From Gammaproteobacteria bacterium (GTDB taxonomy: Bacteria; Pseudomonadota; Gammaproteobacteria; GCA-001735895): a stretch of DNA of 64,000 nucleotides. Made by a program: the position numbers and the translations under genes. The DNA lies in the NCBI GenBank assembly GCA_024225395.1, contig JAAEMR010000149.1, forward strand, positions 1 through 64,000, read 5' to 3'. The notes beneath the pieces are model-generated. The model was given only the letters and a program-made list of their open reading frames with translations. It did not search any database and was not told the origin of the DNA. This document shows, in pieces, positions 1-64,000 of the stretch (its first letter is position 1; every line of letters starts with the position of its first letter).

Positions 1-3000
1 GCGGTTATCACCACTCAAAAATTGATAGCGAACAGCCCAGTCGACATCGATACAGGCTTCATTGCTGTTTCTATAAATCCAGCTGCTATTGCCAGCAATT
101 AAATCGAAACCATCGTTGATATCGATACAGCCGGGTAATTTGACATCAAAAGTAACATCACCATTGGCATCAACCTGCAGGTCATTCCATCCACCGAATG
201 TTCTCCAGATATTACTGTTTCCATAATCTGTGGCCTGACGAAACTGGTATTGCTCTGCCAGATTATCATCAATATTGACCTGAGTAAGCTCTGGATAAAG
301 AGTATCAACGGGTACATCAAACCGGTTAGCCGCATGCAGAGTAAATGTGGAAACAGTTCCAGCAGCCAATGGCGGCTGGATATCCACATTAGTTATAACC
401 ACATTGCCTTCATTCACATGAATACTGACATTGACATCATTATAATTACCGGCCTGGATATTGATTTCATAGTCTCCACCACTTTTCACCATATTATTAT
501 TAGCCGTCAAATGAAGACGTAATAAACCTGCCGTTAATTCATAATCAGCCGGGCTGGATAAGGTGGTCGTAGCCCCGCCACCATAAGGCTCACCAATCGT
601 TACCAGCGTCACCGAAGATCTCCAGTTAGCATTATCGGTAAAACTGTAATCACAGCTATCATCATCAATCGAACAATCGCTTGCATAGCCATTAATATAA
701 GGCGGAGTATCCTGTATCACCATCACCGTTGTTGTAAAAGTATCAGAGCCAGCAGCATTAGTGGCAGTCATCTCGATAGTAAAGGTATCAGAGCTGGTTA
801 CCGTGCCACTAAAGTACCCGGTATCCGTATCAAAAGTAGCCCAGTCAGGTTTATTAGTAATGCTCCAGCTTTCTATAGCACCACCACTGTTAACCGGGGT
901 GAATTCAAAAAAGTCATTCAGCATCGGTTCATCGATAAATGATCCCCCGGTGCTTAGTTGAGGAGCCGTTAATGCACCTGTAGTCGCTCTAAAGTCAGCA
1001 CTCACTCCACCGATAGTTAATTGAGTGGTTGTTAAGCTTTGATGAGAGTCAGCTGTCGTGTGTCTGACGAGGATGTTCTCTCCGTTAGTTATTTCTCCTG
1101 CCTGCTGAGTCCACTCATGAAGACCAATTTTATATTCACCATTGATCACCGTCACTGGAGATGGCTCATTAATACCGCTGATGACAATTGAATTACTCTG
1201 CACCAGTGTCGATAAATCCTGATCGGTAATCGCTAAAAATGAAAAAGCATCTGGAGTGGTGTCATTTGCATTCGGATCAACTTCAGTGTTAACGGTAAAT
1301 TCAGCCGTTATACCACCGATGATTACAGTGGCCGTGGTGGCTGTACTGTATTCAGAGGATGAAGTTAACCGCAGTTTTATACTTTCATCATTTACGATAT
1401 TAATGGCGTTTTCACTGCTCCAGACACCGGTGCTACTACGCCAATATTCACCTTTATCCAGTGACAGGCTGGCAAATCCAGTTAACCCGCTGATGGTAAC
1501 CGTGTTAGACACAACCATGGTATCCAGTTCGATATCACCTTTACTCTGAAAGTTAAAAGCATCTGCCGTGGTATCCGGGGTCACCACTTCGATAGTTAAC
1601 ATCATCGAGTCAGATTTTTCATGGGCTGTGCCTTTCAATTGTGAGCCCGTTATCTGCATCATGGTCGTGCCGTCAAAACCTAACGGTGGTCTACCCGAAC
1701 AGGATAAAACCTGGTTGCCATCTCTAGCAGTTATTTCACTACAGTTAAGCCAGGCAGGGTTATTGGTCCAGGACCATTCATCCACATAGCCATTTTGACG
1801 TAGATGACAATCACTGAGATAGCTACAGTTATCAATATCCAGGGGACTTGAAGCAGGAGAGGTATCACTGTCAACAATAAAACTGAGTTCTTCATAAGCT
1901 ATAGGGGATTCCAGTTGAACCGTATGAGTCACATCATTCAGTACAGGTACTTCACGATCAAAAAACAGGGTGAATTCACGTTCAGAGGTATACAGTCCAT
2001 CATCCACTGTAACCGTCATCAGCTGTTTAAAACTGCCATTGTAGTAATCTGGACTGAGAGTCGCGTCACACACACCTTCATCATTATCATTCAGGTAACA
2101 GGAAGCATAATAAACCGGGTTACCTTTGCGGTTAGGTTCTTTAATGGTTTCATCAAATGGATCATCCTGACCGGTTATAGTCACCTCCAGCTGATCAATG
2201 CGGGTATCACGATCCGAAACATTAAAACTGAATAGAAACTTTCCGTCAGTGTCATTACTTCCATCCATTTTGACTTCGGTATCAAAGATATCACCTGACA
2301 TCTGCGGACCTTTATAAGCATCACCCCCGTAAAGATTGAGTAATGCCAGCCGGGTACCCTCTACAACACTTAACACCAGATCACGTTCATAATCGGCAAA
2401 TTCAAAATCCAGTACTCGCTGCTCACTGACATAAGTATTCAGATCATCTTCATCAGCTTCATGAGCCGACTGCAAATAACCTGAACAGGATAAACCTTCG
2501 GCACAGTAATAAAGACTGACCGGATTAAAAACAATATGTTTTCTGGGAGACAAACTTGATGAGCCTGATTTAACATAACCATCAATATTGCGATCAAACC
2601 ATAATTCATACACCGTCTTGTGATACTTCAGTACTGCCGAGGTTTCTGAAGTGGAAATCGTTTTGGCATGCATATAGCCACTTGAATCAGTTATAACCCG
2701 CCTAAGCGTTGCAAATGAATTAACCTTTTGTCCATTGCCATATTGCATCGGTGCTACATAGTGATTAAAGGTATCTTTTAATTCCAGTTGTTGACTGTCA
2801 TTAATTTGATAAATAAAAATATCTCGATCCAGTTTCTCAAAATAGCAGTTTATAATTTCACTACTACAGCTTGCCTGAAAATCTCTTTGCCATTCATTCA
2901 TCCAGTCCCATACGGTTGACTGACTGCTGGCATATTGTAGTTTATGGGCAGTGATAACCACCGAGTTATTATCGATAAACTCTGCAAAAGAAATCGTTTC

Positions 3001-6000
3001 GGTTGAATTTTCCAAAAGGTCTTTGAAGTTGAAATTATTTTCATCTAACTGGAAATACATTACTTTCGGGTAAGCCGCCTGGTACTTATCTGATCCTCTA
3101 TAACTTTCAGATATATAGGGCACCAGCAAACCACTTCTGTCGGGTGACAAGGTCGCTTCCAGTAAACTATAGATAGTGGAACCATCTTCCTCTTCGAGTA
3201 ACAGAGAATTTTCCAGCGTCATCACACCCTGCTCGGTGTAAGACACGATCATCAGGCGCGCGCCATCATCACCGGATATGGCAAATAACAGGCGATTATC
3301 GGGTAATAACTTGAACAATGACAATATTTTACTGTGTGATACCGCACCGTTATCTACATAACCGGATATGGTTTTGTCTGCGGTCAGTGCAGCCTGTATC
3401 GGCAATAAATCTCCGCTAAAATTTCTGATATCATAATCAAACAGTTTAGACAGTTCCGCCGTTTCAGCATCAAATTGAAAAATTGCTCCAACAACACCTT
3501 TTGCGTTTCCATCCGAGACGATAGCTTTACCTGCGTGTACATCAAACAGTTTGGGGCGGAACATATCAGATATTTCAACACTGTTTACTTCATTCATTTC
3601 CATCGAATAAGTATCTTTACCACTGTTTACTTCAGATAAATTCAAAGAAGTATCAACTGCTGGATAAGGAATACTTAAGTCACCAACCGTCAGGTTGATA
3701 GTCAAACTGACCAGAGCAGCCGGACTACGATTCCTATTATGTTTTTTCTGCAGTGCATAATCATCAGATAATGGATTTTCAAGTGTGCGTTGATTACTTG
3801 AGTTATAAACGGGAAAATCTTCGATCACCAGACGATATTGATCAGCACCCAGATAATCCCACTTGAATTCAGCATGGGTGTTAAAAATTTCTTCCAGCTT
3901 AAAGGTCTGACTGAAAACACCGATCATGTCATCATCTTCAACACTGAATCCATCATCTTCAGTAACCGCCAGTTCTACATAAATAGCTGCTACATTACTA
4001 CCCTGTGATGAGAATAATCGGGCGGCAGGCGTAATCACATCACCATCTTCAACATGATTAAAACGCAGGTAACCCAACTCTGCATTCGAGCCATCATCTT
4101 CATCTGAAAACAGGGTATGCGTATTTAATCCTCCGCGCGGTTTATCACTGATGAGTCCAACATAAGGCAGTAGCCTGATTTCAGCGCCGGAAGAATCATC
4201 ATCCGATTCATAATTTGAAATGATTGTTACCCGATCCAGCATCACCGATAAACTGTTGACCGGTACCGATTTTATACGCTGAAACTCGACTTCTGCCCGT
4301 GTTTTCTTACCTTCTCCCAGCAAATAATGAGCATTGGATTTAATGACATTATTTCCGTTAGCTGCAGAGCCTACATCACTGAAACTATTTAACAGACTGT
4401 CCAGATCAGCATACAGATCGGTGCCATCAGCCAGGTTACTGATATCACTATTCATCATTAATCGTTGTTTGGCTTCATCTATCTGTCCACTTTCAATCAG
4501 GGTAGCAATTTCATCCGCCTGTTGCGCCAGCAATGCACTGCCTGTGACGGCTGCAATACCGTTTATGGATCGAACCAGGTCAGCATGTTCACCAAACTGC
4601 GCATAATCCAGATTTACCAGAAAGTCCGCACCTTTATAAAAGTTATACCCGGATGTTGCCAGGTTACCTACTCCACAGGCCAATTGTGCATAATTTAATT
4701 TCTGCCCATGGGTATCGACTTCGGTGTTATTTTCAGGAACACCTGACATAAAGAAATTATAGTTTTTCGCATTGTGTAATCCATAAAAGGGGTCACTGCT
4801 GGAATATCGATTAATAGTCACCCTGGCACTGCCCAGTGGATCAGCTTCTGCATCCATTTCGAGTTCATGTAAATCATCGACCAGTGCAACACTTTCACAC
4901 ACCAGTCCTAGAAAATTGCCCGTGGCAATATTAAAGGTCTGCGTGGCGGCATAACTCAATACCGCAAATAACTCTGCAGTGGTATCGTATTCATCCTGAT
5001 CATATGCCGTATAATCGAAGGTCAGGGGCAAAGTAGTTTCATTCACTCTGTCAACCGGTACACCGAATATTGGCCGATTAGTGTCGATAATGACCGGACT
5101 GTAAAAATAAGGTAACAATCCATCCTGACAGCCTTCATCAGCTAAATCACAAATAGACTTTTCGCGTGTTTTATAGGCTAAACCGTCATAGGGGAATTTT
5201 CCTGTTTCTATCTGTACAGATCGACTTTTCCAATTCAGGTATAAATCATAATAACTGGATAAAATATTTAGATATTCAACATCATGATATTCCCGGTTCA
5301 TGCTTTGGGCATAGTCATTCATGACTGCCAGTACTTTATAAGTTTCTGAAGGAAACTCGACATCATAAGGAGCTGGTACCCCTCTTATGCAAACGTCATC
5401 ATCACCATTTTCATCACGACACTGATAATAGATGGGGTCATTCTGGGGGTCATAGCGATTGTTGCGGATGGATTCATACAGATCCTGTCTTCTCTGGAAT
5501 TCATCTCTATATTCATAACATTCCTGGTTAACCTCAAACTCGGTACCCGTTTTTTCAGATTTTTCCCAGCACTGCCATAAGGCTATGAAATCATTCATGG
5601 TGCCATCACGCTCTATCAAATCTTCCAGATAACTGGGCACATTTAATTTGGGTGCCATCGATGTATTCAGGGTTAAACTCACTTCCCCTTCATTGGAACT
5701 GCCATCATCTCCCTGTGTTTTAAACGATACATTTTTAAGTAATCCCAGCATGTACTCTCTGGTTTGAACCTGTTTATCGGTATTAACTGAAGCCATCACA
5801 GACAACTGCACATTTGAGTCATTGTCACGAGCTTCAATAGCTGTCACGGCTGAAATTTCATTTTCTGAAGTCTGGATACTACCTGCCGGTAAAAGATCAA
5901 TACGCCAAACACCATTTTCACGGGTGATTTCAGAAGACAGCCCCGTTGCAAATTGATAACCGGATACACCAGATTGGGTGGCAGAAAAAAGACTTCCTGA

Positions 6001-7290
6001 TGGTGCAAAAACTAATAGGTCAAATTCAACTTCTGCTGAAGAAGCAGAGTCTGTCTTAAACAGCAGCTCAACATTATTCAACATAGAATGGATAGAACTA
6101 AAGGTATACGAGTGAGCATTAAAAAAGGCGTTTGAGTTTAGTAGCTCAACCTCTTCACCACTGGACAGGTATTCGTTACCTTCAAAATAAAAATGCTGTC
6201 CAAATCGCTCAGAAGATTTCACATCAATCAATTTAATACTGAAATTCTGACTGGCTCCGATGAAGGAAAATGGCTGGCAGGTCTGATCGGCAGTTACCGG
6301 TAGGTGAACATAATAGGTTCCAGACACACTTTGATTAACCAGTGTCGAGCCGTCACTTTTTTCTATTTGAAGTTGAACCGCACTATCAGAAGAAATTTCA
6401 AATAAGGCAATACCCGGTTGAGGAAGCTTAATGATTGAATTACCAGACTCAGAATTAACCAGATTACTGCTGATAGCGGCATCAGAGGTTGCAACTACCA
6501 TTGGCAGATCAACACTGGACATGTAGCAAATATCGGCAAATGGGTGATCAGGATCCAGGCCTATCTCAGCCTCTTCATCAGCATAGTTACCCAGTTTATA
6601 CCCCGGTAAGGACCATTCACCATTTCTATTAGCGGTGGATGCCCCAGACTTACCGGCACTGGTATCATCTTTTACAATGACATTTTGAAATTGCTGGTCA
6701 AGCTCTCCATAGTTATCAATAATGTCAACTTTATCAAAGGCCGATTGAATTTTTTGAAATTGAGCCAGAGTGATCGGACTCTGATCAGCCAGCCTTAACT
6801 TTCGATTCAATACTGATAATTTTTCTTCGTTAAATAAATCAATAGCCTGGTCGGTAATATCTGGCATGGGGAAGATACTAGTATCCGGTAATCGAAACGA
6901 ATTCTTAAGAGCAACAGGCGATAAAGGAATTTCTGATATTTTTGCTACCAGCTCTTTACTAACACCAATATTCTCTAGCTTTTTATATTCAATATTACGA
7001 TTATTTTTTTTCAGCAACCGAACAACCGACTCTACTTTCAAAGCTGGATCTGCTGATGTTAACTCAAGCGTTAGTGCCATTGCACCTGAGTCAGCAACTT
7101 TCGCTGCTAACCCGTCAAGAGAAGTGACACCAATATTTTCCAGCAAGCCTGCCGTGTCTTCCAATACCAGAGGAGTACCGACCTCTTCCCTGGTTTTATC
7201 CGAACTGCCTCCTCCACAGGAGGAAAGCAAAAAAATTAAAACTCCTGAAAATAAAACTCTGGACCCATTTCCTGGTAAAGCTGACATCAT
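1..7290 (-). CDS. Giant secreted lipoprotein with beta-propeller-like and Ig-like repeat regions (3' end outside window)
   Basis: Reverse complement from 7290 reads MMSALPGNGSRVLFSGVLIFLLSSCGGGSSDK... (lipobox LSSC). Frame sampled at several places (7201, 5281, 4321, 2401, 1-300) and open; no stop before base 1, so absent from ORF track. TPDAFSF-type repeats and a putative-Ig segment near the distal end. Confidence 0.85.
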   Translation of the reverse strand, partial: MMSALPGNGSRVLFSGVLIFLLSSCGGGSSDKTREEVGTPLVLEDTAGLLENIGVTSLDGLAAKVADSGAMALTLELTSADPALKVESVVRLLKKNNRNIEYKKLENIGVSKELVAKISEIPLSPVALKNSFRLPDTSIFPMPDITDQAIDLFNEEKLSVLNRKLRLADQSPITLAQFQKIQSAFDKVDIIDNYGELDQQFQNVIVKDDTSAGKSGASTANRNGEWSLPGYKLGNYADEEAEIGLDPDHPFADICYMSSVDLPMVVATSDAAISSNLVNSESGNSIIKLPQPGIALFEISSDSAVQLQIEKSDGSTLVNQSVSGTYYVHLPVTADQTCQPFSFIGASQNFSIKLIDVKSSERFGQHFYFEGNEYLSSGEEVELLNSNAFFNAHSYTFSSIHSMLNNVELLFKTDSASSAEVEFDLLVFAPSGSLFSATQSGVSGYQFATGLSSEITRENGVWRIDLLPAGSIQTSENEISAVTAIEARDNDSNVQLSVMASVNTDKQVQTREYMLGLLKNVSFKTQGDDGSSNEGEVSLTLNTSMAPKLNVPSYLEDLIERDGTMNDFIALWQCWEKSEKTGTEFEVNQECYEYRDEFQRRQDLYESIRNNRYDPQNDPIYYQCRDENGDDDVCIRGVPAPYDVEFPSETYKVLAVMNDYAQSMNREYHDVEYLNILSSYYDLYLNWKSRSVQIETGKFPYDGLAYKTREKSICDLADEGCQDGLLPYFYSPVIIDTNRPIFGVPVDRVNETTLPLTFDYTAYDQDEYDTTAELFAVLSYAATQTFNIATGNFLGLVCESVALVDDLHELEMDAEADPLGSARVTINRYSSSDPFYGLHNAKNYNFFMSGVPENNTEVDTHGQKLNYAQLACGVGNLATSGYNFYKGADFLVNLDYAQFGEHADLVRSINGIAAVTGSALLAQQADEIATLIESGQIDEAKQRLMMNSDISNLADGTDLYADLDSLLNSFSDVGSAANGNNVIKSNAHYLLGEGKKTRAEVEFQRIKSVPVNSLSVMLDRVTIISNYESDDDSSGAEIRLLPYVGLISDKPRGGLNTHTLFSDEDDGSNAELGYLRFNHVEDGDVITPAARLFSSQGSNVAAIYVELAVTEDDGFSVEDDDMIGVFSQTFKLEEIFNTHAEFKWDYLGADQYRLVIEDFPVYNSSNQRTLENPLSDDYALQKKHNRNRSPAALVSLTINLTVGDLSIPYPAVDTSLNLSEVNSGKDTYSMEMNEVNSVEISDMFRPKLFDVHAGKAIVSDGNAKGVVGAIFQFDAETAELSKLFDYDIRNFSGDLLPIQAALTADKTISGYVDNGAVSHSKILSLFKLLPDNRLLFAISGDDGARLMIVSYTEQGVMTLENSLLLEEEDGSTIYSLLEATLSPDRSGLLVPYISESYRGSDKYQAAYPKVMYFQLDENNFNFKDLLENSTETISFAEFIDNNSVVITAHKLQYASSQSTVWDWMNEWQRDFQASCSSEIINCYFEKLDRDIFIYQINDSQQLELKDTFNHYVAPMQYGNGQKVNSFATLRRVITDSSGYMHAKTISTSETSAVLKYHKTVYELWFDRNIDGYVKSGSSSLSPRKHIVFNPVSLYYCAEGLSCSGYLQSAHEADEDDLNTYVSEQRVLDFEFADYERDLVLSVVEGTRLALLNLYGGDAYKGPQMSGDIFDTEVKMDGSNDTDGKFLFSFNVSDRDTRIDQLEVTITGQDDPFDETIKEPNRKGNPVYYASCYLNDNDEGVCDATLSPDYYNGSFKQLMTVTVDDGLYTSEREFTLFFDREVPVLNDVTHTVQLESPIAYEELSFIVDSDTSPASSPLDIDNCSYLSDCHLRQNGYVDEWSWTNNPAWLNCSEITARDGNQVLSCSGRPPLGFDGTTMMQITGSQLKGTAHEKSDSMMLTIEVVTPDTTADAFNFQSKGDIELDTMVVSNTVTISGLTGFASLSLDKGEYWRSSTGVWSSENAINIVNDESIKLRLTSSSEYSTATTATVIIGGITAEFTVNTEVDPNANDTTPDAFSFLAITDQDLSTLVQSNSIVISGINEPSPVTVINGEYKIGLHEWTQQAGEITNGENILVRHTTADSHQSLTTTQLTIGGVSADFRATTGALTAPQLSTGGSFIDEPMLNDFFEFTPVNSGGAIESWSITNKPDWATFDTDTGYFSGTVTSSDTFTIEMTATNAAGSDTFTTTVMVIQDTPPYINGYASDCSIDDDSCDYSFTDNANWRSSVTLVTIGEPYGGGATTTLSSPADYELTAGLLRLHLTANNNMVKSGGDYEINIQAGNYNDVNVSIHVNEGNVVITNVDIQPPLAAGTVSTFTLHAANRFDVPVDTLYPELTQVNIDDNLAEQYQFRQATDYGNSNIWRTFGGWNDLQVDANGDVTFDVKLPGCIDINDGFDLIAGNSSWIYRNSNEACIDVDWAVRYQFLSGDNR

Positions 7291-7487
7291 ATAACCTTGA
7301 TAAAATACTGGTTGTTAAATCTGGCTTAAACACCAGCTTAAATTGTAAAGAATTTTCTGAGTTTTTATGGTCAGAAAACTCATCCGTTGTTGATAACGCG
7401 CCGGATAGTAGCAAAATGAAAAATTTATTATCTTGATTCAAATCAACTTTGAAATCAAAATGGAAATATATTGTAAATGCTTGAATT

Positions 7488-7549
7488 AGCTCACAAATCT
7501 TAAAAATAAATTTAAAAAAGCTCACAAATCTTAAAAATAAATTTAAAAA
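7488..7549. repeat. Exact tandem duplication, 2 x 31 bp (agctcacaaatcttaaaaataaatttaaaaa)
   Basis: Two adjacent identical copies read directly, upstream of the giant lipoprotein. Confidence 0.9.
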
Positions 7550-7767
7550 TAAGAAAACAGATCAATATCTTAATAAAAAAGTAAAAGCCTGATATTAGGC
7601 TGTGATTATCACTATAAATACTTATATGGCCTTGTAGAATAGACTTAAAAATTATCTTAAATTCAATAATCTCTAAAAAATACTACGCAAGGGTTATTGT
7701 CAGAATAGCTACTTCATGGCAACCTGTTAAATTAGCTATTAACCCTTACAAAAGAGTAATAAATTAA

Positions 7768-8508
7768 ATGATTGCAGATATAGGACGCGGTACAGGTTAC
7801 CTGGCAAGAGGTCTTTCACTCATTTCCAGCAAAGGTATAAAACGATATGTACTTATTCCACTGAGCTTAAATATATTTCTATTTGGAGCCTTAATCTGGA
7901 CAGGATATTCACAGTTTGCCCCAACAGTTGAATGGATGATGTCATTTGTACCAGACTGGTTAAGTTTTCTGGAAAGTATTTTATGGCTTTTCATTACATC
8001 ACTTACTGCCATTATTGTATTTTTCATCTTCACTCCAGTAGCCAATATTATTGCAGCACCTTTCAATGCCATTATGGCGGAGAAAGTTGAGGAATTGCTC
8101 ACGGGTCAAGATATCAATTCAAATGTTAGCCTGATGACCATTATCAAGGACAGCATCATGTCCCAGATCGGTAAACTGATTTATATATTACTCTGGTCAT
8201 TATTATTACTGCTCATCAGTTTTATTCCTGTCATTAATATAATTTCACCGTTTTTATGGATAATTTTTGGATCCTGGCTTCTTTCTCTGGAATACCTGGA
8301 TTACCCCATGGGAAATCATGATCTAACTTTCAAGCAGCAAAAGGAAACCCTCAGGAAACGTAGAGGCCTGTCATTAGGTTTTGGTGGTAGCTTGATGATA
8401 TTAACCAGTATTCCCATTATTAATTTTATCGTCATGCCAGTAGCTGTTGCCGGTGCAACTGCCATGTGGGTAGATCAATTGAGTTCAAGCATTTCATTAA
8501 CCCGCTAG
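7768..8508 (+). CDS. cysZ: CysZ-like / EI24-domain membrane protein (sulfate transporter family)
   Basis: 246 aa; RGTGYLARGLSLISSKGIKRYVLIPLSLN N-terminus and LEYLDYPMGNHDLTF motif typical of CysZ. Confidence 0.85.
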   Translation: MIADIGRGTGYLARGLSLISSKGIKRYVLIPLSLNIFLFGALIWTGYSQFAPTVEWMMSFVPDWLSFLESILWLFITSLTAIIVFFIFTPVANIIAAPFNAIMAEKVEELLTGQDINSNVSLMTIIKDSIMSQIGKLIYILLWSLLLLLISFIPVINIISPFLWIIFGSWLLSLEYLDYPMGNHDLTFKQQKETLRKRRGLSLGFGGSLMILTSIPIINFIVMPVAVAGATAMWVDQLSSSISLTR

Positions 8509-8566
8509 AACATATTTTAAATTCATATTTTCCACGTAGTAGTCGATATCATTGACTAAGACCAAA

Positions 8567-8607
8567 CTTCTGAGTTTTATGTAAACAAAATACAACCCAC
8601 TCAGAAG
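8567..8607. repeat. Inverted repeat CTTCTGAGT...ACTCAGAAG (9-bp arms) upstream of the PAS gene
   Basis: Arms 8567-8575 and 8599-8607 are exact reverse complements. Confidence 0.6.
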
Positions 8608-8616
8608 GTACGCAAA

Positions 8617-9096
8617 ATGCGAGACAATGATTTCATTGTCTCAAAAACGGACTTGAAAGGACTGATTATCTATGCCAATGAGATTTTTATAGAATTTTGT
8701 GGTTATACCCAACATGAACTTTTAAATACTCAGCATAATATTATCCGTCACCCGGATATGCCCAGGGCAGTGTTTGATTTAATGTGGAAAACCTTGCAAG
8801 CGGGTAATGGGTTTAATGGTTATGTCAAAAACATGTCCAAAGATGGAGGTTTCTATTGGGCCTTTGCTAATGTCACACCCAGCTATGATAATAATCAGAA
8901 TATTACTGGGTATTATTCGGTCCGTCGTAAACCTTCTCAACGTACCCTGGCAGTTGTTGAGCCCATTTATAAAGAAATGCTGCAAACTGAAAAACATAGT
9001 GGCTCAAGAGATGCAATAAAAGATTCTACAGCTGTGTTACTTTCCAAACTTGAACAACAAGGAGTCAGCTATGATCAATTTGCTCTCTCGCTTTGA
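8617..9096 (+). CDS. Single PAS-domain protein, Aer/CetB-like redox sensor
   Basis: 159 aa; GLIIYANEIFIEFCGYTQHELLNTQHNIIRHPDMPRAVFDLMWKTLQ...YYSVRRKPS is an Aer-type PAS. Confidence 0.85.
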   Translation: MRDNDFIVSKTDLKGLIIYANEIFIEFCGYTQHELLNTQHNIIRHPDMPRAVFDLMWKTLQAGNGFNGYVKNMSKDGGFYWAFANVTPSYDNNQNITGYYSVRRKPSQRTLAVVEPIYKEMLQTEKHSGSRDAIKDSTAVLLSKLEQQGVSYDQFALSL

Positions 9097-10537
9097 ATTC
9101 AAAACCCTGCTCACGCTAACAGGGTTAGTCGTTTTCATTTTACCAGTTTATTCCTTTATTCAACATGGTTTTGACCCTGTTTTAGTCATGTTACCGGTTA
9201 TTGCACTCATATTACTGTTTCTGATAAATAACAAAAAAAACAGCAATTAAAAATCGAAAAGGCAATTCAACAAGTCACCACCAATATGGCTTTGGGTAAA
9301 CTGGAGGACCGAATTTATCCTGTCAATGAAATCATCCAAAGCCCGGTAACCGATATTGCCCAAAAATTTATAGCACTCTCGATCATATGGAAACATTTAT
9401 CCGGGAAGTTCACACTGTTTTTGAATATATCTGGGAAGGGAATTTTCATCGAAGTACATTTCCTATAGGTATGCATGGCGTTTTCACCAAAATACTGTCC
9501 GAGATTGACCTGACAGTTAGTCAGATGGAAGAAGGTTATTGGCAAAAACATAAAGATGAATTGTTATTTAATCTCGATGCTTTAAGAAATATAAATCTAC
9601 TGGAAAATTTGAAAAAAGCGCAGGCAGACCTTTCTGCCATGGCTTTTGAAATGTCAGAAGTAGAACTTTCATCAGCTGAATCAGCAACAACCGCACAAAA
9701 AAGTGAGATAAGTGTGAAACAGGTGCTAGACAATATCAGCCAACTCATTGGCTCAGTAGAAACGATGAGGGGTTCTCATCTCAAACGCTCAATGAATCGA
9801 GCAAGGAAATTACTGAAGTGACATCTTTCATAGCAAGTGTGGCCGATAAAACTAATTTACTGGCATTGAATGCCGCTATCGAAGCTGCAAGAGCAGGTGA
9901 AGCAGGTCGGGGTTTTGCCGTGGTGGCTGATGAAGTAAGAAATCTGGCAGTAGAAACAAAAGAAGCAACCGATAATATCACTCGAATTATTAAACAGGTG
10001 GTCGATTCCAGTTCAACTATTTTTGAAGATACAGAGAAAATGAATGAACTCTCTCAGGAATCACACAATGTGGTTAATGAATTCAAACAAAATTTTGCGC
10101 GCTTTTCTGAGATTTCACAAAAAACCCTGGACGTTGTCAGTCACACTCGTCTGATTAGATTCGCCACTCTGGCCAAGGTTGATCATGTTGTTTTTATTCA
10201 AAAGGCATACCGAACATTAGATTCAGGTAGAGACTCTCAGGAAGCACATGATGTAGAAGTCGATGATCAAAATTGTCGATTTGGAAAGTGGCTGCAAGAT
10301 GAGTCCGCTGGAGCAAAATTTAGCCACTTACCTGCCTATAATAAACTATCCCAACCACATCATGACGTGCATTTTAATGTTCATCAAATCCTTGAGCTAA
10401 TCTCACAAGATAAATGGCTTAAGAATAAAGAGTTACAGACTAAAATTTTTGATCATTTTAAAATTACAGAGGAGGCTAGCGATAAAATTTTGGCACTGGT
10501 TGACGATCTAGTCGAAGAGAATCATCAATTTAAATAG
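9071..10537 (+). pseudogene. Methyl-accepting chemotaxis protein with TM segment and C-terminal CZB zinc-binding domain, frameshifted (CetA-like partner)
   Basis: ORFs 9050-9250, 9286-9468, 9387-9821 and 9818-10537 join into one receptor; hairpin-tip signature [39 protein letters not shown]-like NCRFGKWL...HHDVH; shifts near 9235 (A8 run), ~9375 (CTCT) and ~9775. Confidence 0.75.
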
Positions 10538-10561
10538 CATCATTTTAAAACCGGGGATCTA

Positions 10562-11758
10562 TCATAGAGGCCCGGTAGCATTGTCTTTTCTAACGTTATA
10601 AAGCTGAAGAGTACCATCAATTCCTCCCATAGCTATAGTTGACCCTTCAACCGATAGGCCGGCTCTGGCATTGATCTGAGTCGACTTGACCCAGCTACGT
10701 TTACCCGATACAGAATCCAGCGCGTAGATGTCTCCTCTTTGAGTAAGGAAAATTAATTTATCTTCATTCAGTACCGGTTTTCCTAGCAGGTAATTAAATG
10801 ATCCTCCATCAATATTAAATTGCCACAATTTAGTACCCTTATGAGAAGAAACTGCAAATACCTTTGTGGTAGCTGACCCGTAATAGATTACGCCATCACT
10901 ACCTAACAGTGAAGGTGTCCAGTTTCCTGTATCAACACGCCAAAGTTGTTGTCCATTCTGACTATTCAAAGCATTAATGAAATCCTGGTAACCTACATAG
11001 ACTACGGCATCCTGATCTGCATAAACTGCCTTGATATAACCATCCAAACCTTTGAAGTCCCAAAGCAAAGAACCTTCATCATCAATATTATGAGCACTTA
11101 TTTTCATCGGGCCGCCTTCATCAATGTCGATAGAAGGATCATAATAGCTACCGGCGAGAAAAAGAGTACGTCCATTCATTGATGGAGTTTGAAGAGCATA
11201 GTTAGCTGTTTTTGTTGACCATTTTATTTTTCCAGAATTCAAATCCACTGCAAATAAAGTTGCCTTCCCATGCGGATCATTGCTTAACTCTGGACCTACA
11301 TAGGTAGTAGGAATGAATAAAGTACCATACTTAACGAGCGGCTTACTCTGAACATCAACACCTAAATCCAGTTTCCACAATAACTTACCATCAACAATCG
11401 AATGAGCCTGGAAAACCCCACCAGAAAGACCCACAAAAAATTTATCATCATGAACAACCAGAGAACGATCCCAGTAGCGAATACCTTTTCTAGTCGACCA
11501 GCTCAGCTGACCTGATAGTCGATTAAACCCATAAATCATGCCTTTAGAGTTCGTTGCTATTACTGTTTCAGCGGTAATCACGGGGGGAAGATGAATCGGT
11601 GCATCAAGCTGAGCTTGCCATATCAACTCAACATCTGAAGCACCTTTGACAATCACTGGAGCCCATAAAAGGCTTAACCCGGTTATTAATGCAACCGGGT
11701 TAAGCATCCATTTTTTAAAGTAATTTAGATTCATAATGAGAAGGTTACGACTCTGCAA
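10562..11758 (-). CDS. PQQ-like (BamB-type) beta-propeller repeat protein, secreted
   Basis: 398 aa; repeated FNRLSGQLSWSTRKG, HSIVDGKLLWKLDLG, ALNSQNGQQLWRVDTG, ALDSVSGKRSWVKS blades. Confidence 0.85.
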   Translation of the reverse strand: MQSRNLLIMNLNYFKKWMLNPVALITGLSLLWAPVIVKGASDVELIWQAQLDAPIHLPPVITAETVIATNSKGMIYGFNRLSGQLSWSTRKGIRYWDRSLVVHDDKFFVGLSGGVFQAHSIVDGKLLWKLDLGVDVQSKPLVKYGTLFIPTTYVGPELSNDPHGKATLFAVDLNSGKIKWSTKTANYALQTPSMNGRTLFLAGSYYDPSIDIDEGGPMKISAHNIDDEGSLLWDFKGLDGYIKAVYADQDAVVYVGYQDFINALNSQNGQQLWRVDTGNWTPSLLGSDGVIYYGSATTKVFAVSSHKGTKLWQFNIDGGSFNYLLGKPVLNEDKLIFLTQRGDIYALDSVSGKRSWVKSTQINARAGLSVEGSTIAMGGIDGTLQLYNVRKDNATGPL

Positions 11759-11799
11759 TAACCAAATAATGAAGAGTCATCACCATTCTGTAAAATGAA

Positions 11800-12885
11800 T
11801 TACTCAACTCTTTTCCCTCTAAAAACAAGCGGTCCATCTCTGTTTTCTTCGGTAATATCAAATTGCATGCCTGGAGACATACGGTTATTACGTAACCTGG
11901 CCTTCATTTTGGACATACTCCAGTTAAAGTCTCTAGCCCCAATTTTTGATTGGCCCAATAATGGTACACCTGGAGGTTTTGATAACACATCACCACCTTG
12001 CATAATACCCTCATAACTCGATAAGTTCATTTCATGATATGAGTTCTCAGAGTTATTAAAGTGACATGAAGAGCAGGATTGAGACCCTTTAAACCAGATT
12101 CCATGAGTAGTAAACAAAGGTAAAACCGACTTTGAAAAAGAAACCTTTTTACCACCAAACTGGAATTTAGACTTCTTTGGTGCTCCAGCCTTTGTCCATG
12201 TTTCAAGTAAACCCAGTGCGTTTAGATCACAACCATATGTTGGGCTATCTCCTTTCTTGATAACTTCTGCTACCCCGTTTGAAACCTTCATACAAGGACC
12301 ATCACGATTTACTTCAGTCAAATCTTCAGGCCAACCAGGTGGCATACGATTATTTCTCAAACGAGCTCGAAGTTTGGAATGACTCCAGTCATAAGCAGCT
12401 CCATGGTTACCCTGCCCAAACAGTGGTACTCCAGGAGGATGGGATAATACATCCCCTCCTTTCATTAAACCTTCATAAGATGTTAAATCCATCTCGTGGT
12501 AGGAGTTTTCACTGTTGTCAAAGTGACAACTGGCACAAGACCTTGAACCTTTAAACCAGATTCCAGCGGTAGTAAAAAGTGGCAGTATGTCTATATCAAA
12601 CTGTCCATTGTAATCATCACCGTCAGCACCAATATATTCAAACTTCATATCTTTAGGTGCTCCACCATTTATCCATGCCGCAATTAGATCAACAGCTTTA
12701 ACAGCACCACCTTTAGACCCATTTGCAGCACAGTCAAGATAAAACTTGGCCGCTTCAATCATACATTGATTCCCTCCTTTCCCCCCCCCGCCGGACATCG
12801 AACCACTATCTGCATAAGCCGGTAAGATCGGGTAAACACTGGATATCAACATCATTAAAGAAACACTTTTTATTTTTATTATCAT
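11800..12885 (-). CDS. Secreted protein with two tandem CxxCH-containing repeats (putative di-heme c-type cytochrome)
   Basis: Repeats FTTAGIWFKGSRSCASCHFDNSENSYHEMDL and FTTHGIWFKGSQSCSSCHFNNSENSYHEMNL; start trimmed from 12933 to the ATG at 12885 with an AGGAG-like RBS. Confidence 0.75.
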   Translation of the reverse strand: MIIKIKSVSLMMLISSVYPILPAYADSGSMSGGGGKGGNQCMIEAAKFYLDCAANGSKGGAVKAVDLIAAWINGGAPKDMKFEYIGADGDDYNGQFDIDILPLFTTAGIWFKGSRSCASCHFDNSENSYHEMDLTSYEGLMKGGDVLSHPPGVPLFGQGNHGAAYDWSHSKLRARLRNNRMPPGWPEDLTEVNRDGPCMKVSNGVAEVIKKGDSPTYGCDLNALGLLETWTKAGAPKKSKFQFGGKKVSFSKSVLPLFTTHGIWFKGSQSCSSCHFNNSENSYHEMNLSSYEGIMQGGDVLSKPPGVPLLGQSKIGARDFNWSMSKMKARLRNNRMSPGMQFDITEENRDGPLVFRGKRVE

Positions 12886-13202
12886 TGTATTACTATCTCC
12901 TCTGGTAATAGTTTTTAAAGCCTGAACAGACACAAAGATCAGTTTAAATGTCCATGTCTGAGCTTTTATTAACGCCCTTTTTGATAAAAAATTAATCTAA
13001 TGAAGAATGAAAATTAACTTATATCACTTTTACCATGCCAGACTAAGTGTGAATTTTTCGTAAAATAAATATATAAATTTATAAATTTCAAGTAGAAATT
13101 AAAGAAAAGACGGTGATATTAGATGAGTTCTAAAACAGGGAGGCAGTTTTTTGGTTGGTTAAATCCAGGTAAATCACTAATTCGATAGAGCTCTGGTAAA
13201 TA

Positions 13203-13862
13203 TTATTTACGGACAGCTTTAGCCGGTTGCTTCCATAAAAAATATAAACATCCAAGCGCGATAGAAAACCACAAAACAACCCAGAAAATTTCGGGTACCC
13301 AGGTAATAGAAGACAGGGTGGCACCATCACCTAAATCACGTCCATCGAGTAGATATAATGGGCTTCGTATTGCATCCAGCAAGACAAAAATTCCAACCAG
13401 CTGAATGAATGACTTCACACTGATCCATAACGACTTGTACAACGGTAAACCATACATCAACAGTAAGACAGCCAGGATAATGACTGTCGGGATATCACGA
13501 GCCCACATCAATAATGTTATGACCAGCATAAACACCATAACACCCACCATTATTTTTGAGCTACTGGGTGTCAGGGTATTGGCAACCTGGTAGATCAACA
13601 ACCCCCAGAGTGCACTGCCCGCATAACCCGAAAATGAAATAATAAAGTGAATACCTCCACTGGTTGTGCATAAACCTGAACCGTTAAAATTAAGTGAAAT
13701 ATTATGAATGGAGCCACCCGTTAACAAAGCTGCCAGCCCGTGGCTTATTTCATGGAAGAAAGTTTCACTCCATAAAAAAGGTAGATTAACCAGTGGTAAA
13801 TAATCAACTATAAACGCGGCAACAATAAATAAAATGAGCCGCAGCTGTGGTGTCAATCTCAT
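13203..13862 (-). CDS. M50-family membrane metallopeptidase
   Basis: 219 aa; FHEISHGLAALLTGG (HExxH) in a multi-TM protein. Confidence 0.8.
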   Translation of the reverse strand: MRLTPQLRLILFIVAAFIVDYLPLVNLPFLWSETFFHEISHGLAALLTGGSIHNISLNFNGSGLCTTSGGIHFIISFSGYAGSALWGLLIYQVANTLTPSSSKIMVGVMVFMLVITLLMWARDIPTVIILAVLLLMYGLPLYKSLWISVKSFIQLVGIFVLLDAIRSPLYLLDGRDLGDGATLSSITWVPEIFWVVLWFSIALGCLYFLWKQPAKAVRK

Positions 13863-14758
13863 GCACCAATCAAACCGGAAATTAGTAAGCCAACCACAAT
13901 ATAGATGCTACCTTCGATAACACCCACGCTGATATTACGCTGTTGCCCGACCTCTTCACCAATATTCACCCGGTGTAAAACCGCATGACGGATAAAGACC
14001 GCGATGACAGTCAGTAACATAAATATGCCCAGTGCCACGGCAAACCATAATAGAAAAACCGATACAAATGCTTCAGAAGAATATTCTACAGCCGTAAATG
14101 CTGAGCTGACCGCGATCGCGAGACCTATTCGATACGCACTGAAACGCAGAGCCAGAGCCACATTATTCTCTTCAATAGCGGTATGCAAATGGGTTCCTTG
14201 ATGTCGTTTTTCATACACTTTAACCCGGTAAACAGTAGCCAGTGCCATAATAACCTGTGATGCGATGAAACTAACTACCACGGCTAACAGGCTCATCATT
14301 AAACTGCCTTCTACCCAGGTCATAGCCCCTTTAATAATAATGGCCGTTGCGATCATATTGCTGGCATCTATAAGACTTGCCGAGGTATTCCCCTGCATAA
14401 TTTGATCATGGATTGAGAGCCCGGGAAACGATACCCGGTCAAAAACAATTCGCGTAACCCACATCAATAAAATACCGATAACACCAAACAAAACTACCGT
14501 CATTATTTCATTGGCAAGGCTGTATCCGGCATCACCGGACACCACTCCCATCAACATGATACTCACTGCCACCATGGCACCCGCCAAGGAAATTCCAAAA
14601 GCTTTATTATCCTTTTGGGAAATTTCGTGCATGGCTGACACACTCGCTACCGTTCCAGCCAGATAACGCATACCACTGAGTATCGCTACCGCAATGATAA
14701 AGTCGACCAGGTAATATAACGCCAGGTCCAGATCTACATTAATGAATTCTGATAACAT
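13859..14758 (-). CDS. DUF350 family membrane protein (YjfL-like, duplicated unit)
   Basis: 299 aa multi-TM; NKAFGISLAGAMVAVSIMLMGVVSG resembles DUF350; overlaps the next gene by 4 nt. Confidence 0.75.
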   Translation of the reverse strand: MLSEFINVDLDLALYYLVDFIIAVAILSGMRYLAGTVASVSAMHEISQKDNKAFGISLAGAMVAVSIMLMGVVSGDAGYSLANEIMTVVLFGVIGILLMWVTRIVFDRVSFPGLSIHDQIMQGNTSASLIDASNMIATAIIIKGAMTWVEGSLMMSLLAVVVSFIASQVIMALATVYRVKVYEKRHQGTHLHTAIEENNVALALRFSAYRIGLAIAVSSAFTAVEYSSEAFVSVFLLWFAVALGIFMLLTVIAVFIRHAVLHRVNIGEEVGQQRNISVGVIEGSIYIVVGLLISGLIGA

Positions 14759-14769
14759 TTCTGGTCTCC

Positions 14770-15699
14770 TTATTTGCCTGAGCGTGAGCTGCGTGAACTA
14801 GAATAGGATGAACTTCGGCTACTGGAACCGTAAGAGCTCGAACGATTGCCAGATTTACTACTCTTTGATGATTTTTTCGACGAACCTCCATAACTGGATG
14901 ATCGACTGGCACTGGTCGCGTAACGCGATTTAGTGGCTGCACTGGGTTTATTATATTTGCTAGGGTGACGCTGACTTAAATTGTAATTCCGATTAACATC
15001 GGTGCTGCTGCCCCAGCGATTACGACCATAGTTTCCATAGTAACTGTAATTAGGGCGTGATGACCAGGAGTCATAATATGAACGGCCTCCTAACACATTA
15101 CTGAACAGAGCATACATTCCATACCATTCCCAGAAAGATCGTCCACTGCTATCCTGCTTCCAATTACCATAAGACGGGTTACCCACCAGTGCATTAGACT
15201 TTTGAGCAGTAGCCATCTGAGATGCGGGAACATCAATAACCGATAACTGTCCTTCGGATAATGAAGCAAGCGTGTTCACGACATCGGCCAGACCATTATT
15301 AAATTCATACACATCAGCTGCATTATTAATTAACTGTAATTCCTGCATATTAAAATTCGCAGATTCCGAGTCAGTGGGTGACAGATTTACATTAGCAAGA
15401 CGTTTATTAAGCGATAAGAAAGCTTCACTTTTAGAGGTCGCTTCTTTTGCCATCAAGTTAGCTACATCTGCATAGTCCGGTTTTATCTGTTTTATTTTTT
15501 CAGCATATTTACTGATTAATAAGGCATTAGTCAGTTGCTTATTATCCAGCTGAGTTTTTAAATTCTGGATACTCCCCTCTACAATTTGATGATTAGCACG
15601 CAACTGTTCTTCAAAGCGGTTACCACAACCGGATAACAACAGAACAGCCAGTATCCAGAGCCAGCATATGTTCCTGAATAAAGAGGAATTATTTATCAT
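14770..15699 (-). CDS. Lipoprotein with Ser/Tyr/Gly-rich low-complexity C-terminus
   Basis: LLLSGC lipobox; C-terminus SSSYGGSSKKSSKSSKSGNRSSSYGSSSRSSSYSSSRSSRSGK. Confidence 0.7.
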   Translation of the reverse strand: MINNSSLFRNICWLWILAVLLLSGCGNRFEEQLRANHQIVEGSIQNLKTQLDNKQLTNALLISKYAEKIKQIKPDYADVANLMAKEATSKSEAFLSLNKRLANVNLSPTDSESANFNMQELQLINNAADVYEFNNGLADVVNTLASLSEGQLSVIDVPASQMATAQKSNALVGNPSYGNWKQDSSGRSFWEWYGMYALFSNVLGGRSYYDSWSSRPNYSYYGNYGRNRWGSSTDVNRNYNLSQRHPSKYNKPSAATKSRYATSASRSSSYGGSSKKSSKSSKSGNRSSSYGSSSRSSSYSSSRSSRSGK

Positions 15700-16816
15700 T
15701 ATGATCTCCTAAGCTGCCTTCTATGAAACATAGTTTTTTAACATCATCATTAGTGAAATAATTATTATCTTTACTAATGGTAATCAATGCCTTTCCATCA
15801 GGTACGGTATCAGCAGCCGGGTTATACACCATTTCACTGGTTTTACTATCGATATAAGCCACCGCGATGCCCACATTGTGAGTTATTAAACGAGTCACAA
15901 TATCAGACCATGACAACTCTTTGAGCTCAATATCGAAGCGACGATATTCATCATCTTCACTGTTAAACATATTTTCAATAATACGTTCAGAGTCCGGTGC
16001 TACAAATGCACGAACAATCATTTCAGGGTAGGCTCGAATAGGACGAATTAAAATATTAGCTCCAGCAGTCTTTAGCCGCTTCCGGTTGCTGTCTTCGACA
16101 CATTCAGCCAGAACCCTCGCATCGATGTTCAAGTCATTTAAACGGTGTAAAATATCAAAGGTACGACCATCTGAACTTTCATCATTTTCATCCTTGGTCA
16201 GCACTATTATTTCACTGGCCTTGTCGATACAGACAGCTGCTAAATCTTCCGGATTACTCGCATTGCCATGGTAATGCACAACATTATCTAATTCCGTAAT
16301 AAAATCTGGCAGACCATTAGGAAACTGTCGGCTCAATAGATAAATAGTAGTGTCTTCATAATGAGTTGAGCACCTGAATTGCTGAATCAACCTCTGTAAG
16401 TATCTTTCACCTGAAAACGAGGGGGTATTCAGAATAACGATATGATTGTTCATTTTCCAGCTCCACAAACCTTTGGTTTTTTTATCACGGACTTCCATTC
16501 GATAATCAAAATAATCTCCTACGACCCTGGCCAGAATAAATATTCCGCCAAGGTATAATAATAAAATAGTGGCCAACCGCCCTTCTGTTGTAGCTGCAGA
16601 AATATCACCATAACCCACGGTGGTTGCTGTGGTGAACGTTAACCAGCTCGCATCACCGACACTCAAACCCTCATAATGCATCATTAAAAATATATGCAAA
16701 GCAAAAAGAGCTGTTAACAGCAGGCTGGATTTAATAATCGAATTGATTAAATTAAAATGTGCAACAAGCTTTAACCGTTTGCCTCTTCTTGCAAAGAAAT
16801 TTAATAGTGTATGCAT
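15689..16816 (-). CDS. Potassium channel with TrkA-N/RCK domain
   Basis: 375 aa; selectivity filter TTVGYGD followed by an NAD-binding-like domain. Confidence 0.85.
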   Translation of the reverse strand: MHTLLNFFARRGKRLKLVAHFNLINSIIKSSLLLTALFALHIFLMMHYEGLSVGDASWLTFTTATTVGYGDISAATTEGRLATILLLYLGGIFILARVVGDYFDYRMEVRDKKTKGLWSWKMNNHIVILNTPSFSGERYLQRLIQQFRCSTHYEDTTIYLLSRQFPNGLPDFITELDNVVHYHGNASNPEDLAAVCIDKASEIIVLTKDENDESSDGRTFDILHRLNDLNIDARVLAECVEDSNRKRLKTAGANILIRPIRAYPEMIVRAFVAPDSERIIENMFNSEDDEYRRFDIELKELSWSDIVTRLITHNVGIAVAYIDSKTSEMVYNPAADTVPDGKALITISKDNNYFTNDDVKKLCFIEGSLGDHNDK

Positions 16817-17012
16817 AGTGTCCTACGCCGAGATAATAGTTTAGCGGTGCTTATTGTTAAATATGAATCATACTATTTTCAACAACAATATATCGAAAAA
16901 AATGACAGCACTCGTTTTATTCATTTGAAAGTTATCCATAGACTAAAGGCTCCATTTTATAGCTCTGTTAAGGTTTTACGATATCCTTTTTTTAATACAC
17001 GCCATAACTTTA

Positions 17013-17333
17013 TCATTCTTTATGGTTATCAATTAACTCCTGTTTGATACACGCTCGAATTTTAGCTTTCTCATCAGGCTGAAGGTTATAGCGTTTAGCC
17101 AGAATATCGTAATCTTCACCGCTCAGACTAATACTCAATCTGGGACGAACGGGCTTCTTGCGAGGCAGCCCAACAATATCTCTTATATAATCGGAAGGAC
17201 TTAAATCCAGTTCAATTGCTTTTATGCGTAAAGCTCTGGACTCAGCCTGTTCTAATTCAAAAATAACCTGAACAGCACGTATACTTTTTGTCGATGCTGT
17301 CCAGGATTTTGGTATTTTTTTATCATCCTTCAT
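17013..17333 (-). CDS. Small protein with two ribbon-helix-helix-like segments
   Basis: 106 aa; RAVQVIFELEQAESRALRIKAIELDLSPSDYIRDIVGL and RLSISLSGEDYDILAKRYNLQPDEKAKIRACIKQEL. Confidence 0.5.
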   Translation of the reverse strand: MKDDKKIPKSWTASTKSIRAVQVIFELEQAESRALRIKAIELDLSPSDYIRDIVGLPRKKPVRPRLSISLSGEDYDILAKRYNLQPDEKAKIRACIKQELIDNHKE

Positions 17334-17338
17334 AACGA

Positions 17339-17980
17339 TTAAGCCGGCCAGTATTCTTCGACTTTAGTTAAAGGTAGATAAGCTATTAAGAAAATATCTG
17401 TTCGACCACCATCAAAAATTTCAATTCGAACCGCATTTTTACGATCATCCGACACCATTAATTTATAATCAAAAGCATTCCAGTCTGATTCAACATTAGA
17501 TTTTCCCCGGCAATCTTTTTCACTCCGGTACGCTTCATTGGTGCGCTCCTGAAAATAGGATTCAGCAACAAAACCCTGAAAATTATCTAGAGCTTGCTTG
17601 TCAATTTTTCGCTTTATTCGATGGCTAGTGTTATCAGGTTCATCAAAAATAGCCACGAAAGACTTTCGTTTAAACAATTTAAAGACCTGTTCGGGTAACA
17701 CCGAAACAGCCACTTCCAGTGGAAGCTCCGGGTTAACCAGGCTAGTTGACAAGAAAATACGTTGATCCACACCTTGCAGTACAGAAACTATTTTACAGTT
17801 TTCAACGGCACTCACATCATAAAAAAACTGCTCATTCACTTTAAGTGTCTGACCTGATATCAGTGATTGCTCAGCAAACTCCATTTTCAGCATATCGCCA
17901 ACCTTCAAATCTTTGGGGGATTCAATACTGGCTGGTGGTGACTCCTTGTCACCACCAAATACAGATTTCAGGAAACCCAT
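17339..17980 (-). CDS. DUF2491 family protein (YjfK-like)
   Basis: 213 aa, position next to the PspA-family gene and overall sequence character. Confidence 0.7.
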   Translation of the reverse strand: MGFLKSVFGGDKESPPASIESPKDLKVGDMLKMEFAEQSLISGQTLKVNEQFFYDVSAVENCKIVSVLQGVDQRIFLSTSLVNPELPLEVAVSVLPEQVFKLFKRKSFVAIFDEPDNTSHRIKRKIDKQALDNFQGFVAESYFQERTNEAYRSEKDCRGKSNVESDWNAFDYKLMVSDDRKNAVRIEIFDGGRTDIFLIAYLPLTKVEEYWPA

Positions 17981-17982
17981 TA

Positions 17983-18678
17983 TTAACTGGACTCTTTCTT
18001 TTTCTTAAGACGTTCAAGTACCGAAGAACCTGAACTGCCGGAATCAACAATACCTGCACTTTTCAAACGCGCCTGTAAGTCGTCTCCGCTTTCTTCAGAC
18101 TCCAGCTCCATGGCTGCAGACGCCTGATCTTCACGCTGTTGCTGACGTGCCTTGATGCGTTCTAACGAATCGGTTGCACTGGTTAAGGATGAGTTTGATC
18201 CGGAAAACTTAGCCGCTGCCAGTTCATTCGCTTTCTGGACTTTTTCAGTTGTTTTAACAACAGACACTTCACGGTCCATCGCCTGAATATTGCGTTCAGT
18301 CTGACGAATAATTTTCTTCAGGTTAGTCACTTTAGATTCATAACCATCCAGAACACCCTGCTGAATAGTCAGTTCCTGTTCAAATTCAGCTATCTTATTG
18401 GCAACATCCAGCGCCAATACTTCATCACCTTTTTCCATTGCCTGAATCGCATAACCTTCGTGTTCCTTGATTTTACTGTTCAAATCTTTGACTTTACGAT
18501 CGACGCCCATCTTTTCAGCCATGATGGAAGTCAAACCGGTTTTAGCATCACCTAAAGCTTTTTTGGAATCACGCAATTCCTGTTCAAGAATTCGAATTGC
18601 CTGGGTATCAACCACTGCCTGTCCGGCTTCAGTTGCTCCACCACGAATGGCGGTAATTAATTTAGAAAATATACTCAT
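17983..18678 (-). CDS. PspA/IM30 (ESCRT-III-like) family protein, YjfJ-like
   Basis: 231 aa coiled coil; IRGGATEAGQAVVDTQAIRILEQELRDSKKALGDAKTGL. Confidence 0.85.
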   Translation of the reverse strand: MSIFSKLITAIRGGATEAGQAVVDTQAIRILEQELRDSKKALGDAKTGLTSIMAEKMGVDRKVKDLNSKIKEHEGYAIQAMEKGDEVLALDVANKIAEFEQELTIQQGVLDGYESKVTNLKKIIRQTERNIQAMDREVSVVKTTEKVQKANELAAAKFSGSNSSLTSATDSLERIKARQQQREDQASAAMELESEESGDDLQARLKSAGIVDSGSSGSSVLERLKKKKESS

Positions 18679-18682
18679 GGAC

Positions 18683-19108
18683 TTAAGCTGCCTCCTTCAA
18701 ATAGTCTGACATCGTCGCAATGGCTTCAAGCACATTGTCGCTGAGCAGTTCAATTTCGTGTAATAATTCATCGATACTCGCTCGTGGTGATAACGCCCCG
18801 AACATAATGTATTGATTACCAATTTTAGAAAATGCAGATAATGGAATCATTACATTCATCAATAACATGGCTTCGGCTAATTCTGCGCGTTTCGCAGGAT
18901 CCACTTCATCCTCAGCAAAGAGATAAGTAATACACAGAACCTGACCTTCATCGGCCGTCATATAAATGGGAAATTCTTCACGGTCTTCTACTTTTATGCA
19001 GGCAACCGTATTTTCACCATCAAACATTTCAATCGATAGTTGTGTTTCATCTGACAACTGGTTTTCAGATAAATCTTTTACCAATTGCTCTAGTTTTACG
19101 TTGTTCAT
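18683..19108 (-). CDS. DUF2170 family protein (YjfI-like)
   Basis: 141 aa; first gene of the PspA-family module. Confidence 0.7.
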   Translation of the reverse strand: MNNVKLEQLVKDLSENQLSDETQLSIEMFDGENTVACIKVEDREEFPIYMTADEGQVLCITYLFAEDEVDPAKRAELAEAMLLMNVMIPLSAFSKIGNQYIMFGALSPRASIDELLHEIELLSDNVLEAIATMSDYLKEAA

Positions 19109-19131
19109 ATCTTCTCCAATATTTAACGTGC

Positions 19132-19163
19132 GGACATAATATGTCTACAGGACATATTATGTC
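19132..19163. promoter_or_regulatory. Double palindromic operator overlapping a sigma70-like promoter
   Basis: Minus strand TTGACA-18 bp-TATTAT; copies GACATAATATGTC (19133-19145) and GACATATTATGTC (19151-19163). Confidence 0.75.
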
Positions 19164-19232
19164 AATTGTTTTTTAAAAGTATGTAATAAAGCTTTAAGTA
19201 CAGTGTTCCAAAACTGACGTGAAACTTAAAAG

Positions 19233-19264
19233 CTTCTGCGTGCCTTTGCGTCTTCTGCGGTTAA
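19233..19264 (-). repeat. Intergenic repeat (ttaaccgcagaagacgcaaaggcacgcagaag)
   Basis: Resembles widespread ACCGCAGAGGACGCAAAG-type intergenic repeats. Confidence 0.6.
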
Positions 19265-19266
19265 AT

Positions 19267-20979
19267 TTACTTTTCCTTTGCTCTAAATATCCCCTGTTGT
19301 TTCTCCCAGTCTGCCTGGTGATATTGATAAGCAGCCTGGTTGTTTATTCGGTTAATTTTTATTTTGTCCAGGTCATCATAATAATGGCGGTTAAATTCAA
19401 AAGCCGACAGTAATAATCCAGGAGTTGACCAACCATCTTCTACCTTCAGTTTATCTAATCGACTCAGCCTTGCTTTGGCGGATACCCCATTTTTAGTAGC
19501 AATTGTCCAGCCCCACTCGCCAAAACTTGGAACATTTTGATGAAATTGTTCAACATTTTTAAAGCCTGCGTACTTAACCGTTTTACCTATAGACATAAAG
19601 GTATTTTTAGCATGGAAAGGGGAAGTCGATTGCACAACCATTGCCCCGTCTCCCGCCAGCAGGGTTTTCAACTTGGCATAAAAACGGGCCGAATACAGCT
19701 TATTTAAATCTGGATGACTAGGGTCGGGTAAATCCACGATAATGGCATCGTATAAACGCCCTTGCTGGATAAAACTATCAACTTTATTAAAGGCGTCACC
19801 AAAATGAGTATGTACATTTTCATCACTAAAGGCATACTGATTCAATTCCAGCAAAGCCTGGTTTATAACTTCACCGTTTTCTTCAAAGGGATTCGTAAAA
19901 AATTCAACAATCGCTTCATCGATATCCACCAGATCAACAGACTCTGGCTGCCAACGTAATACATCACGTAATGCCAGCCCGTCTCCTCCACCAATAATAA
20001 GAATATTATTCTGTGATGCCGATGCATGCATAACGGGTGAAACCAGCATGGAGTGGTAAATATTTTCATCATTACTGGCAAACTGACTTCTACCGTTAAT
20101 GAATAAAGACACTATCTTCGGCCGGGCAGGATCCATGATTCGCTCAGTAATAGTGATGTGCTGATATTGTGTGTTATAGCTAAAAATTACCTTATCTTTA
20201 TACAGCAGATCTTCCATTGCATTATCCCAACGGGTGCCATTCAATGTAATCAGAACCAGCACAGCTGCTACAAAAATATGCGCGATGACAACAAAGACGA
20301 TAGAACGAATCCGTTTTCGATAAACTGTAAAAAAGATAAGCCCAACAAAAAGATTAACACTAGCCGTTATCACTGCCGCAATGGTGGGAGGTAAGCTCAA
20401 CATAAACAGTACCCAGATTGCAGCACCAAAACCGGCACCGATATAATCTGCACCATAAACCGAACCGGTATTATGCTCTATGTGTTCTCCGTAAATGGTT
20501 TCACGAATACTGGCAATCAAAGGGATTTCCATACCAATGAAAAAACCCAAAATGAAACCGGCGACATAGGGCATGGTAGAGGCTATTTTTTGCGCCCAAA
20601 TGATCATACCTCCCCGAGGCATTAAATCGGGTGGCATGGAAAACGTGTCGATCAGAATTTGTGGAAGGATATTGGCCAGTGCTGTTACTCCGGCTAAAAT
20701 CAGCACAGAACTTGCACCGATTAATGCGATGGTCACTTCTAACCAGGCAAAAGCGGTAAAGTAAGACTTAAACATTCTGGCGGCAAAAGCACCAAGCCCC
20801 ATCGACACAATCATGATGCCGATCATCGCAAAAATGACCTGCTCAACAGCGCCTAAAACACGCCCGGCATAATGGGATAACAGGTATTCATAGATCAGTC
20901 CACAGCCAGCCAGAATACCCATGATAGTGAACAGTAAGAAATCGTGCTGGCGAAGCTTTGCCACTTTCAAGTTATTCAT
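19267..20979 (-). CDS. Polyamine aminopropyltransferase (spermidine synthase) with N-terminal multi-TM domain
   Basis: 570 aa; IIGGGDGLALRDVLRW and IIVDLPDPSHPDLNKLYSARFY spermidine synthase motifs. Confidence 0.9.
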   Translation of the reverse strand: MNNLKVAKLRQHDFLLFTIMGILAGCGLIYEYLLSHYAGRVLGAVEQVIFAMIGIMIVSMGLGAFAARMFKSYFTAFAWLEVTIALIGASSVLILAGVTALANILPQILIDTFSMPPDLMPRGGMIIWAQKIASTMPYVAGFILGFFIGMEIPLIASIRETIYGEHIEHNTGSVYGADYIGAGFGAAIWVLFMLSLPPTIAAVITASVNLFVGLIFFTVYRKRIRSIVFVVIAHIFVAAVLVLITLNGTRWDNAMEDLLYKDKVIFSYNTQYQHITITERIMDPARPKIVSLFINGRSQFASNDENIYHSMLVSPVMHASASQNNILIIGGGDGLALRDVLRWQPESVDLVDIDEAIVEFFTNPFEENGEVINQALLELNQYAFSDENVHTHFGDAFNKVDSFIQQGRLYDAIIVDLPDPSHPDLNKLYSARFYAKLKTLLAGDGAMVVQSTSPFHAKNTFMSIGKTVKYAGFKNVEQFHQNVPSFGEWGWTIATKNGVSAKARLSRLDKLKVEDGWSTPGLLLSAFEFNRHYYDDLDKIKINRINNQAAYQYHQADWEKQQGIFRAKEK

Positions 20980-20996
20980 TATCCTTTAAAATTATT

Positions 20997-21137
20997 TCAC
21001 CACGAAGGCACAAAAGGACATCATAAGTGAAAGAATAACCACATAAATCGTATGTGACATATAGCTAAAAATTTATGTCATCTGAAACATCAGTCATTTA
21101 ACTTCCAACTAAAATGTCCTTCGTGTCTTGGTGGTGA
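20997..21137. repeat. Intergenic element bounded by inverted CACCACGAAG-type repeats
   Basis: Left tcaccacgaaggcacaaaaggacat (20997-21021), right revcomp tcaccaccaagacacgaaggacat (21114-21137). Confidence 0.65.
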
Positions 21138-21154
21138 GTATTTCTTGTTTTAAG

Positions 21155-22480
21155 TTAAACACGCTTATCTTTTGGTACAAATTTTCTGTGATCTTTTCCT
21201 GTATAACGCTGTCGAGGTCGACCAATTTTCTGTACCGACTCTCCCAGCATTTCATGCCATTGTGAAAGCCAGCCTGCGGTACGGGGAATGGCAAACATAA
21301 CGGTAAACATCGAAGAAGGAAAACCCATAGCCTGAAGAATGATTCCAGAATAGAAATCAACATTGGGAAAGAGTTTTTTCTTTATAAAGTACTCATCTTC
21401 CAGAGCGATCCTTTCCAGTTCAAGTGCCAGCTCAAACAAAGGCTGATCTTCTACCCCAAGTTCCTTTAACACTGCATGCGCTGATTCTTTTAACACCTTG
21501 GCTCTGGGGTCATAATTTTTATACACACGATGACCAAAACCCATTAGACGAAAAGGATCATTTCGATCTTTAGCTTTTGCAATAAACTCGGGGATTCGTT
21601 CCTTATCACCAATTACTTTCAACATATTCAGCACTGCTTCATTGGCTCCACCATGAGCGGGCCCCCACAGCGAAGCAATACCAGCCGCAATACAGGCAAA
21701 CGGGTTGGCTTGTGATGATCCGGCAAGACGTACCGTGGATGTCGACGCATTTTGCTCATGATCAGCATGTAAAACAAACAGGCAATCGATAGCTCTTTCC
21801 AGTACCGGGTTTGGAATATAATCTTCGGCAGGCACTGAAAACATCATTTTAAGAAAATTACCGGTATAGCTTAATGAGTTATCCGGGTAGACAAAGGGTT
21901 GGCCAATCGCGTATTTATATGCCATCGCGGCAATAGTCGGCATCTTGGCTATTAAACGAATCGTTGCCAGGTGACGTTGTTTAGGGTCAGAGATGTCCAG
22001 GCTGTCATGATAAAATGCAGATAATGCCCCCACGACCCCGACCATAATGGCCATAGGATGTGCATCACGGCGGAATCCATTGTAAAACCGCATCAACTGT
22101 TCATCAACCAGCGACTGCATTTTAATTTCCGTATTGAATCTTTTCTGTTGACGAGCATTGGGTAACTCACCGAATAACAACATATAGGAGACATCCATAA
22201 AGTCGCTCTCTGAGGCCAGTTCTTCTATCAAATAACCTCGGTGCATTAAAATGCCTTTTTCACCATCAATATAAGTGATCGCAGAGTCGCAACTGGCTGT
22301 AGAGGTATAACCGGGGTCATAAGTGAATAAATTTAAATCATGATACAACTTGCGAACATCAATCACATCAGGTCCTACTGTTCCACTCAAGATGTCTAAT
22401 TCATGTCGCTGATTATTTTTATTATTTATAATCGTGATGGTATTTTTATTAGCACTTTTAGTTTTATCTGATGCCGTCAT
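21155..22480 (-). CDS. gltA: Citrate synthase
   Basis: 441 aa; [49 protein letters not shown]. Confidence 0.95.
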
Positions 22481-22569
22481 CTTTCTTTCTCCTACGTAAT
22501 TCAGAATAAATCTCTGAATTGAGTGATTTTAATAATTCTTTTTTGTTAGATAGTATTGCTAGCAAGAGG

Positions 22570-23016
22570 CTAACTCACTGTTTTTCGCCCGCGTAATAGT
22601 TCTTTTACTTTAATGTCTTTAGGATTAAAAGCATTATTTAAAATATCAATAACGTTTAAAGGTTTTGTCACACCACACATAAAAACATCAAAAGCCGCAT
22701 AATCACGTTCTGGCCAGGTATGAACACTTATGTGAGATTCGGCTAAAACAGCAACTCCTGATAAACCACCCGTATCAGAAAATTTATGGATATGAATGTG
22801 CAGTAAAGTTGCAAAACAGGCTGAAACACAATTATTTAGCGTTTCTTCCATCAACTCAGATTCATCCAGCCGGGAAGCACCCCACAGGTCGATAATCAGA
22901 TGAGTTCCAGAATATTCAACACCATCTTTAATGAGGAAGTCCCCTGAAGTAGAAAGTTCATCATCCTGATAATCAATTTTTAATTCTGTCAGTGGCATAT
23001 TATTGTTAATAATCAT
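22570..23016 (-). CDS. speD: S-adenosylmethionine decarboxylase proenzyme
   Basis: Processing-site context VLAESHISVHTWPERDYAAFDVFMCG; ORF 22570-23052 with a probable internal start, so the upstream end is approximate. Confidence 0.9.
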   Translation of the reverse strand: MIINNNMPLTELKIDYQDDELSTSGDFLIKDGVEYSGTHLIIDLWGASRLDESELMEETLNNCVSACFATLLHIHIHKFSDTGGLSGVAVLAESHISVHTWPERDYAAFDVFMCGVTKPLNVIDILNNAFNPKDIKVKELLRGRKTVS

Positions 23017-23017
23017 C

Positions 23018-24109
23018 TTATTTAGCGGGTCGAATAACATATATCTTGCCACTATCGGTAGAAAAATAAACCCAGCCTTCAGGGCTTAAAGTTAGCGCAC
23101 GAATACGTTCATCCAGGTCTTTAAGAAGACGTTCCTCATGAACAGCTTTTCCGTGTTGATCTAGAGATACCCGGTTTATATGTTTAAGTTTTAAAGCACC
23201 TGCAAGCAGGTTACCTTTCCAGTCAGGAAAAGCTTCAGCGTTATAATACAGTAAACTACCGGGTGCAATCGATGGAACATAATATTTCACCGGCTGCATC
23301 ATGTCTTTTTTATGAGTCCCTTCACCTACGGAGACGGGCCCCCAGTATTCCTTACCATAGGAAATAACCGGCCAGCCATAGTTTTTACCCCTGGTGACTA
23401 AATTTATTTCATCACCACCCCGAGGACCGTGCTCAATCTCCCACAGCCGTTTATGCTCATTATCCCATACCAGTCCCTGCGGATTACGATGACCATAACT
23501 CCAGATTTCGGCTAAAGCTGATTTATGATCTACAAATGGATTATCTTCAGGAAGTTCACCATTTCGCTTCAGTCGAAGTATCGATCCCGCATGTGTTGTA
23601 AGGTCTTGCCCATTGGGTCTGACACCTCGGTCCCCCACTCCAAAATAAACATGCCCCTTATCATCAAATGCTATTCGACTACCGTAATGCCTGCCTGTAT
23701 CAGTCATCGATTTTGTAATCAGCAGGTCTGTCCATTGTACAAGCTGATTACCCTTTAAACGTGCACGAGCCAAAGTTGTTGCACCTTTACCTCTGATGTT
23801 TTTGCTGTAAGTAAAATATATCCAGCCTTGATGTTTAAAGTCTGCAGGCACAGCAACATCCATTAATCCACCCTGCCCCTGTGCAAAAATTTCAGGAAGG
23901 CCAGAAACCTGCCTGATATTACCATTCTTCAAACTGAGAATAGCCAGCTTTCCCTGACGCTCACTGAACATGATTTTATCTGCTGAAATAAAAGCCAAAC
24001 CCCAGGGTACGCCCAATCCAGATGCAACCTTTTTTAGCTGATAAGAATTAGCCAAAAGCGAACTTGATAATAAAAGTAATAGTCCTGCAATAAAGTAATG
24101 GTGTTTCAT
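23018..24109 (-). CDS. PQQ-dependent soluble aldose/glucose dehydrogenase-type protein (YliI-like), secreted
   Basis: 363 aa; GLGVPWGLAFISADKIMFSERQGKL, GHRNPQGLVWD, EHGPRGGDEINLV. Confidence 0.9.
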   Translation of the reverse strand: MKHHYFIAGLLLLLSSSLLANSYQLKKVASGLGVPWGLAFISADKIMFSERQGKLAILSLKNGNIRQVSGLPEIFAQGQGGLMDVAVPADFKHQGWIYFTYSKNIRGKGATTLARARLKGNQLVQWTDLLITKSMTDTGRHYGSRIAFDDKGHVYFGVGDRGVRPNGQDLTTHAGSILRLKRNGELPEDNPFVDHKSALAEIWSYGHRNPQGLVWDNEHKRLWEIEHGPRGGDEINLVTRGKNYGWPVISYGKEYWGPVSVGEGTHKKDMMQPVKYYVPSIAPGSLLYYNAEAFPDWKGNLLAGALKLKHINRVSLDQHGKAVHEERLLKDLDERIRALTLSPEGWVYFSTDSGKIYVIRPAK

Positions 24110-24229
24110 ATTGGTTTCCAGCAGTCTGTCAAATTCCAGCGTTATCTTAATATAAAGACATGATATTGTATTATCTTTGTATTCTACAATTAAGCCGTTA
24201 TTATTATCTCAATTCCTGAGGAGGTCATA

Positions 24230-24721
24230 ATGAAAAAAGTTTTATCATCGTTAATTTTAATCTCATTTTTATCCAGTTCCGCTTTTGCTCAGGATGAGCC
24301 CGGCCTAGTGAGCACCAAACGGCTTACCCTGCCAACTGCATTAATGATTGCACAGGCTGCCATCGCTGAATGTACAAAGTTGGGCATACAGATCGGTGTA
24401 ACCGTGGTTGATAGAGAAGGCATCGTACAAGTCGCTTTACGCGATACCATTGCAGCCCAGATCACAGTCCCCATCAGTAAAGGCAAGGCTTACACAGCTG
24501 CTAACTTTAACAGCTCTACTTCTTCGATGGGTGACAGAGCAAACTCTCCCGTTGGTCGAGCCCCGGGTATCATCATGTCTGCCGGTGGTTTACCAATTCA
24601 GGTTGGCGGGTCTTTGGTAGGAGCCGTTGGAGTCAGTGGAGCACCTTCTGGCATAACCGATGAAGAATGCGCCCAGGCTGGTATTGATGCTGTGCTGGAC
24701 GACCTGGAAATGTCGATGTAA
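24230..24721 (+). CDS. GlcG/HbpS-family heme-binding-like protein, secreted
   Basis: 163 aa; signal peptide; GLPIQVGGSLVGAVGVSGAPSGITDEECAQAGIDAV. Confidence 0.85.
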   Translation: MKKVLSSLILISFLSSSAFAQDEPGLVSTKRLTLPTALMIAQAAIAECTKLGIQIGVTVVDREGIVQVALRDTIAAQITVPISKGKAYTAANFNSSTSSMGDRANSPVGRAPGIIMSAGGLPIQVGGSLVGAVGVSGAPSGITDEECAQAGIDAVLDDLEMSM

Positions 24722-24733
24722 ATCAAAAGACAT

Positions 24734-24762
24734 TCACCACGAAGACACGAAGAACACGAAGG
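24734..24762 (+). repeat. Intergenic repeat tcaccacgaagacacgaagaacacgaagg
   Basis: Same family as 20997-21021 and 21114-21137. Confidence 0.7.
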
Positions 24763-24786
24763 CTTTTTATTAAAAAATGGTAGTTA

Positions 24787-25273
24787 TTACCCGTGGTGCA
24801 TTTAGCAATTCAGTAAAATGTAAGTTGTCACCCTCATAAAGAGATTATCATTAGTTTACGACAAAAATGGTAATAAAATGAGCAACTTACAAAGCATTTT
24901 TAGCAAAATCTTAGATTTATTGCACGACATAGAGAGCGAAGATATTTTTTTAAATCAGATTCGTTTACCGATGATAATGGATAAAGAGCTTATGGCTTTA
25001 AACTTGGCCGCTGAAAGCCCGGGCATTGATTCAGAGCACTTTTTATTTAAACAGTTGCCTGATGAAGTCAAAGGCAGAATAGAGCGCCCTGTCTACAGTC
25101 GAAGGATCGGACGATTAAGCTTGAGGAACTCAGGCAGAAAATGGCGCAACAAATAAGTACAAATAGTGATCACCAGAATAACATCACTCACATTGATTCA
25201 ATGGGTAAATCAACATGAGGGCAATAAACTTAACCGTTTTAAAATGGTTATTTCCTAAATGCACCACGGGTTA
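24787..25273 (+). mobile_element. Internally deleted IS982-like element with 17-bp terminal inverted repeats
   Basis: acccgtggtgcatttag (24789-24805) and its exact reverse complement (25255-25271) flank a truncated transposase-like ORF. Confidence 0.7.
24878..25156 (+). pseudogene. Truncated IS982-family transposase N-terminus
   Basis: RLPMIMDKELMALNLAAESPGIDSEHFLFKQLPDEVKGRIERPVYSRR resembles IS982 transposase N-termini; only 92 aa. Confidence 0.65.
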
Positions 25274-25376
25274 AACATCTTAGCTAAAAAAAAATGTTTT
25301 ACGATGAAAATACTCATGGTGATGAATTTAAAATGAGAAGCATTCAACTATAGCAGGCAAGTAACAGGAAATAACG

Positions 25377-26747
25377 ATGAATCCAAGAGAAGTCAAAACC
25401 ATTCAGGATGCTAAAAACATTGTAAAAGAGCGCCAACTAACGCATGTAAAAGTTGGTCTATTCGACAATGACGGGGTCATGCGAGGCAAGTACATGTCTC
25501 GTGAAAAATTCCTGAGTTCAGTCGATCATGGTTTTGCGTTTTGTGATGTAGTTTTAGGCTGGGACGTGAAAGATCAACTTTACGATAATGTCACATATAC
25601 CGGATGGCACACGGGTTATCCGGATGCACCGGTCAGAATACTTCCAGACAGTTGCCGTGAAATACCATTTGAGGATGGCATGTTACTGTTTCTGGCAGAA
25701 TTTTCGGAACAGGCCGAAGCAGTTTGCCCACGCGCCGCCTTACGTCGCGTCATCGAGAAAGCCAGTGATATGGGATTAGATGCCTATGCTGCGCTGGAGT
25801 ATGAATTTTTCCTGTTTGATGAAACGCCCGACAGTATTCGCGAAAAGAACTTCACCGATTTAAAGCCTATAACCCCCGGCTGGTTTGGTTATTCGATGAT
25901 CCGAAATTCAGTGCACGCAGATTTGTATGCAGAAATTATGGAATTATCCGAAACCATGGACTTCCCTATCGAGGGACTGCATACAGAAACAGGTCCGGGC
26001 GTTCTTGAAGCAGCCATCAACGTCGATAATGCACTCAACGCAGCAGACAAAGGCGCCCTGTTTAAAACTTTTATAAAAGTACTTGCTCAGCATAATGGTT
26101 TAATGGCGACCTTTATGGCCAAGTGGTCCAATGAATATCCGGGCCAGAGTGGGCATATTCATGTTTCGCTGAGGCATAAAGATGGTTCAGGTTCGGCATT
26201 TCATGACGCATCAAAAAAACATAACATGAGTGACCTGCAACGCTATTTTATAGCAGGCCAGCAACTCCTCATGCCACAATTATTATGCATGACTTCTCCC
26301 ACAATCAATAGTTATAGTCGCCTGATTCCCGGCTTCTGGGCACCCACCGATGCAACCTGGGGAGTTGAAAATCGCACCACTGCATTGCGAGTCATTCCCG
26401 GCAGCGATAAATCTCAACGTGTAGAATACCGATTAGGATCAGCCGATGCCAATCCTTATCTGGCACTGGCAGCCGCACTGGGTGCAGGGTTATATGGCAT
26501 CGAACATAAACTCGAGCCCGGGCCACAGATCAAGGGCAATGCCTATGAACAAAAGCACCCGGAACATTTAGCCTTACCCAGGACTCTATGGGATGCCACA
26601 CAGGCTTATAAAGCTTCAGACCCTGCACGTGCTTTATTCGGAGATACCTTTGTCGAACATTTTGCAGCTTCCAGAGAATGGGAAGAACGTGAGTTTAGAA
26701 AACACATTACCGACTGGGAAAAGGAGCGGTACTTCGAGATTATTTAA
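25377..26747 (+). CDS. Glutamine synthetase-family gamma-glutamyl-amine ligase
   Basis: 456 aa; GS signatures SGHIHVSLRHKDGS and WGVENRTTALRVIPGS; followed by ALDH/ADH/GATase genes. Confidence 0.9.
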   Translation: MNPREVKTIQDAKNIVKERQLTHVKVGLFDNDGVMRGKYMSREKFLSSVDHGFAFCDVVLGWDVKDQLYDNVTYTGWHTGYPDAPVRILPDSCREIPFEDGMLLFLAEFSEQAEAVCPRAALRRVIEKASDMGLDAYAALEYEFFLFDETPDSIREKNFTDLKPITPGWFGYSMIRNSVHADLYAEIMELSETMDFPIEGLHTETGPGVLEAAINVDNALNAADKGALFKTFIKVLAQHNGLMATFMAKWSNEYPGQSGHIHVSLRHKDGSGSAFHDASKKHNMSDLQRYFIAGQQLLMPQLLCMTSPTINSYSRLIPGFWAPTDATWGVENRTTALRVIPGSDKSQRVEYRLGSADANPYLALAAALGAGLYGIEHKLEPGPQIKGNAYEQKHPEHLALPRTLWDATQAYKASDPARALFGDTFVEHFAASREWEEREFRKHITDWEKERYFEII

Positions 26748-26805
26748 CCCCTGAAACCCATTGTACCCGATGGTGAATATTTTTTATTTAAGAGACAATC
26801 TAATG

Positions 26806-28191
26806 AGTAATACCTTACAGACCATCAGCCCGATTGACGGTTCCGTTTACGTCGAGAGATCCTTTGCAAACAAGGATGATATTCAAATGGCACTGGAAAA
26901 AGCCAGTAGCGCACAGCAGGCCTGGAAGAAAACCCCACTGGCTGAACGCAAAGCAATCTGTAGCAGAGCAACCGATGCTTTCGTCGCTAAAAAAGATGAA
27001 ATAGCCCATGAAATCACCTGGCAGATGGGACGCCCTATCGGTTCTGCTGCCGGAGAAGTGGCAGGCACAGAAGAACGGGCACGTAAAATGATCGAACTTG
27101 CCGACCAGGGATTAGCGACTATTAAAATTGCCGACAAACCCGGTTTTGATCGCTGGATTCAACGCGAACCTGTCGGTGTCGTGTTCGTGATTGCACCGTG
27201 GAACTACCCTTATCTAACTGCTATCAATGCAGTATTACCCGCTATTCTCGCGGGTAACTGTGTCATCATCAAGCATTCAGCGCAAACCCCATTATGCGCC
27301 GAGAGACTCGTTGAAGCATTTAAAGCGGCTGGTCTGCCAGAAGGTGTTTTTGAATATCTCCACCTGACTCATGCCGATACGGAAACCATCATTAAAGATG
27401 AGCGTATCAACTATGTTGCCTTTACAGGTTCAGTACCCGGTGGAGAAATGGTAGAAAAAGCCGTTGCAGGTCGCTTCATTGGTATTGGTCTTGAACTGGG
27501 TGGTAAAGACCCTGCTTATGTTCGTGCCGATGCCAATCTTGCAAGCGCAGTCGATACCACGATGGATGGAGCATTCTACAATTCCGGGCAATCCTGCTGC
27601 GGTATCGAACGGGTTTACGTTCATGAATCAATCTACGATGATTATGTCAAACAGGCCGTCGAATGGGTTAACCAGCTGAAATTAGGTCGGTCCGATAATC
27701 CTGAAACGACTCTGGGACCTTTGGTTCGATCCAGTGCTGCAGACTTTGTACGAGCTCAGACTAATGAAGCCATTAAACAGGGGGCGGTACCACAGATTAC
27801 TGCTGACGATCCTCTGGATAAAGCGGGTTCTACTTACCTGTCTCCGCAGATTCTTACCGAAGTAAATCACAACATGCGAGTCATGACTGAAGAAAGCTTT
27901 GGTCCCGTAGTCGGTATCCAGAAAGTAAGCTCTGATGAAGAAGCTATAAAGTTGATGAATGACAGCGAGTTTGGACTAACCGCTTCAATTTTTACAACCG
28001 ATATTGATAAAGGTGTTGAGCTTGGCCAACTGATAGACACTGGCACATTTTTTATCAATCGATGTGACTACCTGGATCCTGATCTTGCCTGGACTGGCGT
28101 TAAAAATTCAGGACACGGTTGCACTTTATCGGTGATGGGTTATGAATCCCTCACTCGTCCAAAATCATTCCATATTAAAACTGAACTTTAA
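26806..28191 (+). CDS. Aldehyde dehydrogenase family protein
   Basis: APWNYPY, LELGGKDPAYV, NSGQSCCGIERVYV; likely start MSNTLQTISPIDG. Confidence 0.9.
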   Translation, partial: SNTLQTISPIDGSVYVERSFANKDDIQMALEKASSAQQAWKKTPLAERKAICSRATDAFVAKKDEIAHEITWQMGRPIGSAAGEVAGTEERARKMIELADQGLATIKIADKPGFDRWIQREPVGVVFVIAPWNYPYLTAINAVLPAILAGNCVIIKHSAQTPLCAERLVEAFKAAGLPEGVFEYLHLTHADTETIIKDERINYVAFTGSVPGGEMVEKAVAGRFIGIGLELGGKDPAYVRADANLASAVDTTMDGAFYNSGQSCCGIERVYVHESIYDDYVKQAVEWVNQLKLGRSDNPETTLGPLVRSSAADFVRAQTNEAIKQGAVPQITADDPLDKAGSTYLSPQILTEVNHNMRVMTEESFGPVVGIQKVSSDEEAIKLMNDSEFGLTASIFTTDIDKGVELGQLIDTGTFFINRCDYLDPDLAWTGVKNSGHGCTLSVMGYESLTRPKSFHIKTEL

Positions 28192-28203
28192 GAGCAAAAT
28201 ACT

Positions 28204-29364
28204 ATGACTTATTCTGCAAACTGGAATTATCCTACAAATATTAAGATCGGCGCGGGGCGTATAAAAGACCTGGCTGGCATTTGTAAAGCCATGGGTATGC
28301 AATCACCCTTATTGATTACCGACCCGGGTATTGCCGCTTTACCAATGCTGCAAGATGTCATCGATGACGTCTGCTCGGCTAAACTGCGCTGTGGTTTATT
28401 TTCAAACATAAAGGCTAATCCTACGGGTAAAAATGTTCAGGATGGTGTCGATTATTATCGCAGTAACAATCACGATGGCGTCATCGCTTTTGGTGGTGGC
28501 TCGGCTCTGGATGCAGCCAAAGCAGTTGCTTTGATGGTCGGTCAGGACAAACCCATCTGGAATTTTGAAGACGTTGGTGACAACTGGACGCATGTCAATG
28601 TCGAGGGCATGGCGCCTGTTGTCGCCGTACCAACAACCGCAGGCACGGGTTCCGAAGTGGGAAGAGCTTCGGTTATTACTGACATCGAGCATCACCTGAA
28701 GAGAATCATCTTTCACCCCGACATGCTACCGGCAGAAGTCATACTTGACCCTGAACTCACGATAGGCCTGCCCCCGATGATGACAGCTGCTACCGGTATG
28801 GATGCTTTGTCACATAACCTGGAAGCACTTTGCTCACCCTTCTATCATCCGATGGCAGAAGGTATCGCTGTCGAAGGAATAAGAATGGTACAGGAATTTT
28901 TACCACTAGCTTTTGCAGATGGCAGCGACATAGAAGCCAGAATGCAAATGCTGGTTTGCTCCACCATGGGGGCAACCGCCTTCCAGAAAGGGCTCGGTGG
29001 TATGCATGCACTGGCACACCCGTTGGGAGCTTTATACGATGCCCATCATGGCACATTAAATGCCATTTTGATGCCTTATGTTTTAAAGGCTAATCGTAGC
29101 GAGATAGAACAGCGTATCGACCGTTTGAGTCGATACATGAGCCTGAGTGAAACAGGTTTTGATGGATTTATGAACTGGGTGCTGGACATGAGAAAGCAGC
29201 TGGAAATCCCTCATACTCTGGCAGAAATCAATATCGATACAGCACAGGCTGAAACCATAGGGAAAATGGCTATTGAAGACCCGTCCGCCGGAGGTAACCC
29301 AATCAGTTTAAGTGCTGAACAGTATCAGCAGATTATTGTTGATGCCGTGAATGGTAAACTATAA
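28204..29364 (+). CDS. Iron-containing alcohol dehydrogenase
   Basis: 386 aa; FGGGSALDAAKAVAL, VPTTAGTGSEV, GGMHALAHPLGALYDAHHGTLNAILMPYVL. Confidence 0.93.
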   Translation: MTYSANWNYPTNIKIGAGRIKDLAGICKAMGMQSPLLITDPGIAALPMLQDVIDDVCSAKLRCGLFSNIKANPTGKNVQDGVDYYRSNNHDGVIAFGGGSALDAAKAVALMVGQDKPIWNFEDVGDNWTHVNVEGMAPVVAVPTTAGTGSEVGRASVITDIEHHLKRIIFHPDMLPAEVILDPELTIGLPPMMTAATGMDALSHNLEALCSPFYHPMAEGIAVEGIRMVQEFLPLAFADGSDIEARMQMLVCSTMGATAFQKGLGGMHALAHPLGALYDAHHGTLNAILMPYVLKANRSEIEQRIDRLSRYMSLSETGFDGFMNWVLDMRKQLEIPHTLAEINIDTAQAETIGKMAIEDPSAGGNPISLSAEQYQQIIVDAVNGKL

Positions 29365-30076
29365 CTTACACTCAATGAAAGTAGCTATCTTACAATGTGA
29401 CGTGGTGCTGGATAACCTCCAGCAGCAATATGTATCATACAGTCACATGATTCAACGCATGTTTTTTGCCATTGATGATAGTTTCGAGATTGATATTTTT
29501 AATTGCCAGCTAACTCACTACCCTGATGAAATAGATAAATATGATTTCTTCATCACAACAGGAAGTAGAGCCGGCGCTTACGGAGATAGTGACTGGATCC
29601 AGCGGCTGATAAAATTTATCCAGCTGCTGGATCAACATCAGAAAAAACTCATTGGCATTTGTTTCGGTCATCAGATTATCGCTTTGGCAAAAAACCAGCG
29701 AGTAAAACAATCCAGCAAAGGCTGGGGTGTAGGTGTTGCGGTAAACCGTATTGCCACGACACCTGACTGGATGAGAGAAACAAAACCTGAATTGAATATT
29801 ATCGTCAGTCACATAGACCAGGTCATGAGCATACCCGAAGAAGCGACGGTTATTGCAGAAAGTGATTTTTGCCCCTATTTCGTCGTGCAATGGAATAAAC
29901 ACTTCCTGAGTATTCAGGGACACCCTGAATGGAATGCAGATTATTCCAGGGCTCTAATGAATGAACGTCGTGCTATCATTCCAGCAGAACGACTAGAAGC
30001 GGGCATTAGCTCATTATCATTGAAAACCGATAATAAGTTTTTTACACAGTGGGTTTTAGACTTTGTCAAACATTAA
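29351..30076 (+). CDS. Class I glutamine amidotransferase-like protein
   Basis: GICFGHQIIA catalytic Cys motif and IQGHPEWNADY; probable start MKVAILQCD. Confidence 0.88.
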   Translation: MVNYNLHSMKVAILQCDVVLDNLQQQYVSYSHMIQRMFFAIDDSFEIDIFNCQLTHYPDEIDKYDFFITTGSRAGAYGDSDWIQRLIKFIQLLDQHQKKLIGICFGHQIIALAKNQRVKQSSKGWGVGVAVNRIATTPDWMRETKPELNIIVSHIDQVMSIPEEATVIAESDFCPYFVVQWNKHFLSIQGHPEWNADYSRALMNERRAIIPAERLEAGISSLSLKTDNKFFTQWVLDFVKH

Positions 30077-30090
30077 ACAAGGGTAATTGC

Positions 30091-30513
30091 ATGAAATATG
30101 AAGTATTTGTTTATGCTACATTAAAACACGGGTTTCCTAATTTTCATTTAAATCAGGGGAAAAAGTTACCCGGAAGATTCACCACCGAAAAGAGCTATCC
30201 TCTCTACCTGGTTGGAGATCGCCATTCACCCTGGATGATTGATGATGCAGGTAACGGACAGGTAATAAATGGGGAAGTTTACCAGGTCGATAAACGTCAA
30301 CTAAAGAAAATGGATAAACTTGAAAGTATCAATAAGGAAGATGGTTATAAGCGAATACAAATACAGGTAAAAAGCCTTAAACACTTCCATGTTCATGATG
30401 TATTTTGCTACATGAAACCCAAGCAACAACTGATCGTTGATGATATCAGGCAGGGTCCTCTCTCCAGTTATGAGCAGGAACATGCCAGTTTATACCTGTC
30501 ACGAACAGGATAA
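30091..30513 (+). CDS. AIG2-like gamma-glutamylcyclotransferase family protein
   Basis: MKYEVFVYATLKHGFPNFHL...KMDKLESINKEDGYKR. Confidence 0.85.
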   Translation: MKYEVFVYATLKHGFPNFHLNQGKKLPGRFTTEKSYPLYLVGDRHSPWMIDDAGNGQVINGEVYQVDKRQLKKMDKLESINKEDGYKRIQIQVKSLKHFHVHDVFCYMKPKQQLIVDDIRQGPLSSYEQEHASLYLSRTG

Positions 30514-30524
30514 CTTCGCTAACC

Positions 30525-30842
30525 TTGTCTAATATCGCAAACACACCCGCTCCGCCCTATTACGCTGTGATATTCACTTCTGTGCGAACTGATGGCAATA
30601 ATGGTTACAATCAAATGTCTAAAAAGATGCTTGATCTGGCTTCAGTACAACCCGGCTTTTTAGGTATCGAGTCGGCAACAGAAAATATTGGCATCACCAT
30701 TTCCTACTGGAAGAATCTTGATTCAATTAATCAATGGAAGACAAATGTTGATCACGTTAAAGCACAGGAACTGGGTCGTAATAAATGGTACTCAAGTTAC
30801 AGAATCAGAATTTCAAAAGTAGAACGAGAGTACGGAATGTAA
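30525..30842 (+). CDS. Antibiotic biosynthesis monooxygenase (ABM)-domain protein
   Basis: YYAVIFTSVRTDG...QPGFLGIESA...ITISYWKNLDSINQWK. Confidence 0.85.
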   Translation: MSNIANTPAPPYYAVIFTSVRTDGNNGYNQMSKKMLDLASVQPGFLGIESATENIGITISYWKNLDSINQWKTNVDHVKAQELGRNKWYSSYRIRISKVEREYGM

Positions 30843-30883
30843 AAAATTCGAGAGAATTTAACCGTCGGCAAATTCAACTAAAT

Positions 30884-31110
30884 TATTTGCATACGTAAGC
30901 TGATCCTCTAGATTCCATTAATCTACTGCTGACCGGGTCAAAAAAGTTGATATCACCTAAATCAACTTTGAACCATAAATGTCTTCCTGGCTCCAGTACC
31001 CAGGGTGGCATCATATATGGGATCACCACCATGACCCAAAAAAACCACGAAAAGGTAAGTCAGTTCTTATCATCAACCAGGCAAGCCCAGAATATTCGTA
31101 TCATAGTGTT
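30884..31110 (-). pseudogene. Possible remnant of sugar ABC-transporter genes
   Basis: Reverse-strand segments WFFWVMVVIPYMMPPW and VLEPGRHLWFKVDLGDINFFDPVSSRLM, the latter TOBE-tail-like; no intact ORF. Confidence 0.35.
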
Positions 31111-31357
31111 TTCCTCTTATTTCAAATTAGTCCATTAATTAGAAATCAGGCTTAGCATGCAGTATAAATATGCCCCTGTAAATCAGCATGTTTGTATTCA
31201 TTATTAAGCCATCAACCCGTGATTCAACACAGCTGAAAGATAAGGTTTATTGGTATCTCTTTGGACCTCTTTAACGACTTATTGCAAACAGTTAATTGAT
31301 TTTGCAGATATTGATATAATGACTCTATAATGTTGATAATTAAATAGAGCATACTTC

Positions 31358-31498
31358 ATGTCTGACTTAAAGCCCTGGAACCTGGTTGCAGATATCGGTG
31401 GAACCCATGTCAGGTTTGCTATTCATGAAATTAGCAGCGAAGCAATAAATAAGACTCAACAAGTTGTTTTCAAAGTGAATGTCAATGGATTTATTTGA
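31358..31498 (+). pseudogene. Glucokinase (ROK-independent, Glk-type) N-terminal remnant
   Basis: MSDLKPWNLVADIGGTHVRFAIHE... then stop after 46 aa. Confidence 0.6.
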
Positions 31499-32093
31499 AC
31501 AAGACCCTGGCTTTAATTGCTTGCCCTATGACGGTGAAGTAAATTATTTTGGAGAAATTATAGGTGCCACAGAGGCCACTCATTATTTTGATCGTTTGCT
31601 AAAAACTATAGAATGGAAAAATGATGAAGTCATCATTGCAGGAAAACACATTATCACCAAACGCAAAGTGGCCTGGTATGGCAATAAAAACTATGCCTAT
31701 CATTATTCAAATACCACTAAACACGCCCTGCCCTGGACCACAGAATTATCCGCACTGAAAACACATGTAGAAAGCCAGTGCGGTATTATGTTCAACTCCT
31801 GTTTACTCAACCTTTATCATAATGGAGACGAAGGCATGAGCTGGCACAGTGATGACGAAAAGGAACTGGGAGAAAATCCGACCATAGCATCTTTTAGCCT
31901 TGGCTCTGAACGCAAGTTTTCATTCAAACATAAGGTCACTAAAAAAACCGTATCAATGCTTTTGCAAACAGGTAGTTTATTAATCATGAAAGCAAACACC
32001 CAGGCGCACTGGTTACACAGCTTGCCTAAAACAACGAAATCGTCCACGCCTAGAATCAATTTAACTTTTAGAAATATAATTAAGAGTGATTAG
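31479..32093 (+). CDS. AlkB-like 2OG-Fe(II) dioxygenase
   Basis: NLYHNGDEGMSWHSDDE...IASFSLGSERKF...PRINLTFR. Confidence 0.93.
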   Translation: MSMDLFEQDPGFNCLPYDGEVNYFGEIIGATEATHYFDRLLKTIEWKNDEVIIAGKHIITKRKVAWYGNKNYAYHYSNTTKHALPWTTELSALKTHVESQCGIMFNSCLLNLYHNGDEGMSWHSDDEKELGENPTIASFSLGSERKFSFKHKVTKKTVSMLLQTGSLLIMKANTQAHWLHSLPKTTKSSTPRINLTFRNIIKSD

Positions 32094-32435
32094 TCTGGTT
32101 AGTTTTATACCAGTACATATAATTTAAGTTTTGGCAGGAACATTTTCTGACAACGTCATTTAATCCTGCATTTAGAATCCTGCATTTAGAAACAGTAAGC
32201 ATAAGAAAATCGGGGAAAACTGAAAACCCGATATGAGTTAGATGACTTTTGAAAAAACACTAGAATATATAAAAAATTCGTTGACTACTCCAGTAATGCC
32301 TATTTAGCAATAAAAAAATACCTTTATTAAAATCAGTATATCTATATGGACAAAAATGGTAGCAACGTCTCCCGGTCACAACTAAAAAGGATCACGCAAA
32401 GAAAGTTTCAGTACGAACTTTTATCCCCTAAAAAC

Positions 32436-33032
32436 TTATCCAACAGCTTGCTGAATTAACGGAATTAGTGACTCGGGAAACTTGATATTTCCTTCCAGAG
32501 CAAATTGCTGGCCACTGGCTGACATCTTTTTCCAGGTCTTACGAATAATATCCAGCCATTTATCCTCATCGTACTCAGGATGCGTTTCTACAAAAGCCAG
32601 CATGTAGTGCTCAAGAAAAACCAGATCCGTCACGTCTTCTAATAATTGAGTATCAGGATTAACCTTAATACCTCGTTTACCCACTGCTTTTTTCACTCTT
32701 TCGACACTTTCCTCGTCATAACCTACCTGAAGCATAATGTCAGCAGTGGTATTTGCATGAAATTTATACAATTGGGTTCGCCATTGCAGATACCCCTGAC
32801 GGTTCATAGGAAAAGTTTTACGGTCTGATGTCCAGCGTTGAATATGCTGCCCTCTCATGGAAATTTTTGCGACATCATCTGCATTTGGCCTATATCTATC
32901 CAGCATATCACTCATTCTTAGTGAATAAAGTAGCTCCTTGGGCCACTCTTTACCGTTTTCATCTTTAACTAAATTAGGATCCTCTGCATTAGCAGAATCG
33001 ATAAGTTCAATCGTTTTATCCAACAAGGTCAT
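32436..33032 (-). CDS. DUF4202 family protein
   Basis: 198 aa; GQHIQRWTSDRKTFPMNRQGYLQWRTQLYKFHA. Confidence 0.8.
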   Translation of the reverse strand: MTLLDKTIELIDSANAEDPNLVKDENGKEWPKELLYSLRMSDMLDRYRPNADDVAKISMRGQHIQRWTSDRKTFPMNRQGYLQWRTQLYKFHANTTADIMLQVGYDEESVERVKKAVGKRGIKVNPDTQLLEDVTDLVFLEHYMLAFVETHPEYDEDKWLDIIRKTWKKMSASGQQFALEGNIKFPESLIPLIQQAVG

Positions 33033-33316
33033 TCAGCTTCTCCAGCCATTTTTAAAGCTTTATTGTATCAATAAATACTCAAAAAATTCCTGATTAAACT
33101 ACAGCCTATTCATTAAAAAATTACAAATATCAAGGCTTATTGATTTAATCCTGACAACCAAAATTTTTAATATTTCTGGTTATTGTAATTAAAAGTAAAT
33201 TTACAGGTTTTTTTACCAAACTACTTTAGGAAAAGCTTATATAGAGTCAATTTTACAATTATTTTTATTAACATATATTAACCCCTGTCTTTTTAAGTGA
33301 AATATTCACATATAGA

Positions 33317-33330
33317 TTGATATATATCAA
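33317..33330. promoter_or_regulatory. FNR/DNR-type box TTGATATATATCAA
   Basis: Perfect TTGATnnnnATCAA inside a 20-bp perfect palindrome, upstream of the HAO-like gene. Confidence 0.85.
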
Positions 33331-33413
33331 TCTAACTAAAAACACCCTGAATTAGTATCGCCGTGGAAGATCGATAAATAAAAATTAATCTAAAAATAAT
33401 GAGGAATTAGGCC

Positions 33414-34799
33414 ATGTTTAAAAAAGCTATACTGGCATGCTTGTTGATGGGAACCTGGGGACTTGCTCCGGCATCAGTTTCAAGCCCGCCAAGTGAAATG
33501 TCGGATGAAACAAAAAAGTGTGTAAAGTGCCACCAGAAAAATAACCCGGGCATCGTTCAACAATGGGGTCGTAGTAAGCACTATGGTGCCAATGTGGGTT
33601 GTTATGAGTGTCACCAGGCTGATGCCGGTGATATTGATGCTTATATCCATGACGATAAAAAAGTAAAAAAGAATATTTCTATCATCGTTTCTCCTAAAGA
33701 CTGTTCAAACTGCCATGAAAAGGCTGCTACTGAAATGACGACATCACGTCATGCTAAAGCTGGGCATATCCTTGATTCACTGGATAACCTGTTAGCTGAA
33801 GTCGTTGAAGGTAATCGCGCATTTGTAACCGAAGGATTCCCCAAAGGTAACTCTTCTGCAGCTGTAAACGGTTGCTGGCAGTGTCACGGCTCTAAAGTAA
33901 AAGTACTTGAAGATGGTGCATTAGATCCAGCCACATGGCCTAACACAGGTATTGGACGAATCAACCCTGATGGATCTGAAGGAACCTGTTCTGCTTGTCA
34001 CTCACGTCACCAGTTCTCTACTGAGCAGGCACGTAAGCCGGACAACTGCGGTAAATGTCACTTAGGTCCTGACCATCCTCAGAAAGAAATCTATGAAGAA
34101 TCCAAGCATGGTATTGCATTCAAGGCTTATCAGGATGAAATGAATCTGGATAGCGCTAAATGGGTTGTAGGTGTTGATTATACTGCTGCTCCGACTTGTG
34201 CAACCTGTCACATGGGTGCTACTCGTAATCAGGATTCAACTCATAATGTAGGCGAAAGAATCAGCTGGACTAACCGTCCACCTATTTCTGTTCGTCCTGA
34301 AGTGATGGATGCCAAAATGGGTCTTGAGTCAGCTAACCTGAAATGGGATGAACGTCGAGACAATATGCAGGATGTATGTCAGGCCTGTCATACTGAAACT
34401 TATGTTGAGCAGTTCTACACTCAGTACGATAGCATGATTGAACTCTACAATGATAAATTTGCCAAGCCTGGTAAAGCGCTTTACGGTGCAGCCAAGCCAT
34501 TACTGAAGAAAGCCAAGTTCTCTAACAAGCTTGACTGGATCTGGTTCGAGTTATGGCATCATGAAGGACGTCGTGCACGTATGGCTACCTCTATGATGGC
34601 TCCTGATTACACGCATTGGCATGGTACTTACGATCTGGCCAAGCACTTCTACACCAAAATGGTTCCTGAACTCGAAAAAATAATCGAGAAAGGAATGAAA
34701 GCTGGTGGCAACAAGAAGAGCGCTGCTAAAAACCTGCAAAAAGAACTGAATAAGGTTCTTAACAGCGAAAACCACAAGTGGTACTTAGGTAAGAAGTAA
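33414..34799 (+). CDS. Octaheme cytochrome c, hydroxylamine oxidoreductase (HAO) family
   Basis: Eight CxxCH motifs (CVKCH, CYECH, CSNCH, CWQCH, CSACH, CGKCH, CATCH, CQACH); C-terminal FELWHHEGRRARMATSMMAPDYTHWHGTYDLAKHFY. Confidence 0.9.
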   Translation: MFKKAILACLLMGTWGLAPASVSSPPSEMSDETKKCVKCHQKNNPGIVQQWGRSKHYGANVGCYECHQADAGDIDAYIHDDKKVKKNISIIVSPKDCSNCHEKAATEMTTSRHAKAGHILDSLDNLLAEVVEGNRAFVTEGFPKGNSSAAVNGCWQCHGSKVKVLEDGALDPATWPNTGIGRINPDGSEGTCSACHSRHQFSTEQARKPDNCGKCHLGPDHPQKEIYEESKHGIAFKAYQDEMNLDSAKWVVGVDYTAAPTCATCHMGATRNQDSTHNVGERISWTNRPPISVRPEVMDAKMGLESANLKWDERRDNMQDVCQACHTETYVEQFYTQYDSMIELYNDKFAKPGKALYGAAKPLLKKAKFSNKLDWIWFELWHHEGRRARMATSMMAPDYTHWHGTYDLAKHFYTKMVPELEKIIEKGMKAGGNKKSAAKNLQKELNKVLNSENHKWYLGKK

Positions 34800-34812
34800 C
34801 TTACCCATAGTT

Positions 34813-34848
34813 AAAAAAACCTCGCCTATTTTGGCGGGGTTTTTTTTT
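34813..34848 (+). terminator. Rho-independent terminator
   Basis: cctcgcc-tatttt-ggcgggg followed by a T tract. Confidence 0.85.
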
Positions 34849-34914
34849 ACCCCAAACATTTAATAGTTATCTAACTGGTATTTAACTGTTAATACAAATT
34901 CAGAGATTACATTT

Positions 34915-35466
34915 ATGAAAAATTTTATTATCACTGCAGTTATTAGCCTTTTTGTTATATCAACATCTCAGGCTTCTACACTTGAAGATTTAATAGTTTC
35001 AGGAAATACATTCTGGTCTCAGGGTAAGTTTGCAGAAGCTGAAGGTGAATTTAATAAAGCATTAAAAATTGATCCGGACTACAGTGTTGCTCATGCAAGA
35101 ATAGCAAACCTGTATTTAACTCAAAATAAAACAACAGAGGCTGTTGAATCTTTTCAAAACGCCATTAATGGTGACCCTGAAAATGCCCAGCTATTTATAG
35201 GACTGGCTATAACTTACCTGCATAAGCAATATTACAAGATGGCTGATGCAATGGTAAAACAGGCAATAGCCGTTGATCCCGATCTCGCTAACGCCCAAAA
35301 GTTACAAACTTATATCACTGCAAAAAGAGAACGAATAAGTGAAGAAGCTAAAACAACAGCTGTTTCATCGCAGGCTTCAATGCATGGGCAGCCTTCTCCA
35401 CATGGAAAAGCATCAACCAGCACAATGCCTGCTACAATCCAGAAAAATATTCAAAACCTGCACTAA
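34915..35466 (+). CDS. Secreted TPR-repeat protein
   Basis: Signal peptide; GEFNKALKIDPDYSVAHARIANLYL...AVESFQNAINGDPENAQLF. Confidence 0.85.
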   Translation: MKNFIITAVISLFVISTSQASTLEDLIVSGNTFWSQGKFAEAEGEFNKALKIDPDYSVAHARIANLYLTQNKTTEAVESFQNAINGDPENAQLFIGLAITYLHKQYYKMADAMVKQAIAVDPDLANAQKLQTYITAKRERISEEAKTTAVSSQASMHGQPSPHGKASTSTMPATIQKNIQNLH

Positions 35467-35539
35467 TCAAACTCAAACAGATCTAGTCCCTGCAATGCTC
35501 AATATTGCAGGAGCTAACTTTCACCTCATGCTTTAAAAC

Positions 35540-37393
35540 CTAACTAGCCGTCAACCTGGCATATAAACTCGGTAAAAGCTTCGGCATTTCAAGGGGATTT
35601 CGAATTACAGCATATCCGCTACTGCCAAATAAATGAGGCAGGTAACGGTTTCCCTTCTCATCAATGGTCACGCAAAAAGGCTGTAAACCGAGCTTCTTAG
35701 CTTGATTTATCGCATGACGCGTATCCTCTATCCCAAACCGTCCTTCGTACTGGTCCAGATCATTAGGTTTACCATCCGTTAAAATCAATAACAGACGCCT
35801 GCTCTCTCCCTGCAAGATTAGCTGCTCGGTCGCATACCGAATTGCCGCTCCCAGTCTCGTGTAGTAACCCGGTTTAATTTTATCAATACGACCTCGAATC
35901 TCGGCACAATATTTCTCATTAAATTTTTTCAGAATATGCACTCTAACCGGATCACGTCTACGCGATGAAAAACCAATCATGCTAAACGCATCACCGGTCG
36001 CATTCAGGCTTTCAGAAAATAAAAATAAACTATCACGAATTACATCTATAACTCGCTGGTAGTCATTAACCCAGGTATCCGTAGAGAGCGATAAATCAGC
36101 CACTAAAAGGCAGGCCAGATCCCTGGCACCACTTTTAAGTTCTCGGTAAAGCCCTTCGGCACTCACACCGGTTTTAGCACTTTTCTCAGCGGCATAACGC
36201 AGATAAGCTTCAAGATCAATATCCTGCCCATCAGATTGTTTACGATGCCATACACGCGCTGGAGCCAGCAGCTGAAACTGGTTTCTTAGCTTACGTGCAG
36301 TTTTGGTTAAGTGCTCTGGCAAGGGAACAGGGTCAGCATCAGTTGCCATCATTTCAACGATACGGCAACAGTTTTCAATTAATTGATTTTTCTTCCAGTC
36401 CCATTCGGGTAGTAATATTCCATCGGATAACACTTCGTCATCTACTGAAGCTGACGGTAAATCAAGATCAAATTTGAGACGAATAGCTGAAGATCGTTCA
36501 TTTCTGGTCACCGATAAGGTATCAAGGTCACGAGCAACAGAATCTGCCTGATCAGCATCATCTTCATCTTCATTTCCCCGGTCAAGGTTAACAAACTCGC
36601 CCCAGGTGAAGATATTTTCCATTCTGACTGTAATCAAGCCTTTGTCATCTTCCTGCTTCTTGACTCTTTCGGCTTTACGTCGGTCAACATCTTCCAGTTC
36701 CCGGGTCTCTTGCTGACCACTATTATTATTTTCGCCAGGATCATCACTATCTTTGAACATTGATAAGTTATCACTGGCTGTAGGGTGCAGCCATAACAAC
36801 ACAGGAAAATGATCCCGTTTACTGTACATCAAAAATTTAACAGAGCCCGGCTCTATTAATGCCTGACGAATATCCTCTTCGATTTTTCTTTCCAGGGAAG
36901 GCAAACTAGCTGGATCAGGTCGTTGCTTCAGGTGAGCTTTTACCAGTTCAGCATATTTTGATAGCAGCCCAGGATAACGCTTCAAAGTCCACAATACCGA
37001 TAACTGGCTTCTGGCAAACCAGTGATTATTCTCTGGATTAGTAACCTGAACTTCATTAGCCGCCATTGCCGCTAACCAGTAATACAGATCCCTGTTTAAT
37101 TGTTTCGATTCAAACCAGGCTATTTTGGGTGGTAGTTTAAGTGCATTTGAATCACGCCACGCCAGTTCAACTTTATTACCACTACCAGCAATTCGTTGTA
37201 ACCAGTGACGTCGTCGATTAGTAGAGGTGCTATCGACCGCTTCAACCTGCAAACCTCCATCTCCACCCAATGCACGAAAAAACGTCGCTATGCTATTTTT
37301 GACATCAGTCAGTTCTACAGCTGCTTCTAAATGGCGTTGATCTGCCATTTGTGTAATTAACTTATGCCAAAGCTCTCCAACCTTTTCTTCCAT
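35540..37393 (-). CDS. norD: NorD-like VWA-domain protein (nitric oxide reductase activation)
   Basis: 617 aa; LLVADLSLSTDTW, LLLILTDGKPNDLDQYEGRFGIEDTRHA. Confidence 0.92.
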   Translation of the reverse strand: MEEKVGELWHKLITQMADQRHLEAAVELTDVKNSIATFFRALGGDGGLQVEAVDSTSTNRRRHWLQRIAGSGNKVELAWRDSNALKLPPKIAWFESKQLNRDLYYWLAAMAANEVQVTNPENNHWFARSQLSVLWTLKRYPGLLSKYAELVKAHLKQRPDPASLPSLERKIEEDIRQALIEPGSVKFLMYSKRDHFPVLLWLHPTASDNLSMFKDSDDPGENNNSGQQETRELEDVDRRKAERVKKQEDDKGLITVRMENIFTWGEFVNLDRGNEDEDDADQADSVARDLDTLSVTRNERSSAIRLKFDLDLPSASVDDEVLSDGILLPEWDWKKNQLIENCCRIVEMMATDADPVPLPEHLTKTARKLRNQFQLLAPARVWHRKQSDGQDIDLEAYLRYAAEKSAKTGVSAEGLYRELKSGARDLACLLVADLSLSTDTWVNDYQRVIDVIRDSLFLFSESLNATGDAFSMIGFSSRRRDPVRVHILKKFNEKYCAEIRGRIDKIKPGYYTRLGAAIRYATEQLILQGESRRLLLILTDGKPNDLDQYEGRFGIEDTRHAINQAKKLGLQPFCVTIDEKGNRYLPHLFGSSGYAVIRNPLEMPKLLPSLYARLTAS

Positions 37394-37403
37394 CGTTTAA
37401 TAC

Positions 37404-37475
37404 CCGTAGACTGCGCCATGCGCAGTAGAAAGTAACAATATTGCAGAATAATGATGCGCATGGCGCAACCTACGG
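37404..37475. repeat. REP-like imperfect palindrome (ccgtagactgcgccatgcgca ... tgcgcatggcgcaacctacgg)
   Basis: About 21-bp arms with two mismatches separated by ~30 bp. Confidence 0.75.
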
Positions 37476-37487
37476 ATAGCTATCAAT

Positions 37488-38426
37488 TCATTTCTCCTTT
37501 AACGGAACGCCCACGGGTGGCTCTGACTGATGTAAAGCATCTAAATCTTCAACCCAGTCGATCAAAGACTCTTGTGATTTATTGCCCTGTTGTAGCGTAC
37601 AGGCAGAGATACATTCACCACACTGAGTACAATTAAACATTCTACGTTTTATATCCCGTGGTTTTAAACGCATTGGGCAGGAGTTATCGCAGGCGTTATT
37701 ACATTGTTTGCACAAGCTACTCTGCCTGCGGTCAAACGAAACCACCATGGCTCGTCGATTAGCCATCCAGGCCAGGCTTTGAAAAAAACCGACGGCACAG
37801 CCATAACGGCAGAAAAAATGCCTGGCAAAGGTAAACTCTATGGTCAGCAGGACTGTTGCAACAGTAATAAAAGTAAACTGATTTCGTGTGAGCTCGGAGT
37901 TAAGTAAATTGCTGTATATTTCCGTTGGTGGCAATAAATAGGTTAATAAACTCACCGCCCAGGTAAAAGAAAACAGTAGAACCGCAAAAAATGTAGCCAC
38001 CCAGTAGACTCGATTGGGTTTGATACTGGAACCATCTGGCTGAAGTTCAGGTAACGGATTTTTTTCCCACAGGCTGGGTTTTCCACTGGCTCGAAACATC
38101 AGATCATTAACAACTTCAACAACTGAGAAATGCGGACAAAGCCAGCCGCAATACAAACGTCCCCAACGCCAGGCACTGTAAAGAAAGACGCCAATTACCA
38201 GCAACAAGGGAGCAAACCCTCTAACAAGCAAGTTTAACGTAGCTTCAACCGGACCTATCAAACCCAGCTGAAACTGGTCAAGTCCTAGCGTCCAGTGAAA
38301 ACTGAGTAAATAGAAATGCCCCTCATTTAGATCATACCGAAACAAATCAAATACCGGCGCCAGGATAAATAGAATAAAAAAGCCTGACTGAAACCAGAAT
38401 CGCTTAAGCTGGACTTTAGTTCGCAT
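37488..38426 (-). CDS. NapH/CcoG-like membrane 4Fe-4S protein
   Basis: 312 aa; YCGWLCPHFSVVE, CKQCNNACDNSCPM, CTQCGECISACTLQQ. Confidence 0.88.
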   Translation of the reverse strand: MRTKVQLKRFWFQSGFFILFILAPVFDLFRYDLNEGHFYLLSFHWTLGLDQFQLGLIGPVEATLNLLVRGFAPLLLVIGVFLYSAWRWGRLYCGWLCPHFSVVEVVNDLMFRASGKPSLWEKNPLPELQPDGSSIKPNRVYWVATFFAVLLFSFTWAVSLLTYLLPPTEIYSNLLNSELTRNQFTFITVATVLLTIEFTFARHFFCRYGCAVGFFQSLAWMANRRAMVVSFDRRQSSLCKQCNNACDNSCPMRLKPRDIKRRMFNCTQCGECISACTLQQGNKSQESLIDWVEDLDALHQSEPPVGVPLKEK

Positions 38427-38490
38427 GACAGGCTGCTAACTCAACCATCGTAAATGACTGGCTGAATCAGGTTTAAATTTTGGAAGTTGT

Positions 38491-39312
38491 TCAGAAGCAG
38501 GCATTAACAACTTCCATTAATGCATCAATGGTTTCATTTTCATCAGTTAAAGGTTCAACTAGAGCAGCACGACAAGCTTCTACTACAGGAAAACCATCCT
38601 TAATTAGTGTCGCGGCATACACCAGTAAACGCGTAGAAGCCGCTTCTTCCAGGTCATGATCCTTTAGGGCGCGAAGTGCAGCTGCAAGCTGTACCAGATT
38701 TTTAGCAAGCTCTTTATCGATACCGGTTTCACCGATGAGAATTTCCTGCTCCAGTTCAGCATCAGGAAAATCAAAAGTCATGGCAAGAAAACGCTGCCGG
38801 GTGGAAGGTTTCATACCTTTTAATAAATTTTGATAACCGGGATTATAGGATACAACCAGCATGAAGTTATCTGGTGCTTTCAAGGTTTCACCGGTTCTTT
38901 CCAGCGGTAAGATACGACGATCATCCGTTAACGGATGCAGCACCACCGTTGTGTCTTTACGAGCTTCAACAACTTCATCAAGGTAACAAATTGCACCTTC
39001 TCGAACAGCTCGGGTAAGTGGACCATCATTCCAGTAAGTGCCTTCAGAACCTATGAGGTGTCGCCCTACAAGATCAGCTGCCGTCAGATCATCATGACAG
39101 GCAACCGTATACATACTTTGCGATAGTCTGGCCGCCATATATTGAATAAATCGAGTCTTACCACAACCCGTGGGACCTTTAATCAACACCGGTAAATGGT
39201 TACGCCAGGCATATTCGAATAGCGCAACCTCATTACCCTGAGGTTTATAAAAAGGTAATTTGTTCTCGTCAATTTGAGAACCTTTTTCTGCAGATTCGAT
39301 TTCTTTATTCAT
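38491..39312 (-). CDS. norQ: NorQ/CbbQ-type MoxR AAA+ ATPase
   Basis: KGPTGCGKTRFIQYMAARL, ICYLDEVVEARKDTTVVLHPLTDDRR. Confidence 0.93.
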   Translation of the reverse strand: MNKEIESAEKGSQIDENKLPFYKPQGNEVALFEYAWRNHLPVLIKGPTGCGKTRFIQYMAARLSQSMYTVACHDDLTAADLVGRHLIGSEGTYWNDGPLTRAVREGAICYLDEVVEARKDTTVVLHPLTDDRRILPLERTGETLKAPDNFMLVVSYNPGYQNLLKGMKPSTRQRFLAMTFDFPDAELEQEILIGETGIDKELAKNLVQLAAALRALKDHDLEEAASTRLLVYAATLIKDGFPVVEACRAALVEPLTDENETIDALMEVVNACF

Positions 39313-39335
39313 TGTTTTTTTCTATTTTTTAGTCA

Positions 39336-39605
39336 TTAGCTGGCACTATAAAATGCGATTGCAATTAAAGAGCCCGGCAATATTAACCAGATAACAATTA
39401 CCCAACCCCAAATTCCCGAGACTGTTTTCAATCCCATATAATAATCACCAATCAGGTGACCTTTCAATAAGGATAGCCCCAGTACAAGAAAAGCGAAACT
39501 CAACCCGCTAAGCCCGGATACACCGACGTACCAGGTAAAAACGGTTAACACCATTAACAGGATATAAACAAATGTGCAGGGTCTTACACCAATAAACTTA
39601 TACAT
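39336..39605 (-). CDS. Cytochrome c oxidase subunit IV-like membrane protein (NorF position)
   Basis: 89 aa, 3 TM, between norQ and norE. Confidence 0.7.
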   Translation of the reverse strand: MYKFIGVRPCTFVYILLMVLTVFTWYVGVSGLSGLSFAFLVLGLSLLKGHLIGDYYMGLKTVSGIWGWVIVIWLILPGSLIAIAFYSAS

Positions 39606-39611
39606 TTTTGA

Positions 39612-40175
39612 TCACCTCATCACGTAGATAAGAGGAAAAAGAATAATCCACACCATGTCCACCATATGCCAGTAACTGGCCCCGGTTTCCAGACCTGTAT
39701 GATTTTCCGGAGTATAGTTTCCTGCCCTTGTTTTAATCGCATTTGCAGCAAGAATCACCATGCCCATCAAGACATGCATAAAATGGAAGAATGTCAGGGA
39801 AAAATAAAACATGTAAAACTTATTTGTTCGGAGGTTAATACCTTCACTGTAGTGATGATTATATTCATATGATTTCACCAGCAGAAACAATAAACCCATT
39901 AATAAGGCGGCTATTATCCAGTTGAAACAATGTTTAGCATTATTTTCTCTGATTGCAGCCACCGCTCTAACAACAAAATAGCTACTGGTAATTAAAGTCA
40001 GCGTATTAATTAACGCAAGATTTCGATCAAGAGTGAGCTGTGATTCATTAAATAACTCGACATTATTGGCTCGTGTGAAAGCATATACAGCAAAGAAGAT
40101 TGCAAATACCGACAATTCAGCCATGATAAAAATCCAGATAGCTAGATCGCCAGGAGGAGTATTTCGGTTTTTCAT
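39612..40175 (-). CDS. norE: Cytochrome c oxidase subunit III-like protein NorE
   Basis: 187 aa; WIFIMAELSVFAIFFAVYAF...FYFSLTFFHFMHVLMGMVIL...YWHMVDMVWI. Confidence 0.88.
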   Translation of the reverse strand: MKNRNTPPGDLAIWIFIMAELSVFAIFFAVYAFTRANNVELFNESQLTLDRNLALINTLTLITSSYFVVRAVAAIRENNAKHCFNWIIAALLMGLLFLLVKSYEYNHHYSEGINLRTNKFYMFYFSLTFFHFMHVLMGMVILAANAIKTRAGNYTPENHTGLETGASYWHMVDMVWIILFPLIYVMR

Positions 40176-40297
40176 TATTAGAAATTTATGTGTAGATTGA
40201 AGCTAAAAAGGATATTAAATTCTGACCGATTAGGTCAGATTTATTTCCATACAATAGCATGAAAAAATTGAAATTTTGTACCATACCCCAATAAAAA

Positions 40298-40320
40298 ATG
40301 GCGGGCCAAAAGCCCGCCAT
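40298..40320 (-). terminator. Terminator between norB and norE
   Basis: Perfect 9-bp hairpin atggcgggc-caaaa-gcccgccat followed by a T tract on the minus strand. Confidence 0.85.
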
Positions 40321-40352
40321 AAGTACTTCTTAGGTAACTAACTTAATTAAAC

Positions 40353-41759
<1,407 letters not shown>

Positions 41760-42194
41760 TTAACCCTGAATATTTGGTGGCCAGTTCTGGGTATTAATTC
41801 CTGAAGTATATTTCAAAAATTGTGCAATACCTTCCAGCTCTTCATCGCTCAAATTAAACTGGGGCATACTTCTACGACCCGGAATACCATCTTTAGGACG
41901 ACTCATAATGAAGCCCTTGATAGCATCTGTACTGTTTCCAAAACGTTGATAAACATTACCCAGCTCAGGAGCAAAATAAGCACCTTCACCCAGTAAAGTA
42001 TGACAACCTACACAGTTGTTCTTTTCCCATACGCGCTTACCTAGAGCAACTTCTTCGGTAAGGTTTTCCCGATTATCCAGCTCCGGAAGTGCGGATTCGG
42101 TATCGAAAGTTAGCGCGAGTAACAGTAGAAAGAAAAAAACGCTTCCACCGTAGAAAATATTTCGCGCCATCGACTTTGTAAACGTCTCTGACAT
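41760..42194 (-). CDS. norC: Nitric oxide reductase cytochrome c subunit NorC
   Basis: TM anchor then NNCVGCHTLLGEGAYFAPELGNV; start likely MSETFTKSMAR within ORF 41760-42206. Confidence 0.93.
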   Translation of the reverse strand: MSETFTKSMARNIFYGGSVFFFLLLLALTFDTESALPELDNRENLTEEVALGKRVWEKNNCVGCHTLLGEGAYFAPELGNVYQRFGNSTDAIKGFIMSRPKDGIPGRRSMPQFNLSDEELEGIAQFLKYTSGINTQNWPPNIQG

Positions 42195-42280
42195 GATTAG
42201 CCCCATCTATAACTAAAATTAAAAAAATCATTTACCTTATTCAGGCGAGGCAAGGCTAGCTAATATCACTTAAGGGCAAC

Positions 42281-42294
42281 ATGACAAATGTCAA
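42281..42294. promoter_or_regulatory. FNR/DNR-type box (minus strand TTGACATTTGTCAT)
   Basis: One mismatch from TTGACnnnnGTCAA, upstream of norC. Confidence 0.75.
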
Positions 42295-42664
42295 TTGACT
42301 AATATTATTATATTATTATATTAGTTTATATTGATTTAAGTAAAAATACTGACAATTAAAAAATAAAAAATTATTCGATTAAGACTCATTTACTTAAAAG
42401 CCCTGAAATAAAGTTTCTTGATTACGTACATTCCAGGGCGCTTTCCATGTCGGCAACGACTATATGCACTGGTAGGGGGACTGCTCTGAAAACCGACTTG
42501 AATAGAATACTTGAGGAAGCTAGGCGGTTGTGTGCGGAGCGCAGGAAATAAACCGGCTCATCTGTTTTTCAGCAAAAGATCATCCATGTATTTTTTCCTT
42601 ATCTATTACTGTTGAAACAGCTTAAAAGAAAATGATGAGCAGGGCTAATAACTATTAATCAAAT

Positions 42665-43132
42665 TCACATCTTAAACTTTGAAAAAAAAGACCTTATCTT
42701 GCCTTCATCAGCATTACTATCATTCATGAGTTTTTCCAACTTATGCAACCGGGCATCATGTGTTCCGAAATGCACACAAAACCAGTCATTAAGTTTTTTC
42801 TTTAACTTCTGTTCATCAAAGTTATCGGTTGACTCTACCTCATCAGTAATATCACGAATATCATCCAGTAAATTCACATGATCTTCATGATGTTCCTGAT
42901 ATTGATCATATCCATACTTTTCCATCAGATTTTCTTCATGAACAAAATGGGAGTAAATCTCACCATAAGTATCATTCAGAACTTTCACTAACTGTTTTTT
43001 TTCAGCCTTATCCTCAAGTGCTGAATAAAAGGAATTAATTAAAATAATTAATTCCTGATGCTCAACATCAACATCAGAAACACCCGTTAAAAATTTATCA
43101 TTCCATTCAATTAAAGCCATTTCAGTTCCCAT
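42665..43132 (-). CDS. Bacteriohemerythrin
   Basis: WNDKFLTGVSDVDVEHQELIILIN...HFVHEENLMEKYGYDQYQEHHEDH...CVHFGTHDA. Confidence 0.93.
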   Translation of the reverse strand: MGTEMALIEWNDKFLTGVSDVDVEHQELIILINSFYSALEDKAEKKQLVKVLNDTYGEIYSHFVHEENLMEKYGYDQYQEHHEDHVNLLDDIRDITDEVESTDNFDEQKLKKKLNDWFCVHFGTHDARLHKLEKLMNDSNADEGKIRSFFSKFKM

Positions 43133-43252
43133 GATTTAATTATCAAAAAACACACAATCTATCACCTGACTATCAGCTTGCATTTGATGTTTCTCAGACA
43201 ACAGTCTGAATAGCCGGTCACAAAAAAGCACTCCATCAATTCTCAATAATTT

Positions 43253-43780
43253 TTAATGAGCATTCACATTCACATGATCATACACAATGATATGGTCAGC
43301 CAGAATACCTTTCTTAATAACCTTTAAATCCTTCTCTGTAAACTCAATGCGGCATGGAGATGAAGAATCACAATCAAACAAAACTATATCCTCACCCGTT
43401 TTAACAGTTCCCAGATTTGCGATAACACTCTGATCCATCACATCAAATTTACCTCGAATAAAAGCATCACCCATTGATTTTTTACTGACAATATTAAAAA
43501 CTGAAGCAATCGCTTCTGGCTTAACCTTTGTTGAATAGGGGTAAGGAATAAATAATCGTATGATCCGGTTAGGCGGGTAGAATTTCATATAATGACTTTT
43601 CCCGGATAGTTGAGCCATTTTGCCATCATTTTCTTCTCTGGAGAAAAATCCTGAATAAAAAAGTACTGTACCTTCAGACTGTACCAGTTTCTGCTCTTCA
43701 ATTGCATGGGAAATACCTGACACTGACAGGGTTAGTGCAATGGTTATGAAAATGGCAAGGAAATTATGATTAAAAAACAT
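43253..43780 (-). CDS. Hypothetical secreted protein
   Basis: 175 aa with signal peptide; no family recognised. Confidence 0.55.
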   Translation of the reverse strand: MFFNHNFLAIFITIALTLSVSGISHAIEEQKLVQSEGTVLFYSGFFSREENDGKMAQLSGKSHYMKFYPPNRIIRLFIPYPYSTKVKPEAIASVFNIVSKKSMGDAFIRGKFDVMDQSVIANLGTVKTGEDIVLFDCDSSSPCRIEFTEKDLKVIKKGILADHIIVYDHVNVNAH

Positions 43781-43986
43781 TTATATAGCCTGGATTATCT
43801 AATTATTAAATCCAGCTCATTATAAAATACTTATAAAGCAAGCTCTATATCTATTTCCATATAGAGCAAATAAAAAATACGCCCTCAAGATTTATCACAA
43901 AACATTTTTATTTAATCTGATAAGTTTCAACTCTTTTATCAATATACCAATTTTTATATACCTATTAATTGCGAGCATAAGGAGAG

Positions 43987-44805
43987 ATGATAAAATTAAA
44001 ATTTATTATAATTTTTTATTTCCTACTTTTTATTTCTACCCCTTTTAATCTCAACCTCAATTCAGGCTGGCAAGGTTTCATCGGGTAAAGCAAATCAGTG
44101 TTTCGCCTGTCATGGTGTTAATGGCGTTAGTTTAAACCCGGCATTTCCATCACCGGCTGGACAAAACCAAAACTACCTGGTCCCACAGCTCAAGGCATTT
44201 AAAAATGGCGAGAGAAAAGCCAGAGAATAAAACCCATGGCATCCAGTTTAAGTGATAATGATATGGAACGGGTGGCCGCTTATTTTGCCAGCAAAAAAGC
44301 TGGAACAGGCGAACAAATCAGTAAAGGTTATGAAGGAGCACCTTCAGGTATTGATGTTGGTGAAGTTAACCATAAAGCCAAATTAACCGGCGTTGCTTTA
44401 TCTGATAAAGATTTTGAAAGTGCAAAAGAAATTTATTTCCCACGGTGCGCTGGTTGTCACGGTATATTATGTATAGGAGCAACAGGTAAACCCCTAACCA
44501 CCGATACTGCTACAAAAAGAGGCACCGAATATCTTAATATCTTCATCACCTATAGATCAGCTTATAGTATGCCAGCATGGGATGAGACCAGGATTCTATC
44601 TGATAAAGAAATTGATACCATGGCGAAGTATCTGCAGAACGAACCTCCAGTTCCCCGCTGAGTATGGGATAAAAGAACTGACTGCAAGCTGGAAGGTGGT
44701 CATAGCTGTCAGTGAGCGACCTACATCTTCATTATATGATCACAACATAGAAAATATTTTCTCAGTCACATTATAGAGACGACGGTACAATTGCACTTAC
44801 TTGCC
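43987..44805 (+). pseudogene. nirS: Degenerate, truncated cytochrome cd1 nitrite reductase (nirS) with N-terminal cytochrome c domain
   Basis: Pieces in alternating frames: ANQCFACHGVNGVS; DFESAKEIYFPRCAGCHGILCIGATGKPLTTD...YLQNEPPVP; EYGIKELTASWKVVIAVSERPTSSLYDHNIENIFSVTL; DDGTIAL. Confidence 0.82.
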
Positions 44806-44884
44806 CTTTTTTTATTCAAGATTCCATCTGTGCAACAGCAACAATCCAAAATTTCCCATTACACATTAAGCAGGTTTTGAAAAT

Positions 44885-45157
44885 ATGCGATTTATAGCTT
44901 TCTTATCAATATTTTTGATTTATTCAACTTCATATGCTCAGGATATAAATTCAAGGCTGCGTTTATCAAAAAAAATAATGGAGGTATATCAGGTATCCTG
45001 CCGGGGAGAATCAAACGCCATAAAAGAAGCTTTTACTTTAGCTGCAACCTATATAACTCATGGAGAATACAATAATATGAGACAGCAGTTGCTGGAAGCC
45101 AGGGCAATTTCAACAAAATCAGATTGTCAGAAATCTATCGATAACTTACTGGATTAA
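44885..45157 (+). CDS. Hypothetical small secreted protein
   Basis: 90 aa with signal peptide. Confidence 0.5.
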   Translation: MRFIAFLSIFLIYSTSYAQDINSRLRLSKKIMEVYQVSCRGESNAIKEAFTLAATYITHGEYNNMRQQLLEARAISTKSDCQKSIDNLLD

Positions 45158-45301
45158 AAAAGTTAGTATTGATTGTAAATTAAGGCACCCGGTTACTTCT
45201 ATCTCATAACCGTTATCAATCAACGAAGATACTCTGATGAAATCAAAAATATTTTACTATATAATTCGCTGCTTTAAGTTCGAGCATCCTCAGCAGCATT
45301 T

Positions 45302-45595
45302 ATGCCTAAGATTATCAACAAACTGCTATTATTTGTTTTCATACTAAGCCTGCTTAATCCTGTCAGCGTATTCGCCATTGTTGAAAATACGGATAAACAG
45401 TCTACCCAGATTCAACACAATACTGCTACTGTTGAAAAAGACATTAATCCACAAGAAAGGAAAAAAATATTAGCCGGGGATAGACATCTGAATATATTTT
45501 TTGCCATTGGGATTATCATTAACTTGATCATGATGACTTCATTTGGATTCTGGGCTGTTGGACAATTTCGGCAACATAACAAAAATAAAAAATAA
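45302..45595 (+). CDS. Hypothetical small membrane protein
   Basis: 97 aa; signal peptide plus one TM. Confidence 0.5.
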   Translation: MPKIINKLLLFVFILSLLNPVSVFAIVENTDKQSTQIQHNTATVEKDINPQERKKILAGDRHLNIFFAIGIIINLIMMTSFGFWAVGQFRQHNKNKK

Positions 45596-45613
45596 ATCTG
45601 CTCTTTTTTTAAT

Positions 45614-46234
45614 ATGTCTAAACAAAGTCTATCCATATTACTGGCAGTCCTGTTCATCACAGGGTCAGCAGCCTATGTCAGTTACCATTTTTTCACCACT
45701 GAACAAACCCCAACTGAACTTATAGCTGTACTCAGGGCAGTTCCTAAACAGTTACAGGAATTTAAGCTAATCGACCAAAACAGAAATTCTTTCACTTTGG
45801 GGCATTTGAAAAACGCCAATACATTACTATTTTTTGGTTACACATCATGTCCCGATATCTGCCCAACAACTTTGACGATTTTAAACCAGCTGTATAATCA
45901 ACTTAACAAAAGCAAACCTTCAGAAAGCTACAACATCGTCTTTGTATCAGTCGATCCGCAAAGAGATACGACAGAAAAACTTTCTGAATATATGAATTAT
46001 TTCAATCAGGATTTTTTAGCTGTTACAGGCACTAAAACAGAAATAGACCAATTTGCGCGTCAATTTGGAGCCGGTTATGTCATTGATGGAGATGTATCCG
46101 GAGATAATTACCTGGTTAGCCATACCAGTTCAATTTTCCTGATAAATTCCCAGCAAAAATTTATAGCTTCATTTTCTCCTCCACACCATGCTGAGATTAT
46201 TGCATCACAATTGCAGTTAATTGAAAAACTCTAA
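45614..46234 (+). CDS. SCO1/SenC family copper chaperone
   Basis: FFGYTSCPDICPTTLTILNQLYNQL...VFVSVDPQRDTTEKLSEYMNYF. Confidence 0.93.
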   Translation: MSKQSLSILLAVLFITGSAAYVSYHFFTTEQTPTELIAVLRAVPKQLQEFKLIDQNRNSFTLGHLKNANTLLFFGYTSCPDICPTTLTILNQLYNQLNKSKPSESYNIVFVSVDPQRDTTEKLSEYMNYFNQDFLAVTGTKTEIDQFARQFGAGYVIDGDVSGDNYLVSHTSSIFLINSQQKFIASFSPPHHAEIIASQLQLIEKL

Positions 46235-46244
46235 ATAACTACAG

Positions 46245-46676
46245 ATGGATATAATTTCTACGCTTCCGGCCGTTGAGGCCATACTCAATTCCATATCAGC
46301 AACACTGGTTACTACTGGCTATTATTTTATCCATAAGAATAATATTCCAGCCCATCAAATATGCATGAAGAGCGCTCTGTTTACGTCCACAATTTTTGCT
46401 GTTGTTTACCTTATTTACCATTTAAATATTGGTAATATTCCTTTTGCAGGACAAGGTTATATACGCCCGATTTATTTTTTGATCCTGATATCACATGTAA
46501 TTTTGGCTATAACAACCGTTGTTCTGGTGCTAACAACAGTTTACATGATCATTAAAGGTGAAACAGATAAACATAAAAAAATTGCTCGCTGGACTGTACC
46601 TGTCTGGCTTTATGTTTCAGTCACCGGGGTAATTATATATTTGTTGGCATTTCATTTTTATCCGCCAACAGATTAA
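46245..46676 (+). CDS. DUF420 family membrane protein (oxidase-associated)
   Basis: LPAVEAILNSISATLVTTGYYFIHKNNIPAHQICMKSA; 4 TM. Confidence 0.85.
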   Translation: MDIISTLPAVEAILNSISATLVTTGYYFIHKNNIPAHQICMKSALFTSTIFAVVYLIYHLNIGNIPFAGQGYIRPIYFLILISHVILAITTVVLVLTTVYMIIKGETDKHKKIARWTVPVWLYVSVTGVIIYLLAFHFYPPTD

Positions 46677-46732
46677 TGGTATTATGCTTCTGATATGTAC
46701 AATCACATTTATTAAATCACAGGCTTTGAATT

Positions 46733-46981
46733 ATGGAACTGATCTATTTCACATTAGTTGGAATCATTTTATACATCGTATCCGATAAAATCGTGCTGAC
46801 CATTGAAAGAAAACGTGGTGAGCGCCTACCAAACAGGTCGGTAGTATTTTTTTTCATAATCATTATCCTGGCTGTTATATCTTTTTCAGTTATCCAGAGT
46901 CTGTATGAAAAACCAGTCGGTGAAACACCCCAAACAGAACAACCTCAGAATGCACCAGCAGCTGAAACTAAGTCACAATAA
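46733..46981 (+). CDS. Hypothetical small membrane protein
   Basis: 82 aa, 2 TM. Confidence 0.5.
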   Translation: MELIYFTLVGIILYIVSDKIVLTIERKRGERLPNRSVVFFFIIIILAVISFSVIQSLYEKPVGETPQTEQPQNAPAAETKSQ

Positions 46982-47005
46982 TTTTTAAATAACTTCTATC
47001 AAAAT

Positions 47006-48481
47006 CTAATCTCTGGTTCTGGCAGACATCATCGATTTATAAACAATAATTAGAAAAATTATCCCGCCAATAATGGCAATCCCTGCACCCACTCCTACAA
47101 TTCGCATACCAATAACCTTTTCCATCGTATCCAGTCCCTGAGCAGCTCCAGCTGTTTTACGTTGTACACCATGCCCACCCGACCAGGCAAGTCCACCAAT
47201 ATGAATAAGTTGCCCTACCCCGTACAAGACAGGCTGCCACCTGACCATCTTTCCAGTCGGTTTTTTGAATCCCAGACGTGGCAATAAATGATATGTAATA
47301 CCCATAAAAGCAAGTGTAATCGCGGTGATCGATCCATGATAATGAGCAGGTACAATAGTATTACTACCGCTAATCATAAAACCAATAACCCCGCCAGCAG
47401 CAAACAGCAGAAATGAAAATATTAATGCATTTCGTTCACCACTAGCTTGTGGAAATCCAGAACTGTTAGTAAACAAGCTATAAATAATAGCCAGGCCTAT
47501 GGGCAAAGCCGCCAAACCACCGCCATACTGCATTAACCAGGTAATTGCTTGCAGATGATTTCCAGAAGAAACATCAAACATCAGGTAAACAACCGGAGTC
47601 AATAAAACCGGTAATAAGCCAATGGCAAAAACAAAAATTACGCTACGCGGTAAAATTTTCAGATCAATACCAGTGATTACCGCCAGGCACAGCCACACAA
47701 CCAAAACGAGTTGCACATGAACAAATTGAAGTGTGTGACCACTCCCCCAGAACAATAATTCAAAATAGTATGCACCCTGTGCATGTTCAGGTATACCAAC
47801 CCAGGAGGCAATCAGAGCCATTAGAGAAACCAGTGCAGCTACTAAAGCGGTATATAACCCAAAACGAATAGCCCCACCACCACTCGAACTTTGACCTACC
47901 GGGTTAGAGAAAAATAACCCGCGTATAACCAGAACAGTGAATCCCAAACCAAAAATACCCAGACCGACAAAAAAGACGGGGTTCTGAAGTACCGGAACAT
48001 AGTTATTCATGAAAGGGTTTGCTGCTCCCAGAAAAGGGGATACAGCAAAAACCAGAGTCCCCACAACTGCCAGCCAAAGTCCGACCCATCCACATAAGAT
48101 ACAGCGTTTAGTACTATTTAAACTCCAGAATAAACCGGCAAACCCCAGAAACCACGTCAAAACTGTTAAATCGACATGTACTACCAATGCAGTGTGAAAG
48201 AAATCCGTCCAGGGGAAAAATTCTTTGGTGTAGGGTACGCGAGAGAGGACCACCAGAATGGTAAAAATACCTGCCACAACCATAGAGCCAACAGCTAGTA
48301 ATAACCAACCTATGCTGATTTTTCTATTTGACTCGTCCTGAGGAATGTTTAGAGAAAATCCCTCTACGGTCTCGTTAATGTCACTCATGGTTTTTTCCTG
48401 AATAGAAATGAAGCTAAAAAATGCGGGGAAGTTATGCTTAAATATTGGCTCTGTCAACCGCCAATAATATGCCTGGGACAA
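47006..48481 (-). CDS. Noncanonical heme-copper oxidase subunit I-like protein
   Basis: VVHVDLTVLTWFLGFAGLFW, FWGSGHTLQFVHVQ, PAHYHGSITAITLAFMGITYHLLP; helix VII region lacks HH. Real start probably MSDINETVEG near 48388. Confidence 0.75.
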   Translation of the reverse strand: MSQAYYWRLTEPIFKHNFPAFFSFISIQEKTMSDINETVEGFSLNIPQDESNRKISIGWLLLAVGSMVVAGIFTILVVLSRVPYTKEFFPWTDFFHTALVVHVDLTVLTWFLGFAGLFWSLNSTKRCILCGWVGLWLAVVGTLVFAVSPFLGAANPFMNNYVPVLQNPVFFVGLGIFGLGFTVLVIRGLFFSNPVGQSSSGGGAIRFGLYTALVAALVSLMALIASWVGIPEHAQGAYYFELLFWGSGHTLQFVHVQLVLVVWLCLAVITGIDLKILPRSVIFVFAIGLLPVLLTPVVYLMFDVSSGNHLQAITWLMQYGGGLAALPIGLAIIYSLFTNSSGFPQASGERNALIFSFLLFAAGGVIGFMISGSNTIVPAHYHGSITAITLAFMGITYHLLPRLGFKKPTGKMVRWQPVLYGVGQLIHIGGLAWSGGHGVQRKTAGAAQGLDTMEKVIGMRIVGVGAGIAIIGGIIFLIIVYKSMMSARTRD

Positions 48482-48589
48482 CCCGGGCCATCAACCATAA
48501 CAATCCGGCTCTTTTGATTCACACCAAACTGCCAGTAACAGGCTAAGGACAACCCAGGGCATCAACCTGCGTATGATTCAAATTCCATC

Positions 48590-49093
48590 TTATTTTACTA
48601 TGAAGCCACCTTCTCCAGAATCAAACTGAATAATTAAATGCTGTTCAGGTTTAATAACAATATCCTGTTCATGCTGATAGATAGGACCTTCGACTTTCAC
48701 GTCATCATTTAACCAGGTTTTCATCCGATGTTTACCCGCTGGTATTTTTATATTCTGGTATATATCAATACCCTGATCTTTGTATAAACCGAGTGGTTGA
48801 GCAGAATGACTAAAAATCACTTCATCATTTATCTGTAATTCCATAACCACGGGGGAACGCTCACGAGGACAGTCCATAGGTTTACGCATATTGGGAGGCA
48901 ACTTCATCAATTCATCGTAGGACATCTTTTTACACTCAGTGACATGTTTACCCACATGACTCATGGTATAGGTAATTAATGCCTGGTTTTCTTCCAGCTG
49001 ATGATAGGGGGGTAAAATAGAAAAATACCAGACCAGTCCCATAAATATCGAATAATTTAAGATCTGTAGAGGATATCGAATTATTTTATTCAT
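48590..49093 (-). CDS. Hypothetical membrane-anchored protein in the oxidase cluster
   Basis: 167 aa, N-terminal TM; abuts the cytochrome b fusion gene. Confidence 0.6.
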   Translation of the reverse strand: MNKIIRYPLQILNYSIFMGLVWYFSILPPYHQLEENQALITYTMSHVGKHVTECKKMSYDELMKLPPNMRKPMDCPRERSPVVMELQINDEVIFSHSAQPLGLYKDQGIDIYQNIKIPAGKHRMKTWLNDDVKVEGPIYQHEQDIVIKPEQHLIIQFDSGEGGFIVK

Positions 49094-50662
49094 CTATTCC
49101 TCCCCTTTTTTACTTTCAAGTGATTCATTGTCTTTCTGCATACTGGAAAGCTTTTGCTGAAAACGATCGAGTTCAGATCTAAGTTCCTTACACTCTGTTT
49201 CTACTGCACGGAATATGTTTATCCTGGCACGTTCAGCACGTTTTCGTAGAATAGGTTTTCGACTCCCATCGAAACGTTCATCCATCCACTGATTGCCATG
49301 ACGAAAATAACAATCACCTGTTCGACACCCGGTTATAAAAACACCATCAGCACCTTTTTTCAATGCATATTCAACCATTGTTGGCGGGATCATGCCGACG
49401 CAATAATATTTGATAATACCTATATTGGATGACTCAAGCCCTTTAAAATCGAGCGCGTTATCACAACCAAAAACAATAATCTTATTATCACTGTCTGAGC
49501 TGCTTTTATTGATTCTCTCTATTTCAGCATCTACCTGGTCTCGTACATCATTTATAGGAGAATTGGGCATATCTATGCCAGTTATCAAAGACTTCTCGCT
49601 ATGGCGAAAAGGGTTTGAAGAGGGGCAGGATCCGACGCAGATGCCACAGGAAGCACAAAGATTATCATGCACAACCACTTCATTTTCCCATCGAGCACCA
49701 TCCGTTCTTTTTTGTACGGTAATAGCATCGAAAGGACAATCTTTGGCACACTGCTCACAACCGTTACAATGATCAAGGAATACCTTGGCAACTTCATCCT
49801 GTTTTTTCTTTGGCAGCCATGGCATTAACATTAAAAAAACGGTGATGCCAATAGTTAGTAACCATACTTGCCCTGCTGTCAAGTAATCAAGCAAGGGATA
49901 GATATTCAAATAAAACCAGTCAATATTTAATATGGCAGGAGTTTGCGTCACATCGGCGGGATCATGACTGACTGCGGGTGCAATCAATGAAAGAATCACC
50001 AGAGCCATAAAAGTACCTATTGCTAAACCTCTTGGAGCCATTATTGAGACCCCTGATAAACGCTTAACATGAAACCAGAGAGCAAACACCAGAATAACAG
50101 GTTGACCTAACAGGTGTAAAAATGCCATTAAAGTAAAAAAACGGTCATTTATCTGCTCAGCCAAAAAATTTCGCGACATAGTTCCTGGTAACAATGGCAA
50201 ACCATCCATTAACTGCGAGGATAAAATCGCCACATATAATGCCAGCTCATCCCAGACTAACCAGTAACCTGTAATACCAAGCGTAACAACAAGCCATAAA
50301 GTTGGTACACCTGTAACCCAGGAAAACCAGCGAAAACCCCGATAACGATCTAACGAAAATTCTCTAAACATATGCAGAAAAATTGTAATTATTGCTGCAT
50401 CTGATGCGTATCTATGCAAGCTACGCATGACGCCGGCTGCATACCATTGCTCATTCGTCATGTACTCTACAGAATTATAAGCCCCCATCAGAGTCGAATC
50501 GAAAAAGATGAACAGGTAGAGCCCGCTAACAAGAATAATCCAGAAGAAAAAAAATGTTAGCGTCCCCAGGTTATATAGCGGGTTCCATTGATGTCCGAAA
50601 GAAATATTGAACCAGGTTTCAAGCGCAAGATAACCGCGCTTAACTGGGTTAATGTAACTCAT
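49094..50662 (-). CDS. Fusion protein: cytochrome b domain + 2x[4Fe-4S] ferredoxin + MvhD-type iron-sulfur domain
   Basis: 522 aa; cyt b LHRYASDAAIITIFLHMFREF; CNGCEQCAKDCP and CASCGICVGSCP; GVFITGCRTGDCYFRHGNQWMDER. Confidence 0.85.
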   Translation of the reverse strand: MSYINPVKRGYLALETWFNISFGHQWNPLYNLGTLTFFFFWIILVSGLYLFIFFDSTLMGAYNSVEYMTNEQWYAAGVMRSLHRYASDAAIITIFLHMFREFSLDRYRGFRWFSWVTGVPTLWLVVTLGITGYWLVWDELALYVAILSSQLMDGLPLLPGTMSRNFLAEQINDRFFTLMAFLHLLGQPVILVFALWFHVKRLSGVSIMAPRGLAIGTFMALVILSLIAPAVSHDPADVTQTPAILNIDWFYLNIYPLLDYLTAGQVWLLTIGITVFLMLMPWLPKKKQDEVAKVFLDHCNGCEQCAKDCPFDAITVQKRTDGARWENEVVVHDNLCASCGICVGSCPSSNPFRHSEKSLITGIDMPNSPINDVRDQVDAEIERINKSSSDSDNKIIVFGCDNALDFKGLESSNIGIIKYYCVGMIPPTMVEYALKKGADGVFITGCRTGDCYFRHGNQWMDERFDGSRKPILRKRAERARINIFRAVETECKELRSELDRFQQKLSSMQKDNESLESKKGEE

Positions 50663-50763
50663 TTATTTACCTTGTTAGTTAATGTTCAGGGATTCAAAAC
50701 TGGATTACAGTTAGTTTCTACAGTTGTCTTCTGTTCTGTAGATACAGATTTTGCATTTACACA

Positions 50764-51627
50764 TCAAGCATTTCGTTGGCGTTTTGCAAAACGCAATTCA
50801 TTAATAATGAACAGCAGTGTAAGAATAATAATTAAACCTCCAATTATCATTCCAATAAATAATGAATAGTCAAAACGATATGAATCCGATCTGGGGTCAT
50901 AGGTCGTACAAAAGAAACGTACCTTATCAACCATATTTGTTAAAAAAGATTGATTGCTCTTAGGTCGATCCAGCACAAGATCTATTAAAGGCTCAATTAG
51001 TAATTGAGTATCAAATGTTTCACCGTATACCTGACGATAAATCTGTCCTTTTTCATCAACAACAGTTGCCTGGACAACGTGATCAAAACCATTTGGTGAG
51101 GTGAAATACTGAAAACCCAGTTCCTTTGATAAAGATGTAACCGTATCAGAATCGACACTTAAAGCATGCCAGCCCTTTTTATCTACACCCTGTTTCTCAG
51201 CAAAATATTTCATTTTTTGTGGTGTATCGAACTGTGTATCAAAACCAATGACAACAACCGAAAAACTGTCTTCGCCCAATGTTTCTCGTGCTTTATCCAC
51301 TACCTGAGAAAGATGGCGTATGGTCATAGGACAAATTTGATAACAACTGGTATATACCATGCTTATAACCAATGGTTTACCAAGGAAATCATGCATAGTC
51401 ATGCCCTTGCCATTCGCATCCGTAAAACGGTGTTTACTTAATACCTGGTCAATTGCATCCTGACTGGCCTGCAATGCTGACTTATATTGAAACTGCTGAA
51501 TGACTTTACCCGGTTGGCTATCAACAGTCTGGCTTTGCGCATGAAGTCCATGAACAAAAAACAACAGCGAAACAAACAGCGACAGCGAAAGTTTTAAATA
51601 TAAGTCAGATTGGTTTTTCGTGTTCAT
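50764..51627 (-). CDS. SCO family protein with C-terminal TM
   Basis: VISMVYTSCYQICPMTIRHLSQVV...VVIGFDTQFDTPQKMKYFAEKQ. Confidence 0.9.
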   Translation of the reverse strand: MNTKNQSDLYLKLSLSLFVSLLFFVHGLHAQSQTVDSQPGKVIQQFQYKSALQASQDAIDQVLSKHRFTDANGKGMTMHDFLGKPLVISMVYTSCYQICPMTIRHLSQVVDKARETLGEDSFSVVVIGFDTQFDTPQKMKYFAEKQGVDKKGWHALSVDSDTVTSLSKELGFQYFTSPNGFDHVVQATVVDEKGQIYRQVYGETFDTQLLIEPLIDLVLDRPKSNQSFLTNMVDKVRFFCTTYDPRSDSYRFDYSLFIGMIIGGLIIILTLLFIINELRFAKRQRNA

Positions 51628-51636
51628 TGCGCTTCC

Positions 51637-52494
51637 TTAAAAAGAAACATCAAGTACAGCAAACACCAGTAATAAAGCTAATTGAATTAATGAAGCAAAG
51701 AAGCTTTTCATTGCCATCTTAGTGCTAGGCTCTCTCGCTAATAGTACACTACGATAAATAAAGTATGCACCACCCGATAAAGCACCCAGCAGATAAAGAA
51801 AACCTAACCCATAAAAAAATGGGAGTACTGAAACAGAAACCAGAAGAATGGTATTCCACATAACAGCCCTTGCTGCCGCTCTGTCACCTTTCACCACCGG
51901 TAACATGGGAATACCTGCTGCTGCGTAATCTTTGTGTTGTGCTATCGCTAAACTCCAGAAATGGGGTGGTGTCCACAGAAATAACACCATAGCGAATGCC
52001 AGCGGAATTGGCCCTAAGTTAGGATCGACAACAGCAGCACCCGCTAAAACAGCAAAACTTCCAGAAGCACCACCGATAATAATATTAGTCCAGGTACGAC
52101 GTTTTAACCAGACGGTATAAACGATTGCATAAAAAAAGGCACCCAGAAAAATAAACAATGCACTGAGACCATTAAGCAGAAATCCTGCCGTTCCGACACC
52201 TACTATTAGTAAACCAAAAATTATCAATAACCAGACAGGGTTACCACTGGAAAAACGACCGGTTACAAAAGGACGATTTTCCGTACGCTTCATTAGCTTG
52301 TCATAATCGCGCTCGTAATACTGGTTAAAAGCACCCGCACTTCCTGAAGCCATTAATACAGTAACCGCTAACAGGGCTGCTTGCCAAACGCTGACCGACT
52401 GCCCTGGTGTAATGATAAGAGCAACCAGCGCTGTAATCGCCATAATGACACCAATACGGAGTTTGAACAGATTGATGAGTTGATTGATCATTAT
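51637..52494 (-). CDS. cyoE: Protoheme IX farnesyltransferase (heme O synthase)
   Basis: ASGSAGAFNQYYERDYDKLMKRTENRPF, LFLWTPPHFWSLAI; start estimated at MINQLINLFKLRIG. Confidence 0.93.
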   Translation of the reverse strand: MMINQLINLFKLRIGVIMAITALVALIITPGQSVSVWQAALLAVTVLMASGSAGAFNQYYERDYDKLMKRTENRPFVTGRFSSGNPVWLLIIFGLLIVGVGTAGFLLNGLSALFIFLGAFFYAIVYTVWLKRRTWTNIIIGGASGSFAVLAGAAVVDPNLGPIPLAFAMVLFLWTPPHFWSLAIAQHKDYAAAGIPMLPVVKGDRAAARAVMWNTILLVSVSVLPFFYGLGFLYLLGALSGGAYFIYRSVLLAREPSTKMAMKSFFASLIQLALLLVFAVLDVSF

Positions 52495-52590
52495 TATCTT
52501 ATCGTGATAGCTCTTTGAAAGAATAACTGGATTGTACTCTATTACTGTAAACAAGTTATAGAATAATCCATTGGGGAAAATATGGATAAA

Positions 52591-52616
52591 GAGCGAGGGA
52601 TATCAAACCCTCGCTC
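52591..52616 (-). terminator. Hairpin after oxidase subunit I gene
   Basis: gagcgaggg-atatcaaa-ccctcgctc, perfect 9-bp stem. Confidence 0.7.
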
Positions 52617-52630
52617 TGTAGACTTGCTTC

Positions 52631-54361
52631 TTAGCTCATAGGCCAGACAGAAGACAGGTATTTCCAGTTGATGAAGTAGTACACCACGAAGGAAACCAGT
52701 AACAATAGTGCAAGCACAAAGGTACCCGGGGCTTCAAAGCCTTTACCATGATGCTCTTCAGCAGGTGCAGCTCTTTCAAGCTTTTCTGGCTTACTAACGC
52801 TATAAACAGATGAAGCCAGCGGTAATCCTGCGAAGCATTGCAGTATTCCAGCCGAAGGTTCAAGCTTTTTACCGAACAGCAATGAACCGACTGTAACAAG
52901 CAGATAGGCACCACCACCGAGCACACCGAGAACACCGCCAATAGCACCTATAGCCATTAAGGTGTAAGCCATACCAGGGTATTCAAAGGTCAACAGCGCA
53001 CCTGTAAAGTCCATATCCCAGTGACGACGTGATACTCCCAGTGTTCCTGCACCTAACATAAACAGGATCAGGATAGTCATACCACCACCAAATAGATAGG
53101 GTTGTATCTTGGCCAACCCAGGAAGGAAAAGCTGACGTCTGAACAATACTGGAATAAGCAAATATGTCAGAGCCATAAAGGCTAATGTTGTACCTGTAAC
53201 AACAGTTGCATGGAAATGAGCCGGTACATAAATAGTATTATGGATAATCAGGTTGATCTGCTCTGTACCCATTACAACACCCGTAATACCACCCAGGAAT
53301 CCAAATGTTACCAACGAAATAAACATGCCGGAAAATACAGGATTGCCCCATGGCGCTTTACGTAACCATTCAAACATACCATTGGTATAACCTTTGCTGC
53401 GTTGAGCAACTTCCATGGCACCTGGAACGGTTAATCCATGAATCATACTGGCTAATACTGCCAGGTACATCGCATAGGATGTATTGAAAATTTTCCATTC
53501 TGTACCCATGCCTGGATCTACCAGAATATGATGCGCACTAGCTAGTTGCAGGAACAGGATATACAGCAGGAATGCAAAACGACTGACTTTCTCAGACATT
53601 GGTCGCGCACCAAACAGAACACCTGTCAGTAAATACCAGATTGATACATGAGCTGCCACATTAATTTGCTGAGAAGAGTGACCCATTCCCCACCAGATAA
53701 CACGATACATTTCAGCATCGATATGGCTGATGTAACCCACAGACCATAGAAAAGTAGGCACCAGGATAATCGCACCGGATGCAATAGTGAATACTGCTAT
53801 GATAGCTGCTGTAATTGCACCAAATGTTACCAGTGGAACGGAACCATCATAGGTATTTTCCTGTTGTGCGACGACAAGTGTTCCAAAAAACACAAACACC
53901 TGAATCAATGCACCAACAGCAAACAGAATCAGTCCCAGATAAAAATGAGGCGCAGCCTGCATCGGTACATAAGACGTCATCATGACACTGGAGTTACCCT
54001 GAAAAACAGCGACATTATTCATCACCGCTCCAACAATCATCAAGAAGAAACCAAACCAGGCCCAACGAGGCGTAGCCAGTCTACATCTTAATAATGTAGT
54101 GGAAGCAAAATGCAAAATGGCCATTTCAAAAAAGATTATCCAGAAAATCAGTGCGTTGATACCATGACCTGTCAGGGCTTGATAAAACTGGTCAGCCGGA
54201 AGCAGGTGCACTTCCTGCCAGCGAGTTAATACAACACCAAGACCAAGAAGACCCGCGACTAACAGAGCAACCACTCCGGCAACCGCGTTGACTTTCATCA
54301 AACTTTCGGCAGGTTTGTTAAAATAAAATCCCGAATCGGGACAGATACGAAAAGATGACAT
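52631..54361 (-). CDS. Heme-copper oxidase/NOR-like subunit I
   Basis: 576 aa; ALTGHGI, WWGMGHSSQQINVAAHVSIW, LASAHHILVDPG, YVPAHFHATVVTGTTLAFMALTY. Confidence 0.88.
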   Translation of the reverse strand: MSSFRICPDSGFYFNKPAESLMKVNAVAGVVALLVAGLLGLGVVLTRWQEVHLLPADQFYQALTGHGINALIFWIIFFEMAILHFASTTLLRCRLATPRWAWFGFFLMIVGAVMNNVAVFQGNSSVMMTSYVPMQAAPHFYLGLILFAVGALIQVFVFFGTLVVAQQENTYDGSVPLVTFGAITAAIIAVFTIASGAIILVPTFLWSVGYISHIDAEMYRVIWWGMGHSSQQINVAAHVSIWYLLTGVLFGARPMSEKVSRFAFLLYILFLQLASAHHILVDPGMGTEWKIFNTSYAMYLAVLASMIHGLTVPGAMEVAQRSKGYTNGMFEWLRKAPWGNPVFSGMFISLVTFGFLGGITGVVMGTEQINLIIHNTIYVPAHFHATVVTGTTLAFMALTYLLIPVLFRRQLFLPGLAKIQPYLFGGGMTILILFMLGAGTLGVSRRHWDMDFTGALLTFEYPGMAYTLMAIGAIGGVLGVLGGGAYLLVTVGSLLFGKKLEPSAGILQCFAGLPLASSVYSVSKPEKLERAAPAEEHHGKGFEAPGTFVLALLLLVSFVVYYFINWKYLSSVWPMS

Positions 54362-54363
54362 TC

Positions 54364-54903
54364 TTAATTCTCCTTCACGTAGATCTTGCCCACCATTGTA
54401 TGGTGACCAATTCCACAGTATTCATTACATATTACGCCAAACTCACCAGTGGTATCCGGGGTCATTGTAGAGACCATTTCATATCCTGGTACAATTTGCA
54501 GATTTATATTAAGAGGCTGAAGTGAGAAACCATGCTGCCAATCCATCGATGACAGGTGGATACGGTAATCTTTATCCTTCTCCAGCTCAAGAATGGGATA
54601 CCATTGCCACAGGCGACCCAGCATGTAAACATCACTGCCAGCAGGTGGACGAACGATTGGAATCCCAGCTTCTTCACCAACTTTATATTTTTCAACCATT
54701 TCTTCGACTTTTGCACCAAATTTGGCTGGTGTAGTTTGATAAGCTTCGGTTGAAAGGTTCTGTTTACCGTAAACATGCCAGATAGGCATCATCAGGAACA
54801 TAATCAGACACCATGTCAAAGCAATGGCAATCCAGATAATCTCCTGTTTTCCGACGGGAACCTTCCACCATATTTTCTCAGCAGGTGGTAAAAATGAACT
54901 CAT
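54364..54903 (-). CDS. Cytochrome c oxidase subunit II-like protein with CuA site
   Basis: 179 aa; CNEYCGIGHHTMVGKIYV. Confidence 0.9.
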   Translation of the reverse strand: MSSFLPPAEKIWWKVPVGKQEIIWIAIALTWCLIMFLMMPIWHVYGKQNLSTEAYQTTPAKFGAKVEEMVEKYKVGEEAGIPIVRPPAGSDVYMLGRLWQWYPILELEKDKDYRIHLSSMDWQHGFSLQPLNINLQIVPGYEMVSTMTPDTTGEFGVICNEYCGIGHHTMVGKIYVKEN

Positions 54904-54932
54904 AACTTAATTCTCCTAAAGTTGTAATTATT

Positions 54933-55091
54933 TTATGGTGCAACAGGTAAGGTCACGATTTCCATAATGCCCCAGACAATATAAAAAACTGTAGGCATTG
55001 CGACCCCTATAAATAGTAAAAGGAAAGGATTATCGAGCAGAGATTGCATTCCAGGTATGCGCTCTTCATCCTGATTTGAGTTTTCGGTCAT
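54933..55091 (-). CDS. 52-aa single-TM small subunit of the oxidase/NOR-like operon (not in ORF track)
   Basis: MTENSNQDEERIPGMQSLLDNPFLLLFIGVAMPTVFYIVWGIMEIVTLPVAP*, co-directional and directly upstream of subunit II. Confidence 0.75.
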   Translation of the reverse strand: MTENSNQDEERIPGMQSLLDNPFLLLFIGVAMPTVFYIVWGIMEIVTLPVAP

Positions 55092-55296
55092 GATTAAGGT
55101 CTCTTTTTTATTTATGGACTATGTGGTGAGGACAAATCAAAATCACTGACACCACTTCTATTGCTTGAAATAACCTTATCTGACATGCAACCTCATCACA
55201 CTATCAAGCTAAAATAAATATATTTATATTTATATTTATTTTTATTGCTATATCCAAGCTGACGCGAATGTTACTACTATTCATAGGGCTTCGAAT

Positions 55297-55310
55297 TTGA
55301 TCTATATCAA
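55297..55310. promoter_or_regulatory. FNR/DNR-type box TTGATCTATATCAA
   Basis: Perfect TTGATnnnnATCAA upstream of the oxidase/NOR-like operon. Confidence 0.85.
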
Positions 55311-55564
55311 GGCTTTTTTATCTAACAGGTGTTTTTTATTAACCTAAATTAATAGGCAAATTAAATTAGCCTGTTAATTCAAACACTTATGGAAAATCAA
55401 AAAAATAATTAGAATCTATTTTTTTCAAAGATATATTGATTTTTATCTCTTTAATATTGCTCTTAATCTTTTTAGCAACTGAAATATTGTATACAAATGA
55501 TTTTTAAAAACCCTTACCTCTGATACCATTTAGTCTGAATTTCACTAGCCTGAATGATAAAAAA

Positions 55565-56074
55565 ATGCGCAACAAAGTAATTCTCGTGGATAAAAATGAT
55601 CAGCAAATTGGAACAATGGATAAGTTATCTGCTCATATAGAAGATCGTCTACACCGTGCTTTCTCTATTTTCATCTTTAACCATGCCGGAGAGCTTCTGC
55701 TTCAGCAAAGAGCTCATGACAAGTACCATTCTGGCGGGCTCTGGTCTAATACATGCTGTAGTCACCCTACCCCGGGTGAGTTAACGATTGATGCCGCTCA
55801 TAGGCGCTTGCAAGAGGAGATGGGCTTTGATTGCCCTCTTCAGGAGCAACCATCACTAACCTACCGGGCCGAACTGGATAATGGACTCACAGAAAACGAA
55901 TTTGACCATATCTTTTTTGGTCGATATAAAGGTAATCCAGTGGTAAACACCGATGAAGCAATTGACTGGCAATGGATGACTACTGATACATTATTGCAAA
56001 GCATTAAAAAACAACCAGAATCATTTACCAGCTGGTTAAAATTGATAACCAGGCAAAACCAGCTCAATTTTTAG
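55565..56074 (+). CDS. idi: Isopentenyl-diphosphate delta-isomerase, type I
   Basis: LLLQQRAHDKYHSGGLWSNTCCSHPTPGE. Confidence 0.95.
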   Translation: MRNKVILVDKNDQQIGTMDKLSAHIEDRLHRAFSIFIFNHAGELLLQQRAHDKYHSGGLWSNTCCSHPTPGELTIDAAHRRLQEEMGFDCPLQEQPSLTYRAELDNGLTENEFDHIFFGRYKGNPVVNTDEAIDWQWMTTDTLLQSIKKQPESFTSWLKLITRQNQLNF

Positions 56075-56122
56075 CTACAAACCTGATGATAAATTCATTA
56101 GGTAATGTCATCAATTTTCAAA

Positions 56123-56136
56123 TTGATATTTGTCAA
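56123..56136. promoter_or_regulatory. FNR/DNR-type box TTGATATTTGTCAA
   Basis: Full dyad upstream of the Crp/Fnr regulator gene. Confidence 0.8.
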
Positions 56137-56161
56137 ACAAACCAGCCTGAATGAAAAGAAC

Positions 56162-56175
56162 ATGATTTACATCAA
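56162..56175. promoter_or_regulatory. Second FNR/DNR-like box ATGATTTACATCAA
   Basis: One mismatch from TTGATnnnnATCAA. Confidence 0.6.
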
Positions 56176-56230
56176 TTTTCAATTATTCAATCTATGAATA
56201 ATTAGCACTTCCTAACAAATGATTAATTAG

Positions 56231-56938
56231 ATGCCAGCTAAGAAGACACCCATATCAGAATCCCCGAGAAAGCAGGAACTGCTGATTAAAAACCCGTTAT
56301 TCTCCAAACTGAATGACTCTCAACTCACTGAAATATGTAATCACATTTCTACTGTTACATATGAGGAGGGTGAAGTACTGTTTAACCAGGGAGATGTTTA
56401 TCACAGTTTTTTCCTGGTTATCAATGGTTTGGTCAAACTTTATCGACATTCAGCAACTGGACAGGAAAAAATAATAGAGCTAGTAGGACAGGGAAGAACT
56501 TTTGCAGAGGCACTGATGTTCAACGAAGAATCGAGTTACCCGGTCACCGCTAAAGCGATGCAAAGAATAGTATTGTTTAAAGTCAATGCCACACATTTTC
56601 GAAACCTGCTACTCAAATCACCCGAGACCTGTATGTTAGTCATGGCCAGTTTGAGCATTCGCCTACATGCCCGGATTAAAGAAATCGACCATTTGAGCCT
56701 GTTAACAGGACGTAATCGCGTATCCATGTTTTTACTTGACCAGGCATTAACCAAAGATAAGGCGTTTCGCCTTGAAATACCTAAGAATGCAATTGCCTGC
56801 ATGCTATCTTTGAAGCCGGAAACTTTTTCGAGATTACTAAAAGAACTTTGTACCCAGAAAGCCATCGAAGTACATGACAATCTTATTATTGTATTAGATA
56901 TGCAATTGTTAAGAAAATTTGCCGGAATTATTGATTAG
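56231..56938 (+). CDS. Crp/Fnr-family regulator, Dnr-like
   Basis: 235 aa; cNMP-like beta roll plus HTH with SLKPETFSRLLKEL; no N-terminal FNR cysteine cluster. Confidence 0.85.
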   Translation: MPAKKTPISESPRKQELLIKNPLFSKLNDSQLTEICNHISTVTYEEGEVLFNQGDVYHSFFLVINGLVKLYRHSATGQEKIIELVGQGRTFAEALMFNEESSYPVTAKAMQRIVLFKVNATHFRNLLLKSPETCMLVMASLSIRLHARIKEIDHLSLLTGRNRVSMFLLDQALTKDKAFRLEIPKNAIACMLSLKPETFSRLLKELCTQKAIEVHDNLIIVLDMQLLRKFAGIID

Positions 56939-57015
56939 CTTTCAATTCATCTGTCATAGTTTCTACAACTAACCACCAGCTATTGAACTAAAACTGCTGA
57001 ACTGAAATCAAAGCC

Positions 57016-58620
57016 ATGTCTCAACAAAATTTATACCTTCCTTGCAAACCAGCATATTTTGGTTTTTTAGTTTCATTGTTACTAAAAAGCCTGTTATTGC
57101 TACTAGTTGTCAATACAACCGTTCTAGCCGAAGAACAAAGCACCAATGAGCTATATCAACAACACTGTGCGCAATGTCATGGAGTTGATCGCCTGGGAGC
57201 ACTAGGCCCCGCTCTATTGCCTGAAAACTTACATCGTCTACGCAAGAAAAAAGCCGTAACAGTAATTGCCAGGGGTAGACCGGCTACCCAAATGCTTCCA
57301 TTCGAAACATTGTTAAACCCGACCCAGATACAATCCCTGGTCGATTATATCTATACCCCGGCAAAACATAACCTGGTCTGGGGAGAGAAACAGATCAAGG
57401 CCAGCCAGATCATTCATAACGCCCCGGGGTCTCTACCCGACAAGCCTAAATTTGAAGCCGACATTGATAACCTGTTTATCGTTGTAGAACTGGGCGACCA
57501 TCACGCCAGCTTACTCAATGGAGATACTTACGAACGTATTCACCGCTTTCCTACGCGTTTTGCACTGCATGGTGGACCCAAGTATGCCAAAGGGGGACGC
57601 TATGTGTACTTTGCTTCACGAGATGGCTGGATCAGTAAATTCGACATTTTTAACCTGACTTATGTTGCAGAAGTTCGAGCAGGTATTAATGCACGAAATA
57701 TCGCTGTTTCACATGATGGTAAATACGTCATTGTAGCCAACTATTTACCCAACACACTGGTTATTCTGGATGCCGAAGACCTGTCTCTACTTAAAGTCAT
57801 ACAGGTGCAGGATGAATCGGGTAAAAGTTCAAGAGTGAGCGCCGTATACACCGCTGACCCTCGTGGAAGTTTCATCGCCGCCCTTAAAGATATCGCTGAA
57901 GTGTGGGAAATTAATTATGAGAACCCACCTCCGACCGGTTTCGGGGAATGGATTCATGACTACCGAAAAGATTCAGGTGAAGGCAGCGCTGAACAACTCT
58001 TTCCGGTTCGCCGAATTTCAGTTAAAGGTTATCTCGATGATTTTTTCATCAATCAGGATTATACACAAATAGCAGGCACTTCACGTGAAGGTTCGGGACA
58101 GATCGTAGATCTTGATCTTGGACGCGCAGTTTCAGCGCTGGAACTACCCGGCATGCCACATTTAAGCTCAGGTATCAGCTGGAAATACCAGGGAAAAACA
58201 GTCCTTGCGACACCCAATATCAAGAAAAATACAGTCACCATCGTCGATACTGAAAGCTGGAAAGTCATTAAACAAATTCCCACCAAAGGACCCGGATTTT
58301 TTATGCGCAGCCATGAAAACAGTCGCTATGCCTGGGTTGATGTGTTCTTCGGTAAAAACAGGGATTTAATGCATGTTATCGACAAACAAACTCTCGAAAT
58401 CGTTAAAACCTTACGCCCTGCTCCCGGTAAAACCTCTGCGCATGTAGAATTTACCAAAGACGGGAAATATGCACTGGTCAGTATCTGGGACATGGATGGT
58501 GCATTAGTCATTTACGATGCTAAAACCCTGGATGAAATAAAACGCATTCCCATGAAAAAACCTTCGGGTAAATACAACGTTCATAACAAGCTGACTCGTT
58601 CTGCGGGCACAAGCCATTAA
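57016..58620 (+). CDS. nirN: NirN-like cytochrome c / d1 beta-propeller protein
   Basis: CAQCHGVDRLGALGPALLPENL; d1-type propeller; C-terminus KPSGKYNVHNKLTRSAGTSH. Confidence 0.88.
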   Translation: MSQQNLYLPCKPAYFGFLVSLLLKSLLLLLVVNTTVLAEEQSTNELYQQHCAQCHGVDRLGALGPALLPENLHRLRKKKAVTVIARGRPATQMLPFETLLNPTQIQSLVDYIYTPAKHNLVWGEKQIKASQIIHNAPGSLPDKPKFEADIDNLFIVVELGDHHASLLNGDTYERIHRFPTRFALHGGPKYAKGGRYVYFASRDGWISKFDIFNLTYVAEVRAGINARNIAVSHDGKYVIVANYLPNTLVILDAEDLSLLKVIQVQDESGKSSRVSAVYTADPRGSFIAALKDIAEVWEINYENPPPTGFGEWIHDYRKDSGEGSAEQLFPVRRISVKGYLDDFFINQDYTQIAGTSREGSGQIVDLDLGRAVSALELPGMPHLSSGISWKYQGKTVLATPNIKKNTVTIVDTESWKVIKQIPTKGPGFFMRSHENSRYAWVDVFFGKNRDLMHVIDKQTLEIVKTLRPAPGKTSAHVEFTKDGKYALVSIWDMDGALVIYDAKTLDEIKRIPMKKPSGKYNVHNKLTRSAGTSH

Positions 58621-58632
58621 TCGAGACGTCTT

Positions 58633-59199
58633 ATGAGTAAAATATTAAAGCTTATTAGTGTTATTACCTTTTTATCAATCAGTTTACCGGTAGTCAGTTC
58701 TGCCGATGAAAGGTTATTACCTCAGAAAGATATTCAGGTAGAAGATGGCGATACTCTGATCGTCAATATAAAGGGGAAAACGCAACGAATACAGCTTACC
58801 GGAATCGATGCCCCCGAAGATATTGAAAACCCTAAATTAAAAGTCGACCTGTCTCGAACTAAACTCGAGCAGGATAAATTGTTAGCTCTGGGAAAGGTTG
58901 CTACCGAACAATTACGTTTTTTAATTACAACACACGCACCCTTTATTCTGCACTTTAACCCCAACAAACGTGATCGCTATGGTCGAATTCCCGGAGACAT
59001 CGTTAATGCTGCAGGACAATCCATTTCAGCATTAATGATTAATAATGGTTATGCAATAGTCACCATCCGTTCAACCGATCCAAAGCTGGTCAAACGATTA
59101 AAACCTTTACAGCAAAAAGCAGTGGATGAAAATTATGGGTTATGGGGACTGTACGCCAAAGCCAGTCGCTTATGGGCAGGCATTCCGGTAACCAGGTAA
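58633..59199 (+). CDS. Secreted thermonuclease (SNase)-family protein
   Basis: VEDGDTLIVNIKGKTQRIQLTGIDAPE...NKRDRYGRIPGDI. Confidence 0.88.
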   Translation: MSKILKLISVITFLSISLPVVSSADERLLPQKDIQVEDGDTLIVNIKGKTQRIQLTGIDAPEDIENPKLKVDLSRTKLEQDKLLALGKVATEQLRFLITTHAPFILHFNPNKRDRYGRIPGDIVNAAGQSISALMINNGYAIVTIRSTDPKLVKRLKPLQQKAVDENYGLWGLYAKASRLWAGIPVTR

Positions 59200-59221
59200 A
59201 GCGCATTACAGAGGTACTGTA

Positions 59222-59860
59222 TTACTGGTCTTTACAGCCTTCAGCCAAAATCCATTCCAGTAGTTTATGTATCTGAACAGCGGCTTCACCTTCAGCTTGA
59301 TATTCACACGCTGCATGACCCGCATTTAGTGAATCAGTGAATGCCTCCAACCTTGTGATATTAACTGGAGAAACCGGTATCTCATGCTCTTCAAGCATAG
59401 TTTGAACTTCTAACGTTTTAAAAGACTCCTCTACATCAGAATCTGCAACGCATGAATTCAAAATGACCGAGTATGCTACAAGGCCAGGTAAATTAATATA
59501 TTTTGACAGTGACTGTAATTCGGAAAATCTAGGAAAGATGGGTAACAGGGTAAAATCAGCTACACGTAATATATCAAGAATTTCATCCGTAACATAAGGC
59601 GCGCAATCCAGGATCAGCAAATCAAATGATTCATCTGTAGCCTGTTGATGTAATTCAGCTATATCAGATAATTCTGCGGTGACAACTAAAGGTTGCTCCT
59701 CTTCTCTAATACTCGCCCATTCTGAAGCTGTACTGGAAATGCTATCCAGGTCTACCAGCAGGGTTTCCAGGCCTTGCTGCTTTGCCTGTACTGACAGGTG
59801 AATGGCCAGGGTTGATTTTCCAACACCTCCTTTATGTGAAATGAGTGCCAAGGTTTTCAT
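59222..59860 (-). CDS. ParA-family ATPase
   Basis: MKTLALISHKGGVGKSTLAIHLSVQAKQQGLETLLVDLD. Confidence 0.92.
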   Translation of the reverse strand: MKTLALISHKGGVGKSTLAIHLSVQAKQQGLETLLVDLDSISSTASEWASIREEEQPLVVTAELSDIAELHQQATDESFDLLILDCAPYVTDEILDILRVADFTLLPIFPRFSELQSLSKYINLPGLVAYSVILNSCVADSDVEESFKTLEVQTMLEEHEIPVSPVNITRLEAFTDSLNAGHAACEYQAEGEAAVQIHKLLEWILAEGCKDQ

Positions 59861-59903
59861 TGATTGATTATAGTAAATTTCCTGTAGGTGTTGATAGATT
59901 CAG

Positions 59904-60260
59904 TTAATTATCAAAGACCATTGAATAGGGTCGTTCAATTTCATCAGCAACCTTGCGTAAACTAAAGCTGCGTACCTCTTCAATAAAACGCTGCCCGGTA
60001 AAAAACACCTGCAAGGTCGGTAATGACAGCACCTCATTCTGCGAGCAGACATCAATGATCTCATGACAATCCACATAAACCATTTTTATCTTTGGAAAGC
60101 TATCTGCAATTAAATTCATCAGCTTTGGTTTAATGGCATAGCAAACATTACATTCTTTTCCTCCAAACAAAATTAATAGCGCTTGTTCAGACTTTTTCAG
60201 GGTCTCTAACTGCTCTAATGATTGAATATCTTGCATGTTATCCCTGCTTGTTTTGTCCAA
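59904..60260 (-). CDS. Thioredoxin-family protein
   Basis: LILFGGKECNVCYAIKPKL...VYVDCHEI...LPTLQVFFTGQ. Confidence 0.85.
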   Translation of the reverse strand: MDKTSRDNMQDIQSLEQLETLKKSEQALLILFGGKECNVCYAIKPKLMNLIADSFPKIKMVYVDCHEIIDVCSQNEVLSLPTLQVFFTGQRFIEEVRSFSLRKVADEIERPYSMVFDN

Positions 60261-60370
60261 TTATATACAACACAAATATTGTAGTTCAACAGAAATGGAA
60301 CTAGAATTTACCCCGGTGACAGGTTTTATAACTGGTCGACAGACCTTTAACCTAAATAAAGCTGATAGAC

Positions 60371-61306
60371 ATGACTGACTCCTTGCTTAAATCGCGTCGA
60401 ACCTTGCTAAAGCACTTAGCCTTTTTGGGTGTTATCTCCACTTTACCCTACCCCGCTTTTTCAAAATTAAAACCAACTCCAATTACACGCCCTATCCCGT
60501 CAAGTGGACAGCCTCTTCCAGTCATCGGTATGGGTAGTCATATTACTTTCAATGTCGGTAACGACCTGGAAGCCCGTTTGAATCGCACTGAGGTTTTAAG
60601 GACTTTTTTTGATATGGGCGGTCAGCTCATTGATTCATCACCGATGTACGGATCAGCTGAAGCCGTACTGGGTTTCTGTTTCAATAAATTAGGGCAGAGT
60701 GCTTCACCATTATTTTCGGCGACCAAAGTCTGGACCTCTGATACTGATGAGGGTAAAGAGCAGATCGCTGACTCTCAACGTTTGTGGGGAGTCAACCAAC
60801 TTAATTTGAACCAGGTGCATAACCTGGTTAACTGGCGTAGTCATCTCGACACCCTGTTGCAGATGAAAGCTGATAAGCAGCTGCAATATGTTGGCATCAC
60901 AACGTCACACGGCAGACGTCACCGTGATGTGGAAAAGATCATGCAAAGCCAACCCATCGACTTTGTACAACTGACCTATCACATCGATAACCGGGATGTG
61001 GAAACCCGGTTGTTACCGCTGGCACTTGAAAAAGGTATCGCAGTTATCGTCAACCGTCCATTCAGCAAAGGAGAACTGTTTGACAATTACCAGCAACACC
61101 CTTTACCTGACTGGGTAAAGGAGTTTGACTGTAACAACTGGGCCCAGTTTTTGCTGAAATTTATCGTGTCGCACCCGGCCGTAACCTGTGCCATACCCGC
61201 TACCTCGCGTGTTGATCATATGATAGAAAACATGGGAGCCTGCTATGGTCGGCTACCAGCCCCTGACATGCGGCAACGAATGATCAGCTACGTTCAGTCA
61301 TTATAA
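60371..61306 (+). CDS. Aldo/keto reductase with Tat-like signal
   Basis: SRRTLLKHLAF twin-Arg; GGQLIDSSPMYGSAEAVLG; YVGITTSHGRRH. Confidence 0.9.
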   Translation: MTDSLLKSRRTLLKHLAFLGVISTLPYPAFSKLKPTPITRPIPSSGQPLPVIGMGSHITFNVGNDLEARLNRTEVLRTFFDMGGQLIDSSPMYGSAEAVLGFCFNKLGQSASPLFSATKVWTSDTDEGKEQIADSQRLWGVNQLNLNQVHNLVNWRSHLDTLLQMKADKQLQYVGITTSHGRRHRDVEKIMQSQPIDFVQLTYHIDNRDVETRLLPLALEKGIAVIVNRPFSKGELFDNYQQHPLPDWVKEFDCNNWAQFLLKFIVSHPAVTCAIPATSRVDHMIENMGACYGRLPAPDMRQRMISYVQSL

Positions 61307-61989
61307 TGCAGGAGATATTGTCTTACCGTCTATCAGATCTGTTATTGTTTTCTGAACAGACTTATCTACGACAGTTTGAACTTTATAATCAGTGGCTTTC
61401 ACCCGCTCAGTGGCTGTTTTATGTTTACGGAGTATTTTTTTTATTTTCTCTGCTGAATTCAGAGCGATATGTCACCCGTGTTCTTTTCCTGCTCAGTGCA
61501 CCATTCTGGCTGATCTGTTCGTATGGATTTGTATGGCAGTTTTATGTATCAATTAACTGGATGGCCGAGTATTTTATTGTGGTATTTATTATTCAGGCTG
61601 TACTAATTTTATGGTCAGGAATTTTTACATATCCATCGACTAAACAGAATTCACAGTCCATTTTTCTCCACCCGGGATTACTGTTATGGACATTGACTCT
61701 GTTTGTGCAACCCGTGCTTGAAATGGTAAGTGGACGAAGCTGGAGTCAGTTATCCGTATTTGCCGTTACCCCGGATTCATTATCATTCGTGGCCATTTCC
61801 TTTATGTTGATTTTACGCCTGCCTGTTGTATTTTTTCTGCCTTCAGCTCTGTGGCTACTATTCAGCACAATGACTTACCTTACCATGCACAGTTTGACTG
61901 CATTTTTTCCAGCCTTCGCACTGGTGATTTATTTAGCTGCTATATTTTTGCTACCACTTTTACCGGGTCAAACTTCAGCAAATAAATAA
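61306..61989 (+). CDS. Multi-TM hypothetical protein
   Basis: 227 aa, hydrophobic segments, ATG overlapping stop of previous gene. Confidence 0.65.
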   Translation: MQEILSYRLSDLLLFSEQTYLRQFELYNQWLSPAQWLFYVYGVFFLFSLLNSERYVTRVLFLLSAPFWLICSYGFVWQFYVSINWMAEYFIVVFIIQAVLILWSGIFTYPSTKQNSQSIFLHPGLLLWTLTLFVQPVLEMVSGRSWSQLSVFAVTPDSLSFVAISFMLILRLPVVFFLPSALWLLFSTMTYLTMHSLTAFFPAFALVIYLAAIFLLPLLPGQTSANK

Positions 61990-62076
61990 TATTAACCATG
62001 TTGAAATTTTCACACTATTACTCAACTAATTCATTAATTTGATATAATAAAATTCTTTTTACTCTGATTTTCAATC

Positions 62077-63171
62077 ATGGCGATTCGATTCTTTTGCTTA
62101 CCAGCTGCCAAAATTCTGTGCGCCTTATGTTTGTTATGGCTCTCACCGTTATGGGCTAGTGAATATATGGTGAAACCTGGCGATACTCTGGAAAGAATTG
62201 CTAAACAGCATCTACCGGTATCTAATCAGAATGATCGACGGGCTATACGAGATTTTGTCAATAAAATCGTAAGTGATAATCTCAAGCATTTCCCGGATGT
62301 TAATCCTGATCGTCTATCGTCTGGAATAAAGTTGAAAATTCCTGAATTTAAATCCACACATAAATCAACTCCTAAAGCTGTCATCAAAGACACGATTTTT
62401 CCATTTCGCAACTCGATTTCTCATACAGAAATTATTGGGCATATAACAGCAATGAATGGACAGGGCTGGTTGATGCACCCGGATGAATCCCGCCAGAAAC
62501 TGCAAACAGGGCTAGGAGTTCATCAAGGTGACATTGTCTTAACCGGCTATCAGTCTGGTGCAAAAGTTGAATTTCTGGATGGGTCCAGTATTTCACTTAA
62601 TCAGAATAGTCAGATAGAAATCAACGAATACCAATGGAATACACAAAATAAATCAGGGCGTTCAATTTTAAATTTCCTGAAAGGGGCTTTTCGTGCCATT
62701 TCCGGTTTGATTGCAAAACAAACTCCGGACAATTATGCAGTCATCACGCCGGTGGCCACCATAGGCGTCAGAGGAACATATTTTGGTGCCAGAATATGTC
62801 AACAGGAAATTTGTCAGCTACAGTTAACGGATAAAAATATCACGCTATCAGAAGGCATTTATATCAGTGTTTTACAAGGTGAAATTGTATCTAAAAGTGA
62901 AGCTCAGGAAACTGTGATCAATCAGGGGGAGACGTACTATCAGAAAAACACCCTGGCCAAGGCCAAACTAACTTCAAACATTCCAGGTCTGATTTTTAGC
63001 GCTGAAGAAATAAATAAATATTCTGCGGCTAATAGCAAAAACATGAAACAGGCACCTTTCTATAGCGCTTTTATGCTCGACAGTCAGGGCAAGGTCGTCA
63101 AAAATAATCAGGGAAATTGTATTCGCAGCAGAAATTATCGTAACAATCATTACGTTGCTGAATGTCAATAA
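62077..63171 (+). CDS. Secreted LysM + FecR-domain protein
   Basis: SEYMVKPGDTLERIAKQHLP (LysM); GDIVLTGYQSGAKVEFLDGSSISLNQNSQIEI...AVITPVATIGVRGTYF (FecR). Confidence 0.9.
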   Translation: MAIRFFCLPAAKILCALCLLWLSPLWASEYMVKPGDTLERIAKQHLPVSNQNDRRAIRDFVNKIVSDNLKHFPDVNPDRLSSGIKLKIPEFKSTHKSTPKAVIKDTIFPFRNSISHTEIIGHITAMNGQGWLMHPDESRQKLQTGLGVHQGDIVLTGYQSGAKVEFLDGSSISLNQNSQIEINEYQWNTQNKSGRSILNFLKGAFRAISGLIAKQTPDNYAVITPVATIGVRGTYFGARICQQEICQLQLTDKNITLSEGIYISVLQGEIVSKSEAQETVINQGETYYQKNTLAKAKLTSNIPGLIFSAEEINKYSAANSKNMKQAPFYSAFMLDSQGKVVKNNQGNCIRSRNYRNNHYVAECQ

Positions 63172-63272
63172 TAAAAGCTTAGGAAAACACATACGAATCA
63201 AGTCCTTTATTTATGACAGAGTAAGTACAGGCTTGATCGGGTATGACTAAAACTGAAGAACCTCTATCTCGA

Positions 63273-63585
63273 TCAGTTTTTACCTACCGTTTCAATTTCA
63301 TCCCGCATGCCAGAATCCAGTTCAGTCTTAAACTGGTTATGATAAAGCTGATAATAGCGCCCTTTTTTCGACACTAACTCGACATCATTTCCCTGCTCTA
63401 TAATTTCACCTTTATCGATGACTAAAATCTGACTGGCAGAGGGAACAGTGGACAGCCTGTGTGCAACAACAAAGCTGATACGCCCGTGAAATACCTGCTC
63501 TATCGTACTCTGAATCAGTTTCTCGGTTTCAGTATCTATCGATGATGTCGCTTCATCCAGAATAAAAACATCGGCATTGAAAACT
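63273..63585 (-). pseudogene. C-terminal fragment of an ABC exporter ATPase
   Basis: Reverse strand FNADVFILDEATSSIDTETEKLIQSTIEQVFHGRISFVVAHRLSTVPSASQILVIDKGEIIEQGNDVELVSKKGRYYQLYHNQFKTELDS; Walker A half absent. Confidence 0.85.
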
Positions 63586-63644
63586 TCATATCAATGCCAA
63601 AACAATTTATTTATAATTAAATATGATAATGGTGAACAACGCAT

Positions 63645-64000
63645 TTAATCCTCAGCAAGTAACTGATTGCGTATATCTGCTGCCGTTCGATGAACACCAT
63701 GGCAACGCGCACACACCTTAACAGCCGTTTCACCCAGACTCATTTTGACGCTGCGGATATTTTTTTCAACAATTGCTGCATCCATTTCGTCGATTGAATG
63801 TTTCGTTGAAGCCCCCAGGATTCTTTCGACGGGCTCATCATCTTTATGACAACTTGCACAATTATTTCCCAGCATTTTCAATTCCTGCTGAAATTGATTG
63901 CTGGCATCAGAGGCAACAGACCAGTGTTCATCTTCTGCAGCAATGCGAATACGATTAAGACTACGACTAATTGTTTTCATAAAGCGAGGATATTTATGCT
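63645..64000 (-). CDS. c-type cytochrome with two CxxCH motifs (5' end outside window)
   Basis: NNCASCHKDD and VCARCHGVHR; frame stays open upstream of the listed Met to the window edge. Confidence 0.75.
   Translation of the reverse strand, partial: HKYPRFMKTISRSLNRIRIAAEDEHWSVASDASNQFQQELKMLGNNCASCHKDDEPVERILGASTKHSIDEMDAAIVEKNIRSVKMSLGETAVKVCARCHGVHRTAADIRNQLLAED

Follow-up and report, generated by a model that had tools for sequence, protein, structure and literature searches.

The protein encoded at 47006-48388 on the minus strand of a 64,000-nucleotide stretch of gammaproteobacterial DNA (contig JAAEMR010000149.1; the whole stretch is called the window here) has, judging from its homology and predicted structure, the fold of a heme-copper oxidase (HCO) subunit I, and in the alignment two of the three CuB ligands are lost across its whole family. 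HCO subunit I is a catalytic protein defined by its haem-copper centre. We use the label FAM for this CuB-less HCO-like protein together with its relatives, and the explanation that we favour, to which we would give a little less than an even chance, is that FAM could be a paralogue of the B-family/sNOR subunit I that lost CuB and serves haem and oxidase biogenesis as a di-haem accessory protein. FAM is predicted to bind two haems and no copper, would reduce neither O2 nor NO, and presumably helps other haem proteins to mature. The family is apparently undescribed so far, as no CuB-less subunit-I family is mentioned in PMC9145763, in PMC8239418 or in what targeted literature searches, largely limited to open-access papers, returned.

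The open reading frame listed for the window spans 47006-48481 on the minus strand. Judging from the alignment, translation most likely begins at the ATG at 48388 (MSDINETVEG...) and not at the TTG at 48481; a relative with 94% identity aligns with residues 1-460 counted from this ATG, and because relatives begin there, the gene is probably 47006-48388 and encodes 460 residues. The gene and its principal residues, with their conservation in an alignment of 159 distinct family sequences (window protein included), are as follows.

47006-48388, minus strand: FAM, putative CuB-less HCO-like protein, 460 residues, 12 transmembrane helices (PF00115, profile, AlphaFold2, Foldseek)
48176-48178, minus strand: H71, helix II, putative low-spin haem ligand, in 158 of 159, aligned to the helix-II His of ba3
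47735-47737, minus strand: H218, helix VI, only CuB-ligand position that is kept, in 159 of 159
47726-47728, minus strand: Q221, after H218, in 159 of 159
47585-47590, minus strand: V267-Y268, place of the missing helix-VII HH pair, never HH in the 159
47336-47344, minus strand: H349-Y350-H351, helix X, putative high-spin and low-spin haem ligands, H349 and H351 in 159 of 159

Both the homology to PF00115 and the 12-helix subunit-I fold place FAM in the HCO superfamily. The match to PF00115 (Pfam COX1) scores 43.3 bits against a curated cut-off of 34.8, and none of the NCBIfam models matches the protein. The AlphaFold2 model, which is a model without cofactors, has a mean pLDDT of 89, is mostly helical and fits 12 membrane helices, and an earlier model (pLDDT 77) matched a ba3 oxidase in Foldseek with a probability of 1.00 and a TM score of 0.70. 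A profile of 33 family members found ba3 oxidases in the PDB (E ~1e-8); no solved structure was matched by the single sequence or by a profile of 11 rows. A promoter scan inside and around the gene gave a result no higher than chance. The 200-base gap before the gene holds two direct copies of 41 bases (48456-48496 and 48527-48567) that are 78% alike, the core of which is absent elsewhere in the genome and has one weaker copy in the nearest relative; they may be a regulatory site. In the loop after helix II there is a CXXC (residues 96-99, 48092-48103, minus strand), a possible metal or redox site that about one family member in three has (60 and 55 of 159 sequences).

The motifs VVHVD (H71), GSGHTLQF (H218) and PAHYH (H349 and H351), as well as the segment VVYLMFDVSSGNHLQAITW equivalent to the HH region, had been quoted in an earlier sequence-only reading of this DNA, and all of them are present in the window protein. 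The absence of the helix-VII pair that it had proposed was confirmed by the alignment with the 52631-54361 protein (NorY), in which H277/H278 of NorY ('SAHHILVDPG') falls on V267/Y268. The alignment with Thermus ba3 is shifted in register by a few residues near this pair and likewise has no His there; in the alignment to the PDB ba3 structures, H71, H218, H349 and H351 coincide with the histidines that bind the haems and CuB in helices II, VI and X. Across the 159 sequences, the HH position is taken by IY (81), VY (11), IH (11), LH (9), AY (7) or less frequent pairs, and in none of them by HH; when residues 250-305 were scanned, an HH dipeptide appeared in six members at about 277-280, off the ligand position and not conserved. 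FAM has the bis-His site of a low-spin haem (H71/H351) and the proximal His of a second, high-spin haem (H349), and it has H218 only of the three-His second-metal site of a catalytic HCO or NOR subunit I. H218, Q221, H349, H351, W214 and W232 are invariant, M286 is found in 157 of the 159, and R410 and K411, an Arg/Lys pair where the haem-propionate arginines sit, in 158. FAM is under purifying selection, with dN 0.030, dS 0.302 and dN/dS ~0.1 against its nearest relative among the matches listed, and because the loss of CuB ligands is family-wide and accompanied by this selection, it is not attributable to chance or decay. The earlier suggestion of a heme-only protein is supported by these sequences, in which the haem ligands are conserved and two of the three CuB ligands are gone.

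The minus-strand order in the window is NorS, NorY, CtaB, SenC, a cytochrome b/ferredoxin fusion, a 167-aa ORF and, last, FAM. These genes, and two on the opposite strand at the downstream side of FAM, are the following.

54364-54903, minus strand: NorS-like subunit II with a CuA domain (COX2 of Pfam, CoxB of NCBIfam)
52631-54361, minus strand: NorY-like subunit I of sNOR type (B family), HH pair intact (H277/H278; PF00115, 205 bits)
51637-52554, minus strand: CtaB-like putative haem O synthase, an ORF named by sequence resemblance, start codon uncertain
50764-51627, minus strand: SCO1/SenC copper chaperone (Pfam)
49094-50662, minus strand: cytochrome b / 2x[4Fe-4S] / FlpD fusion (Pfam)
48590-49093, minus strand: 167-aa membrane-anchored conserved protein, no Pfam family
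46245-46676, plus strand: DUF420 protein (CtaM-like, oxidase biogenesis; E 7e-39)
45614-46234, plus strand: second SCO1/SenC protein (E 6e-39)

The window holds an sNOR-like gene cluster, NorS-NorY-SenC with accessory genes, and its NorY matches ba3-family oxidases with E values down to 3e-43. The NorS-NorY-SenC order is that of norSY-senC-orf1, which has been proposed as the sNOR of ammonia oxidisers (PMC4940428) and the role of which is disputed between NO reductase and high-affinity oxidase (PMC6967387). Among the named loci, which are the best 80 of at least 536 FAM relatives and include close relatives, the full order from NorS to FAM is found in about 50, the 167-aa protein in 51 and a CtaB-like homologue in 43. 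Some of the neighbours deserve a description of their own. The 167-aa protein has no convincing NCBIfam match, conserves His46, Cys54 and Cys75 in 44 sequences and is found in NorSY clusters even without FAM, being a candidate accessory protein of sNOR; in two such clusters (L213 and L216) it is followed by hemerythrin and then by ctaA, which there stands where FAM lies in the others. The fusion, in which FlpD is a hydrogenase delta domain, recalls in its general layout the CcoG-type redox proteins of oxidase assembly. A conserved, secreted-looking protein of 175 residues with Cys137 and Cys143 (43253-43780, minus strand) lies near FAM, beside hemerythrin and Sco, in about 33 of the best 80 of at least 536 loci.

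FAM is widespread in Pseudomonadota. A scan of GTDB contigs gave at least 536 relatives among at least 585 candidates, and the best 80 of these relatives include Herbaspirillum sp. ST 5-3, Rhodocyclaceae, Acidiferrobacteraceae, Sedimenticola, Thioploca, Ca. Parabeggiatoa and the Olavius algarvensis Gamma 3 symbiont; no relatives turned up in viral contigs or plasmids. In an even draw across the class FAM was found in 46 of 369 genomes, many of which are draft or metagenome-assembled, so that the absence of a gene may be an assembly gap, and an even draw across the phylum found it in other classes too. Both FAM and NorY were present in 28 of the 369 class genomes, FAM only in 18, NorY only in 6 and neither in 317; that is, FAM occurs in 28 of 34 NorY genomes vs 18 of 335 others (Fisher p ~3e-24, without correction for kinship). 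CtaA was present in 42 of 46 FAM genomes vs 198 of 323 others (p 2e-5, phylogeny ignored).

This strong co-occurrence suggests a physical partner of NorY in that clade of FAM. The idea that FAM is a partner of the main subunit I holds to that extent, as a genomic association, but it does not cover NorY-free FAM, FAM-free NorY or a sister clade that sits in cytochrome-c maturation clusters. An obligate NorSY subunit was rejected, since 18 of 46 FAM genomes have no NorY and 6 of 34 NorY genomes have no FAM. FAM without NorSY often adjoins ctaA, ctaB or sco: in four NorY-free genomes (G357, G376, G388 and G271) it lies 83-613 bp from ctaA. In two loci (L204 and L205) FAM and ctaA share a strand and have 4 bp in common, and in another (L198) FAM comes after a DUF420 gene. 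In the case of Beggiatoa/Thioploca (L054, L058, L066 and L071) it is solitary, with no oxidase, haem or biogenesis genes within the flanks examined.

The deeper relatives (~180-400 bits) are found in clusters with ResB, CcsA (Cytochrom_C_asm) and a TPR protein, in some cases with a TlpA/ResA-type thioredoxin, and with cytochromes c of up to 11 CXXCH motifs. They retain H71, H218, Q221, H349, H351, M286, R410 and K411, and H396 is not kept. With three long-branch rows removed they form one clade (support 99), and a single second clade was not rejected by a tree test (p 0.67). Six of their loci (L194, L195, L199, L200, L201 and L207) contain a conserved 11-CXXCH cytochrome c (~810-860 aa) together with ResB, CcsA and second-clade FAM, and several have the TPR protein. 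In a first tree a support of 99 sets the whole family apart from NorY, and members with like gene contexts group together, so FAM, which has no HH, is separate from the HH-bearing NorY clade. Profile comparison links it to NorY (99.9%) and also, at 94%, to another subunit I in the same genome that resembles the B family.

A role in haem and oxidase maturation is the most economical reading because the NorSY, ctaA/ctaB/sco and ResB/CcsA contexts all share the making of haem proteins. According to this proposal, a subunit-I paralogue would have lost CuB, kept its two haem sites and turned accessory. In the window the protein to be matured would be NorSY, which has its CtaB, two Sco proteins and DUF420 encoded nearby, and in the second clade it would be the multihaem cytochrome c. 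FAM could either hold haem and pass it on in the membrane, or keep haem or copper reduced during insertion.

Besides the shared contexts, this proposal is backed by the ligand conservation, by the fold and homology to ba3, by the higher frequency of CtaA among FAM genomes and by the purifying selection. What weighs against it is that the neighbourhood fits an assembly factor, a structural subunit and a redox subunit alike, that the Beggiatoa/Thioploca members are solitary, and that the co-occurrence with NorY is high enough to hint at a physical partner in that clade. We consider it rather unlikely, at somewhat better than one chance in five, that FAM is a haem-only redox partner or structural subunit, passing electrons through its two haems to NorSY, CtaA or a multihaem cytochrome c, the last being the target in the sister clade; quinol or the cytochrome b/ferredoxin/FlpD fusion would be the electron source. 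Both haem sites are conserved, the association with NorY is strong, the fusion is encoded beside FAM in 55 of the best 80 of at least 536 loci, and second-clade FAM adjoins the 11-haem cytochrome. However, NorSY lacks FAM in 6 of 34 genomes and FAM lacks NorSY in 18 of 46, NorS already offers a CuA domain for electron entry, and no quinone site was identified in FAM.

Less probable still, at roughly one chance in seven, FAM could be a membrane gas sensor that controls assembly or expression upon binding of O2, NO or CO to a five-coordinate haem, with H218 and Q221 as its distal residues. The invariance of H218 and Q221 despite the loss of CuB is as expected of a distal pocket, several neighbours are related to NO or low O2 (SenC, hemerythrin, NirF-type proteins and Crp), and histidine kinases adjoin some sister-clade members; main-clade FAM, in contrast, has neither an output domain nor an obligate kinase or regulator as neighbour.

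The sequence-only reading had also considered a different metal centre, which gained no support here, and had ranked the protein as the most unusual enzyme candidate in the window. A catalytic enzyme active on NO or O2 with an altered second metal site, made for example of H218 with M286 or Q221, or with Tyr268, seems improbable to us, at less than one chance in ten. Near the copper site the only candidate residues are H218 and Q221, both invariant, and M286, which is almost so; Y268 could be added in the 111 of 159 sequences that have Tyr at this position. However, no conserved His, Cys, Asp or Glu stands in for the HH among the 159 sequences, the position of the cross-linking Tyr (helix VI His+4 in the B family) is Phe (F222) in 146, and the K-pathway Tyr positions 229 and 233 are Leu or other aliphatic residues, so that the cross-linked Tyr and the polar K-pathway residues of an O2 reductase are missing and the status of FAM as an enzyme is doubtful. 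A single His at 278 was rejected as an obligate replacement of the HH, since only 97 of 159 sequences have it. Finally, a degenerate subunit-I copy without function is very improbable, for in spite of the loss of two of the three CuB ligands, of broken fragments in two genomes (L039 in G001 and L037 in G036) and of a divergent, perhaps decaying copy (L159, 1592-3007, minus strand) in which H71 is Tyr and RK is YH, the selection test (dN/dS ~0.1) largely refutes it and the ligands are conserved in 159 sequences across two clades, with at least 536 relatives among the matches listed.

If the proposed accessory role is correct, a large conserved family with both haem sites and no copper would show that the subunit-I scaffold has been re-used for a non-catalytic task. 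DUF420/CtaM, Sco, Surf1, CtaA and CtaG are assembly proteins and more are expected (PMC9145763, PMC8239418), a 2022 review stating that further bacterial assembly factors are still to be found (PMC9145763); FAM would be a candidate for them. Furthermore, annotation based on PF00115 would score FAM as an oxidase or NO reductase, and it should be left out of oxidase and denitrification genome surveys.

Among known systems, NorY shares with FAM the fold, the haem ligands, the helix-VI GH..Q motif and the gene cluster, but FAM is ~27-31% identical to it, has no HH, and ahead of helix X has a loop that is shorter by ~8 residues and lacks the His found there in NorY. The ba3 subunit I (PDB 1xme, 3s8f and 4g7r) is the best solved relative by profile and fold (TM 0.70), from which FAM differs in missing the CuB HH, the cross-linking Tyr and the K-pathway Tyr. 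The cNOR subunit NorB of the window (40353-41747) belongs to the same superfamily and, unlike FAM, retains the HH ('GHHFYW'); no profile match of FAM to NorB as a single sequence was obtained. NO dismutase-type qNORs, in which the ligands of the non-haem metal are altered, are also HCO superfamily members. NnrS, a polytopic haem protein of NO-related bacteria and a haem-copper membrane protein of NO stress, has a helix-X pattern that suggested kinship (PF05940), which was rejected (hhalign probability 0.8%); the source genome has two NnrS genes separate from FAM. A kinship with CtaA/Cox15 (PF02628) was equally rejected (hhalign probability 1.8%), and DUF420/CtaM, Surf1 and Sco belong to Pfam families other than that of FAM. 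All four are nevertheless gene neighbours of FAM, and the role that we propose for it would be of the same kind as theirs.
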